DNA from: Candidatus Zixiibacteriota bacterium
GTDB taxonomy: Bacteria; Zixibacteria; MSB-5A5; GN15; JAAZOE01
Direction: 5' to 3'
Assembly: GCA_030668485.1 (NCBI GenBank)
Contig: DAOUTW010000032.1
Coordinates: 1-47,797, forward strand
Length of the DNA: 47,797 nucleotides
Shown here piece after piece: positions 1 through 47,797 of this stretch. The first letter of the stretch is position 1, and the number at the start of each line of letters is the position of its first letter. Below the pieces are notes generated by a model. The model was given only the letters and a program-made list of their open reading frames with translations. It was not told where the DNA came from and ran no database searches. The position numbers and the translations under genes are program-made.

Positions 1-130
1 TCGGAGTTTGGCAATCCTGTGAACGGATCGGGCGAACTAATCTACTCAACAGGCTCTTGGGCCTGAGGTCAAAAACAGTTTCATCCCGATCCGTTCCAAT
101 TTATAATATTCCTTGTGATTAAGATACAAG

Positions 131-250
131 GTCGAAACCCCTGCGGTTTCGACAAATCCCATGCTCCCATCTATAGTCATCTCGGCGACAGCATAAGACA
201 GGCTTCGCCTGTTCCGCAGTCGAGTAGGTCGAAACCCCTGCGGTTTCGAC
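131..250. repeat. Two copies of a 23-nt hairpin repeat
   Basis: A perfect inverted repeat with a 9-bp stem (GTCGAAACC / GGTTTCGAC, 5-nt loop) occurs at 131-153 and again, identical, at 228-250. A smaller hairpin, ACAGGC-TTC-GCCTGT, lies between them near 198-212. The second copy ends just before the stop codon of the leftward phosphatase gene, so it could act as its 3' hairpin, although no T-tract is visible in either direction. The rest of the first 257 bases shows no convincing gene. The element looks like a dispersed REP-like intergenic repeat. Confidence 0.75.
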
Positions 251-257
251 AATGATT

Positions 258-1040
258 CTATTTACGCAACAACACCTTCTGCATCTGGCGGTGGATTTTG
301 CCGTTGGATGCAAGTAAATCCTGATCAAAAACTGAATACTTCTTGCCGTCAATACCGGTGACCCGGCCACCTGCTTCACGCACGATCACCAACCCGGCGG
401 CGGTATCCCAGGGATGAAGCTTCAACTCCCAGAATCCTTCAAACCGACCGCAGGCAAGGTAACACATATCAAGCGCCGCCGATCCCCCGCGCCGTATCCC
501 CTGCGCAACTTTGTACATCCGGGCAAAATTATCGAGGTTATCTTCTTTGGTCTCGGCGATATCATACGGAAACCCGGTGGCGAGAAGCGACCGGTTCAAT
601 TTGTTCTGTGATGAAACATGTATCCGTCGTTTGTTGCAGAAGGCCCCTCTCCCCTGGGCAGCATAAAACAACTCATCATGCACCGGATCATAAACCGCAC
701 CGAGGACATTCTTGCCATCAACGGCAAGACCGATGGAAACACAGAACGCCGGATAGTCATGCGCGAAATTGGTCGTCCCATCGAGCGGATCAATAATCCA
801 AATGTGGGAAAGACCCCTTTGGGTCTCGCCACCCTCTTCGGCCAGAATGGAATGCTGCGGGAAAACTTTTGCAATTTCGCCGGTGATAAACTTTTCCGAC
901 TTGAGGTCAAACTCGGTAACCAGGTCAATCCGTCCCTTGAAATTGACTTTGCGACGCTTGTTCATCCCCTTGCGGATAATAGCACCCGCTTTGACAGCCG
1001 CCTCTTTGGCGAATTTCAATTCTTTTTTAAAATCAGGCAT
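258..1040 (-). CDS. suhB: Inositol monophosphatase family protein (SuhB-like)
   Basis: A Mg-dependent phosphatase of the inositol monophosphatase / FIG family, 260 residues, cytosolic. The metal-site motifs are present: Glu-Glu-Gly-Gly near residues 68-71, DPLDGTTNF at 84-92 and WDTAAG near 210. The substrate could be inositol phosphate or another small phosphate ester such as NADP or fructose-1,6-bisphosphate; the sequence alone does not decide. The start chosen is ATG-Pro-Asp-Phe; an in-frame extension of 16 residues is possible but looks unlike the family and lies inside the upstream gene. The start overlaps the end of the upstream ABC gene by 8 nt, so it is the last gene of a four-gene leftward operon. 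Confidence 0.9.
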   Translation of the reverse strand: MPDFKKELKFAKEAAVKAGAIIRKGMNKRRKVNFKGRIDLVTEFDLKSEKFITGEIAKVFPQHSILAEEGGETQRGLSHIWIIDPLDGTTNFAHDYPAFCVSIGLAVDGKNVLGAVYDPVHDELFYAAQGRGAFCNKRRIHVSSQNKLNRSLLATGFPYDIAETKEDNLDNFARMYKVAQGIRRGGSAALDMCYLACGRFEGFWELKLHPWDTAAGLVIVREAGGRVTGIDGKKYSVFDQDLLASNGKIHRQMQKVLLRK

Positions 1041-2832
1041 GGTTTCCCACCCGGTTGACATGTTTGAATTGAGTCTCATGCAGCGCATGATAAATACCTT
1101 TTTGCGCCAGCAATTCCTTATGAGTGCCGCTTTCGCGGAGGCGCCCCTTATGCATCACCAGAATACGATCGGCCGATTCAATAGTCGACAAGCGATGGGC
1201 GATAATAATCGATGTCCGTCCCTGCATCAGTTTTTCCAAAGCCGTCTGGATCACGGCCTCGGTCTGAGTATCGACGGAACTGGTCGCTTCATCAAGAATG
1301 ATTATTTTCGGATCATAGGCCAGCGCCCGGGCGAACGATAGTAACTGCTTCTGTCCGGTCGAAAGCGTCGCTCCCCGCTCATACACTTCGGTCTGATAAG
1401 CTTCGGGCTGACGCTCGATAAAGTCGGCGATACCGACCTGATGCGCGGCGCGAACGATCTGCTCATGAGTGATATCGGAATTATTCAGATGAATATTGTC
1501 GGCGAAATCGCCGGAAAAGATAAACACATCCTGCAGCACCAGCGCCATAAATGATCGCAGGTAATCGGGCGACATATCGCGCAACGAGACGCCGTCGATT
1601 CGAATATCGCCTTTTTGAATATCGTAGAACCGAAGCAGCAGCGACATCAGCGTGGTCTTGCCTGCTCCGGTATAGCCGACCACGGCGATTTTTTCACCCG
1701 GCTGAATCGTGAAGCTGACGTCATGCAAAATCGTTTCCGGCTCGTTGTAGGCAAAAGTCACATTATCAAATTCTATTTTACCCTCAAACTTCTCGATTGA
1801 TTTCGGGCTGGCCGGGGATACAACTTTCGGTTCTTCGTCAATCAGCCCAAAAATCCGTTCCGATGAAGCCATCGAGGATTGCAGGATATTGTATTTTTCA
1901 GACAAATCGCGCAAGGGACGGAAGAATCGCTCCACCAGTTGAATAAAGGCGACCAGTTCGCCGAAAGTCAGCAGGTCGAGGTTGATCCGCAAACCGCCGT
2001 AGTAAATCAGCAGGACGATGGCGACTGTTTCGATAATTTCGACCACCGGGAAAAAGGTGGCATAAAGATAAATCGACCTGAAATGCGACTGTTTGAGCTT
2101 TTCATTGATCTCGTCAAATTTGAAAAATATCCGTTTTTCCTGGCTGAATAACTGCACCACCGACATACCGGTGATATGTTCCTGCAAAAAGGCGTTGATC
2201 CGGGCCAGGCGGGTACGTACCTGGCGATAGACATTGCGAACTTTACTGCGGAAAATTATCGTAGCCAGTACCAGAAACGGCAGCACCGCCAGCGTAATCA
2301 GCGCCAGTTGCCAACTGTAATAAAACATGGCGATGATAATTCCGGCCAGTGCCAGAATATCGCCGAAGACCGCCACCACTCCCGATGAAAACAGCTCGTT
2401 TAGAACATTGACATCATTGGTAACCCTGGTAACCAATCGACCGACCGGATTCTTATCGAAAAAGGCCAGGTGTAGTTTCTGCAGATGACGAAAAACCTGC
2501 ATCCGGATATCGTTTATGACCGACTGGCCGATAACCTGCATGGTATAGAACTGGAGATATCCGAGCACGAAGGCGGAAATGAGAATCCCGAAATAAAGCA
2601 GTGCCAGTCGCATCAAACCTTCGTTGTCACCGACGGCGATATAATTATCGATTGCGATCTGTACCAATACCGGGCCGGCCAATTGCAGGACCGTCACCAC
2701 CAGCAGCAACAGGATCGAGCCGAAAACTTTCATTCGGTAGGGTCGCAGATAGCGCAGCAACCGGCGCATGAGGCGGGCGTCGTAGGCCTTCCCCAGCACT
2801 TCCTCATCATGATATTGAGAGGCCGATCTCAC
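1033..2832 (-). CDS. ABC exporter half-transporter, subunit B (degenerate signature)
   Basis: A type IV ABC exporter of 599 residues: six-helix membrane domain (about residues 35-330) followed by an ATPase domain. Walker A is GYTGAGKTTL near 386, the Q-loop is LVLQDVF, the signature is LSTGQ (not LSGGQ) near 490, Walker B is IIILDEATSS with the catalytic Glu, and the H-loop is IIIAHR. The substrate is unknown; relatives export drugs or lipids. The gene starts with GTG inside TAGTG, which overlaps the stop codon of the partner gene by 1 nt, implying translational coupling. Together with the partner it fits a heterodimer: its non-canonical signature would face the partner's nucleotide site, which carries Asp in place of the catalytic Glu. 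Confidence 0.93.
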   Translation of the reverse strand: MRSASQYHDEEVLGKAYDARLMRRLLRYLRPYRMKVFGSILLLLVVTVLQLAGPVLVQIAIDNYIAVGDNEGLMRLALLYFGILISAFVLGYLQFYTMQVIGQSVINDIRMQVFRHLQKLHLAFFDKNPVGRLVTRVTNDVNVLNELFSSGVVAVFGDILALAGIIIAMFYYSWQLALITLAVLPFLVLATIIFRSKVRNVYRQVRTRLARINAFLQEHITGMSVVQLFSQEKRIFFKFDEINEKLKQSHFRSIYLYATFFPVVEIIETVAIVLLIYYGGLRINLDLLTFGELVAFIQLVERFFRPLRDLSEKYNILQSSMASSERIFGLIDEEPKVVSPASPKSIEKFEGKIEFDNVTFAYNEPETILHDVSFTIQPGEKIAVVGYTGAGKTTLMSLLLRFYDIQKGDIRIDGVSLRDMSPDYLRSFMALVLQDVFIFSGDFADNIHLNNSDITHEQIVRAAHQVGIADFIERQPEAYQTEVYERGATLSTGQKQLLSFARALAYDPKIIILDEATSSVDTQTEAVIQTALEKLMQGRTSIIIAHRLSTIESADRILVMHKGRLRESGTHKELLAQKGIYHALHETQFKHVNRVGNHA

Positions 2833-4610
2833 TACATTTTCTCCAGTCGTGCTTCCATCAACTGCCTCTTATAAAGTGTCGCATAAGCTCCACCCCTGGT
2901 CACCAGCGCTTCATGACTTCCCTGTTCGATAATCCGGCCGCCATCGAGATAAATAATCTTATCGCAGTTCTGCAAACTCGATACCCGGTGCGAAATTATA
3001 ATCGATGTCCGACCGGGCAAAACTTTCTCCAGATTGGCAAATATCTGTTCTTCGGTTTCGGTGTCGACCGAACTGGTGGCGTCATCGAGAATTATTATCG
3101 ACGGCGATTTCATGATCGCCCGCGCCAGCGCCGTGCGCTGTTTCTGTCCTCCCGAAAGAGTGATCCCGCGTTCGCCCAAAATCGTTTCATATTTTCCCGG
3201 GAAATGCTCTATATCATCATGGAGCGCCGACAGCCGGGCCGCCTCCACCACTCCCCCGTGGACCGTTTGATCGGAACTGAAATCGATATTGGCCTGCAAG
3301 GTATCGGAGAATAAAAAAGTCTCCTGCGGCACAAAGCCTATGGCTCGCCGCAGATCATCCAGCGGCCACTGAGTGATATCGATATCATCGATGAACATCT
3401 GCCCCGGCTCGGTCGGATATAAACGAGGAATCAATGAGACCAGGGTGGTTTTCCCCGATCCGGTTGGACCGATTATCCCCAGGCGGGTTCCCGGTTCTAC
3501 GATCAGGTTGATATCCTGCAGCTCGGGCTGTTGCGATTTTCCCGAACCTTTATCCACAGGATAGGCAAAGGTCAAATTTTTGAATTCTATTTTCCCGCGA
3601 ATGTTCTCCGGGACTGTTCCCCCGTTTTCGGGATTGGTAATTGTCGGCTCCGCATCGAGAATCTTGTTTATTCTATCGAGTGAGGCGGTACCGCGCTGAT
3701 AAAGCGAAATAACCCATCCCAACGCCATCATCGGCCAGATCAACCATCCCAGATAGCCGAAAAAGGCAACCAGCGTTCCCAGGCTGATATGGCCGGCGGT
3801 TATTTCCAGCCCGCCGACATACAAGACCATCAACGTAACCAGCCCGGCGATCCCGGAAATCAACGGTTGGAACAGGCCAATTATTCGCATCATGCCGAGA
3901 TTCATATCGGCATATTCCTGCGACACTTTTCCGAAACGCTCAATCTCCGAATTTTCACGGCGATACGCTTTAATAACGCGCACTCCGGCCATGTTTTCCT
4001 GAACGCGTGAGGTGAGATATGAAAAATGCTCCTGGATAGCGAGAAATCTCTTATGCACCAGGCCGCCGATCTTATTGACCCCCAGCGCCAGAATCATCAT
4101 CGGCAAAACGGTCAATAGTGTCAGCTTGACCGAAAGAGTAATCATGAATCCGATCGCAACTATCACCGACACAACCGTATTACAAATGTGCATGATGCCG
4201 GGACCGACCATCATCCGGATGGCATCCATATCGTTGGTGGCGTGAGCCATCAGGTCGCCGGTGCGGGTGTTATTGTAGTACGAGGGATCGAGACTGAGCC
4301 ATTTGGCGAATAGCATTCCGCGCAGGTCATACTCCGCCTTGCGGGAAGCCCAGATAATCGTTCGGCGCATGATAAAACGAAAACCCCCGGCGACAATTGC
4401 CAGCGACAGCATATAGACACAAAAGGTGAAAATAACCGACGCCGGCTCTTTGGCCTCAATCGCCTCGAAAGCCAGCTTGAGAAGGTACGGAATGATCAAC
4501 ATGAGGCTGTTGGCGAATACCGCCGCGACAGCTCCGTAAATAATGTACCTTTTGTACTTCTTCAGTATGGGAGTGAGGTGGACAAACCGCCCACCTTTAT
4601 CAGTTGCCAT
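2832..4610 (-). CDS. ABC exporter half-transporter, subunit A (degenerate Walker B)
   Basis: The partner ABC half-transporter, 592 residues from the ATG chosen here; a TTG two codons upstream is possible. It has an N-terminal six-helix membrane domain and an ATPase domain with Walker A GPTGSGKTTL near 381, Q-loop FVPQETF, canonical signature LSGGQKQR near 484, Walker B IIILDDATSS near 505 and H-loop IIISHR. Asp replaces the usual catalytic Glu after Walker B, as in known heterodimeric exporters of the TM287/288, LmrCD and BmrCD type. The start lies 11 nt inside the upstream gene, so it is co-transcribed with it. The exported substrate is not evident. Confidence 0.93.
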   Translation of the reverse strand: MATDKGGRFVHLTPILKKYKRYIIYGAVAAVFANSLMLIIPYLLKLAFEAIEAKEPASVIFTFCVYMLSLAIVAGGFRFIMRRTIIWASRKAEYDLRGMLFAKWLSLDPSYYNNTRTGDLMAHATNDMDAIRMMVGPGIMHICNTVVSVIVAIGFMITLSVKLTLLTVLPMMILALGVNKIGGLVHKRFLAIQEHFSYLTSRVQENMAGVRVIKAYRRENSEIERFGKVSQEYADMNLGMMRIIGLFQPLISGIAGLVTLMVLYVGGLEITAGHISLGTLVAFFGYLGWLIWPMMALGWVISLYQRGTASLDRINKILDAEPTITNPENGGTVPENIRGKIEFKNLTFAYPVDKGSGKSQQPELQDINLIVEPGTRLGIIGPTGSGKTTLVSLIPRLYPTEPGQMFIDDIDITQWPLDDLRRAIGFVPQETFLFSDTLQANIDFSSDQTVHGGVVEAARLSALHDDIEHFPGKYETILGERGITLSGGQKQRTALARAIMKSPSIIILDDATSSVDTETEEQIFANLEKVLPGRTSIIISHRVSSLQNCDKIIYLDGGRIIEQGSHEALVTRGGAYATLYKRQLMEARLEKM

Positions 4611-6846
4611 GTCCAAAATTGAGTAAATTCGACATTAAATGAATCGCTTCCACATCCAGTTTCGCCGCCAGTTCCAAAAGCGGCAAGCCGCAATAGACTA
4701 CATGACCCTCGCCGATATTTAGAACCTTCAAATAGCTGCTATGTTCCCCGGCGGAAACGATTTCAACGCCCCCGTTTATGATTGCCGGATAGGCGCCGAC
4801 CAAGGCCGGACCCTGCAGTAGCCGGGTAGGTTTAATGACAAAAGGTTGATTGAGAACCGGGTGGCTGTTAGCGACTACACGACCGGGGGTGGAGGCGGCC
4901 GTCCTCGAAGTATACATGGGAGCTTCAAAAATATCATGGGGCCAGCCAAACGATTGCCCCAATATTAAAATATCGCCGCCGTTGCGGACAAATTCATGCA
5001 GGCGATCGTTGACGCTTCGCAATACACTATAATATTCACTCGCCTCGGCGCCGATTATCAGCAGGTCGTAAGCAGCCAGTTCGGCACGAATCAGGCTACG
5101 AGTAGTAAATGGTTGAAACGATACCCGGGCAACCCTCAGAAAATCCTCAAGTCGGCCATCCTGATCGGGTACGAAGGCGACATCCCTGGTTTCGGGCACA
5201 TCGCAACGAATTACACGAACATCGGATGATGTCTCGGCGACTGTCTGTCCGCCGACTTCAAGAGAGGCCTTTATCGTGCGAAGATCAAAACCGATAGATC
5301 GCCCTGCGGCAAAATGAATATCGAAATACCGGGAGGTGATTCCCTCGGGCATCCGGACGTTCTCATCAAAGGTCCCGACTACAACTCCTTCGGGATTTTC
5401 TATCTTGATCTGTCCATCGAGTTCGCTGGCATATGGTTTGGTGATCAAGAGCTGCCAGTCGAACGGCTGCGCCAGAGCGGTATACTGATCCGCGGTAAAC
5501 GGTTCCAGAAAAGTGTAACCGGGCAGAAAACGGAGAGCCACATCCTCGTCGGTGTATCCTGAGAAAGGAATGGAAAGATTCAAGGTCAGGCCATCGACTA
5601 TCGCATCAATTGAAAACAGCAGTGAATCTTCAGATATTTCGGTAAAGTCGATCAGGTCGGGATTGACCGGATATTCACGGTAGAACCGCTGATGCGGCTG
5701 AATGGTTTTTGAAATTGAATCGACGACAACCGTCACTCCACCGGATGCTTTATATGTAAATAACGATAGTTCGACTTCGCGAGGACCGGTCAATTCGACA
5801 TCAAGGCTGAGTTTTCCGACCCGGCCGAATGGTGTTTGCCTTATTTCAAAATCACCCTTCCACGATATTCCGACCGCTTCATCGATAGCGTGAAACACTT
5901 TCTCTTTGAAAGATTTCAACTGTCTGCCGGCTCCGGATTGGGCCAACTGACTGCTTTCCGACCGCACCATCTCGACCAATCTCGAAATATCGGCATAAGC
6001 GGTTATCAGCGATTTAAGTTTCTCCGCCCGCGACAGCCAGGGGTGAGCGGCATCGCCAACCGCCGACCGGTAACTTTCCAGTCGCCGCATGACGTTCTTT
6101 TTCTCCGGGCTTTCATCCATGCGCTCATCAAGAATTCCGGGCAAGCGGAACGGATCAAGTTCGGCTCCGGATAAATAATTTCCCCCGGCAACATTTGCGC
6201 CTGACGGCGAATCGATGCGGTAGTACCGGCGAATTCTTTCCGGCTTGTAATTTAATGGCCCATTGGGCGCAAATTTCTTCGAAAGAGCCTCAGCTTCGGC
6301 ATAATATAGTTGGTACAGCTCGGCGTCATTGAAAAGCACCGCCCTACTCTCGCCATTTTCCCCACGGATATATATCTCTTCCAATGATGACAGGGCGGTC
6401 GTATCTGTTCGCGATCCCTTCTGCACTTCCTTCACCAGCCACGATAGCCAGGCTGAGTCATCCGGCGACGAGGCCTCAAACAGGGCCAGATCGGGAAATC
6501 CTGCGCCGAAGACACAGGCGATCATCGAATCAATTAATAATTCCTGCTCGTCGGCTCCCCCCATTCCGATTCGGGCCAGATGGAACTGCCCGTCATCGCT
6601 TGTCTCGATCCGGCAGATCAGGTTCGGCGATGGCTGGAACAGAGCGACATAGATTTCGGCGCCATAAATCTGGTTCAAATACAAAAGCACCGACCACTGT
6701 ATATGCTTGGCATCGGTGGCGGGGCAGAAGACTTTTATATCCGACCCGGCGGCGCGGATTTTATCGTCGAGGGTGTTTGCCCCGGCAATACTGCTCAGGC
6801 TGATTATCAAGCCCAGCAGAGATAATTTGGCAATTTGTTTGATCAT
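4600..6846 (-). CDS. Secreted protein of unknown function with a GATase-like C-terminal domain
   Basis: Not recognised as a named family. It has 748 residues. Residues 1-24 form a Sec signal peptide (Lys, then a Leu/Ile-rich core, then a small-residue AGA site). The middle is rich in beta-strands with Ig-like character. The last ~200 residues alternate hydrophobic strands and loops (YDLLIIGAEAS, VRNGGDILILG, HVVYCGLPLLELA) in a way that recalls class I glutamine-amidotransferase-like or ThuA-like domains; no catalytic Cys-His pair was confirmed. It is the first gene of the operon with the two ABC half-transporters, so a periplasmic role linked to export is plausible but unproven. A consensus promoter abuts its start codon and no Shine-Dalgarno sequence is visible. 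Confidence 0.85.
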   Translation of the reverse strand: MIKQIAKLSLLGLIISLSSIAGANTLDDKIRAAGSDIKVFCPATDAKHIQWSVLLYLNQIYGAEIYVALFQPSPNLICRIETSDDGQFHLARIGMGGADEQELLIDSMIACVFGAGFPDLALFEASSPDDSAWLSWLVKEVQKGSRTDTTALSSLEEIYIRGENGESRAVLFNDAELYQLYYAEAEALSKKFAPNGPLNYKPERIRRYYRIDSPSGANVAGGNYLSGAELDPFRLPGILDERMDESPEKKNVMRRLESYRSAVGDAAHPWLSRAEKLKSLITAYADISRLVEMVRSESSQLAQSGAGRQLKSFKEKVFHAIDEAVGISWKGDFEIRQTPFGRVGKLSLDVELTGPREVELSLFTYKASGGVTVVVDSISKTIQPHQRFYREYPVNPDLIDFTEISEDSLLFSIDAIVDGLTLNLSIPFSGYTDEDVALRFLPGYTFLEPFTADQYTALAQPFDWQLLITKPYASELDGQIKIENPEGVVVGTFDENVRMPEGITSRYFDIHFAAGRSIGFDLRTIKASLEVGGQTVAETSSDVRVIRCDVPETRDVAFVPDQDGRLEDFLRVARVSFQPFTTRSLIRAELAAYDLLIIGAEASEYYSVLRSVNDRLHEFVRNGGDILILGQSFGWPHDIFEAPMYTSRTAASTPGRVVANSHPVLNQPFVIKPTRLLQGPALVGAYPAIINGGVEIVSAGEHSSYLKVLNIGEGHVVYCGLPLLELAAKLDVEAIHLMSNLLNFGHGN

Positions 6847-6853
6847 CGCTTAC

Positions 6854-8281
<1,428 letters not shown>

Positions 8282-8288
8282 GTGAGTG

Positions 8289-8645
8289 ATGGCGGCAGCC
8301 GATCTGAGAAAAAAGGTCACCCGGCAGTTAATCAGCCGGCTGGTCGAATATGAGCACGGGTTCAAGCGCAAAACCGTCCGGCTCGGTATCGGTTTTGCCG
8401 TGCTTTACCTGATCTACTTGTTCTGTGCCGGAGATTACGGGTTGGTCCGCATCCACCGTCTCACCAATCAGCACGAAGAATTAAAGGCCGAATACCAGGC
8501 ACTTGTTGCGGAAGCTGCCGATTATTCGTACAGCCTCCGCCGCCTCAAGAACGATCCCCATTTTGTCGAATGGCTGGCCCGCACCAGATATGGTTTCTCA
8601 CGGCCGCAGGAGACAATCTATCACCTGAAATTCCCGTCGCGGTAA
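8289..8645 (+). CDS. FtsB/DivIC-like septum formation initiator
   Basis: A small bitopic membrane protein of 118 residues. After a basic N-terminus (about 1-32) comes one transmembrane helix (IGFAVLYLIYLFCAG, about 36-50), a short coiled coil (RLTNQHEELKAEYQALVAE), and the family tail around DPHFVEWLARTRYGFSRPQE that matches the FtsB/DivIC pattern of a conserved acidic, hydrophobic and aromatic patch. It probably joins the divisome with FtsL and FtsQ counterparts. ATG is preferred to the GTG directly before it because AGGTGA precedes it. The gene lies between eno and recO, with 1 nt to recO. Confidence 0.85.
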   Translation: MAAADLRKKVTRQLISRLVEYEHGFKRKTVRLGIGFAVLYLIYLFCAGDYGLVRIHRLTNQHEELKAEYQALVAEAADYSYSLRRLKNDPHFVEWLARTRYGFSRPQETIYHLKFPSR

Positions 8646-8646
8646 C

Positions 8647-9468
8647 ATGGCAATCCATAAAACCGAAGGAATTATTCTCTCGACCGCCGACTGGTCGGAA
8701 TCGTCGCAAACATTGACCGTTTTCACCCCCGACCGGGGAAAATTGGTTCTCATTGTCAAAGGCTCGCGCCAACTCAACGGCAAAAGAGGCCGCCCCTTGC
8801 GCTTTGCTCGGTTGGAAATCAACTGCTACCTGCGCGAGGGAAGCGAGAGCGGCTACCTTTCCGATGTCGAGCCGGTCGAGGTGTTCATGTTCGAGAAGGA
8901 CGGCCAACTCGGCCGATTGACGTTTGCCTCCGGAGCGATCGAACTACTCAATAATCTCCTGACCGCTCTTGATCCCCAGCCGCTCTGCTACCAAATTACC
9001 CTTTCATTTCTGCGAATGACCAACAGCCTCGATAAAAAGCGGTTGCCGGGCTTGTTCGCCGGTTATATATTGCGGCTTATTTCGCTTCTGGGATTTCGGC
9101 CCAACCTGGTCGGTTGTGTCGGCTGCGGCAAGGAAATCGCCGAAGCCGCCGATAATAGCAAACAACAGACGGCGCCGATATTATTCAGCATCGAGCGAGG
9201 CGGCATAATTTGCGAAAACTGCCGCCGGTCGATGGCCGGTCAGAACCAGATGGTCGGTTTGTCGCCGCAATTGCATGGCAAACTGAGTGAATTGATGACA
9301 TCCTCGTTGGAGGAAGCATCGCAGAAGGCGATCAGCCTTAAGGAATTAAACGAGGCGGTCGATATGCTGACCGCCCTTTTGAAATATCATGCCGGAACCA
9401 TTCGGCATCTAAAGTCGTTTGACTTTTTGGACAAACTGGTACGAGCGGTTAAAACCTACGGAGGATAA
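8647..9468 (+). CDS. recO: DNA repair protein RecO
   Basis: The RecFOR-pathway recombination mediator, 273 residues; with RecR it loads RecA on SSB-coated single strands. The N-terminal OB-fold begins with HKTEGIILSTADWSESS and continues with a KLVLIVKGSR strand. The helical C-terminal half contains a zinc-binding pair, GCVGCGK (Cys about 157 and 160) and CENC (about 189 and 192). Stop TAA is followed directly by the GTG of the glycyl-tRNA synthetase gene. The recA gene of the same pathway lies elsewhere in the window. Confidence 0.95.
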   Translation: MAIHKTEGIILSTADWSESSQTLTVFTPDRGKLVLIVKGSRQLNGKRGRPLRFARLEINCYLREGSESGYLSDVEPVEVFMFEKDGQLGRLTFASGAIELLNNLLTALDPQPLCYQITLSFLRMTNSLDKKRLPGLFAGYILRLISLLGFRPNLVGCVGCGKEIAEAADNSKQQTAPILFSIERGGIICENCRRSMAGQNQMVGLSPQLHGKLSELMTSSLEEASQKAISLKELNEAVDMLTALLKYHAGTIRHLKSFDFLDKLVRAVKTYGG

Positions 9469-10791
9469 GTGGCCAAGAAGAAGCAATTCAAAGATGAAAA
9501 AATGGACAAACTGGTGTCGCTGTGCAAGCGGCGCGGATATGTCTTCCCCTCATCCGAAATCTACGGCGGCATCAACGCCTGCTGGGATTACGGCCCGCTC
9601 GGCGCGGAACTGAAACGGAATATCAAAGATTTCTGGTGGCGGGAAATGGTCCACAAACGTGACGATATCGAAGGCCTCGATGCCGCCATTCTGATGCACC
9701 CCAAGGTATGGCACACTTCCGGCCACGTTGAAGAATTCACCGATCCGCTGGTCGATTGCAAAAAATGTAAATCCCGCTTCAAAGCCGACGACATCAGCAC
9801 CGAATCCTGCCCCAATTGTGGCGGCGAATTAACCGACCCGCGCCAGTTCAACCTGATGTTCAAAACTTTTATGGGCCCCGTCGAGGAGGATGCCAATGTC
9901 GTCTACCTCCGCCCCGAAACGGCCCAGGGTATCTATGTCAATTTCCTCAACGTCCAGGGCCCGTCGCGCCAGAAAGTTCCCTTTGGGATAGCTCAGATCG
10001 GAAAGGCTTTCCGCAACGAAATCACGCCGGGGAATTTCATTTTCCGCACCCGCGAGTTCGAGCAAATGGAAATGCAGTTTTTCGTCCACCCGTCAGAGGA
10101 TGAAAAATGGTTCGAATACTGGAAAGAAAAACGGTGGCAATATTACCTCGACCTCGGTATCACAAAGGAAAAACTGCGCTGGCATGAACACGGCCCCAAT
10201 GACCTGGCTCATTATGCCAAGGCCGCCTTCGATATTGAATACGAATTTTCCTTCGGCTGGAAAGAACTCGAAGGGGTCCACAACCGCACCGACTTCGACC
10301 TGACTCGCCACAAAGAAGCGTCAGGCAAAGATCTCCGTTACTGGGATGAACAGACCAAAGAAAAATATATCCCGTATATCATCGAAACTTCGGCCGGATG
10401 CGACCGGACTATGCTGACCTGCCTGATCGACGCTTATCATGAAGAGGAAGTCAAGGGCGAACCCCGTGTCACTCTCCGCCTCCATCCGCGTGTCGCTCCC
10501 TTCAAAGCGGCCATTCTGCCGCTGGTGAAGAAACAGGGCATGCCGGAAGTCGCACAGAAGTTATATGATGACCTTCGCAAACGATTCAAGGTCTTCTATG
10601 ATGCAGGCGGCGCAGTCGGTCGGCGTTACCGACGCATGGATGAGATCGGCACACCATATTGCTTCACGGTCGATGGCCAAACACTCGAGGATGATACGGT
10701 CACACTTCGCGACCGTGACAGCATGGAGCAATCCCGTCACAAAATCGCCGAAATCCCCGACCTGCTGGAGAAAAAAATCAACGGGGAATAG
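9469..10791 (+). CDS. glyQS: Glycyl-tRNA synthetase (homodimeric alpha2 type)
   Basis: Class II aminoacyl-tRNA synthetase that charges tRNA-Gly, 440 residues. Visible signatures: YGGINACWDYGPLGAELKRN near 32-51, a zinc knuckle (Cys97, Cys100, Cys114, Cys117), YLRPETAQGIYVNF at about 146, motif 2 with FRTREFEQMEMQFF, and motif 3 with ETSAGCDRTML. The C-terminal anticodon-binding domain begins near PRVAPFKAAILPLV. The single-chain eukaryote/archaea-like type occurs in many bacteria. The start is GTG directly after the recO stop, with GGAGG (9460-9464) as ribosome binding site. A strong terminator-like repeat follows. Confidence 0.97.
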   Translation: MAKKKQFKDEKMDKLVSLCKRRGYVFPSSEIYGGINACWDYGPLGAELKRNIKDFWWREMVHKRDDIEGLDAAILMHPKVWHTSGHVEEFTDPLVDCKKCKSRFKADDISTESCPNCGGELTDPRQFNLMFKTFMGPVEEDANVVYLRPETAQGIYVNFLNVQGPSRQKVPFGIAQIGKAFRNEITPGNFIFRTREFEQMEMQFFVHPSEDEKWFEYWKEKRWQYYLDLGITKEKLRWHEHGPNDLAHYAKAAFDIEYEFSFGWKELEGVHNRTDFDLTRHKEASGKDLRYWDEQTKEKYIPYIIETSAGCDRTMLTCLIDAYHEEEVKGEPRVTLRLHPRVAPFKAAILPLVKKQGMPEVAQKLYDDLRKRFKVFYDAGGAVGRRYRRMDEIGTPYCFTVDGQTLEDDTVTLRDRDSMEQSRHKIAEIPDLLEKKINGE

Positions 10792-10800
10792 CTTATCACT

Positions 10801-10878
10801 GTGCGCGGCAGACGTCCCCGTCTGCCCGAGGCGAATAATTGCTACGCGCGGTCAGGAACCCTCCTGACCGCGTTTTTT
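10801..10878 (+). repeat. Double-hairpin repeat, copy A
   Basis: A ~77-nt element found again with few differences at 13559-13634. It holds two hairpins. The first has GGCAGACG at 10807-10814 paired with CGTCTGCC at 10819-10826. The second has an 11-bp stem, 10847-10857 with 10862-10872, and ends in six Ts. The shared linker GAGGCG-ATAATTGCT is also conserved between copies. It occurs between genes only and probably spreads as a REP-like or terminator-carrying unit. Confidence 0.85.
10847..10878 (+). terminator. Rho-independent terminator after the eno-glyQS operon
   Basis: An 11-bp perfect GC-rich stem (CGCGGTCAGGA / TCCTGACCGCG) with a 4-nt loop runs straight into TTTTTT. It lies 56 nt after the synthetase stop codon and is part of the double-hairpin repeat. 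Confidence 0.85.
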
Positions 10879-10920
10879 CGTGGCGCAAAAATATGGCGTC
10901 AGGCAAAAACTCCCGACCCT

Positions 10921-10948
10921 GCAAAACCGAAACGGTTTGTCATATAAT
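10921..10948 (+). promoter_or_regulatory. Candidate promoter with operator-like palindrome
   Basis: A perfect TATAAT lies at 10943-10948, 58 nt upstream of the start codon of the 845-residue secreted protein. The -35 region is weak. The inverted repeat AAACCG-AAA-CGGTTT (10924-10938) fills the spacer just upstream of the -10 box, where a bound regulator would block or help RNA polymerase. Confidence 0.4.
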
Positions 10949-11006
10949 ACTAATTGCGTGGGGAGATAATTACATTATATTAAATCGGAATAGGGCTGGT
11001 GGCATA

Positions 11007-13544
11007 ATGAAAATACATTATAGATATTCGGACATTTCGTCTCTGTGGTTTCCAATCGCAGTTATAATTGTAGGCATATGTCTATTACTATTGACTCCGG
11101 CAATTCCAAAAGAACTTCCGGTAAAAAAGGCGGTCAATACAACCATCGAATTACCCAATATGCAGCAACTGGTTCATAATGTCGGTGCCTTCGCCATGAC
11201 CATGACCAATTGGGGACAACTCGGTAACGATGATTGGGCCATCGGAATCAAAGATTTTCCAGGCGTCGAATACCCAATAAACTCTGAATTATATTATCTG
11301 AATGAAATCGCATTGTGGGTCGGAGGCATTAAGGCAGATGATACTCTTGTCTCCGCGGCATGGGGACCGATGGCATACCTGAATCCCGAATTCTTTCCCG
11401 GGTACGGTGAAGCCGGCGCAATCATCGTACGCTCATCTCTCAGATCGCATGACAAATACGATAAAAATGCTGTTTCGGAACAGGATTTTATTTGCGAGTA
11501 TACGGATACCGTTGGCATAGCGCGCGAAGACCCCTATGATAATCGCCCTCACATTCCTCTCATGGTCGGGGTTCGACAATCGAGTTATGCCTGGAGTTAC
11601 GACTATGCGGCCCGTTCTATTTTAATTGATTTTCAAATCACTAACCTCGATACGATCGTGATTTCGGAAATGTATATTGGCTTTGCGGCTCGAGGCGGCG
11701 TTTATCATTTATCGAATGTGATATTGGGTCGCTATGACGACATCAACGGATTTCTTGAGTCCGCACCGACATCCGGTTCCTGTCACGAAGTCGACACGCT
11801 TCGTCTTGCCTGGACCGCCGACAATGACGGCGACCCGGATGAAGCCAGCCAATGGAATTTCGCCTCCCCACGCGATATTGGCGGCATCCGCGTTCTGCGG
11901 CCCGAACCGGGCGACAGCCTGACCCTCAATTACAATTGGTGGTACACGTCCAATGATCCTTCACTCAGTTTCGGACCGCGCCGTACCGATCCTTTTGTGC
12001 ATTTCCCGCGTGATTTGGCCGGTCCCTATGGAGATCGAACAAGGTACTATGTTCTTTCCCATCCGTCGATAGATTATGACCAGATGTTCACTGCCGTCAA
12101 TCATGTCGCCGACGGATTTTTACCACCACCGGGACACACACAGGCATTCGATATCGCCGATGGTCGCATGGTATATTATCTTCTATCCATCGGCCCGTTC
12201 GATCTCCAGCCCGGCGACACGCTGCCAATAACACTGGCTTATGTGGTGGGGGATAATTTTCATATCCGTCCCAACGATTTCGCAAATTACTTCAACCCCC
12301 AAAACCCGTCGGCGTACTACGATGAACTCGACTTCTCGGACCTGGTAAATAATTCTATCTGGACCGATTTCATTTTCGACAATCCCGGATACGACACCGA
12401 CGGAGACGGTTTCGCCGGACGTTTTATGTGGCGCTGCAATTGCGACGGCAGCAGCTTTTGTCTGGATGAATCGATAGAACTTCCCGACAGTCTGGTGGGT
12501 TGCTGCGCCAAAGAATATTACAAAGGTGACGGCGTCCCTGATTTCCGCCCCGCAGCGCCGCCCCCATCGCCGGTAGTGCGAACCATTTCCCAAACCGGAA
12601 AAGTCACCCTGCGGTGGAATGGCAAAGACAGCGAAGAGTATATAGATTTTTTGACGCAGGAGCCGGGCTTTGAGGGCTACCGAGTCTATATGGCGCGGGA
12701 CGATCGCCTGAGCGACTTTGTGTTGGTGGCGTCATACGATCTCGACGACTTCATGGTTTTGCGATACAATTCCGTCGATCATACATGGAAAGGTGTTAGC
12801 CTGGGTATCACTCGCGACAGTCTTCAGAAACTGTATGGCTCCGGATTTGATCCCGATGAGTACTATGATCAGTTCAATTATTTCCTCGATCCTCACACCG
12901 GTGACATATTGTATTTTAAGCCGCAGGACTGGAACCAATCGGACCTGTCCAACCCCCTCGGCATTCATAAAATCTATCCCAATGCATCTCGTGACGATAA
13001 TGCGGATGTTACGGTAGAGGGAAATTTGCGCTATTATGAATACGAATACACCTTCGACAATCTACAGCCGTCGGTGCCTTATTACTTTGCCGTGACCGCT
13101 TTCAACAGAGGATCGTTTCACCGGTCGCTTCATATTTTGGAAAGTTCTCCGCTGATCAATGCCGTCGAGGAGTATGCTCTGCCGGGAACGGATACGGTCG
13201 AACACAAGGGGCTGAATGTAGTCGTGTATCCCAACCCGTATCGTATCAGCGATCGCTACGCGCGCGCCGGTTATGAAAACCGCGACCGCTCCCGATCCGC
13301 GCAATGGGCGCGGCGAATTCATTTCGCCAACCTCCCACGCATATGCACGATTCGCATTTTTACCGTTGATGGCGACCTGATACGCGAAATCAAGCATTAC
13401 TATCCCGAGGGCGGCCCGGCATCACAGCATGCGGAATGGAACATCATATCGCGAAACACTCAGGCAATTACAACCGGTATATACATATGGTCGGTGCGGT
13501 CGGAGATGGGCGAGCAATTGGGCAAACTGGTTATAATAAAATAG
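11007..13544 (+). CDS. Large secreted protein with FN3-like and sorting-type C-terminal domains
   Basis: 845 residues, no named family recognised. A hydrophobic N-terminal segment (SLWFPIAVIIVGICLLLL, about 12-29) acts as signal peptide or anchor. The middle is a long beta-rich region with Asp/Gly-rich loops (DTDGDGFAGRF is calcium-loop-like) and a small Cys cluster around CNCDGSSFC. From about 545 an FN3-like domain follows a Pro-rich linker (AAPPPSPVV). The last ~110 residues begin with VVVYPNPYRI and end with TGIYIWSVRSEMGEQLGKLVIIK-like strands, a C-terminal Ig-like domain resembling type IX or FlgD-like sorting domains. The start was set at ATG before the signal sequence; the open frame extends 56 codons further upstream without support. 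It is flanked by the two double-hairpin repeats. Confidence 0.85.
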   Translation: MKIHYRYSDISSLWFPIAVIIVGICLLLLTPAIPKELPVKKAVNTTIELPNMQQLVHNVGAFAMTMTNWGQLGNDDWAIGIKDFPGVEYPINSELYYLNEIALWVGGIKADDTLVSAAWGPMAYLNPEFFPGYGEAGAIIVRSSLRSHDKYDKNAVSEQDFICEYTDTVGIAREDPYDNRPHIPLMVGVRQSSYAWSYDYAARSILIDFQITNLDTIVISEMYIGFAARGGVYHLSNVILGRYDDINGFLESAPTSGSCHEVDTLRLAWTADNDGDPDEASQWNFASPRDIGGIRVLRPEPGDSLTLNYNWWYTSNDPSLSFGPRRTDPFVHFPRDLAGPYGDRTRYYVLSHPSIDYDQMFTAVNHVADGFLPPPGHTQAFDIADGRMVYYLLSIGPFDLQPGDTLPITLAYVVGDNFHIRPNDFANYFNPQNPSAYYDELDFSDLVNNSIWTDFIFDNPGYDTDGDGFAGRFMWRCNCDGSSFCLDESIELPDSLVGCCAKEYYKGDGVPDFRPAAPPPSPVVRTISQTGKVTLRWNGKDSEEYIDFLTQEPGFEGYRVYMARDDRLSDFVLVASYDLDDFMVLRYNSVDHTWKGVSLGITRDSLQKLYGSGFDPDEYYDQFNYFLDPHTGDILYFKPQDWNQSDLSNPLGIHKIYPNASRDDNADVTVEGNLRYYEYEYTFDNLQPSVPYYFAVTAFNRGSFHRSLHILESSPLINAVEEYALPGTDTVEHKGLNVVVYPNPYRISDRYARAGYENRDRSRSAQWARRIHFANLPRICTIRIFTVDGDLIREIKHYYPEGGPASQHAEWNIISRNTQAITTGIYIWSVRSEMGEQLGKLVIIK

Positions 13545-13558
13545 TGATCCACCGGTAG

Positions 13559-13634
13559 GTGCGCTGCAGACGTCCCGTCTGCCCGAGGCGTATAATTGCT
13601 GCGCGCGGTCAGGAACCCCTTCCTGATCGCGTTT
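13559..13634 (+). repeat. Double-hairpin repeat, copy B
   Basis: This second copy of the 10801-10878 element differs by a few substitutions and 1-2-nt indels. Its first hairpin is intact (GCAGACG-TCC-CGTCTGC). The second stem has one C-to-T change that leaves a G-U pair, and the T-tract is broken (TTTAGTTT). It lies 14 nt after the stop codon of the large secreted protein and probably still serves as its 3' hairpin. The 227 nt after it, to 13861, are AT-rich with no visible gene. Confidence 0.85.
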
Positions 13635-13861
13635 AGTTTACTGCATGCATTACAGCATCACTAAGAGTGGTGTTATACATAAAATACTTATGCGGGATAC
13701 TTATAAATACGCATGATAGGGAAAAAACAACATACATGAAAATAATACTTGCATAATCCCCTGCGGTGATTATATTAACATTATCAGTTATACAGCACGC
13801 ATCATAGTTACGTCGACATATTAAATACACACCTACTTCGCAGGGAAGGCGGAGGTTTTTC

Positions 13862-14077
13862 ATGAAAAGGATTTTGTAGTAAGAGTCATTCCTATTAAAT
13901 GATCGGCATCCAGGGCTAATTACATCTCATCAGGGCTTCACACAATAATTCACATTGACCTGGTCGGCACCGATCTCAACCGATAGCGTATTCGAAGGAG
14001 GTGATAGCATAGTTCGCCTTCTGCTCGTCGATGCTGCGGACTCAACCGCGGCACCGAGGTTTTATAAATATGTCTGA
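13862..14077 (+). pseudogene. Relic of a secreted FN3-type protein
   Basis: GGAGG (13851-13855) stands 6 nt before an ATG that opens MKRIL and then hits TAG (13877) and TAA (13880). The same frame then continues through 13949-14077, interrupted only by one more TAA at 13946, and encodes a stretch beginning FTLTWSAPISTDSVFEG and ending APRFYKYV-stop. That tail reads like the last strands of a fibronectin-III domain. A ribosome binding site, a start and a domain end in one frame with three stops point to an internally deleted, decayed secreted-protein gene. The perfect AAGGAGGTGAT-like string near 13994 falls inside this reading frame and is not a ribosome binding site. The 223 nt from its end to the next gene show nothing else clear. 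Confidence 0.5.
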
Positions 14078-14300
14078 CATCGCACCACGAACCGGAAGGC
14101 CGACGAAAGATGTTATGCTTATGACCGCATGTAAGGTGAGTTGAATGATAGTCCCATGAATATATGGGAAAATAATGGAAAATCGCGCAAGCCATAAAAT
14201 GAAACATGCGGTAATTCGCAATATGTCTTACGCATCAGAAATAAGGAAATATCTCAGTATTTCTAAAGTCACTAAACATTTTCAAGCAAGGAGAAGGATA

Positions 14301-16118
14301 ATGTTACATAAAGTCCTTTCAACAGTTTATGCATTTGTCATTTGTATGATACTGACATCGGGTCTTCTCGCTGAAGTCCCGCAGGTAATCAATTATCAGG
14401 GGCGGTTAACCCAGCCCGATGGCAATCCGGTCGCCGATGGTCCTTACCCAATAAATTTCATTATCTATAATGCAAGCGAGGCGGGTGATTCATTATGGGC
14501 GGAATTTGCGTCAATTGATGTTGCCAATGGATTATTCGGTCATCAATTGGGGGTCATTACTTCATTGCCATCTGATCTTTTTTCCTCTGACACAGCTTGT
14601 TGGCTGGAAATCAGAGTCGGTGATGAAATAATTATTCCACGCAGCAAGCTGGTTTCAGTGCCGTACGCATATCATGCCTTGCGGGCGGATACGGCCGATT
14701 ATGCGTTTGCCTGCAATGGCGGTTCCGGCGGCAACTGGACAGTCATTGATTCCGTGCTCTATACCAACAACAACTGGGGTCTCGCGCGCGGTAATGCCGG
14801 GAATATCATGTATGGTGACAGTACGCATACGATGGTTAATCTTGGTATATCTTGCGTCACTGGAAGAAGCGACGTCGCTGAATTAAGATGTGCGACAATT
14901 GGCGGGGGCGCAGCCAATGTTGCGAGTGCCTGGTATACGACGGTCGCCGGGGGCTATTATAATTCTGCAACCGGCGACAGAGCTGTTGTAGGAGGAGGTT
15001 ATTATAATGTAGCATTGGGCGGTAAAAGTACGGTATCCGGTGGTTGGCTTAATGAAGCCACTAGCTCAGCAAGTGCTGTTGGAGGTGGATTTCAAAACAC
15101 TGCTGGTTTTTATTGCACAGTCGGCGGCGGGGCAAATAATAAGGCTCATGGAGCATACTCGGTTGTCAGCGGTGGCGGCGGCTTTGAAGACGCCGATTCC
15201 AACTCTGCACTTGGCAATTGGTCGGCAATTGTCGGCGGACTGAAAAACATCGCGGGCGGCGCGAATAGTTTTATTGGCGGAGGTAAGGGAAATCTTGTCG
15301 AGGGCGACTATGCAGTAATCCCCGGAGGCTATGCGGATACGATAACCGAAACGGCCGCATATTCATATCTCTTCGGAATCGGCAGCAAACTGACCCAGGA
15401 TTCCACGTTTATGGTGGATATGCCTCATATCCGCTTCGGAAATGAACTTGACGGTTATGAGCTTCCTGCAAATGATGGAATGGCGAATCAAATTATGGCA
15501 ACGGATGGAAATGGACTGCTCACCTGGACCGATAATTCTGGCGGTGGAAGTTCCGGCTGGACCGATGATGGTACAGTAATAAGATTAAATACGAATTCTG
15601 ATAATGTCGGCATTGGGACAGATACACCTACAGAGAAATTGACTGTCCGGGGAAATATATTGATACTGAGTGAAAGTACTGGTGATCCGGTTATTGAACT
15701 TGGTGAAGGATTAGATTATGCCGAAGGTTTTAATGTTTCCAATTTGGAGGCAATCAGTGCAGGGGCGGTATTGGTAATCGATCCCAATAATCCTGGAAAA
15801 CTGGCCTTGACTAATATGCCATACGATTGTAGGGTGGCCGGAATTGTAGCAGGGGCTCGAGGTTTAGGATCAGGCGTTCGTTTAGGTGCCGGCAGTTTTG
15901 ATTTTGATGTAGCATTGGCCGGCCGTGTTTATTGTAATGTAGACGCGACAACCGAAGGTGTTGAACCTGGTGATTTGCTTACCAGTTCGACATCGCCTGG
16001 CTATGCTATGAAAGCGTCAGACTATACGCGCGCCCGTGGCGCAATCTTGGGAAAAGCCATGCAACGGCTCGAAAAGGGCCAAAAGGGACAGATATTGGTG
16101 CTTGTAACCTTACAGTAA
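14301..16118 (+). CDS. Secreted YadA-head-like beta-roll surface protein
   Basis: 605 residues. A signal peptide (about 1-24, ending LLAEVP) precedes a beta domain with INYQGRLTQPDGNPV, a motif of secreted proteins in this group. Residues about 198-350 hold roughly ten 14-15-residue repeats of the type VGGGxxNxAxGxxS, the pattern of the YadA/trimeric-autotransporter head beta-roll. A VGIGTDTPTEKLTV segment near 450 is typical of phage tail-fibre-like and surface proteins, followed by a compact C-terminal domain ending in GQILVLVTLQ. No membrane anchor or coiled-coil stalk is evident, so it is not a classical autotransporter. The start has AAGGAG upstream; an in-frame extension to 14175 lacks support. 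The C10 protease follows after 16 nt. Confidence 0.85.
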   Translation: MLHKVLSTVYAFVICMILTSGLLAEVPQVINYQGRLTQPDGNPVADGPYPINFIIYNASEAGDSLWAEFASIDVANGLFGHQLGVITSLPSDLFSSDTACWLEIRVGDEIIIPRSKLVSVPYAYHALRADTADYAFACNGGSGGNWTVIDSVLYTNNNWGLARGNAGNIMYGDSTHTMVNLGISCVTGRSDVAELRCATIGGGAANVASAWYTTVAGGYYNSATGDRAVVGGGYYNVALGGKSTVSGGWLNEATSSASAVGGGFQNTAGFYCTVGGGANNKAHGAYSVVSGGGGFEDADSNSALGNWSAIVGGLKNIAGGANSFIGGGKGNLVEGDYAVIPGGYADTITETAAYSYLFGIGSKLTQDSTFMVDMPHIRFGNELDGYELPANDGMANQIMATDGNGLLTWTDNSGGGSSGWTDDGTVIRLNTNSDNVGIGTDTPTEKLTVRGNILILSESTGDPVIELGEGLDYAEGFNVSNLEAISAGAVLVIDPNNPGKLALTNMPYDCRVAGIVAGARGLGSGVRLGAGSFDFDVALAGRVYCNVDATTEGVEPGDLLTSSTSPGYAMKASDYTRARGAILGKAMQRLEKGQKGQILVLVTLQ

Positions 16119-16134
16119 ATGGGAGGTATTGATC

Positions 16135-17610
16135 ATGAAAGACCTAATCATTGCAATCCTGATTATCTCCTTGGCTATCATAGGATTAACATCTGTGGCT
16201 CGGGGTGAATTGGTGACTGAGGAAGAAGCATTAACGACAGCGAACAACTGGATTACTGTAGTCATCCATATTGAAGGTTCCTGGGGTAAATATGAAAGTG
16301 CACAAGTAGAGACAATCGAGGAATTCAAGCGTGAGGATAGAGTCATTGGGTATTTCTGCAAAGTGAAACCCAGAGGCTACATCACGATTTCCTTGCTTAA
16401 GGAGTTGGCCCCGGTAAAGGCCTACTCGGCATTCTGCGATCTCGATCCCGAATCTACTGAAGGTATGACAGATCTTATCAAAGGCGGAATGGAGCGAATC
16501 CTGGACGCCATCGAACAACGCATTGGGCCAATTAAAGCAGTCCGATTTGAAGACCTCGATAGTATCCTCGAAATCAACTATATCCAAGCTTGGAGGGAAC
16601 TTGCAGGCAATGTTGATGCTTTCAAGGAGAATCTCGCATCCGGTAATTTAAAAATAAACTACCAGGAGAGCGAAATCTTGCTTTCTTCATCCTGGCACCA
16701 GGGGCCGCCATACAACGACCAATGCCCGGATATGGGCTGCAGCTGGCCACCCTGCTATTACAATACAAACGCGCCAGTCGGCTGCGTGGCAACCGCAGGC
16801 GCTCAGATCATGAACTACTGGAAATGGCCGCCATATGGAGAGGGCAGCCCATATAATAACAGCTATGATTGGCCGAATATGCCCGACTCTTTTTTGGGTT
16901 GTACGTGGCCACAGGGTGATGTGGACGCAGTGGCCGAACTTAACCACGAGGTTGGAATCGCAGTAAGTATGGTGTATAGCTGTGCTGGGTCCGGGACCTA
17001 TACTCACCTCATGGAGGGCGTATTCGAAAATCACTACCGCTATTCCAGTACATGTTCCAGAAGAAATCGACCCGATTATACTGCAGTGGAGTGGTTCAAT
17101 CGCATGAAAACCCAGTTCAATCTGAACCGGCCGATTCAATATAGGATTCCCGGTCATTCCATAGTGAGCGATGGTTGGCAAGAAATCGGAAGCACTCCAG
17201 TACGACAATACCATATGAATTATGGTTGGGCTGAAAGCCATAATGCCTGGTATACATTGGATGCCCTATATGCAGGTAATCCAAGCGATGAGTATATGCT
17301 GGAAAACATCTATCCCGCCCTGTCCTTGGGACCGACCTTATCGGGAGTGTATTCTCTACAGCCATTTATCTATCGCTATTTTGATCAGGATGCAATAGGT
17401 GATAGTGCCACTTTTGCAGCCGGCCAGTACCATCAGTTCCTGCCCAATATCGTGGTGACGTGCACAAGCACACAAGGTGGTTCCATACGATTTGAGGGAT
17501 CAAACGCAAATAACTCTGTACTATTCACCAAAGGAGAGGAACATACAGGAGTCCGCATATATGAAGGAACTCTGAAGCTGAATGAGAATGGATGCTTGGA
17601 ATTTCATTAA
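16135..17610 (+). CDS. C10 family (streptopain-like) cysteine peptidase
   Basis: A secreted papain-fold protease, 491 residues. A signal peptide (1-24) is followed by a propeptide-like region (about 25-180) with VTEEEALTTANNWI, as in the propeptides of SpeB-like enzymes. The catalytic Cys217 sits in APVGCVATAGAQIMNYW, the hallmark of family C10; His341 in PGHSIVSDGW and the Asn/Trp of HMNYGW (360-365) complete the active site. A beta-rich tail of ~100 residues follows. ATG 16135 is preferred over a TTG two codons earlier, with GGGAGG at 16121-16126. The gene lies between a surface beta-roll protein and a dockerin protein, so a role in processing or digesting proteins outside the cell is likely. 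Confidence 0.92.
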   Translation: MKDLIIAILIISLAIIGLTSVARGELVTEEEALTTANNWITVVIHIEGSWGKYESAQVETIEEFKREDRVIGYFCKVKPRGYITISLLKELAPVKAYSAFCDLDPESTEGMTDLIKGGMERILDAIEQRIGPIKAVRFEDLDSILEINYIQAWRELAGNVDAFKENLASGNLKINYQESEILLSSSWHQGPPYNDQCPDMGCSWPPCYYNTNAPVGCVATAGAQIMNYWKWPPYGEGSPYNNSYDWPNMPDSFLGCTWPQGDVDAVAELNHEVGIAVSMVYSCAGSGTYTHLMEGVFENHYRYSSTCSRRNRPDYTAVEWFNRMKTQFNLNRPIQYRIPGHSIVSDGWQEIGSTPVRQYHMNYGWAESHNAWYTLDALYAGNPSDEYMLENIYPALSLGPTLSGVYSLQPFIYRYFDQDAIGDSATFAAGQYHQFLPNIVVTCTSTQGGSIRFEGSNANNSVLFTKGEEHTGVRIYEGTLKLNENGCLEFH

Positions 17611-17665
17611 TGATGGTTATGACATGCAATTATTCATACATATTCTAACTTTAGGGAGATTTAGG

Positions 17666-18262
17666 ATGACAAAGAAAATATTTATATTAATGATGTCGGT
17701 AATAACCTCATTAATGGTATTATCCGCAACAATCATATGGGCAGACGACACAACACTATCGTCTACCTATGGAAATTCGGCAATTGTCACTCCGAACAAG
17801 AAACCCAAATCACAGGTCGAGCCTTCGGTCTCAGAGGTGATGTTCGACGAACAAATCAACTGGCAGGTAATTTCCGCCGGCGGAACCGCCAATGGCAGTT
17901 CCGACAGTTATGCGCTCGGCAGCACCATTGGGCAAACAGCGGTGGAGACCGGATCTTCGGAATCGTATGTACTACACCATGGCTTTTGGGTAGACTTTGG
18001 AGGTCCCTGCGACTGCAGACCCGGCGATGCAAATGGCGACAGCTTGATTAATGTCGGTGATGTTGTCTATATACAGAATTATGTCTTTAAAGGCGGCCCG
18101 GCACCCACCCCATATGCAAGCTGCAGCGGCGACCCCAATGGCGATTGTTCCTGCAATGTAGGGGATGCCGTATACTTAATAAACTGGATATTCAAAGGAG
18201 GCCCACCACCGGTAACTTGTGAAGAATGGGTGGCTGCCTGCGGTCTGCCATTCTATAAATAG
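17666..18262 (+). CDS. Secreted protein with paired dockerin type I repeats
   Basis: 198 residues. It has a signal peptide (about 1-27), a short linker, a beta-strand segment (SAGGTANGSSDSYALGST, then LHHGFWVDFG), and two dockerin-type calcium-binding repeats: GDANGDSLINVGDVVYIQNY with FKGGPAPTP, and GDPNGDCSCNVGDAVYLINW with FKGGPPP. Asp/Asn positions of the calcium loop are intact in both. Such dockerin tails are abundant in Zixibacteria-like genomes where a cohesin partner is not obvious; none is seen here. Its ATG has an AGGGAG/TTAGG site upstream; an in-frame start at 17582 would lie inside the protease gene. Confidence 0.88.
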   Translation: MTKKIFILMMSVITSLMVLSATIIWADDTTLSSTYGNSAIVTPNKKPKSQVEPSVSEVMFDEQINWQVISAGGTANGSSDSYALGSTIGQTAVETGSSESYVLHHGFWVDFGGPCDCRPGDANGDSLINVGDVVYIQNYVFKGGPAPTPYASCSGDPNGDCSCNVGDAVYLINWIFKGGPPPVTCEEWVAACGLPFYK

Positions 18263-18288
18263 AATGACCTGAGATGTGATATTACCAA

Positions 18289-18318
18289 CCCGCCCAATTC
18301 ATTATTGGGCGGGGTCTT
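18289..18318 (+). terminator. Hairpin terminator after the surface-protein block
   Basis: The 10-bp perfect stem CCCGCCCAAT / ATTGGGCGGG with a 5-nt loop follows the dockerin stop by 26 nt and runs into GTCTTAAAT. It lies between convergent genes and may serve both. Confidence 0.65.
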
Positions 18319-18342
18319 AAATAGTATGTTTCGTACTAAATC

Positions 18343-18837
18343 TTACTCACCCATCCGCGACCATTCCGCATCTTCCAGCCACTGATTCGGATGGCTGATA
18401 AAATTGATGACATTGTCAAGCGCCACCCAATGCTTGTGCTCCTCGGAGGAAATCTTCAGCCACATCTCCTTTTCATCAGCCTTCTCGGCTTTGTCAGCTT
18501 GTTCGCGATAAAACTTCTCCGCCTTGTCCTCAATATCACGGGCTTTTTCCCAGGCAATCTTCACATCGGCGGAGAACTCTCCAATATTCTCACCCTTTGC
18601 TTTTAACTCCTGAAATATATTTTTGGTTGTGTCCAACACGGTAGTATTGAATCCGGCTTCCCAGTCGCCGGCTTTACCTTCCAACAGTGCCTTAAAAATA
18701 TCATAATGGCGCTGCTCGTCATTGGCCAACTCATCATAAATCTTCTTCAGAACCGAATCGCCCATGGCAGTCGCCTGTTCTTCATAATATTTTTTGCCAT
18801 CGATTTCCATTTGCATGGCATACTCAAATGCGTTCAT
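18343..18837 (-). CDS. Ferritin-like diiron protein (rubrerythrin-type)
   Basis: A 164-residue four-helix-bundle protein of the ferritin-like superfamily. Diiron ligands can be placed: Glu in MEIDGKKYYEEQA (helix 1), the ExxH-type NDEQRHYDIF (helix 2), Glu in AEKFYREQA (helix 3) and EEHKHW (helix 4). There is no rubredoxin CxxC module, so this is the rubrerythrin-core or erythrin form. Relatives act in peroxide or oxygen defence or in iron handling. The ATG chosen sits downstream of GAAGGAG at a 10-nt spacing; the open frame extends eight codons upstream. It is transcribed alone from a nearby TATAAT promoter. Confidence 0.88.
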   Translation of the reverse strand: MNAFEYAMQMEIDGKKYYEEQATAMGDSVLKKIYDELANDEQRHYDIFKALLEGKAGDWEAGFNTTVLDTTKNIFQELKAKGENIGEFSADVKIAWEKARDIEDKAEKFYREQADKAEKADEKEMWLKISSEEHKHWVALDNVINFISHPNQWLEDAEWSRMGE

Positions 18838-18864
18838 GACAGATAAACTCCTTCTAAACAAATT

Positions 18865-18893
18865 ATTATATTACTCGGTAGCCCAAACGTAAG
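18865..18893 (-). promoter_or_regulatory. Candidate promoter of the ferritin-like gene
   Basis: Reading leftward, a perfect TATAAT (18870-18865) lies 27 nt upstream of the start codon, leaving a ~20-nt leader with a good ribosome binding site. The -35 match (CTTACG, 17-nt spacing) is weak. Confidence 0.45.
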
Positions 18894-19109
18894 CCAACGA
18901 GTGAAAGCTGTTATGCTATAACCGATACGAACGCCCGTCGGCTTTTCGTAGCAGATAGTACGGCCCGCAATCACAGATATTTGCCCCCTACGGTTCACAC
19001 TCTGAGCAATATGTACCCAAAGGTACGGATTTATTCCTTGCCATATCTTCTCTTCTCCCATAACTTATTGTATCCTATCAGAAAGCGGGCCTTTGCCCGT
19101 TTGGCATGC

Positions 19110-19152
19110 GGTTTGATATTCTATTCCTTAGCAGGTAGTATCAAACCCTTTT
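19110..19152 (+). promoter_or_regulatory. Leader hairpin before the lipoprotein gene
   Basis: GGTTTGATA (19110-19118) pairs perfectly with TATCAAACC (19139-19147), and CTTTTG follows. It lies 20 nt upstream of the lipoprotein ATG and could be a weak terminator or attenuator. The rest of the 334-nt gap back to the ferritin-like gene shows a second small hairpin (GGGC-CTTT-GCCC near 19087) and no gene. Confidence 0.4.
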
Positions 19153-19171
19153 GTAACAGGAGCCACCAATC

Positions 19172-20251
19172 ATGAAAAAACTTTACCTGATGATCGTATT
19201 GTTGGCTGGGCTTGGTCTGGTTATGGGAGGCTGCACCTCTTCAACCGATCCCGCCCACACCAATACTGCCGATCTGGAAGACTTCGGCAATTACGAGGCG
19301 ACCGACGAAACCTCGCCCGATTTCAACAATCCGGATTTGGCCGACCTTCTGGCCGAAACCGAGGAAGAGGAATATGACGATCCGGTCGCATTATCGCCGG
19401 TTGTTGACAGTGTTGAAAATCAAACTCGCCCCGATATTTTCCATTTCCGGATGCTCTGGGGCAACCTGCCTCGCGATACCGCTGTCACCGACCTGACCGA
19501 CTGGTCGGGGACATTGACTATCTCCCGGGGAGCTATCGTTGTCACTCACCTGATCAGGTTTGAACCGGGCCAGGATTATCTTCTCCCCCGCTGGAACGAT
19601 GAAGGCTATTATGTCCCCGAAGAACTGCGCTGGGTATCGAAAACCTCTTGCTGCCTCGATGGCATCGCCACCAAGCTCTTCATCCCGCCGTCGGTGACCG
19701 ATGAGGTCGTGACGGTGAGCTTTAAGGCAGGGAGATTCGGCATTACGTTCACTATGGATCAACTCGAAGACCTGGATACTTTGATAAATCTCAGCTACGG
19801 CAACGCCGTATTGCTCCAGGCCGCTCGTTTTGAACCCCGACCGAACCTTCATACGCGAGGCCACCTGCGCGGTGTCTGGACCAAAGACGATACCGGGCAG
19901 GGAATCTTCTATGGCCGCTGGACCTCCGCCGGTGGAGTCCCGATGGGAGCTATCAAAGGCGAATGGGGGGTCGATTCGACTGGCAATAACATCTTTGTCG
20001 GCAAATGGATCGATCGTTCCGGCCGTTTCCAGGGCTTTGTCAAAGGTACTTGGGAAGAACACGGTGTCTGCCTCGGAATGCATTGTCCTCAATGGGCCGG
20101 ATTATTCGAGGGCAGGATTTTTAATTCGGAACGCGAACCAATCGGCCTTTTGGGCGGTCGCTACTGGAAAATGCCCTGTAGCCGGACCGGCCGTTTTGAA
20201 GGCCGCTGGTGTGTCGGCGGATGCCTCGACACCGGAGGCCGCGACGACTGA
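19172..20251 (+). CDS. Lipoprotein with G-x-W/F beta repeats
   Basis: 359 residues. The lipobox is VMGGC (Cys about 21), followed by an Asp/Glu-rich linker. The region about 85-210 is beta-rich. The C-terminal ~140 residues are repeats of about 20 residues built on GxFxGxW or GxxxGxW (RGHLRGVW, GIFYGRW, GAIKGEW, NIFVGKW, GFVKGTW, LFEGRIF, GRFEGRW), suggesting a regular beta-sheet or propeller-like surface. Late cysteines (CLGMHC, CSRTG, CVGGC) may form disulfides. No named family was recognised. It was probably exported to the outer membrane or cell surface. AGGAG precedes the ATG at 9-10 nt, and a good terminator follows. Confidence 0.85.
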   Translation: MKKLYLMIVLLAGLGLVMGGCTSSTDPAHTNTADLEDFGNYEATDETSPDFNNPDLADLLAETEEEEYDDPVALSPVVDSVENQTRPDIFHFRMLWGNLPRDTAVTDLTDWSGTLTISRGAIVVTHLIRFEPGQDYLLPRWNDEGYYVPEELRWVSKTSCCLDGIATKLFIPPSVTDEVVTVSFKAGRFGITFTMDQLEDLDTLINLSYGNAVLLQAARFEPRPNLHTRGHLRGVWTKDDTGQGIFYGRWTSAGGVPMGAIKGEWGVDSTGNNIFVGKWIDRSGRFQGFVKGTWEEHGVCLGMHCPQWAGLFEGRIFNSEREPIGLLGGRYWKMPCSRTGRFEGRWCVGGCLDTGGRDD

Positions 20252-20280
20252 CCAAAAGCTGCAGAAATTACCTTGAACAG

Positions 20281-20323
20281 AAGACCCCGGTGCACCATCA
20301 CTCCGTGCGCCGGGGTCTTTTTC
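20281..20323 (+). terminator. Rho-independent terminator between convergent genes
   Basis: A stem built on AAGACCCCGG and CCGGGGTCTT with additional TGCAC/GTGCG pairing, followed by TTTT. It lies 29 nt after the lipoprotein stop and 16 nt before the stop of the leftward TPR gene. The AAGA at its left end gives a short T-run on the other strand, so it may be bidirectional. Confidence 0.85.
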
Positions 20324-20338
20324 ATTGAGAAATAATTT

Positions 20339-21178
20339 TTACCTGATTCTCATCGGGTCGATTTCCCGCAGAATCGAATCGACATCAAGAAAGGTTGAAT
20401 CCCGCGTATATACCTGCCAATAGGCCTCTCTGGCGGCCGCCGTATCACCCTTGGTTAGTAACACGTTGCCCAACCCGAGCCACCCCGGCATATAGTCGGG
20501 ATAGAGGGTTGTAATTCGGCCAAAATGCGCCGCTGCCTGTTCGAAGTCTCTCTTGTCAACCAGGAATGATGCCAGGTTGGACAGGACCTCCACTTTGTCA
20601 GGCGACTGCCGGTTCAGTCTTTCCATAATAACAATGGCGCTGTCGACCTGACCGGCGGTTGCCAGCGAATTGGCGAGAATGAAAAGAGTTCCCGGGTCAT
20701 CCGGATTGTACTCGAGGATCATATTGCAGGTTTTCATCGCTTGCCCATATTCTCCCCGAAGAAAATTGAGCCGGGCAATATCATAATGGTACTTCCTCTT
20801 GTCGTTTTCCAGATAACCGAGTTGACTGACGGCCCAGATCTGAGCATCATAATCTTCCAACATGCCGCCGGTCTCATACAGGTATCTATACCCCTCGAGC
20901 CGGGTCGGGTAGAGAGCCGTATATTGCTTGAAACAGACATGGGCGCTGTCGATCTGCTTCAAGGCCAGATAGGTTTTGCCGGCCAGCCTGAGATAGATCG
21001 AGTCGGTCGAAATCTGTGGCTTCAAAATCTGCACTTCTTTGAGAGCATCGTCAAATTTCCCGTCATCCACCAGTGTCCGCAATTTAGACAGCCTCTGATC
21101 GGATGACATCTCGGTGTCGCATGCCGTCATGGGCAGCAGACAAAAAACGATAATTAGTAATCTTGATATTTTTCGCAT
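20339..21178 (-). CDS. TPR-repeat lipoprotein
   Basis: 279 residues. The lipobox is MTAC (Cys about 20). The rest is a chain of helix-pair TPR units, clearest at AGKTYLALKQIDSAHVCFKQ, ARLNFLRGEYGQAMKTCNMI, LANSLATAGQVDSAIVIMER and GLGNVLLTKGDTAAAREAY. It is probably an outer-membrane-anchored scaffold in the periplasm; the partner is unknown. There is no Shine-Dalgarno sequence; the -10 box of a promoter lies 6 nt before the ATG, so the mRNA may be leaderless. It is divergent from the dprA-like operon. Confidence 0.88.
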   Translation of the reverse strand: MRKISRLLIIVFCLLPMTACDTEMSSDQRLSKLRTLVDDGKFDDALKEVQILKPQISTDSIYLRLAGKTYLALKQIDSAHVCFKQYTALYPTRLEGYRYLYETGGMLEDYDAQIWAVSQLGYLENDKRKYHYDIARLNFLRGEYGQAMKTCNMILEYNPDDPGTLFILANSLATAGQVDSAIVIMERLNRQSPDKVEVLSNLASFLVDKRDFEQAAAHFGRITTLYPDYMPGWLGLGNVLLTKGDTAAAREAYWQVYTRDSTFLDVDSILREIDPMRIR

Positions 21179-21184
21179 AGCCTA

Positions 21185-21212
21185 AATATACAAAAAAGTT
21201 GCTTTCTGGCAA
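21185..21212 (-). promoter_or_regulatory. Promoter abutting the TPR lipoprotein start
   Basis: Reading leftward: TTGCCA (21212-21207), a 16-nt spacer, TATATT (21190-21185), then 6 nt to the ATG. Each box matches consensus at 5 of 6 positions. The direct 10-mer AACAGGCAAA at 21211-21220 touches the -35 box and is repeated at the divergent promoter. Confidence 0.55.
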
Positions 21213-21275
21213 CAGGCAAAAGAACTTGATACGATTATCATCGAACACCGGTAGTCAGATAGATTTGAATTGAAA

Positions 21276-21320
21276 AACAGGCAAATGCCTGTTGTCATTT
21301 GGTGAGAGAGGTTGTAGATT
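21276..21320 (+). promoter_or_regulatory. Promoter abutting dprA start, with overlapping palindrome
   Basis: TTGTCA (21292-21297), a 17-nt spacer and TAGATT (21315-21320) stand 6 nt before the ATG, again with no Shine-Dalgarno sequence at the right distance. The perfect palindrome AACAGGC-AAAT-GCCTGTT (21276-21293) overlaps the -35 box. Its half AACAGGCAAA also occurs at the divergent promoter, so one regulator may control both. Confidence 0.5.
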
Positions 21321-21326
21321 GGCAAT

Positions 21327-22214
21327 ATGATAAATCCCGGTTCATATTCCCTCACGGCACAGATTCTGGCCCTCAAATTGACCGGTCAGGTCGGCCCCCG
21401 AACTTTTAATATCCTCTTGGCCGTGTACCAAACGGTCAGCGAGATCCATATGGCCGAAGAGCAGGAGTTTCTGGAATTTCCGGGGATCGGCCCCAAACGT
21501 TCCCAGGCAATCGCCGACGCCCATAAGAATCTCGATAAGGCCCAGGAAATTATCGATAATCTCGAAGCCGGCGATACGAGCGTCATTTCGTGCTTGGACA
21601 CCGAATTTCCGGAGACGCTTCAAGAACTCAATGACCCACCCATGCTCCTCTTTTATCGAGGGAAACTTCCTGAATTCAGTCTTAAACGTGTCGCCGTCAT
21701 TGGCTCACAGAATATTTCCGCCGACGGAATCGGCGACGCCATTGATCTCGCACGTCATTTAACAAGGGAAGGAATAGGCATTGTCGGAGGCCTGGCTCGC
21801 GGCATCGATACGGCCGGTCACACCGGCGCCCTCAAGGAAGGCGGTCGCACATTTGCTGTCTTGCCGTGCGGTTTTAATCATATCCATCCGGCTGAAAATG
21901 CCGCTCTGGCCGTTGAGATCGCCGAAAAAGGATGTTTGATCAGCGAATATCTGCCCGATACACCGGTTAGTAACGGCCGCTTGGTGTCGCGCAACAGATT
22001 GATTGTCGGGTTATCGCACGCCGTTGTCGTGGGCGAGGTCTCGCCCGAATCGGTCGGGACAATTGACACGGCTCAGTGCTGCCATGAGTTGGGAAAACTG
22101 CTTTTTGTCATCATCGGCAAGCATAATCACCATTATGATAAACTGGCCGAATGTGGAGCAATCCCCCTGACCGGCATCGACGATTACAAAATGGTTTATA
22201 AATCACTGGTATAA
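21327..22214 (+). CDS. dprA: DprA/Smf-like DNA-processing protein
   Basis: 295 residues. In naturally competent bacteria DprA binds incoming single-stranded DNA and loads RecA; many non-competent bacteria also keep it. An N-terminal helix-hairpin-helix-type region (EFPGIGPKRSQAIADA, about 50-65) precedes the Rossmann-like DprA core with KRVAVIGSQNIS, GIVGGLARGIDTAGHTGAL, FAVLPCGFNHIHPAEN, KGCLISEYLPDTP and SRNRLIVGLSHAVVVGE. The usual C-terminal winged-helix domain appears to be missing, as the protein ends soon after the core. It heads a five-gene plus-strand run. Confidence 0.92.
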   Translation: MINPGSYSLTAQILALKLTGQVGPRTFNILLAVYQTVSEIHMAEEQEFLEFPGIGPKRSQAIADAHKNLDKAQEIIDNLEAGDTSVISCLDTEFPETLQELNDPPMLLFYRGKLPEFSLKRVAVIGSQNISADGIGDAIDLARHLTREGIGIVGGLARGIDTAGHTGALKEGGRTFAVLPCGFNHIHPAENAALAVEIAEKGCLISEYLPDTPVSNGRLVSRNRLIVGLSHAVVVGEVSPESVGTIDTAQCCHELGKLLFVIIGKHNHHYDKLAECGAIPLTGIDDYKMVYKSLV

Positions 22215-22225
22215 AAAGGTCGCTC

Positions 22226-22846
22226 GTGGCTGAACAGATAACCGACAGCTATCTTACCCTTGACACCGAAAATATTCATGAGATAAAAATCAAGGGGTCT
22301 CGATTTATCGCTTTGGGATATCCGGCTGAAACCGAGACAGCGGCGCTGGCGATCCTGGATAAAATCAGAAAAAAAGAACATGCCGCCACTCATCATTGTT
22401 ATGCCTATGTCGTCGGGCTGGAGGCGGAGAAATTCAAATACAGCGATGATGGCGAACCGTCCGGTACGGCCGGACGCCCGATTTATCAGGTGATTACCGG
22501 CCGAAACCTGAAAAAGGTTCTGGTCGTGGTGGTTCGTTATTATGGCGGCACCAAACTTGGCACCGGAGGACTAACCAGGGCCTATTCGCAGGCAACGGCG
22601 GAAATGCTGGATGCCTCCCGGATCATTGAAACCCTGATCTGCGACAGTTTGCGCTTTACCGTTCCTTTTAGTCTATACGATCAGATTATGCGTATCATCA
22701 GCCGTGGTGAATACCGGATCGTATCGCAGGACTTCGCCGATCTGGTGACCCTGGAGGTGGAAATCAGAAAATCGCAAGTCGAAACATTCGCTGCACAATT
22801 AATCGAGCTGACCGGAGGACAGATTGAAATCACGAAAAACGGTTGA
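22226..22846 (+). CDS. yigZ: YigZ/IMPACT family protein
   Basis: 206 residues, cytosolic. The UPF0029/IMPACT N-terminal domain is clear: KIKGSRFIALGYPAE, ATHHCYAYVVG, SDDGEPSGTAGRPIYQVI and VVVVRYYGGTKLGTGGLTRAYSQA. The C-terminal ~65 residues form the small alpha-beta domain of bacterial YigZ. The family is linked to translation stress and peptidase or nucleotide binding, with no settled biochemical role. GTG is the start, in line with the family N-terminus. It lies 11 nt after dprA and overlaps the next gene by 23 nt. Confidence 0.93.
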   Translation: MAEQITDSYLTLDTENIHEIKIKGSRFIALGYPAETETAALAILDKIRKKEHAATHHCYAYVVGLEAEKFKYSDDGEPSGTAGRPIYQVITGRNLKKVLVVVVRYYGGTKLGTGGLTRAYSQATAEMLDASRIIETLICDSLRFTVPFSLYDQIMRIISRGEYRIVSQDFADLVTLEVEIRKSQVETFAAQLIELTGGQIEITKNG

Positions 22847-23759
22847 CCTCCTTGGGCTCGGCATCGCACCGGTTGATATATTTATGTCAATCAAGGACTT
22901 TCCGGCTCGCGGCCAAAAAGGCAACGCCATCCCCGGAAGTTGTCTTGTCGCCGGAGGCGGACCGGTGCCCAACGCATCATGTGCTTTTGCCTCTCTGGGA
23001 GGAACGGCAGCGGTGATTTCCACGTTCGGTGACGACCACTGGGGACGTTTCGCCTGCCGGGAGCTGGACCGGTTCGGCGTCAGGCATGATCTGTGTCTGA
23101 TCAGAATGAATTGCCCATCTGCCCTGGCCACCGCCTGGATCGATATCAAAAACGGTGACCGTACCATCGTCCTCGATCGCCATCCGCGCTTGTTTATCAA
23201 ACCGGCCGATATCAAATTGAGCCGCCTCCCCCAACCGAAACTGATCCTGATCGATGGCCGTCATGTCGAAGCCAATAATAAACTGGCCCGCTGGGGGAAA
23301 AAAGTCGGGGCAAAGGTTATGCTCGATGTCGGTTCAGTGCGCAACCGGGTGGATGATCTGTTTCCTCATATCGATTATCTGATCTGCGCGGAAGAATATG
23401 CTCGCAAATATGCCAATACCAGATCAGTCAAAAAGGCGGCAAAGGCATTCCGGTCGATTGGCATAAGTGAAGTTGTCGTGACATCGGGAACTGCTGGATC
23501 TTTTGGTGTCGATACCGATGGACATGAAATGCACCAGAAGGCATACAAAGTCAAAGCGGTCGATGTTACCGGGGCAGGCGATGTTTATCATGGCGCCTAT
23601 CTCTTCGGAATAATCAAAGAATGGGATCTGGCGAAAAGAATGAAATTTGCCTCAGCCGCCTCGGCCCTGAAATGCCGTAAACCGGGAGCGCGTCTCGGTG
23701 TGCCCTCTTTGCGGCAAACTATCAAATTTATGAATAATCACCGAGCCTTCCATGCTTGA
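22824..23759 (+). CDS. PfkB-family carbohydrate/nucleoside kinase
   Basis: A ribokinase-fold sugar kinase, 311 residues. The N-terminal substrate region has LGLGIAPVDIFMSIKDFP and VAGGGPVPNASCAFASLGG. The C-terminal ATP and catalytic site is VDVTGAGDVYHGAYL, with the catalytic Asp in GAGD and the oxyanion-hole Gly residues; the canonical DTGAGD has become DVTGAGD. The substrate cannot be named from sequence. The start is TTG, well supported by GGAGG (22813-22817) at 6 nt, and it lies inside the end of yigZ, so translation is coupled. It overlaps the next gene by 8 nt. Confidence 0.9.
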   Translation: MKSRKTVDLLGLGIAPVDIFMSIKDFPARGQKGNAIPGSCLVAGGGPVPNASCAFASLGGTAAVISTFGDDHWGRFACRELDRFGVRHDLCLIRMNCPSALATAWIDIKNGDRTIVLDRHPRLFIKPADIKLSRLPQPKLILIDGRHVEANNKLARWGKKVGAKVMLDVGSVRNRVDDLFPHIDYLICAEEYARKYANTRSVKKAAKAFRSIGISEVVVTSGTAGSFGVDTDGHEMHQKAYKVKAVDVTGAGDVYHGAYLFGIIKEWDLAKRMKFASAASALKCRKPGARLGVPSLRQTIKFMNNHRAFHA

Positions 23760-24354
23760 TTCATTATTAAATCTCGACCGGGCTGTTTTCCTGTTTATCA
23801 ATAACGCCTTGGCCAATCCGATTACCGATGCCCTGATGCCGCTTATCACCAATGATAATTTTCTTCGAGTGATTTATGGTCTCGCTCTTCTCTCTCTACT
23901 GATTTTCGGGCGGAAGAGATTTATCTGGGTAGTAATCTTCTCAGCCATCGTGGTCGCGCTGACCGATCAGAGTTCCAGCGCCTGGCTCAAACCGGCTTTC
24001 GAACGTCTGCGCCCCTGCAGAGCGATGGATGTCCATCTTTTGGTCGGATGTGGTTCCGGCTATTCTTTTCCATCGTCGCATGCCGCCAATTTATTCGGCC
24101 AGGCGGTTTTCTTCGGACTCCTTTACAAAAAATATTCGCTATATTTCCTCGGTTTTGCTTTTCTTGTGGGTATGTCGCGAATCTTCGTGGGCGTTCATTA
24201 CCCGCTCGATATTCTGGGTGGGATGATACTCGGCGGCACTGAGGGACTGATAGTGGCCAGCCTCCTGTGGAAATTACATCTCGGCGAAAAACTGAAACCC
24301 GACCCGCTGCTTCAATCCGTTTTCGAATGCCGCCGGCGCGGTAGAAATCATTGA
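23752..24354 (+). CDS. PAP2-superfamily membrane phosphatase
   Basis: An integral membrane lipid phosphatase, 200 residues, with about five or six hydrophobic segments. The three acid-phosphatase signatures are present: KPAFERLRPC (KxxxxxxRP), SFPSSHAAN (PSxH) and SRIFVGVHYPLD (SRxxxxxHxxxD). It most resembles BacA-independent undecaprenyl-diphosphate phosphatases of the PgpB type, acting on the periplasmic side to recycle the cell-wall lipid carrier, though phosphatidylglycerophosphate or other lipid phosphates are possible substrates. It starts inside the kinase gene and is followed after 7 nt by the macrodomain gene. Confidence 0.9.
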   Translation: MLDSLLNLDRAVFLFINNALANPITDALMPLITNDNFLRVIYGLALLSLLIFGRKRFIWVVIFSAIVVALTDQSSSAWLKPAFERLRPCRAMDVHLLVGCGSGYSFPSSHAANLFGQAVFFGLLYKKYSLYFLGFAFLVGMSRIFVGVHYPLDILGGMILGGTEGLIVASLLWKLHLGEKLKPDPLLQSVFECRRRGRNH

Positions 24355-24361
24355 GGATCAT

Positions 24362-24859
24362 ATGAAGGTCAAAATATATTCAGGTGACATTACCGAAGCC
24401 AATGCCGACGCCATTGTCAATGCCGCCAATAACCATCTCTGGATGGGTTCAGGTGTGGCCGGTGCGATCAAACGTAAAGGGGGCCAGATTGTCGAGGACG
24501 AGGCGGTGGCACAAGGGCCGGTCGAGGTCGGCGAGGCGGTAGCCACCACCGCAGGCGATTTACCTCATACCAATGTTATCCATGCCGCCGGGATGGGTCA
24601 GGATTTACGCACTTCCGAGGAACTTGTTTATCAGAGTACCCTCAGCAGTCTGAATCTGGCTGAGAAATTAGGTTTGAAATCAATCGCCTTCCCGGCTATC
24701 GGCACCGGGGTCGGTGGTCTGTCCATCGCCGACTGTGCCCGCGCCATGTACCGGGCATTGGATGAGTTCGTACCCGATGCCAGGGCAGTCACCGAAGTCC
24801 ATTTCGTGATCTTCAGCGAAACCGACGCCGAGGAATTCAAAAAAGTCTTCGGCGAATAA
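24362..24859 (+). CDS. Macrodomain protein (ADP-ribose binding, YmdB/MacroD-like)
   Basis: A single macrodomain of 165 residues. It starts with IYSGDITEANADAIVNAANN, has the Gly-rich SGVAGAIKRKGG loop, TNVIHAAGM, and SIAFPAIGTGVGGLSIADCA for the diphosphate-binding loop. Related enzymes hydrolyse O-acetyl-ADP-ribose or remove ADP-ribose from proteins or nucleic acids; others only bind. It is the last gene of the dprA run; its stop is 12 nt from that of the convergent gene. Confidence 0.93.
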   Translation: MKVKIYSGDITEANADAIVNAANNHLWMGSGVAGAIKRKGGQIVEDEAVAQGPVEVGEAVATTAGDLPHTNVIHAAGMGQDLRTSEELVYQSTLSSLNLAEKLGLKSIAFPAIGTGVGGLSIADCARAMYRALDEFVPDARAVTEVHFVIFSETDAEEFKKVFGE

Positions 24860-24871
24860 TCGTCGCAGCTT

Positions 24872-25597
24872 CTAAGGCTGATAAACTTTCCCGTCGACAT
24901 TCCTTATCCGGCAACGACCGGAACCGTCATCAAGCACTTCCACATCCTGAGTAACGTCGCTGACATAAATATCTCCCGACCCGTCGCTGACAATAACATT
25001 GCCGTCGATCTTGCGAACGTTGATCTCGCCGGAACCGTCGTCAATTTCGACATCGCCGGTGATATTGGTTACCCGTACCCGACCGGAACCATCGTCGATT
25101 TCGATATCGCCGACAATATCCTCAATCTCGACCTCTCCCGAACCGTCATCGATATTGATATTGGCGGCAATATTCTGAATCCAGATCGAACCGGACCCAT
25201 CATCAATATTCAACGACATACCTTTCGGGATTTTAACCGTAAGATTGATCAATCTCGATCCGGATGAAAACATATTGCCAAAAAACGATTTCGAATCCTC
25301 GAACCGGCTGGTAAGGCGCGCGTATTTCCCCTGTTTCTCAAGCTCCAGTTCCATGTTTTCTTCGACAAACTCTTCGGCTTTCTTCTTCTTCACACCCTCG
25401 ATGATAATCTCGGCTTCGACTTCGATGGTGGTCATCCCTTCGATCCCCTGAACTTCCAGGTATCCGGCTCCGCAATTGATTTTTAATTTATCGATACCGT
25501 CAGTCGAAAGCTCCATCGTTTTGGTGGTGGAATAATCGGCCAGCGCCGATGCCGCCAGAAAGAAAACCAAAACACCCACTGCAATGATTCGTGACAT
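24872..25597 (-). CDS. Exported DUF4097-like beta-repeat protein
   Basis: 241 residues. A signal peptide (1-20, ending SALA) is followed by a beta-strand domain (about 25-115) and then six 17-18-residue repeats on the pattern IDDGSGxIxIxxIxGDV (for example INIDDGSGEVEIEDIVG and EIDDGSGEINVRKIDG). These strands would stack into a right-handed beta-helix or solenoid, as predicted for the DUF4097/DUF2807 family of putative auto-transporter adhesin-like heads. It lies in the periplasm or on the surface; the function is unknown. GGGGAG lies 5 nt before the ATG. Its Asp-Gly-Ser-Gly turns could bind calcium, but that is inference. Confidence 0.88.
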   Translation of the reverse strand: MSRIIAVGVLVFFLAASALADYSTTKTMELSTDGIDKLKINCGAGYLEVQGIEGMTTIEVEAEIIIEGVKKKKAEEFVEENMELELEKQGKYARLTSRFEDSKSFFGNMFSSGSRLINLTVKIPKGMSLNIDDGSGSIWIQNIAANINIDDGSGEVEIEDIVGDIEIDDGSGRVRVTNITGDVEIDDGSGEINVRKIDGNVIVSDGSGDIYVSDVTQDVEVLDDGSGRCRIRNVDGKVYQP

Positions 25598-25631
25598 AAT
25601 AACTCCCCGACATATAATTGATCGTTTAATA

Positions 25632-26033
25632 CTAACTTACGAGATCCCAACCGCCCGGTTTCATATAATAAGCGGCAGAGGATTGGCTGAGTTCAACATT
25701 GTATAAAAGCGGGATAAGATCGATCCGCAATCCGAAGGGAATCCCAGTACATCTTTCCATATAGTTTTTTGTTATTGAAATCTCCTGTACGGCAACCGCA
25801 TCGAATAATCTTATATCATAAATAATATATATATTATAGGCATTCTTATAAAAAAGGAGTTGACATTCAATAATGATAGTTTTATTTTTCAATATAGGCA
25901 TCAGGTCAAATTGTATCGATTTATCAATTTTATTAATATCGCCCTGTGAGAGGGGGGGATCAAAATTTTCACGGTCCTTTTTACGGCGTATATTATTTAT
26001 AAACCTCGCGGACCTCCGCCATCCGTCCTGCAT
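25632..26033 (-). CDS. Doubtful ORF, 133 residues, no recognised family
   Basis: An uninterrupted frame of 133 codons in an AT-rich stretch, rich in Ile, Tyr, Asn and Lys, unlike its neighbours. There is no signal peptide, no known motif and no ribosome binding site near the ATG. It lies between a DUF4097-like gene and the peptide-modification operon, divergent from the latter, and a candidate promoter for that operon (25860-25888) would fire from within it on the other strand. It could be a real foreign gene, a gene fragment or chance. Confidence 0.25.
   Translation of the reverse strand: MQDGWRRSARFINNIRRKKDRENFDPPLSQGDINKIDKSIQFDLMPILKNKTIIIECQLLFYKNAYNIYIIYDIRLFDAVAVQEISITKNYMERCTGIPFGLRIDLIPLLYNVELSQSSAAYYMKPGGWDLVS
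25860..25888 (+). promoter_or_regulatory. Candidate promoter of the RiPP operon
   Basis: A perfect TTGACA (25860-25865), a 17-nt spacer and TATTTT (25883-25888, 4 of 6) point toward the precursor gene. The predicted leader of about 210 nt is long, so a closer start site may exist. Confidence 0.4.
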
Positions 26034-26103
26034 GGTTTTATCAACTGATAATTCCTCACATCAGGAGAAACACGGACCTTAACCCTTTTTCATGGAGTTT
26101 GCT

Positions 26104-26346
26104 ATGGCGAGTGAGCAAATCAAACAAGCGCTCAGAGAAAGCGGCCTCATCTTCTCCACCGATCAGGCTTCCACGCCTGAATCATCCGAGGAGCCTTTGG
26201 GCGGACTTTGCATACTCTTTTGCAGAGAGCAGTGCTGGCTGGGTTGCATTAATCTATGCGATTCAGGAGCATGCTTCGGCAGTTCGTGCGTCGGAACCTG
26301 TGCCCTGCAGTGTATGGTTGGTTGCGTTGTTGATCGTCGCCAATAA
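26104..26346 (+). CDS. Cysteine-ladder RiPP precursor peptide
   Basis: An 80-residue peptide. Residues 1-34 have the look of a leader: polar, with an amphipathic segment EQIKQALRESGLIFSTD, an acidic SSEE stretch and then PLGG. Residues 35-80 look like the core: cysteines at 36, 40, 44, 48, 52, 57, 62, 66, 70 and 74, i.e. CX3C steps with two CX4C steps in the middle, ending VVDRRQ. There is no other cysteine. The second ATG is the better start because GGAG (26094-26097) stands 6 nt before it; the first ATG overlaps that site. Directly downstream lie a radical SAM/SPASM maturase and an ABC exporter. This layout and spacing suggest a sactipeptide/ranthipeptide-like thioether peptide; disulfides or metal binding are alternatives. 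The product is unknown. Confidence 0.8.
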   Translation: MASEQIKQALRESGLIFSTDQASTPESSEEPLGGLCILFCREQCWLGCINLCDSGACFGSSCVGTCALQCMVGCVVDRRQ

Positions 26347-26417
26347 GCGATCAAGTATCACAACAAGAATCAAACATTGGCGTATCAAGACTGCCCATCC
26401 GGGCGACATTTGAGAAC

Positions 26418-26450
26418 GCAACGGGACGCATATGTCTCGCGTCCCGTTGC
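26418..26450 (+). promoter_or_regulatory. Intercistronic hairpin between precursor and maturase
   Basis: A perfect 12-bp stem (GCAACGGGACGC / GCGTCCCGTTGC) with a 9-nt loop lies 71 nt after the precursor stop and 49 nt before the maturase start. No T-tract follows, so it may protect the 3' end of the precursor mRNA or partly attenuate read-through, giving more precursor than enzyme. Confidence 0.7.
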
Positions 26451-26499
26451 CTGATTGCGAAATCAACATGAGTTGTGGAACGGAAGGAGACCGGTTGCT

Positions 26500-27975
26500 G
26501 TGGAATATAATAACCAGGATATCTATGCCGTACACCCGGAAGTCATTCTTCGGAATGATGGTAAATATATTGCCGCGGGATTTCCCGACCCTATTACGGT
26601 CGTAACTTCCCGTCTGGCTCCGATAGAAGGCGTTGTCCTCAGTATGTTCAACGGCGAAAGAACATGCGAGGAAATTGTGGATCTCAGTTCCGCCATGGTC
26701 GCGGAATCATCAAAAGATCCAATGAAAGATACCGAAAAGCTGGTCAGAAAGCTGATGGAAAGGCATGTCGAGCCGCTTTTAAATATGCCGCGTCCGGTTC
26801 TGGCGAAGAAAGCGCAGCTTTCGCCGGGAGAACTGAATCGTATCAAGCCCTATGAACCGACCGATTATATCGTGGCTCCCGATAAATACCGGCCAAAGGA
26901 TTTCAAACTGTCCTATCCGGCAGGCATTCTCTGGCTTTTAACCAACGAGTGCCAGGTTAATTGCCAGTATTGCTATATGCATAAACCGAAAATGACCAAA
27001 AAGGAAATGCTGCCATGGGAAAGACTTAGAGAACTCTTGTACGAGGCCAACGACAACGGACTCATGGGTTTTTACGTCTCGGGCGGAGACATCTTATGCT
27101 ATCCCCATCTATTCGATCTGCTGGAAGTGATGGATGAACTGGACTTCCACCCTATCTCCATAGCCACCAAGGGATACATATCACCCGAAACCGCCGAACG
27201 GCTGGCCTGCCACAAATCGGTCTGCCAGATTCAATTCAGTATCGATTCTACTGTTCCGGATATCGCCGATTTCCTGACTCAATCGCCCGGGTTTTGTCAA
27301 CGAACCATGGAATCAATCCGCAATTCACAAAAAGCCGGCATAAAAAAAGTGAGTGCCAAAGCAGTGATCACCCCTTATAATATCGCTACCATTCCGAAAT
27401 ATTACCGTGACCTCAAGGCAATGGGACTGGAAGAGATCCTTATGGCGACCTACTGCAAAAGCGGCTACCATCACGACGACAGACTGTTTAATCATCCTGA
27501 AGATTATACGTGGCTGGATAAGCAGTTCGATAAACTCCGCCAGGAGTTTCCCAACGATTCCATCCAGTATCAAAACGGCGCCCCCCAGGTGGAACCGTTG
27601 TCTCAGGAGGTTCGCGAGAAAAGGTGGAAGCAGAGAGCCCGCTGCACCGCCGGCCGGGATATGATGACCGTATGCGCCAACGGTAAAGTGGTCGCCTGCG
27701 AACAGATGCCGGAAAGATACGAAGATTATATCGGTGATCTGAGAACCCAGTCAATCGCAGAGGCATGGAACGGCAAAGAGATGGATGAATATCTGTTTCA
27801 CCCGCCCCGCGAAAAATTCGCCGGCACCCCCTGCTTCGACTGCGATGAATTCGACGACTGTCAGTCGGTTATCGGGCAGTGTGTGCGCAACAGTTGCATC
27901 TTTTTCGGAACTCGCTGGGCGCCGGTGCCTAATTGCCCGAAATTGCCAGCCGAACCGTATGTGCGGGAATTTTAA
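26500..27975 (+). CDS. Radical SAM/SPASM peptide maturase with N-terminal RRE domain
   Basis: 491 residues from GTG. Residues about 8-95 resemble PqqD-type RiPP recognition elements: three strands (AVHPEVILRNDG, YIAAGF, PITVVTS), then APIEGVVLSMFNGERTCEEI and a helix. The radical SAM core has the cluster motif CQVNCQYC (Cys151, 155, 158) and YVSGGD in place of the GGE motif. The C-terminal SPASM/twitch domain has Cys382, Cys392, GKVVAC (Cys400), then Cys445, 448, 454, 461, 466 and 479, enough for two auxiliary Fe-S clusters, with a CX6C step where CX3C is usual. Such enzymes form thioether or C-C links in peptides. An upstream in-frame TTG exists, but AAGGAG (26484-26489) supports GTG. TAATG overlap couples it to the exporter. 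Confidence 0.9.
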   Translation: MEYNNQDIYAVHPEVILRNDGKYIAAGFPDPITVVTSRLAPIEGVVLSMFNGERTCEEIVDLSSAMVAESSKDPMKDTEKLVRKLMERHVEPLLNMPRPVLAKKAQLSPGELNRIKPYEPTDYIVAPDKYRPKDFKLSYPAGILWLLTNECQVNCQYCYMHKPKMTKKEMLPWERLRELLYEANDNGLMGFYVSGGDILCYPHLFDLLEVMDELDFHPISIATKGYISPETAERLACHKSVCQIQFSIDSTVPDIADFLTQSPGFCQRTMESIRNSQKAGIKKVSAKAVITPYNIATIPKYYRDLKAMGLEEILMATYCKSGYHHDDRLFNHPEDYTWLDKQFDKLRQEFPNDSIQYQNGAPQVEPLSQEVREKRWKQRARCTAGRDMMTVCANGKVVACEQMPERYEDYIGDLRTQSIAEAWNGKEMDEYLFHPPREKFAGTPCFDCDEFDDCQSVIGQCVRNSCIFFGTRWAPVPNCPKLPAEPYVREF

Positions 27976-29810
27976 TGACGGAAGATCGTAAAAAGAAAAA
28001 TAATACGCCGGAAGACGGCGCCGGACGGGGTTTGAAATCATGGTGGCGGCGAGCCGTCGGACCGCTGGCATATATCTGGCGTCTGCGCGGAGAGGCAACC
28101 CGCTATCGGTGGCGGCTTCTGACTATCGGATTGCTGGGTGTCGCCGCTTACAGCCAGTCATTAATCGCTCCCCAACTGACCCGCAAAATCATCGATGTCG
28201 CTTACCCGGCGCGTGATTTCAATCTGTTTTATATCCTCAGCGCCATTATGGTCGGACTCAATCTGATCTCTTCTGGTCTCAACGCCGTCTCAAGCTATAT
28301 TTCAACCTACACCAACAATATGATTTCCTTTTGGATCAGGATGCGTGTTATTCATGGGCTTCATCGAGTACCGGTGTCGTACGTCGAAAACCACCAGTCC
28401 GGAATGTTCCTGGAACGGATTGCCTCCGATGCCGACAGGGCGGCGGCCAGCGTGGCCAACATTATTCCGCAGATTACGATGCTGATTCTCACCACCATTC
28501 TGACAATCGGCATGATGGCCAATATCTCGCCGTTGGTGACGATCCTGGTGCTGGCCATTGTTCCGCTTTATTACCTCACCAACAGCATCATGTCGGTCAA
28601 ACTCAGGGAATGGCATAAAAAATCCCGCCTCAAAGACGAACAACTTACCACCCGCGCCACCGAGGCGATTCAGGGTGTTCCCACGGCTCGCTTATTCGGC
28701 GTCGGCAACTGGCTTAAATCGAAGTACACCAAACTGCTGAGAGATCGGATCAAAATCGCCTTCGGGATGTGGCGCGCGCGCCTCATATGGGGGCAGCTCA
28801 GTTGGGCCGTCAGTTACGGCTGGGGAGTCGTCCTTACCATCGGCGGCTGGTACCTGGTTTTTCAGGATCGTCTCACTCTGGGTGATGCGGTCGCGCTCGG
28901 AATGTATATCCCGCTGCTGTTGCGACCGGCCGAACAGGCATTGGGGCTCTATCAATCGTTGATGGCTTCGTCGGTCAATGTTCAGCGTGTTCTCGAAGTT
29001 CTTGATGCCGCCCAAAACGGAAAGCCGGCGCGAGCCTCCTCAACGCTGATAATCAGCAAAGGCGTTAGCCTTCGAGACGTCAATTTCACCTACCCCGGGT
29101 CCGAATGGACCTTGAAAAAACTATCGTTGGATATCCCGTGCGGTGAAACGATTGTGGTCATGGGATCCACCGGCAGCGGCAAAACCACCATGCTGCGTCT
29201 GCTGGCCGGGATGTTCGACACCTATAAAGGCGACATCGTCGCCGACGACCATCCTCTGGCTGATCTGAGGTTGTCCACGTACCAGGAGAATGTCGCCATG
29301 GTTATGGCCGACAACTTCTTCTTTAGCGGATCGATTATGGAAAACATGCTTATTGCCCGCCCGCAGCTTAACCCGCAGCAGGTTAAAGAGGCGGCCCACA
29401 CGCTCGGCATCGACCGCTGGCTGGAATCTTTGCCCCAGGGATACGACACCTGCCTCGGTGTCGGTGGAATTCGCTTGTCGTCAGGCCAGACACAAAAGGT
29501 GGCCATTCTCCGCGCATTATTGAAAAAGCCGCGATTGCTGCTTCTGGATGAAATCACCTCGGCTATGGATGTCGAATCGGAACGCTATATTCTTGACGGC
29601 ATGCAAACTTTGCGGATTCCGGAAATGATGACGATAGTAACCACTCATAGGCTGACATTGACCACCGAATCATGGATTGACCGGGTACTGGTGCTATCCG
29701 ACGGCGCCATTGTTGAGATCGGCCCGCCGCGTGAGCTATACGCCAAAGGCGGCGAATACAAACGCCTCATGGACCTCGCCAACCTCGGCGAACTCATCAA
29801 ACAACGTTAA
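27975..29810 (+). CDS. ABC exporter of the RiPP operon (no peptidase domain)
   Basis: 611 residues: a basic N-terminus, a six-helix type IV exporter membrane domain (about 45-330) and an ATPase domain with Walker A GSTGSGKTTM (about 397), signature LSSGQ (about 500), Walker B LLLLDEITSAMD (about 520) and an H-loop in VTTHR. It is probably a homodimer that exports the modified peptide. The C39 leader-peptidase domain found on many bacteriocin exporters is absent, so leader removal needs another protease or does not happen. The ATG shares one base with the maturase stop (TAATG), so the two are translationally coupled. It is not closely similar to the heterodimeric pair at the left of the window. 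Confidence 0.9.
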   Translation: MTEDRKKKNNTPEDGAGRGLKSWWRRAVGPLAYIWRLRGEATRYRWRLLTIGLLGVAAYSQSLIAPQLTRKIIDVAYPARDFNLFYILSAIMVGLNLISSGLNAVSSYISTYTNNMISFWIRMRVIHGLHRVPVSYVENHQSGMFLERIASDADRAAASVANIIPQITMLILTTILTIGMMANISPLVTILVLAIVPLYYLTNSIMSVKLREWHKKSRLKDEQLTTRATEAIQGVPTARLFGVGNWLKSKYTKLLRDRIKIAFGMWRARLIWGQLSWAVSYGWGVVLTIGGWYLVFQDRLTLGDAVALGMYIPLLLRPAEQALGLYQSLMASSVNVQRVLEVLDAAQNGKPARASSTLIISKGVSLRDVNFTYPGSEWTLKKLSLDIPCGETIVVMGSTGSGKTTMLRLLAGMFDTYKGDIVADDHPLADLRLSTYQENVAMVMADNFFFSGSIMENMLIARPQLNPQQVKEAAHTLGIDRWLESLPQGYDTCLGVGGIRLSSGQTQKVAILRALLKKPRLLLLDEITSAMDVESERYILDGMQTLRIPEMMTIVTTHRLTLTTESWIDRVLVLSDGAIVEIGPPRELYAKGGEYKRLMDLANLGELIKQR

Positions 29811-29838
29811 TTCTCGCACTTGATTAATCGATGGGGCT

Positions 29839-29904
29839 TGTGCCCGGCAAATGTCAACATCTGCCGGGCAATCGGGCACATGTGGGCATGTGCCGCGCAC
29901 AGTA
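29839..29904 (+). repeat. Intergenic repeat family 2, copy 1
   Basis: A ~66-nt GC-rich element carrying TGCCCGGCA / TGCCGGGCA pairing (29841-29849 with 29862-29870) and ATCGGGCACATGTG followed by CATGTGCCGCGCACAGTA. A close copy in the same orientation lies at 32755-32828 beyond the STAND ATPase gene. The first hairpin could terminate the RiPP operon, without a clear T-tract. Confidence 0.8.
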
Positions 29905-29967
29905 CCGTCGGGTCACACCCCGCAAGAGCGGGCCAAAAGACCTGACGGAACGGGTAATTCTTCGTAG

Positions 29968-29987
29968 GGGCCGCTCGTGAGCGGCCC
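29968..29987. repeat. Short perfect hairpin
   Basis: GGGCCGCTC-GT-GAGCGGCCC, a 9-bp perfect stem. It is one of several GC-rich palindromes in the 622-nt spacer 29811-30432, which shows no gene. Confidence 0.7.
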
Positions 29988-30093
29988 GGATTCATGCCCA
30001 TAGTCAGCCATCGTTCTGTGCCCGGTCCGCCCCGCCCCTGCCGGCGCGTCTGCCACTCCTCCCCGGGAGCACAGGGCTCACGGGCTACGAGGT

Positions 30094-30123
30094 GGTAGGG
30101 GCGACCGGCCGGTCGCCCCTACC
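30094..30123. repeat. Perfect 30-bp palindrome
   Basis: GGTAGGGGCGACCGG is followed immediately by its exact reverse complement, giving a 15-bp arm with no loop. It could form a cruciform, a protein-binding site or the core of a dispersed intergenic palindrome. No function can be assigned. Confidence 0.85.
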
Positions 30124-30176
30124 GTGAATCCGGTCTATCCCAGCCATCACATCAGCAACATATTCAGATCATCTTA

Positions 30177-30210
30177 GCGACAGCCAAAAACCGGCCCCTG
30201 CCGGCGTGAC
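30177..30210 (+). repeat. Intergenic repeat family 3, copy 1
   Basis: A 34-nt unit, GCGACAGCCAAAAAC plus GGCCCCTGCCGGCG, recurs at 32987-33020 in the same orientation with two differences. Shorter versions of the GCCCCTGCCGGCG part also occur nearby (about 30041). Confidence 0.75.
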
Positions 30211-30352
30211 CGGCCCGAATTCATGTACATAATTAATCAGCTGCCATAGCGGGTAACTTTGTACCCGGCACATGCGGGAATATCCCACCCGAAACACTCA
30301 GAAGCGTTTCAGGTGGGGCACCAAGCTAAAATCAGTCTTTGCCTCTGCCGGC

Positions 30353-30381
30353 TTGATTAATTCGTCCATATTTGTTATACT
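30353..30381 (+). promoter_or_regulatory. Candidate promoter of the STAND ATPase gene
   Basis: TTGATT (30353-30358, 4 of 6), a 17-nt spacer and TATACT (30376-30381, 5 of 6) lie about 50 nt before the GTG start. The gene thus has its own promoter inside the repeat-rich spacer. Confidence 0.5.
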
Positions 30382-30432
30382 AACTCCGCAGGGCGCATCG
30401 GTATCTGCATAACCTATATCCGGATCAGAACC

Positions 30433-32745
30433 GTGGTCATAGACCCAAAACATAAGATCGACGATTCCGGCCCGAAAAAACGGCCGTTTGTCGGACGTGA
30501 GCCGGAAATCAAAATCTTCCTCGATGCCGTCAATGACAAATTCGGGGCCACCACCGGTGATAAACCTTCGGCCAAAGCTATCGCTTTTTATGGTATGGGA
30601 GGTATTGGCAAGTCGGAATTGCGCAACAAATTATCCGCCGTACTCAAATTTGAAAAACCGGGCTCGATCCAGACCTCCCTTGATTTCTATAACCCTACCT
30701 ATCGCCTGACCGGAACCGCTCTATTTCAAATCCGTGCCAAGCTAAAGGCAAAATACAGCATATCATTCCCGTCCTTTGATGTCGCCTATGCCATCTATTG
30801 GCGCAAAGCCAACCCTCAGATGCCGCTTAATAAAGACACTTTTTTGCTTTGGGATGAATCAGGACTGGCGGCCGATCTTATATCTACCGCAAAAGAAATC
30901 CCGATTGTCGGGCTTGCTCCAAAGATTCTACAGGCGATTGAAAAAGGCTATAAAGCCCTTAAGGGCGCCTGGACAAAACGTATCCTCCCGCAATTACAAA
31001 ACCTGACCGCCATGGAAGCGGAAGATATTGCCGAACGCCTGTCGATGTTTTTGGCCGAGGATATTCGCCGCTTCAACCAATCGCGATCATTGCCAATCGT
31101 ATTGTTCTTCGATACCTATGAGATGCTGCTCGACCAACCGCATGGCCCCGGTTCGCAAATTGTACCCGATGTTTGGGTTCAGGAACTGGTTGGGCAATTG
31201 CCGGAGGCATTGTTCGTCATCACCGGCCGCAAAAATCTTGAATGGGCGGAACGGGACGACGCATGGTCCGATCATCTGGATCAATATGAACTTGGCAAAT
31301 TGCCCGAAGATAAATCGATTGAATACCTCGTCGGGTGCAAGATAGAAGACAAGGATATTCAGAAGGTAATCTTAAAAAGTAGTGAAGGTTGGCCGATTTA
31401 TCTGGCCGCATCGGCGGAAACTTTTGACAAGATAAAAAAGAATGAGAATCGTGATCCGATCCCCGATGATTTCGGCCGCACCTACCGGGAAATATTCGAG
31501 CGACTCATCCGTAACCTTGACAAGATCGAGACAGATACCCTCAATGTCATTTCCGCCGCCCGACGATGGGACGGAGAGCTGTTTAAACTTCTGGTGGATG
31601 AATTCGATACCGGCTTGAGGAAAATCGACTTTGATCGTTTTCACGATTTTTCCTTTATAATTCCCGATCCCGACTCGGGCACTTGGAAACTTCATGAACT
31701 GATGCGCGATCACGTCCAGGATTTCCAGGACAAAAAACTTCGCCATGATGTTCATGCCTTCCTATTCAAATTCTACAACAGCCAACTAACTGATATCGAT
31801 ATCAAGAGCATAACCGACCAGCACAAAACCGCCCTGACCGAAGCCTTCTACCATGCCAGCCGATCAAAAACTGTCGAAGACTTATGTAACTGGATGCTGC
31901 ATGCGGTTATTCCGTTTAATGATGCGGCCCAATGGGATATTCTGATTCCTCTCTATTTGCAGGCAATTGACTATTTGGAAGATGATGGCATGGACGAAGG
32001 ATCCCTGCATTCAACATGTCTGAACAATCTTGGCTCGCTATATCATGATCAAGGCAAATATACCAAAGCCGAACCGCTGTATAAACGGGCGCTGAAGATA
32101 GACGAGAAGGCCTTTGGCTTGGATCATCCTTTTGTAACTTCCGACATGAACAATCTTGCAATGCTATATTATGATCAGGGCAAATATACCGAAGCCGAAC
32201 CATTGTATAAACGGGCGCTGAAGGTTGACGAAAAGGCCTTTGGATTGGGCCATCCTACTGTAGCCACGGATCTGAATAATCTTGGAGAATTGTATCGGGC
32301 ACAGGGCAAATATGTCAAGGCTGAACCAATGTATATACGGGCATTGGAAATCAATGAAAAATCACTGCGCAAGGACCACCCTGAAATCGCAAAAAACCTG
32401 ACTAATCTCGCATCATCATATTATGATCAGGGCAAATATAGCGAGGCCGAGCCATTGTATAAACGTGCACTGAATATATTTGAGAAATCATTTGGGGAAA
32501 ATCATCCTAATGTGGCAGTAAGCCTGAACAATCTCGCATTGTTATATAAAACACAGCGCAAATATGCCGAGGCCGAGCCGTTGTATTTACGAACTCTGCA
32601 GATATGGAAAGAAAAGTTGGGCGAACAGCATCCAAATACGATAACAGTACTCATCAATATCGCCATATTATATCACGAATGGGGCAAGAAAGAGCAGGCC
32701 CAAAAATACGCCCTGCTGGCCGAAGCGGCAAAAAAGAAATCCTAA
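30433..32745 (+). CDS. STAND-type NTPase with C-terminal kinesin-light-chain TPRs
   Basis: 770 residues. The P-loop domain starts near residue 17 (RPFVGREPEI); Walker A is GMGGIGKS (54-61), Walker B LPIVLFFDTYEMLL (about 219-232) and a sensor-like VITGRK follows. A winged-helix/arm region spans about 350-520. From about 530 come five 42-residue TPRs of the kinesin-light-chain type (NNLGxLYxDQGKYxEAEPLYKRAL), plus a partial sixth. This is the switch-and-sensor layout of NB-ARC/NACHT-like signalling ATPases. No effector domain (TIR, nuclease, protease) is attached, so it may signal through a partner or be regulatory. GTG is the start, with a weak ribosome binding site. Repeat elements flank it on both sides. 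A role in phage defence is possible but unproven. Confidence 0.85.
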   Translation: MVIDPKHKIDDSGPKKRPFVGREPEIKIFLDAVNDKFGATTGDKPSAKAIAFYGMGGIGKSELRNKLSAVLKFEKPGSIQTSLDFYNPTYRLTGTALFQIRAKLKAKYSISFPSFDVAYAIYWRKANPQMPLNKDTFLLWDESGLAADLISTAKEIPIVGLAPKILQAIEKGYKALKGAWTKRILPQLQNLTAMEAEDIAERLSMFLAEDIRRFNQSRSLPIVLFFDTYEMLLDQPHGPGSQIVPDVWVQELVGQLPEALFVITGRKNLEWAERDDAWSDHLDQYELGKLPEDKSIEYLVGCKIEDKDIQKVILKSSEGWPIYLAASAETFDKIKKNENRDPIPDDFGRTYREIFERLIRNLDKIETDTLNVISAARRWDGELFKLLVDEFDTGLRKIDFDRFHDFSFIIPDPDSGTWKLHELMRDHVQDFQDKKLRHDVHAFLFKFYNSQLTDIDIKSITDQHKTALTEAFYHASRSKTVEDLCNWMLHAVIPFNDAAQWDILIPLYLQAIDYLEDDGMDEGSLHSTCLNNLGSLYHDQGKYTKAEPLYKRALKIDEKAFGLDHPFVTSDMNNLAMLYYDQGKYTEAEPLYKRALKVDEKAFGLGHPTVATDLNNLGELYRAQGKYVKAEPMYIRALEINEKSLRKDHPEIAKNLTNLASSYYDQGKYSEAEPLYKRALNIFEKSFGENHPNVAVSLNNLALLYKTQRKYAEAEPLYLRTLQIWKEKLGEQHPNTITVLINIAILYHEWGKKEQAQKYALLAEAAKKKS

Positions 32746-32754
32746 TAACAATCC

Positions 32755-32828
32755 TGTGCCCGGTCCGCCGCGGCGGATCAACATCTGCCGGGTAATCGGG
32801 CACATGTGGACATGTGCCGCGCACAGTA
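32755..32828 (+). repeat. Intergenic repeat family 2, copy 2
   Basis: A close copy of 29839-29904, with a small insertion holding the palindrome TCCGCC-GC-GGCGGA. It begins 9 nt after the STAND gene stop. The 295-nt gap to the next gene also holds the hairpin CCCAGGTCT-AA-AGACCTGGG at 32943-32962 and no gene. Confidence 0.8.
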
Positions 32829-32986
32829 AAACCAAGAATAGTGTGGTTTTGTCATGCCGATGAAAATGGGCATCCATCAGGTCGATAACAGCTATGGATT
32901 CCCGCGTCCGCGAGAATGACATTGTGTGTGGCCGCCCAATAACCCAGGTCTAAAGACCTGGGGCACCGATACCAACCTCTGCCTGC

Positions 32987-33020
32987 GCGACAGCCAAAAA
33001 CAGGCCCCTGCCGGCGCGAC
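32987..33020 (+). repeat. Intergenic repeat family 3, copy 2
   Basis: The second copy of the 34-nt unit at 30177-30210, same orientation, two mismatches. It abuts the 3' end of the lipoprotein gene of the sphingolipid-like operon. Confidence 0.75.
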
Positions 33021-33040
33021 AGCCAAAATTAGGCCTCTGC

Positions 33041-33580
33041 CTATTGCTTGAGGGTGGCCTTGAACGGGCCTTCGACTTGGAATGATTTGTTGCTCGTATT
33101 GAGATAATTACCCTTGAAACTGCCGAAAATATCGTCTTTCCTCAACGAATCGATAACCACCGAACCGGATTGACAAATAAATAAATTCTCTCCGACACCA
33201 TAATTCAAACTTCCGGTAATCTCACAAATCGCCTTGTTCCGGGTATCATATTCCTTCAATGACAACCGCGGCGGCAGGACAATATAAAAACGAGCCGTTT
33301 CCGCAACATCCAGAGCGGCCACCCCTTCTTCACCGGCGCTGAATGTCTTGCCCCGCCCCTCGATAAACAAAACCATGCTGTCGGCCGGTGTCAGTTCGAA
33401 CCGCCCGGCGGTCAGGGCAATCGATTTCCCCATCCGGTAATATGCATCCCGAAACCGAAACTTGCTCGCCTCACTCCCGGTGACTTCTTCGCTCATCTGA
33501 AAATAAGTCCTCTTGCATGATCCGGCGAAGACGATCACCAAAAGCAAGGCAACGATTATAAAAAATATTTTCTTATTCAT
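33041..33580 (-). CDS. Hypothetical lipoprotein
   Basis: 179 residues. A hydrophobic signal (KIFFIIVALLLVIVFAGSC) ends in the lipobox FAGSC with Cys about 22. The mature part is beta-rich (FELTPADSMVLFIEGRGK, ARFYIVLPPRL) with two late cysteines (AICEITG and LFICQSG). No family was recognised. It starts 2 nt after the stop of the acyltransferase gene, with GCAGGTG as ribosome binding site, so it belongs to the operon with the two sphingolipid-like enzymes and may serve the same lipid or envelope process. Confidence 0.8.
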   Translation of the reverse strand: MNKKIFFIIVALLLVIVFAGSCKRTYFQMSEEVTGSEASKFRFRDAYYRMGKSIALTAGRFELTPADSMVLFIEGRGKTFSAGEEGVAALDVAETARFYIVLPPRLSLKEYDTRNKAICEITGSLNYGVGENLFICQSGSVVIDSLRKDDIFGSFKGNYLNTSNKSFQVEGPFKATLKQ

Positions 33581-33582
33581 GA

Positions 33583-34728
33583 CTACACCTGCATTCCATA
33601 CATGCGATAACGTTTATACAGCCGGCCGCCCATATTCTCCGCGGCTCGCACCATCATGACATTGTCCTCCAGAATCCAGCTCATCTCGCCCCACATATAT
33701 CCCCTGGTCGGACCGACCTTGAAGGTCTCAATATAAAACAGGTTGTCCAGCCCACGCTTCTGATATTCGGGAATAATCCCCATCGTCAGAATCCGCAGCG
33801 ATTCGACTTTGTTTTTTATTTTGGTATGCCACAGAAGTTTGATCAACCCGGTGGGAAATAGCCGACCGTTGGTGTATTTGAGCGCCTGGTTGATATTCGG
33901 CAGCGACAGAATAAATCCGACCGGACGCCCATCGACCTCGGCGATAAAAATGATCTCCGGATCGACAATCTGTTTCATATCCTTTGCCATATGCCGGAAC
34001 TCATCTTTCGACATCGGAACGAATCCCCAGTTTTTCGACCAGGCCTGGTTATATACCTCATTGAGACGATCGACTTCTTTGTCGTACTCTTTCATATTAA
34101 GAGTCCGAAACACAATCCCTTCTCGGGACTTGATTCTTTCAGCTATCCGGCCAATACGCGGGTCCATCTCGGATTGACGATCAATATGAATCGCCAGCAA
34201 ATCTTTGACCTTTTTCAGCCCGAATTTTTCGGCAAATTCGTTGTAATACGGCTTATTGTAGGTCATCATGATCACCGGCGGGCTGTCATACCCTTCGACC
34301 AGCATCCCGACTTCATGGTTGGTCGAAAAACTGGTCGGACCGATCATCTGATCCATTCCCTCGGCCTTGATGGTTATCATCGCTACCTTAAACAGGACGT
34401 CGGCGACCGCGTAATCGTTTATTACATCGAAAAACCCGAAGAAACCGGCCTTTTCGTGATGATATTCATTGTGATTGAAATTGATGCAGGTAGAGATCCG
34501 ACCGACATAAACCCCGGCTCTCCGAGCGAGAAACAATCTTGTTTTGGCCGCCCGGAAAAACGGGTTTTTCTTGCGATCGAAGAATGCTTTGCGTTCCGAA
34601 ATCAGCGGCGGCACCCAGTTGGGATCGTCCTTATAAATCGCAAACGGTAGTTTGATAAATCGATTGAGATCGGATGAGTTCTCGACCTCGCATACTTCGA
34701 TATCGTCTTTGGTGGTTACAATATCCAA
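33583..34728 (-). CDS. BcerS/YghO-like GNAT-fold acyltransferase
   Basis: 381 residues, cytosolic or membrane-peripheral. The N-terminal signature FAIYKDDPNWVPPLISERKAF, then DRKKNPFF, LFLARRAGVYVGRIS and a GPTSFSTNHEVGMLVEGYD segment are typical of the YghO / BcerS-like family. The C-terminal half has a GNAT core (IIFIAEVDGRPVGFILSLPN and ILTMGIIPEYQKRGLDN). In Caulobacter a member of this family is the bacterial ceramide synthase. Here it sits directly after a serine-palmitoyltransferase-like gene (2-nt gap), which supports N-acylation of a sphingoid base. The start is TTG with no clear ribosome binding site; coupling to the upstream gene is likely. Confidence 0.82.
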   Translation of the reverse strand: MDIVTTKDDIEVCEVENSSDLNRFIKLPFAIYKDDPNWVPPLISERKAFFDRKKNPFFRAAKTRLFLARRAGVYVGRISTCINFNHNEYHHEKAGFFGFFDVINDYAVADVLFKVAMITIKAEGMDQMIGPTSFSTNHEVGMLVEGYDSPPVIMMTYNKPYYNEFAEKFGLKKVKDLLAIHIDRQSEMDPRIGRIAERIKSREGIVFRTLNMKEYDKEVDRLNEVYNQAWSKNWGFVPMSKDEFRHMAKDMKQIVDPEIIFIAEVDGRPVGFILSLPNINQALKYTNGRLFPTGLIKLLWHTKIKNKVESLRILTMGIIPEYQKRGLDNLFYIETFKVGPTRGYMWGEMSWILEDNVMMVRAAENMGGRLYKRYRMYGMQV

Positions 34729-34730
34729 AG

Positions 34731-35957
34731 CTAAATTATACCGTATTTTTTGCCGAGACGTGCGAAAGTATCCAGCACGCGGTCAAGTTGATCATCGGTG
34801 TGAGTGGCGGTGTAGCTGGTGCGGATAAGCGACATACCCGGTGCGACCGCCGGCGGAACGACAGCATTGGCAAAGATCCCCTCATCGCTCAAATCCCGCC
34901 AAATCTTGAAACAGGTCATATCATCAAAAATCATTATCGGGACCACCGGGGTTTCCGTGGTGCCGAGATCAAACCCCAGGCTGCGCAGCCCCTCATGCAT
35001 TTTACGCGTATTCTTCCAAAGCCGCTCGCGTCGCTCCGGCTCCTCGGCCATAATCTTGAGGACTGCCAGAACCGCCGCCGCCGCTCCCGGCGGAATCGAG
35101 GCGGAAAAGATCAACGCTCGCGCGAAATGCTTGACATAGTCGATCGTATTGGCGTCGCCGACGATGAAACCACCCAACGATGCGAATGATTTGGAAAAGG
35201 TTCCCATGGTCAGGTCGACCCGATCGATCAGGCCAAAATGCTCGGCCGTTCCGCGCCCGCCTTCTCCCATGACACCGATAGAGTGAGCATCATCAACCAT
35301 CACCCGCGCGCCGTATTTATCGGCAATCCGGCACATCCTCGGCAAGTCGACAATATCGCCTTCCATCGAAAAGACACCGTCGGTGATAATCAGGACTCCA
35401 CCGCGAAATCCGTTGTTCATGGAGATTTCCAGCACCCGATCCAGATCATCCATGTCATTATGAGCATACTTCTTGGTCTTACCATAAGCCAGCCGGCAAC
35501 CATCGACAATACTGGCATGATTGCTGCGATCGATCAGGATAATATCGTCCCGATTGACCAGACAGGAAATCGTCCCCAGGTTGGTCTGAAACCCGGTCGA
35601 AAATACCAGCGCCGCCTCACATTTCATGAACTTCGCCAGTTGTTCCTCAAGCTCTACATGCAGATCAAGAGTACCATTGAGCAGTCGGGAACCGGTGCAT
35701 CCCGAGCCGTATTTAAGGCTGGCCTGAGCCGCCGCCTCCTTCACCCTGGGATCGCCCACCAGGCCGAGATAATTGTTGGAGCCGATCATGATCATTTCCT
35801 GATCGTTGACAACCACCACATCGCCGACAGCGGACGAAATCGGTCTATAATACGGATAAAAGCCGGCGTCAATAACCTCTTGGGCGGCAGTAAATTCGCG
35901 GCATTTGGCGAATAAATCGCTGGCGACCTGATCGGTTTTTTTAGAATCGGGCTGCAA
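34731..35957 (-). CDS. spt: Serine palmitoyltransferase-like alpha-oxoamine synthase
   Basis: A PLP enzyme of the alpha-oxoamine synthase family, 408 residues; it would condense an amino acid with an acyl-CoA or acyl-ACP. Visible: FYPYYRPISS (30-42), GSNNYLGL (59-66), YGSGCTGSRLLNGTLDLH, DRSNHASIVDG with the PLP-stacking His147, VDDAHSIGVMGEGGRGT, and the PLP lysine Lys256 in TFSKSFASLGGF. The Phe-Ser-Lys-Ser context and N-terminal YPYYRPI are closer to serine palmitoyltransferase than to KBL (glycine C-acetyltransferase) or BioF. The BcerS-like neighbour strengthens this. KBL or BioF activity remains possible. The start is TTG with AAAGG upstream. Confidence 0.82.
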   Translation of the reverse strand: MQPDSKKTDQVASDLFAKCREFTAAQEVIDAGFYPYYRPISSAVGDVVVVNDQEMIMIGSNNYLGLVGDPRVKEAAAQASLKYGSGCTGSRLLNGTLDLHVELEEQLAKFMKCEAALVFSTGFQTNLGTISCLVNRDDIILIDRSNHASIVDGCRLAYGKTKKYAHNDMDDLDRVLEISMNNGFRGGVLIITDGVFSMEGDIVDLPRMCRIADKYGARVMVDDAHSIGVMGEGGRGTAEHFGLIDRVDLTMGTFSKSFASLGGFIVGDANTIDYVKHFARALIFSASIPPGAAAAVLAVLKIMAEEPERRERLWKNTRKMHEGLRSLGFDLGTTETPVVPIMIFDDMTCFKIWRDLSDEGIFANAVVPPAVAPGMSLIRTSYTATHTDDQLDRVLDTFARLGKKYGII

Positions 35958-35984
35958 ATCTGGCCTTTCGTTTAAAGACTGTAA

Positions 35985-36013
35985 AATTAACCAATAGCAT
36001 GCCGGATTGTCAA
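35985..36013 (-). promoter_or_regulatory. Candidate promoter of the spt operon
   Basis: Reading leftward, a perfect TTGACA (36013-36008) with a 17-nt spacer and a weak TTAATT (35990-35985) lies 28 nt upstream of the TTG start. Confidence 0.4.
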
Positions 36014-36126
36014 GGTAAAATCAATCCCAAATAATAACGCCGTCTTAAGGCGACCGATAGCAAATTGGTAAGAAACATGGGGCTTCAGCAGGGGAATATT
36101 ACTGGAGAAAAACTATATTTTTTCAC

Positions 36127-36155
36127 TTGACAATTATTTAGGATTTACTTATATT
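36127..36155 (+). promoter_or_regulatory. Promoter facing a gene-free stretch (sRNA promoter)
   Basis: TTGACA (36127-36132), a 17-nt spacer and TATATT (36150-36155) match consensus at 11 of 12 positions. No plus-strand gene follows; a terminator lies about 50-80 nt downstream. Confidence 0.65.
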
Positions 36156-36161
36156 TTGGAT

Positions 36162-36240
36162 GCAACGGAAAGTGTTGCAGTAGTGGATTCTTCCTAACAT
36201 CGTCATCCCAGGCTGGGGTTACCCGGTCTGGGATATTTTT
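36162..36240 (+). ncRNA. Candidate small RNA, about 79 nt
   Basis: Between a strong promoter and a strong terminator lies a short transcript unit. The predicted start, 6-7 nt after the -10 box, falls on GCAAC (36162-36166), which pairs with GTTGC (36174-36178). The 3' end is a 13-bp stem with two G-U pairs (ATCCCAG at 36205-36211 with CTGGGAT at 36228-36234, and an inner GGG/CCC closed by a GTTA loop), followed by ATTTTT. No start codon with a ribosome binding site lies inside. The unit is in the 332-nt gap between the divergent spt operon and the 3' end of a leftward lipoprotein gene. It is an inference from sequence signals only. Confidence 0.5.
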
Positions 36241-36289
36241 ATGCATCGAACTTCCATTGGGAACAAATCCCTGGCGTCATGATTTAATT

Positions 36290-37615
36290 TTATTTCACTT
36301 CGTTCGGATCCCACACCAGTTCAAAGTGGTTCATGCCAAAAGTAAAGTGACGAACGAAATAGAGATAGTCATTCGGCGCTTCCGGATCGGATAATGTGAT
36401 GGTGATCGAATCGGTATAATGGAAACTACCGATCGGCGTACCATACTCATCGGTGGCCACAACCTCCGGCGGATTGCCCAGCAAGGCGGGAAATACCAGA
36501 GTATCATCCTCAATATAAACACCGTATGAGCTTGTCTGACCCATAATCGTTTGAGCCGGGTCGGGACCCTTCTCATAGACCATCCACTTCGAGGCATTGA
36601 AGTCACCGGCTGTTAATTCATACTCGTAATACCCGCTGAGGATATCACTACCGTCCTCATCTGTGCCATCCCAGGTAACCGTATATTCTCCGGCCTCATA
36701 ATATCCATCCATCAGGGTTTTCACAAGATTGTGGTAATAGTCGAAAACCTCAAGGAGTACCTGGGAGGCGATTGGAATTGCAAAGGAAATTTCAACCGAA
36801 CCACTCGGGTCGGCCGATTTTTTGGTCGGTTCGATATAATGGTGATTGATACTCCCGACATTAAGTCCTTCGACCGGCATACCGGCGGTATCAACTACTC
36901 GAATTCTCACCAGCGCCTCCGGCAGGCCCAACGAATCCAGGTTGAATGAAAAACTATTGCCGCTGAGGCTCAGTGTTGTCGTGTAAAAGAAGAAGTCATC
37001 CGGGAATTCCGGATTCGAAAGATGAATTGTCACCGTGTCGGTGTAATAGTCTGCCCCCGGTGGAACCAGCAGCCCCGGAAAAAGCAGGGTATCGTCGGTG
37101 GAAAACACTCCACTTCTGTTTAGGGTTCCTATGATAGTCTGGTGAGGATCGGGTCCCAATTCCAAAACCATCCACTTGGTATCTTCTTGTGTTCCCGCTA
37201 CGAGGTGGAATTGATAGAATCCGCTGGTCACCAAAACCGAGTCTTCATCGGTCGCGTCCCATATAATAGTAAGCTCCCCTGCTCCACTGTTGCCACTCAA
37301 AACCCTGACCGGGTTTCCATGATAATCGCTGATCGTAACCTCCCAATCACCGGCCTCAGCAAGCTGAAATTCTATTTCGGTTGATGGACAGGGACGAAAT
37401 AGACTTTTGGGAGATAAATGAATGTATCCACCGATCGGGTGATTTATCCATCCCACCCGAAGCGCTCCGTTCGGATTACCCTCCGAATCGAGAACTGTCA
37501 CCGAAAACAACGGCCCGCTGGAAACCACCGGATTGTCGTCGTCGCTGTCGCTGTCGCAACATGAAGATATCAGCACGATTGACAGAATGAAAAATAGCGC
37601 TTGTATCTTACGCAT
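36290..37615 (-). CDS. Lipoprotein with duplicated FlgD-Ig-like modules (paralog 1)
   Basis: 441 residues. The lipobox is LISSC (Cys about 18), followed by an Asp-rich linker (DSDSDDDNP). Two ~200-residue halves repeat the same order: FSVTVLDSEGNP, GWINHPIGG, an Ig-like part ending WDATDEDSVLVTSGFYQF, then GPDPHQTIIGTL; and in half two VRIRVVDTAGMP, GSINHHYIE, WDGTDEDGSDILSGYYEY, GPDPAQTIMGQT. The W-D-G/A-T-D-x-D...SGxYxY strand pair is the FlgD-Ig-like signature. Function unknown; probably on the cell surface. The ATG has GAGGAGGGG upstream. The longer open frame reaches into the promoter and was not used. The neighbouring paralog has exactly the same length. Confidence 0.87.
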   Translation of the reverse strand: MRKIQALFFILSIVLISSCCDSDSDDDNPVVSSGPLFSVTVLDSEGNPNGALRVGWINHPIGGYIHLSPKSLFRPCPSTEIEFQLAEAGDWEVTISDYHGNPVRVLSGNSGAGELTIIWDATDEDSVLVTSGFYQFHLVAGTQEDTKWMVLELGPDPHQTIIGTLNRSGVFSTDDTLLFPGLLVPPGADYYTDTVTIHLSNPEFPDDFFFYTTTLSLSGNSFSFNLDSLGLPEALVRIRVVDTAGMPVEGLNVGSINHHYIEPTKKSADPSGSVEISFAIPIASQVLLEVFDYYHNLVKTLMDGYYEAGEYTVTWDGTDEDGSDILSGYYEYELTAGDFNASKWMVYEKGPDPAQTIMGQTSSYGVYIEDDTLVFPALLGNPPEVVATDEYGTPIGSFHYTDSITITLSDPEAPNDYLYFVRHFTFGMNHFELVWDPNEVK

Positions 37616-37679
37616 AGACCCCTCCTCTGGAGCTATCTCGTTTACTTCCTTTGGCCTGCAATTGATTGATAACGATACC

Positions 37680-37708
37680 AATTTAGCTCGCATTGCCCTG
37701 GTTGTCAA
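37680..37708 (-). promoter_or_regulatory. Candidate promoter of lipoprotein paralog 1
   Basis: Reading leftward: TTGACA (37708-37703), a 17-nt spacer and TAAATT (37685-37680). The distance from -10 to ATG is 64 nt, almost the same as at the paralog. Confidence 0.5.
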
Positions 37709-37753
37709 GCCTTAGGAGTACAAGACGCCTGGCTTATAAAATCGTTCGAGAAT

Positions 37754-39079
37754 TTATTCTCCTTTTACTTCTGCAGCATTCCATTCAAATTCAAAGTTGT
37801 TTACCGCGGCATCAAGCTGACGAACAAAATACATATACACTCCGGGCACTTCGGGATCGGATAAGGTGAATGTAACGGTATCAGTGTAACGAAAATAGCC
37901 AAGGGGATTGCCAGACACTTCCATAACATCCGGAGGCGACCCCAGGAGTCCTGGAAATACAAGGGTATCAACAGTAGCATAAATGCCAAAGGAGTTGGTT
38001 TCTCCTATGAGCGTTTGATTGGGATTTTCGCCTCTCTCATATACCAACCATTCCTCTTCAACCCGGTATCTTTCAATCATGCGATACATATAATAGCCGC
38101 TTAAAACAGGATTTCCATCCTTATCTTTACCATTCCAACTCACATGATGGTCCCCGCCCTCCACTTCTTCCTCATTTACTAACGTTACCACATGCCGATC
38201 ATAGTAATCTACGATTTCAAGATATACGAAAGTGATTTCCGACCATACTTGGAAGTGGATATAAACAATTGTGTCTGGATCGACTTGACTCTTGAATGGA
38301 TCAATATAATGATGATTAATACTCCCGACACGAATGCCCGGTACTGGATTCCCGGAGGTATCAACTACCTGGATTTTAACCAGGGCATCGGGAAAACCGG
38401 GCGAATCGAGAACAAAGCTATAGTTATTGCCATCGGGATTTAGTACGGTTCTGTAATAATAAAAATTGTCGGGCGAATCAGGATTGGAAATATGGAAAGT
38501 CGCGGTGTCCGTATAGTATTCTATAGGCTGTGGATTGATCAATCCAGGGAAAAGGGCAATATTCTCGGTCGCGAACTGACCATTATGGTCCAAAGTCCCG
38601 AGGATCGTATGTCGCGGATCGGGACCTTTTTCCATGACCATCCACTTGTCATCGGTGTAATTGCCCGCAACTATAAAATAATGATAGAATCCACTGGGTA
38701 CGAGTTCATCCTGCAAATTGTAACCATCCCACAGAACTTGCTTCACACCGGCTTCGCTGTAGCCCGAATACGATCTCATCAGCCGACCGTTATAATCCTT
38801 TATAGATAGGTCCCAGTTACCAGCCTCGGGCAGAGTGAATTCTATCGGCGTCCAGGGGCCGGGTTTAAGATCGACAAAATCGTTGTGACCAAGATTGAGG
38901 CGGGGCCCCATGGGATGGTTGATACTACCTATCCGCCATCCTTCAGCAGGGTCGCCATTGGCCTTGAGAACTTTGATTGAAAATACCGGCCCCGATTCAA
39001 TCACCGGATTAGCATCATCGGTACATGATGCAAAAAAGATAAAAGGCGTTAGAAGGAATATAAAAATGCAGTACTTCAT
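37754..39079 (-). CDS. Lipoprotein with duplicated FlgD-Ig-like modules (paralog 2)
   Basis: 441 residues, same length and order as the downstream gene. The lipobox is FFASC (Cys about 17) followed by TDDANPVIESGPVFSIKVL. Both halves show the GSINHP / GSINHHYID motif and the Ig-like strand pairs LWDGYNLQDELVPSGFYHY and WNGKDKDGNPVLSGYYMY, each followed by GPDPRHTILGTL or GENPNQTLIGET. The four modules across the two genes therefore come from one internal duplication followed by gene duplication. The ribosome binding site is weak. It was not placed in an operon with the paralog, because each has its own promoter-like site. Confidence 0.87.
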   Translation of the reverse strand: MKYCIFIFLLTPFIFFASCTDDANPVIESGPVFSIKVLKANGDPAEGWRIGSINHPMGPRLNLGHNDFVDLKPGPWTPIEFTLPEAGNWDLSIKDYNGRLMRSYSGYSEAGVKQVLWDGYNLQDELVPSGFYHYFIVAGNYTDDKWMVMEKGPDPRHTILGTLDHNGQFATENIALFPGLINPQPIEYYTDTATFHISNPDSPDNFYYYRTVLNPDGNNYSFVLDSPGFPDALVKIQVVDTSGNPVPGIRVGSINHHYIDPFKSQVDPDTIVYIHFQVWSEITFVYLEIVDYYDRHVVTLVNEEEVEGGDHHVSWNGKDKDGNPVLSGYYMYRMIERYRVEEEWLVYERGENPNQTLIGETNSFGIYATVDTLVFPGLLGSPPDVMEVSGNPLGYFRYTDTVTFTLSDPEVPGVYMYFVRQLDAAVNNFEFEWNAAEVKGE

Positions 39080-39142
39080 AAATTCGTCTTTCAATACTGG
39101 ATTGCGACATCCATTGACCGGGCCTTTTGATGATTCCATAGA

Positions 39143-39171
39143 AAAATATTGGTAATTAGTTATCCTGTCCA
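39143..39171 (-). promoter_or_regulatory. Candidate promoter of lipoprotein paralog 2
   Basis: Reading leftward: TGGACA (39171-39166, 5 of 6), a 17-nt spacer and TATTTT (39148-39143, 4 of 6). The -10 box is 63 nt from the ATG. Confidence 0.4.
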
Positions 39172-39236
39172 GTAAATAATCTGAACCCAATACGGAAGAA
39201 AAATATCTCAAATTGCGATCCCATTTCCCTTCATAC

Positions 39237-39265
39237 TTGACAGTTGACCTCTCAAACCGTACCTT
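39237..39265 (+). promoter_or_regulatory. Candidate promoter of the pgsA-recA run
   Basis: A perfect TTGACA (39237-39242) with a 17-nt spacer and a weak TACCTT (39260-39265) lies 22 nt before the pgsA ATG. Confidence 0.4.
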
Positions 39266-39287
39266 TTGCCCCTGATGGTGATGCTAT

Positions 39288-39875
39288 ATGAACACTCCTA
39301 ATAAGCTGACATTATCGCGGATTATTCTGTCACCCATTTTTATGGTCTTTTTCCTCATGGAAAATGTCTATTGCCGGGCCCTCTCCCTGTTGATTTTCAC
39401 CGTCGCCGCCCTAACCGACCTCTGGGACGGTCACCTCGCCCGTAAGTACGGCATTGTCACCGGCTTCGGCAAATTCATGGACCCCCTGGCCGATAAAATC
39501 CTGACCTCAACCGCCTTCATCTCCTTCGCCGCTCTCGGCTATGTCCAGGCCTGGATGATTATGCTGATTATTATCCGCGAATTTTTCATCACCGGACTGC
39601 GGTCGCTGGCCGCCTACCGGGGATTGGTCATTTCACCCTCATTATCGGCCAAGTTTAAGACTGCTCTGCAGATGACGACGATTGTCGTTATTCTCTTATA
39701 TATCAATCTGAAAACGATTATGCCGGCTCTGGGATACGAGGGAGATTTTTTCGAACTGGAACTTGTTACCCAAATTTTTGACTGGATGGTACTGATCACC
39801 ATGGTCGTGACAGTACTGACCGGCATCGATTACCTCATTAAAAACGGACGCATCCTCAAGGGGGTTCTCAAATAA
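39288..39875 (+). CDS. pgsA: CDP-diacylglycerol-glycerol-3-phosphate 3-phosphatidyltransferase
   Basis: An integral membrane enzyme, 195 residues, making phosphatidylglycerophosphate from CDP-diacylglycerol and glycerol-3-phosphate. The CDP-alcohol phosphotransferase motif is complete: Asp44, Asp47-Gly48, Ala51-Arg52, Gly61, Asp65 and Asp69 in DLWDGHLARKYG and GKFMDPLADK. The N-terminal NTPNKLTLSRIILSPIF is typical. About five or six membrane helices are visible. The next gene, pgpA, starts directly after its stop codon and performs the next step. It is the first gene of a conserved pgsA-pgpA-cinA-thpR-recA run. Confidence 0.95.
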   Translation: MNTPNKLTLSRIILSPIFMVFFLMENVYCRALSLLIFTVAALTDLWDGHLARKYGIVTGFGKFMDPLADKILTSTAFISFAALGYVQAWMIMLIIIREFFITGLRSLAAYRGLVISPSLSAKFKTALQMTTIVVILLYINLKTIMPALGYEGDFFELELVTQIFDWMVLITMVVTVLTGIDYLIKNGRILKGVLK

Positions 39876-40343
39876 ATGCGACGTCTTGTAACCTTTATCG
39901 CAACAGGAGCTTACTCCGGATATTTTCCGATCGTCGCCGGTACCATCGGTACCATCCCGGCCTGGTTTATCGCCTGGTTTCTGCTCGGACACGATAGCAC
40001 GATCCTAATCATTGCCACCGTGATCACTTTTGTCCTCTCGGTATGGTCGGCCTCGAAGGCCGAAGATTTTCTGGGACACGATTCCAAAAAAATCGTCATC
40101 GACGAATGGGCCGGGATGTTTATCTCCCTGCTTTTTTTGCCGTACCGTCTCGAGGTATATATCGCAGCATTTTTCTTTTTCAGATTTTATGATGTGATAA
40201 AACCGTTCCCCGCCGGGTATTGCGAATCGTTGCCCGGAGGATGGGGTATCACCCTTGATGATGTCTTTGCCGGTATCTACGCCAACCTCACCTGCTGGCT
40301 CTGCATTTTCGCCCTGGGCCGCCTCAACTGGTTTGGGTTCTAA
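39876..40343 (+). CDS. pgpA: Phosphatidylglycerophosphatase A
   Basis: A small membrane phosphatase, 155 residues, that dephosphorylates phosphatidylglycerophosphate to phosphatidylglycerol. Family motifs: GYFPIVAGTIGTIPAW near the N-terminus, KKIVIDEWAGMF with the Asp-Glu pair, FFRFYDVIKPFPA and GGWGITLDDVFAGIYAN. About four hydrophobic segments. The start codon follows the pgsA stop without a gap, so the two steps of phosphatidylglycerol synthesis are encoded together. Confidence 0.95.
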   Translation: MRRLVTFIATGAYSGYFPIVAGTIGTIPAWFIAWFLLGHDSTILIIATVITFVLSVWSASKAEDFLGHDSKKIVIDEWAGMFISLLFLPYRLEVYIAAFFFFRFYDVIKPFPAGYCESLPGGWGITLDDVFAGIYANLTCWLCIFALGRLNWFGF

Positions 40344-40369
40344 ACAGTTATTGAATAGGTCTATAGATC

Positions 40370-41611
40370 ATGATAGCGGAAATCATTATAATCGGCGATG
40401 AGCTCCTATACGGCGCCCGCACCGACACCAACTCCGGCTTTCTGGCGCGAACCCTCGATGCCATCGGTATCGACATCAGGTATATAACCACCGTCGGGGA
40501 CGATATGGATCAACTGGTCGATGCGATCAATCTGGCTCAACGGCGAGCTAAGATTGTTCTCACCACCGGCGGGCTGGGACCGACCGAGGATGATATCACC
40601 AAAAAAGCGATCTGCAAGGTCTTTAAACGAAATTTGATTTTCCACGAGAATATCCTCGAAGACCTCCAGAAAAGATTTGCCGCCAGGGGCGTTAAAATGC
40701 CCGCCATAAATCAAAATCAGGCCCTGCTACCCCAGGGAGCGCAATTTTTAAAAAATAAATTCGGTTCCGCCCTGGGAATCGTCATCGATGAACAGGGCCG
40801 TTTCTTCTGCGCCATGCCCGGTGTGCCGGTGGAGATGGAAATAATTACCGAAGAAGAACTTCTGCCTTTGCTCAAAGCCCGCGCCGGAGACATAACTATT
40901 GTCCGTCATAAGCTGCGCACCGCCGGTATCATGGAATCGACCCTGGCCGAAAAAATCCGGCCCGGACTGAAGTTCGCCGAAGGCGTATCGTTGGCCTATC
41001 TTCCCTCATATCGGGGAGTCGATCTCTGTATCAAGGGTATCGGGACGATTAAGGAAGAGGTCGAGGCTGGTGTCAAAATATTGGCCGATGGTATCCGTCG
41101 CAGCGCCGGTGACTATGTTTTCACCGAGGATGACCGCCAACTGGAAGATATTGTCGCCGAACTCCTGACTCAAAAAGGGAAAACCCTGGCAACCGCCGAA
41201 TCGTGCACCGGAGGACTCCTCGGCGGACGCCTGACCGCCGTCCCCGGCTCTTCGCGCTATTACCTGGGCGGAATTATCGCCTATGCCAACGAAGTCAAAA
41301 TGAACCGCCTGGGAGTCGTGCGAGATACCATTGAGCGCTTCGGAGCGGTTTCGGCGGAAACCGCTAAAGCGATGGCAGCCGGCGTAATCAAAGCCCTGGG
41401 AGCCGACGTAGGCATTTCGATCACCGGCATTGCCGGCCCCGACGGCGGCACCGAGGAAAAACCGGTAGGAACCGTTTTCATCGGAATTGCGTTTTCCGAC
41501 CACCAGGCCGCGGCAAAATTGTCACTCGGCGTCCACCGGGGCATGATCCGCGAAAGAGCTGTGACCGCAGCGCTCGATATTATCCGGCGGGAACTGATAA
41601 ACCTGGCATAA
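40370..41611 (+). CDS. cinA: CinA: competence/damage-inducible protein with NMN amidase domain
   Basis: 413 residues, two domains. The N-terminal MoaB/MogA-like domain (about 1-170) begins IIIIGDELLYGARTDTNS and has VLTTGGLGPTEDDITKKAI; in CinA proteins this part has ADP-ribose pyrophosphatase activity. The C-terminal PncC-type nicotinamide-nucleotide amidase domain (about 255-413) shows TLATAESCTGGLLGGRLT, SRYYLGGIIAYANEVK, FGAVSAETAKAMA and SITGIAGPDGGTEEKPVGT. It recycles pyridine nucleotides and sits next to recA in many bacteria. Confidence 0.96.
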   Translation: MIAEIIIIGDELLYGARTDTNSGFLARTLDAIGIDIRYITTVGDDMDQLVDAINLAQRRAKIVLTTGGLGPTEDDITKKAICKVFKRNLIFHENILEDLQKRFAARGVKMPAINQNQALLPQGAQFLKNKFGSALGIVIDEQGRFFCAMPGVPVEMEIITEEELLPLLKARAGDITIVRHKLRTAGIMESTLAEKIRPGLKFAEGVSLAYLPSYRGVDLCIKGIGTIKEEVEAGVKILADGIRRSAGDYVFTEDDRQLEDIVAELLTQKGKTLATAESCTGGLLGGRLTAVPGSSRYYLGGIIAYANEVKMNRLGVVRDTIERFGAVSAETAKAMAAGVIKALGADVGISITGIAGPDGGTEEKPVGTVFIGIAFSDHQAAAKLSLGVHRGMIRERAVTAALDIIRRELINLA

Positions 41612-41660
41612 TATCGAAAAATGTGATACTCATCTGTCGCTTTATTTATTATCTCATAGT

Positions 41661-42251
41661 ATGGGAAATGGGAATATGCAGAATCAGGATAAAAAAACCG
41701 TCCGCCTCTTTATCGCCCTGCTCTTTTCCGGCCAGATCAAAGAAGCTCTCGGCGATCTGATAGATGACCTTAGACCGCGAGGCGAGGGAATAAAATGGGT
41801 CGAGGCCAAAAATATTCACCTGACCCTGAAATTTATCGGTGAGGTCCCTGAAAAAAAAATCAAACTGATCGGCGACGCCACTCAATCGGTTCTGGAAGGG
41901 CGAAAAAAATTCGAAGGGCAGGTCGTCGGATGCGGCGGTTTCCCCAACCTGCGCAACCCGCGCGTCCTCTGGGTCGGCCTCAAAGGAGCCGAACCGGCCA
42001 TCGAAATAGCCCAGCAGATCGACCGCAAGCTCATCCCGATCGGTATCGATTCGGAAAAACGGGGCCTTTCCCCCCATCTGACACTGGGCCGAATCAAAAA
42101 GCGGTCCGATTTATCCAAGTTGGCCGCTCACATGGAAAGCTTGAATTTTGACGCCGGGTCGGTTATATTGGATCGGGTGGCTTTGGTTAAGTCTACACTG
42201 ACTCCCGGCGGGCCCATATATGAAAACATAAAACTTTTTGAACTCGAATAA
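41661..42251 (+). CDS. thpR: RNA 2',3'-cyclic phosphodiesterase (2H/LigT family)
   Basis: 196 residues, cytosolic. It has the two catalytic His-x-Thr-x motifs of the 2H phosphoesterases: IHLTLKFIGEV (His about 54) and PHLTLGRIKK (His about 139), with RLFIALLF at the N-terminus as usual. It hydrolyses 2',3'-cyclic phosphate ends of RNA; the older name is 2'-5' RNA ligase. Two ATGs five codons apart are possible, neither with a clear ribosome binding site; TATTAT lies 8 nt before the first. recA follows after 12 nt. Confidence 0.92.
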   Translation: MGNGNMQNQDKKTVRLFIALLFSGQIKEALGDLIDDLRPRGEGIKWVEAKNIHLTLKFIGEVPEKKIKLIGDATQSVLEGRKKFEGQVVGCGGFPNLRNPRVLWVGLKGAEPAIEIAQQIDRKLIPIGIDSEKRGLSPHLTLGRIKKRSDLSKLAAHMESLNFDAGSVILDRVALVKSTLTPGGPIYENIKLFELE

Positions 42252-42263
42252 AGGGTGGTAAAT

Positions 42264-43307
42264 ATGGCTACTCAGGCACCTGATCAGAAAAAGGCGCTCG
42301 ACGCGGCAGTCGCCCAGATCGAAAAGCAATTCGGCAAAGGTTCGATCATGAAATTGGGCGAGGACAACATCTATACCGGACTGGATATTATCCCCAGCGG
42401 TTCGCTCGGCCTCGATATTGCGCTCGGAATCGGCGGCTACCCGCGCGGCCGCGTTATTGAAATCTACGGTCCGGAATCATCGGGCAAAACAACCCTGGCT
42501 CTCCATGCCATCGCCGAAGCGCAAAAAACCGGCGGCACGGCGGCTTTCATCGATGCCGAGCATGCTCTCGACCCCACATATTCCCGCGCTCTCGGAGTCG
42601 ATCTGGATAATCTCCTGATTTCTCAACCGGACACCGGCGAACAGGCATTGGAAATAGCCGAAACGCTGGTTCGCTCCGGCGCCGTCGATATTATCGTCAT
42701 CGATTCCGTGGCAGCCCTGGTGCCGCGCGCCGAAATCGAAGGCGAAATGGGCGACGCCCATATGGGATTACAGGCGCGCCTGATGTCGCAGGCTCTGCGC
42801 AAACTGACCGGCGTTATTTCAAAATCCCGCACCTGTCTTGTATTCATCAACCAGATCAGAATGAAAATCGGTGTCATGTTCGGAAACCCGGAAACGACAA
42901 CCGGCGGCAACGCCCTCAAATTCTACGCCACCATGCGGCTTGATATCCGTAAAATCGCCACCATCAAGGATGCCGATAGCGTCGTTGGCAACCGCACCAG
43001 GGTCCGGGTGGTCAAAAACAAGGTCTCCCCGCCGTTCCGCGAGGCCGAATTTGACATCACCTATGGCCTGGGCATTTCCCGGATCGGCGAATTGCTCGAT
43101 ATCGGCGTCAGAGAAGAGATCATCGACAAGTCAGGAGCCTGGTTCTCTTATGGAAGCGACCGCCTCGGCCAGGGCCGTGAACGAGTCAAGCAGTTCCTGC
43201 TCGAAAACACCGACCTGACTCAGGCCATCGAGAAAGAGATCAAGATCAAGCTTGGCCTTACCGCCGAACCGGTAGCAACCGACCCCGAACCGGCAAAAAC
43301 CGAATAA
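42264..43307 (+). CDS. recA: Recombinase RecA
   Basis: The ATP-dependent strand-exchange recombinase and SOS co-protease, 347 residues. Visible: [10 protein letters not shown] near 23, Walker [10 protein letters not shown] (69-77), the [11 protein letters not shown] segment, Walker [14 protein letters not shown], the L1 loop [41 protein letters not shown] and the C-terminal KISRIGE/SYG-type region ([14 protein letters not shown]). It is complete, with no intein. ATG was chosen with AAGGGTGG upstream; an in-frame GTG three codons earlier overlaps that site. No SOS-type operator was recognised. A good terminator follows. Confidence 0.98.
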
Positions 43308-43324
43308 TCGCTAAACTGCTTTTA

Positions 43325-43353
43325 AAAGGGGCGCCGCCTGGCGCCCCTTTATA
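43325..43353 (+). terminator. Rho-independent terminator after recA
   Basis: An 11-bp perfect stem, AAAGGGGCGCC (43325-43335) with GGCGCCCCTTT (43340-43350), 4-nt loop, then ATAT. It lies 17 nt after the recA stop. Confidence 0.85.
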
Positions 43354-43505
43354 TCTCTGTGTTATTTTCGGAAATGATTTCAAGACAACAACTTACTCCC
43401 ACGCTGACGCTGAGAATCAAGACATAACAAGTCAATTTTCGAACCAATTTGCCGATAAATAGGCCAAAGGTAGTAACAGAACAGTAGTTTGAATCGGAAG
43501 TGAAA

Positions 43506-43967
43506 ATGCACAAGCCTGACTATCTCATAACGGAGTTTGACCCCCGGCTGCGAATTTTACATGTTGCCTACCGGAAGCGGGTCCATCCAACCACAAAAGA
43601 ACACCTGGATATAATTTTTGACACCTTTAGAAAAAAGCTGGATCAGTACTTGGATTCTGGCCGTATTCATCTGGTAATCGACATGACCAATTTCATTATC
43701 GAACCGGACCTTAGGCTGGATTACGTCTCTCATGCTCAAGACATCACCGCCAAGTATATCATTCCAAACGGCATCGCCCGTTATGGATTTCAGATTACGA
43801 GGATTACGGTCCGAGCCTGTTATGATCAGTATATGGTTGATAATCCCAATATTTTCAACTCACGCGATGAAGCCTACCAGCATATCTATTCATTGATTGA
43901 AAAAAATCAGAATATCGAGAAATCCGCCGCGGTCTCTACTCCGAACGCGAATTCCTCAAACTATTAA
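43506..43967 (+). CDS. Hypothetical protein, possibly STAS/SpoIIAA-like
   Basis: 153 residues. The pattern of a short N-terminal strand pair (LITEFDPRLRILHVAY), a helix, then IHLVIDMTNFIIEPDLRLDY and a helix, loosely recalls SpoIIAA-like/STAS-type domains, but no firm family match can be claimed. The C-terminal tail (KSAAVSTPNANSSNY) is low complexity. ATG is preferred over the GTG two codons upstream because GGAAG stands at a suitable distance. It stands alone on the plus strand, and its last 32 nt overlap the end of pyrF on the other strand. Confidence 0.7.
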   Translation: MHKPDYLITEFDPRLRILHVAYRKRVHPTTKEHLDIIFDTFRKKLDQYLDSGRIHLVIDMTNFIIEPDLRLDYVSHAQDITAKYIIPNGIARYGFQITRITVRACYDQYMVDNPNIFNSRDEAYQHIYSLIEKNQNIEKSAAVSTPNANSSNY

Positions 43968-44757
43968 TATCGCGATTCAGTTTTTCTACCACCGACCTGG
44001 CCGCACGACCATAATCATCTTCAGAAGAAGCATAGAGAACCGAACGGGAGACGTTGATGATCGCCGGTTTGCGGAATCCGGCGGTACCGTTGCGAACCGC
44101 CTGTTCCAGATCGCCGCCCTGAGCGCCGACCCCCGGAATCAGAATCGGCATTTCATCCGAAACCTCACGAATATCGGCAAGCTGTTCGGGATAGGTCGCT
44201 CCCACCACCAAACCGCAATTACAATCTTTGTTCCACGAGGCGACCTTTTGAGCGACATGCATATAAAGCGGTTTGCCGTATACCTCCATACGCTGCAGAT
44301 CGCGAGCCCCGGGATTCGAAGTGAGGCATAATACAAAGGCGCCTTTATCCTTGTAATTCAAAAACGGCCGTATCGAATCATAGCCCATATATGGATGAAC
44401 GGTCACCCAATCGGCTCCGTAAATTTCAAAACAGGCCCGCGCATAGAACTCTCCGCTGTTGCCGATATCTCCCCGCTTGGCATCGAGAATAATAACCGTA
44501 CCCTCCGGTATACGGCTGCAAACCAACTTGAGAAGCGACATCCCTTCCGGGCCGAGAGCTTCGTAAAAAGCCAGGTTCGGCTTATAAGCCGCGACAATAT
44601 CAGAGGTCGCCTCGATGATCTCAAAGGCAAAGCGCGCCATGCCCGATAATTCTTCCCCGCAGGATTTCGGCATCCGTTTGGGGTCCAAATCGAGGCCGAC
44701 ACACAGCATCGATTTGTGTTTTTCGATACTGTCGGCTAATTTTTTTACAACGCTCAT
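43936..44757 (-). CDS. pyrF: Orotidine 5'-phosphate decarboxylase
   Basis: The last step of UMP synthesis, a TIM-barrel enzyme without cofactor, 273 residues, of the longer PyrF subfamily. Visible: SMLCVGLDLDPKRMP with the substrate Asp, AAYKPNLAFYEALG, the catalytic LDAKRGDIGNS, DWVTVHPYMGYDSIRPF and ILIPGVGAQGGD. Its ATG overlaps the pyrD stop by 4 nt (ATGA). It is the last gene of the leftward pyrimidine operon, and its stop lies inside the convergent plus-strand hypothetical gene. Confidence 0.96.
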   Translation of the reverse strand: MSVVKKLADSIEKHKSMLCVGLDLDPKRMPKSCGEELSGMARFAFEIIEATSDIVAAYKPNLAFYEALGPEGMSLLKLVCSRIPEGTVIILDAKRGDIGNSGEFYARACFEIYGADWVTVHPYMGYDSIRPFLNYKDKGAFVLCLTSNPGARDLQRMEVYGKPLYMHVAQKVASWNKDCNCGLVVGATYPEQLADIREVSDEMPILIPGVGAQGGDLEQAVRNGTAGFRKPAIINVSRSVLYASSEDDYGRAARSVVEKLNRDINSLRNSRSE

Positions 44758-45674
44758 GATCGAAGCTGAACCTTTCCGATTATATCGTGAATTGATGCCA
44801 GTTTCCGCTGTTTCAGATATTCCGATAATCCCTTGATGATAGTCATACTCGTATCGGGATTGACAAAATTGGCTGTCCCGATCTGAAGGCCGCGGGCTCC
44901 CACCAGATGAAACTCCACTGCGTCAGCGGTGTCGGAGATACCCCCGATACCGATTATCGGTATATCCACCGCGCTGGCCACCTTATGCACCATAGCTACC
45001 GCCACCGGCTTGATCGCCGGGCCGGATAACCCGCCGGTGCCATTCGTCAGGCGCGGCTGCCAGTCGTGAATACTGACCGACATACCAACCAGCGTATTTA
45101 TCATTGACACCGCTACCGCGCCGCCTTCCTTCGCCGCCCTGGCCATATCGACGATCGAAGTAACATTAGGCGAAAGTTTGGCGATAATCGGTCGCGTGGT
45201 TACCTCTCGGACCGCCCCGATGACCTTTATAATGGAGGTGGCATCGGTGCCGAACTCCATCCCCCCTTCATCGACATTGGGGCAGGAAACATTCAATTCA
45301 ATCATGTCGAAATGGCCCGCCTTTTCCAGCAGGCGGCAGACCTCGACATATTCGAATAGCGTCGAGCCGGCCACATTGACGATAATAACCGTTTCCAGTT
45401 TCTTTAAAAATGGAATCTTTTCATCGATAAATCGTTCAATACCGACATTGGCCAACCCTATGGCGTTGAGCATACCGGCGGCTGTCTCGCAGGTACGGGG
45501 CGGAGGATGACCGGGGCGCTCCTTCATTGTAATCGATTTGGTGACGATAGCGCCGAGAGCGTTGAGGTCGATTAAATTGGCAAACTCTTCACCATAACCG
45601 AAGGTCCCGGAAGCGACACTAACCGGGTTTTTCCAGGTTACCCCCCCGATTTCTATTTGCAAATCCGGTTTCAA
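44754..45674 (-). CDS. pyrD: Dihydroorotate dehydrogenase B, catalytic subunit
   Basis: 306 residues, an FMN-binding TIM barrel that oxidises dihydroorotate to orotate. Class 1B features: KNPVSVASGTFGYGEEFANL, GAIVTKSITMKERPGHP, LNAIGLANVGIERF, ELNVSCPNVDEGGMEFG with the catalytic Cys of class 1 enzymes, IIAKLSPNVTSI, SGPAIKPVAVAMV and IPIIGIGGISD. The neighbour pyrK gives the Fe-S/FAD electron-transfer partner, making the NAD-linked 1B heterotetramer. It is coupled to both neighbours by 4-nt overlaps. Confidence 0.97.
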   Translation of the reverse strand: MKPDLQIEIGGVTWKNPVSVASGTFGYGEEFANLIDLNALGAIVTKSITMKERPGHPPPRTCETAAGMLNAIGLANVGIERFIDEKIPFLKKLETVIIVNVAGSTLFEYVEVCRLLEKAGHFDMIELNVSCPNVDEGGMEFGTDATSIIKVIGAVREVTTRPIIAKLSPNVTSIVDMARAAKEGGAVAVSMINTLVGMSVSIHDWQPRLTNGTGGLSGPAIKPVAVAMVHKVASAVDIPIIGIGGISDTADAVEFHLVGARGLQIGTANFVNPDTSMTIIKGLSEYLKQRKLASIHDIIGKVQLRS

Positions 45675-46480
45675 ATCTTTATCTCTCCCAGCTTGAAAAC
45701 CGGCCCGTCATAACAGACGCGCACATACTTCCGGGGATTATCGAGAGTAGCCTTGATACATCCCAGACAAACACCGACCCCACACGGCATCGGCGCTTCC
45801 AGCGAAATCTCCCCGATCAAACCGATATCTAAGGCCATATCCTGCAACGCCGCCAGCATCGGCTCCGGGCCGCACCCCCAGACGAAGGTCTGTGCTGTAT
45901 CCAGTTGATCGATGCGGTCGGCCAGAGCCCCGGTAACAAATCCCTTGAAACCGTAGCTACCGTCATCGGTGCAGGGGATCAAATCGACTCCCAAACGGCG
46001 AATACGCTGCATTTCGATCAAGTCGGTTTTGGAGCGCCCGCCGTATATAAACAGAATTTTGCGTTTGTCATGTCCCCGGTTCACGAGGTTTTTGGCCAGA
46101 AAATACATTGGTGGAAAACCGATCCCGCCGGCAACGAGGACGGCTGTTTTCTTTCGGCCAGGGGATGAAAAGCGATTTCCCAGGGGACCGATGATATCGA
46201 TCCGATCACCCTTTTTCTTCTGCGACAAAATCGACGTTCCCCGGCCGACAACTTTGTAGATGATTTCGAGTACTCCCCGCTCGGGATCGTAGTCAGCCAC
46301 CGAAAAGGCTCTGCGAAACAGCGGGTCGACTGTATCGGTGACTTTTACATGAAGGAAATTTCCGGGCCATATAGATCGGGAAACCCTGAATTCATCGAAT
46401 TTCAAGCTGTAATAATCGCCGTTTTTCCCCACCTGCTTGTTCTGTATAACTCGACAGTGCTGCGCTTTGATCTTCTTCAT
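45671..46480 (-). CDS. pyrK: Dihydroorotate dehydrogenase B, electron-transfer subunit
   Basis: 269 residues; it passes electrons from PyrD to NAD. A ferredoxin-reductase-like FAD domain (FRRAFSVADYD near 55, KVVGRGTSIL) is followed by an NAD domain (AVLVAGGIGFPPMYFLA, VWGCGPEPMLAAL) and the [2Fe-2S] cluster loop at the C-terminus, PCGVGVCLGC plus VRVCYDGPVF, giving the four cysteines. The start overlaps the stop of the upstream TonB-C-like gene by 4 nt (ATGA), and its stop overlaps the pyrD start likewise. Confidence 0.96.
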   Translation of the reverse strand: MKKIKAQHCRVIQNKQVGKNGDYYSLKFDEFRVSRSIWPGNFLHVKVTDTVDPLFRRAFSVADYDPERGVLEIIYKVVGRGTSILSQKKKGDRIDIIGPLGNRFSSPGRKKTAVLVAGGIGFPPMYFLAKNLVNRGHDKRKILFIYGGRSKTDLIEMQRIRRLGVDLIPCTDDGSYGFKGFVTGALADRIDQLDTAQTFVWGCGPEPMLAALQDMALDIGLIGEISLEAPMPCGVGVCLGCIKATLDNPRKYVRVCYDGPVFKLGEIKI

Positions 46481-47797
46481 TGCCTCTTATCCGCCGGAAT
46501 TCTCACTTCACGTGTATAGTAAAACCATCCATCGTATAATTCAGGATTGATCCTCGCATGATCGAATTTGCTCCGTTTCACAGTCTCCAAAATCCTCTGA
46601 TTCAAATCCGTCGATTCGGTCTTGTTCATCAACTTCGCTTCAATTACTTCCCCATAAGGATTGATGCGAATCTGGAAATAAAGTTTGTCCTCGATTCTCA
46701 AGGCAATCGCATCCCAGGGATATTCAAAAGGCAATTCCTCCCGGAGGAAGTATTCATTGGCCCACTCCAACTGCTCGCCATTTTCACCGGTAATGAATTT
46801 TGATTCCTGACTGGACCGAGAAGGCGCGTCAGTTTCCTCGGGAGCATCAAAAGTCGCAAACTGTGAGGTATCGGCTTCTTCCTCACCCTGGCCCTCTTCC
46901 TGCTGCAACATTTCATCCAGCCTTTTTTTCGGTTGTACACCGGCCGATCGAATATTGTATTCATCCGCAATAAACTGTGCATATTCCGTCCCGGGGAAGG
47001 AATCAACGAATGACTTATATAGGTCGATCATGGCCGAATCGCCGGGAGCCAGATACTTGTCATACATCCAGAGAAGCACATAACGGGACTGAATGCTGTA
47101 CTTCGACAAAGGAAAAGTCTCAATGACCATGTGATAGTAATATTGAGCCGAATCCAGTAAATCGAACATCCGCGGTTCATACTTAGTCCGAGCCGAATCA
47201 AACCCTATCTGCCAATAGTCAATCTTTATCTCTTCTACTTCCGCCTCCAGAGAATCGGCAACCTGCACCGAATCGCTCGCCTGAACCGAGTCCGGCTCCG
47301 ACGCTGCATCATCCGCAGCCGATGTATCGATAGTCTGCATAGTATCGGCTACCGTCAGAGAATCATCTCGGGGAATCGAATCCAAAATCGCCGTCGTATC
47401 GCCGCTGGGTATCGTTTGAGGCGGCAACAACGTATCCTCAACCGTGGCCGTATCCGGTATCGCAAGAGAATCGGCAACCTGTACCGAATCGCTCGTCTGA
47501 ACCGAGTCTTGCTCCGGCGCCGCATCAGCCGCAGCCGATGTATCGATAGTCTGCATAGTATCGGTCACCGTTAGAGAATCATCTCGGGGAATCGAATCCA
47601 AAATCGCTGTCGTATCGCCGCTGGGTATCGTTTGAGGCGGCATCAGCGTATCCTCAACCGTAGCCGTATCAGGTATCGCAAGAGAATCGGCAACCTGTAC
47701 CGAATCGCTCGTCTGAACCGAGTCTTGCTCCGGCGCCGCATCAACCGCAGCCGAGGTATCGATAGTTTGCATAGTATCGGTCACCGTAAGAGAATCA
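46477..47797 (-). CDS. Repeat-bearing protein with TonB-C-like domain (5' end beyond the window)
   Basis: Partial: the frame is open to the right edge, at least 440 residues. The visible N-terminal part is 2.5 copies of a 72-residue Asp/Ser/Thr-rich unit (phrases DSVQVADSLAIPDTATVEDT and TIPSGDTTAILDSIPRDDS), low complexity and likely extended. Next comes a helical TPR-like region (YYYHMVIETFPLSKYSIQSR), a Gln/Glu-rich stretch, and a final ~80 residues (LYFQIRINPYGEVIEAKLM, then RILETVKRSKFDHARI) that match the C-terminal domain of TonB-family proteins. It may span the periplasm. Odd context: it is translationally coupled to pyrK. The true start is not visible; the GTG at 47784 lies within a repeat. 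Confidence 0.8.
   Translation of the reverse strand, partial: DSLTVTDTMQTIDTSAAVDAAPEQDSVQTSDSVQVADSLAIPDTATVEDTLMPPQTIPSGDTTAILDSIPRDDSLTVTDTMQTIDTSAAADAAPEQDSVQTSDSVQVADSLAIPDTATVEDTLLPPQTIPSGDTTAILDSIPRDDSLTVADTMQTIDTSAADDAASEPDSVQASDSVQVADSLEAEVEEIKIDYWQIGFDSARTKYEPRMFDLLDSAQYYYHMVIETFPLSKYSIQSRYVLLWMYDKYLAPGDSAMIDLYKSFVDSFPGTEYAQFIADEYNIRSAGVQPKKRLDEMLQQEEGQGEEEADTSQFATFDAPEETDAPSRSSQESKFITGENGEQLEWANEYFLREELPFEYPWDAIALRIEDKLYFQIRINPYGEVIEAKLMNKTESTDLNQRILETVKRSKFDHARINPELYDGWFYYTREVRIPADKRQ
47249..47797 (-). repeat. 216-bp in-frame tandem repeat
   Basis: About 2.5 copies of a 216-bp unit, with copies in register at 47359, 47575 and 47791 (each 216 bp apart), almost identical at DNA level. 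The array runs off the right edge. The unit length is a multiple of three, so copy-number change keeps the frame. Confidence 0.9.

Follow-up and report, generated by a model that had tools for sequence, protein, structure and literature searches.

The window, a stretch of 47,797 nucleotides from a Candidatus Zixiibacteriota bacterium, carries three consecutive genes on its forward strand that very probably encode a RiPP precursor and a maturase of a new, previously unnamed radical SAM/SPASM family, followed by an ABC exporter. The maturase family is regarded as new because no NCBIfam cut-off was reached, and no family-level model in that collection came near its cut-off for any of the family members scanned. 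The precursor gene is conserved next to homologous maturases in a second genome of the same order (G027), in a more distant genome of the class (G111), in Paenibacillus and on rhizobial plasmids. The original prediction of a new RiPP family is thus borne out with respect to the maturase, which is unnamed and has a conserved peptide partner, but not with respect to the type of peptide, as periodic-cysteine radical SAM peptides have been catalogued before.

The precursor gene (26104–26346, forward strand) begins with an ATG at 26104 preceded by a Shine-Dalgarno (SD) sequence, GGAG, at 26095–26098, and both its frame and its start are backed by the homologue in G027. It encodes 80 residues, of which 1–34 form the leader and 35–80 the core, with GG immediately ahead of the core and the motif IKQALRESGL at leader residues 6–15. 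The ten cysteines that had been described earlier were all found exactly in place in the translated frame (positions 36, 40, 44, 48, 52, 57, 62, 66, 70 and 74), giving spacings of 4, 4, 4, 4, 5, 5, 4, 4 and 4. In shuffles of the 46-residue core, the p-value is about 1e-5 for at least seven spacings of exactly 4 and about 5e-6 for nine spacings that are all 4 or 5. Furthermore, ten cysteines within 46 amino acids occur once in the window, compared with 0.01 expected occurrences in shuffled windows. The peptide was covered by no family model in scans with NCBIfam and Pfam-type models.

The maturase gene (26500–27975, forward strand, 491 aa) starts with GTG at 26500 behind the SD sequence GGAAGGAG; this codon was chosen over an earlier TTG, and the G027 homologue begins at the matching residue. 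The exporter gene (27975–29810, forward strand, 611 aa, with a membrane domain and an ATPase) begins on the last nucleotide of the maturase stop codon, a 1-nt overlap. Tight coupling, which had been proposed for all three genes, therefore applies to maturase and exporter but not to precursor and maturase, which lie 153 nt apart with a stem-loop between them (26418–26450, forward strand) whose 12-bp stem is perfect (arms 26418–26429 and 26439–26450). At the same place in G027 the spacer has a stem of 11 bp whose sequence differs, and the spacers of the window and G027 both fold better than their shuffles (z −2.5 and −4.0). Because a U-tract is missing at the hairpin in both spacers, we read it as a probable partial attenuator or mRNA-processing or stabilising stem, which would let the precursor exceed the maturase. 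Hairpins between precursor and maturase that raise the former over the latter are known from other RiPP operons.

The exporter is without a C39 peptidase domain, and neither the source genome nor G027 yielded a C39 peptidase. The leader is therefore either removed by a protease outside the operon or retained, and the GG ahead of the core can be tied to no known protease. Genes for PAP2, macro domain and DUF4097 proteins adjoin the trio, with that of a TPR protein on the other side; none of these neighbours is repeated around the G027 trio, and we therefore take the trio itself as the unit. GC content (52% vs 50%) does not point to recent import. The gene of the TPR protein is flanked by extragenic repeats of 51 nt that are 96% identical (29854–29904 and 32778–32828), and a second extragenic family of 34 nt, 65–94% identical, lies by the same gene (30177–30210, 32987–33020 and 33016–33049).

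As proposed from the start, the maturase combines a radical SAM domain with a SPASM C-terminus. The motif CX3CX2C is formed by C151, C155 and C158, and the seven SPASM cysteines are C382, C400, C445, C448, C454, C461 and C479; all ten are invariant across five intact maturases. In a tree with 23 other SPASM and radical SAM proteins these five form one clade (support 100/98), joined next by two rhizobial enzymes (98/94) and then by PqqE (88/72). PqqE, outside the family clade, is the nearest named enzyme, and the family lies closer to it than to the Clo7bot/CefB-like SPASM group. The sister-clade rhizobial enzymes are located at L118 1–5158 and L116 2494–3870 (reverse strand), and one of them, on a Mesorhizobium huakuii plasmid, has an FAD oxidoreductase and split LodA/GoxA CTQ-oxidase genes in its vicinity.

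A PqqD-like N-terminus had also been claimed for the maturase. HMMER with Pfam did not see a PqqD domain there, but profile-profile alignment did: hhalign matched the N-terminal profile to a PqqD profile with a probability of 77%, which rose to 90% over 59 columns once the plasmid maturases were added, while 200 column-shuffled controls of the smaller N-terminal set reached at most 1.3%. The PqqD profile was made from seven PqqD domains of the class, with one Rahnella PqqD included in the last run. Residues from about 28 to 90 are therefore likely to form a PqqD-like RRE, as judged from these alignments. The single-sequence AlphaFold model of the maturase had a pLDDT of 36, too low to be of use.

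Relatives were sought in a class sample of 132 genomes (a phylum query yields the same 132), and the sensitive family searches covered plasmids, phages, viral contigs and the class of the window. The trio expected in related genomes is present, complete, in one other genome of the 132, G027, which belongs to another genus of the same order; its maturase is 56% and its exporter 65% identical to those of the window, and its peptide likewise has ten cysteines, with the leader MANEEIMKALEESGL compared with MASEQIKQALRESGL in the window. In G111 the maturase is 28% identical over its full length and directly preceded by a peptide with CGSTCTGGCKAGCYTC. Searching plasmids with tblastn retrieved full-length maturase homologues from Paenibacillus peoriae, Rhizobium sp. 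CB3171, Mesorhizobium sp. L-2-11 and Aminobacter. The Paenibacillus peoriae maturase (31% identical to that of the window and 36% to that of G111; its gene is split into two frames) follows two tandem small peptides ending in CGQCEAGCINCQTGC and CTMGCSMRCTSCSPGC plus short tails, and the rhizobial maturases (Rhizobium, Mesorhizobium and Aminobacter) follow peptides of 77–78 aa ending in GCDSCTVCPCMICW. In the plasmid records these genes are labelled 'radical SAM protein' or 'hypothetical protein', or the peptide gene is unlisted. A small peptide whose C-terminal part is rich in cysteine is thus not absent beside homologous maturases but accompanies them in several lineages. In G111, Paenibacillus and Mesorhizobium the maturase has no exporter next to it, and the exporter therefore falls outside the family core.

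No maturase relatives were found in phages, and back-translated maturase patterns run over genome contigs and viral contigs returned none. In the 132 genomes, a DNA pattern of five cysteine codons 9 nt apart gave matches overwhelmed by TGC/TGT repeats in other frames. Cysteine-rich ORFs in G089, G022, G053 and G063 (L067, L068, L066 and L038) were provisionally put aside as unrelated or unlinked. Two of these loci encode Lys- and Cys-rich proteins of 122 and 133 aa that are related to each other and seem to be secreted (L067 3932–4300 and L068 4057–4458, both on the reverse strand), with runs in which every fourth residue is cysteine; they are possible metal-binding proteins. Immediately after the family maturase, Rhizobium and Mesorhizobium encode a further radical SAM enzyme that differs from it (L116 7490–8851 and L117 7553–8854), and the peptide there may be modified twice.

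All precursors have a short leader segment resembling I-x-x-x-L-x-E-x-G-L. In every leave-kin-out test the best match was this segment, with p from 0.001 to 0.055, a statistic weakened by the alignment of the segments by eye before the test; from their sequences, the leaders of the family appear to share a weak motif. The cores are variable in their spacing. Spacings of 4 or 5 in the window compare with 3–6 (after one of 10) in G027, 4, 4, 4, 3 in G111, 4, 4, 3, 4 and 3, 4, 3, 4 in Paenibacillus and 3, 3, 2, 3 in Rhizobium. The near-strict i, i+4 ladder, from which a single helical face had been suggested, is real in the window peptide and special to it; the range of 2–6 among its relatives weakens the helical reading, and because core spacing varies between members a strict helical face is no property of the family. 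No acceptor is conserved among family members in the residues between the cysteines, and an Asp/Thr-type acceptor pattern is not present in the core. Of the features of the core, only cysteine is kept across family members from unrelated bacteria.

In our proposed mechanism, the maturase would recognise the short leader segment IxxALxESGL through its probable N-terminal PqqD-like domain and then act several times along the cysteine-rich core, most likely linking the sulfur of cysteines to carbon atoms in residues close by, so that a series of small thioether rings results. The modified product would leave the cell through the ABC transporter, and a protease outside the operon would cut off the leader. 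By analogy, thioether rings would be the likeliest product, a view we hold with middling confidence, because cysteine is the sole shared core feature and is the crosslink donor in the characterised radical SAM systems with cysteine-rich precursors, SCIFF and PapA (PMC8326336, PMC9413430). The same donor role and the retention of cysteine across unrelated bacteria weigh against other radical chemistry on the core, such as C-C or C-O crosslinks, epimerisation or oxidation, after which the cysteines would form disulfides or bind metal upon export. Such chemistry is a possible though clearly less probable course: the family is nearer to PqqE than to the Clo7bot/CefB-like group, PqqE makes a C-C bond, and the core offers neither a conserved thioether acceptor nor a constant spacing. 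A bolder form of the thioether reading, in which one RRE-radical SAM-SPASM enzyme places up to ten consecutive rings on a strict cysteine ladder, picks acceptors by position rather than residue type and so defines a distinct RiPP class of rigid ladder peptides in several bacterial lineages, seems to us doubtful. A categorically new kind of peptide is unsupported, since TIGR04115/04117/04118, NF038107, TIGR04340, SCIFF and PapA are already catalogued.

Ten close-set cysteines beside an exporter would also suit an exported metal-binding peptide, either a metallophore or metallothionein-like, with the radical SAM enzyme in a side role. We consider this unlikely, given that maturase homologues are accompanied by a peptide even at loci lacking a neighbouring exporter and that the common leader motif and the probable PqqD-like domain imply that the peptide is the substrate of the enzyme. 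That the locus is not a RiPP system at all, with the peptide being an ORF that arose by chance or a small protein unconnected to the SPASM enzyme, which matures something else, is very improbable: small ORFs are easily over-called and this one is without a family model, yet frame, leader and cysteine-rich core are conserved in a second genus, peptide-maturase pairs recur in several lineages and the spacing has a p of about 1e-5.

The preferred reading of a precursor and its maturase adds an unnamed maturase family, which RefSeq annotates just as 'radical SAM protein'; its matched precursors occur in Bacillota, Pseudomonadota and the lineage of the window. Ranging from 5 to 10 cysteines, the natural precursors constitute graded substrates for asking how a single SPASM enzyme works its way repeatedly along a peptide, and the same series bears on whether ring formation is governed by the spacing of the cysteines or by the identity of the acceptor.

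The source genome has further candidate RiPP-like loci. One cluster (G000:C128, L074 2133–8488) has a SPASM maturase near Clo7bot/TIGR04463/CefB that scores 352 bits to TIGR04334, under the cut-off, together with a second SPASM enzyme, a B12-type radical SAM enzyme and an ABC exporter; two short similar ORFs upstream, MLYLIDPKDLCGAKCWPF... and MIYLVDPRENISLKCRFYC..., are candidate precursors without an NCBIfam match. At G000:C109 (L073 2275–6187), a 36-aa ORF ending in MKKTDRPCPCYKMFFPIICSAD precedes three radical SAM/SPASM enzymes, of which two are tandem Clo7bot/TIGR04463-like SPASM maturases. This may be another RiPP locus.

Several known systems resemble the one described here. The CXXX-repeat peptides (maturase TIGR04115; precursors TIGR04117 and TIGR04118) likewise carry a cysteine at about every fourth residue beside a SPASM enzyme; the precursor matches are below threshold (TIGR04118, 15.1 bits for the window; TIGR04117, 21.9 bits for G111; cut-offs 35 and 50 bits), and the window maturase, at 15.1 against a cut-off of 350 bits for TIGR04115, lies outside that family. 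The 'Cys-every-fifth' system of CefB (NF038107) is alike by name, as a periodic-cysteine RiPP with a SPASM enzyme, but the maturase locus is not among the NF038107 matches at E≤10, whereas other enzymes of the same genome are. The ACGX model (TIGR04340) also excludes the maturase (62.1 vs 400 bits). The ranthipeptides SCIFF and PapA/PapB (freyrasin) share several cysteines in a short core and, probably, an RRE-radical SAM-SPASM enzyme. PapA consists of six CX3D units with i, i+4 donor-acceptor spacing (PMC9413430), whereas the window core has no CX3D pattern and its +4 position is the next cysteine; with no CX3D/E core and 43.6 against 340 bits, the window system is not of the PapB type (NF047865).

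Sactipeptides such as subtilosin A, thuricin CD and ruminococcin C similarly pair cysteine donors with a radical SAM enzyme bearing a SPASM or twitch domain and an exporter nearby. Their donor cysteines precede an acceptor block in a hairpin topology, whereas those of the window are spread over the whole core, and the maturase scores 32.6 against 850 bits for AlbA. A PqqD-like recognition domain is probably common to the window maturase and the PqqE/PqqD system, in which PqqD is a separate protein and the product of PqqE is a C-C crosslinked cofactor (PMC8326336). The ladder is therefore a variant among already known periodic-cysteine radical SAM peptides, its maturase family and leader type are separate and unnamed, and it is the most regular long ladder among the family members seen here.
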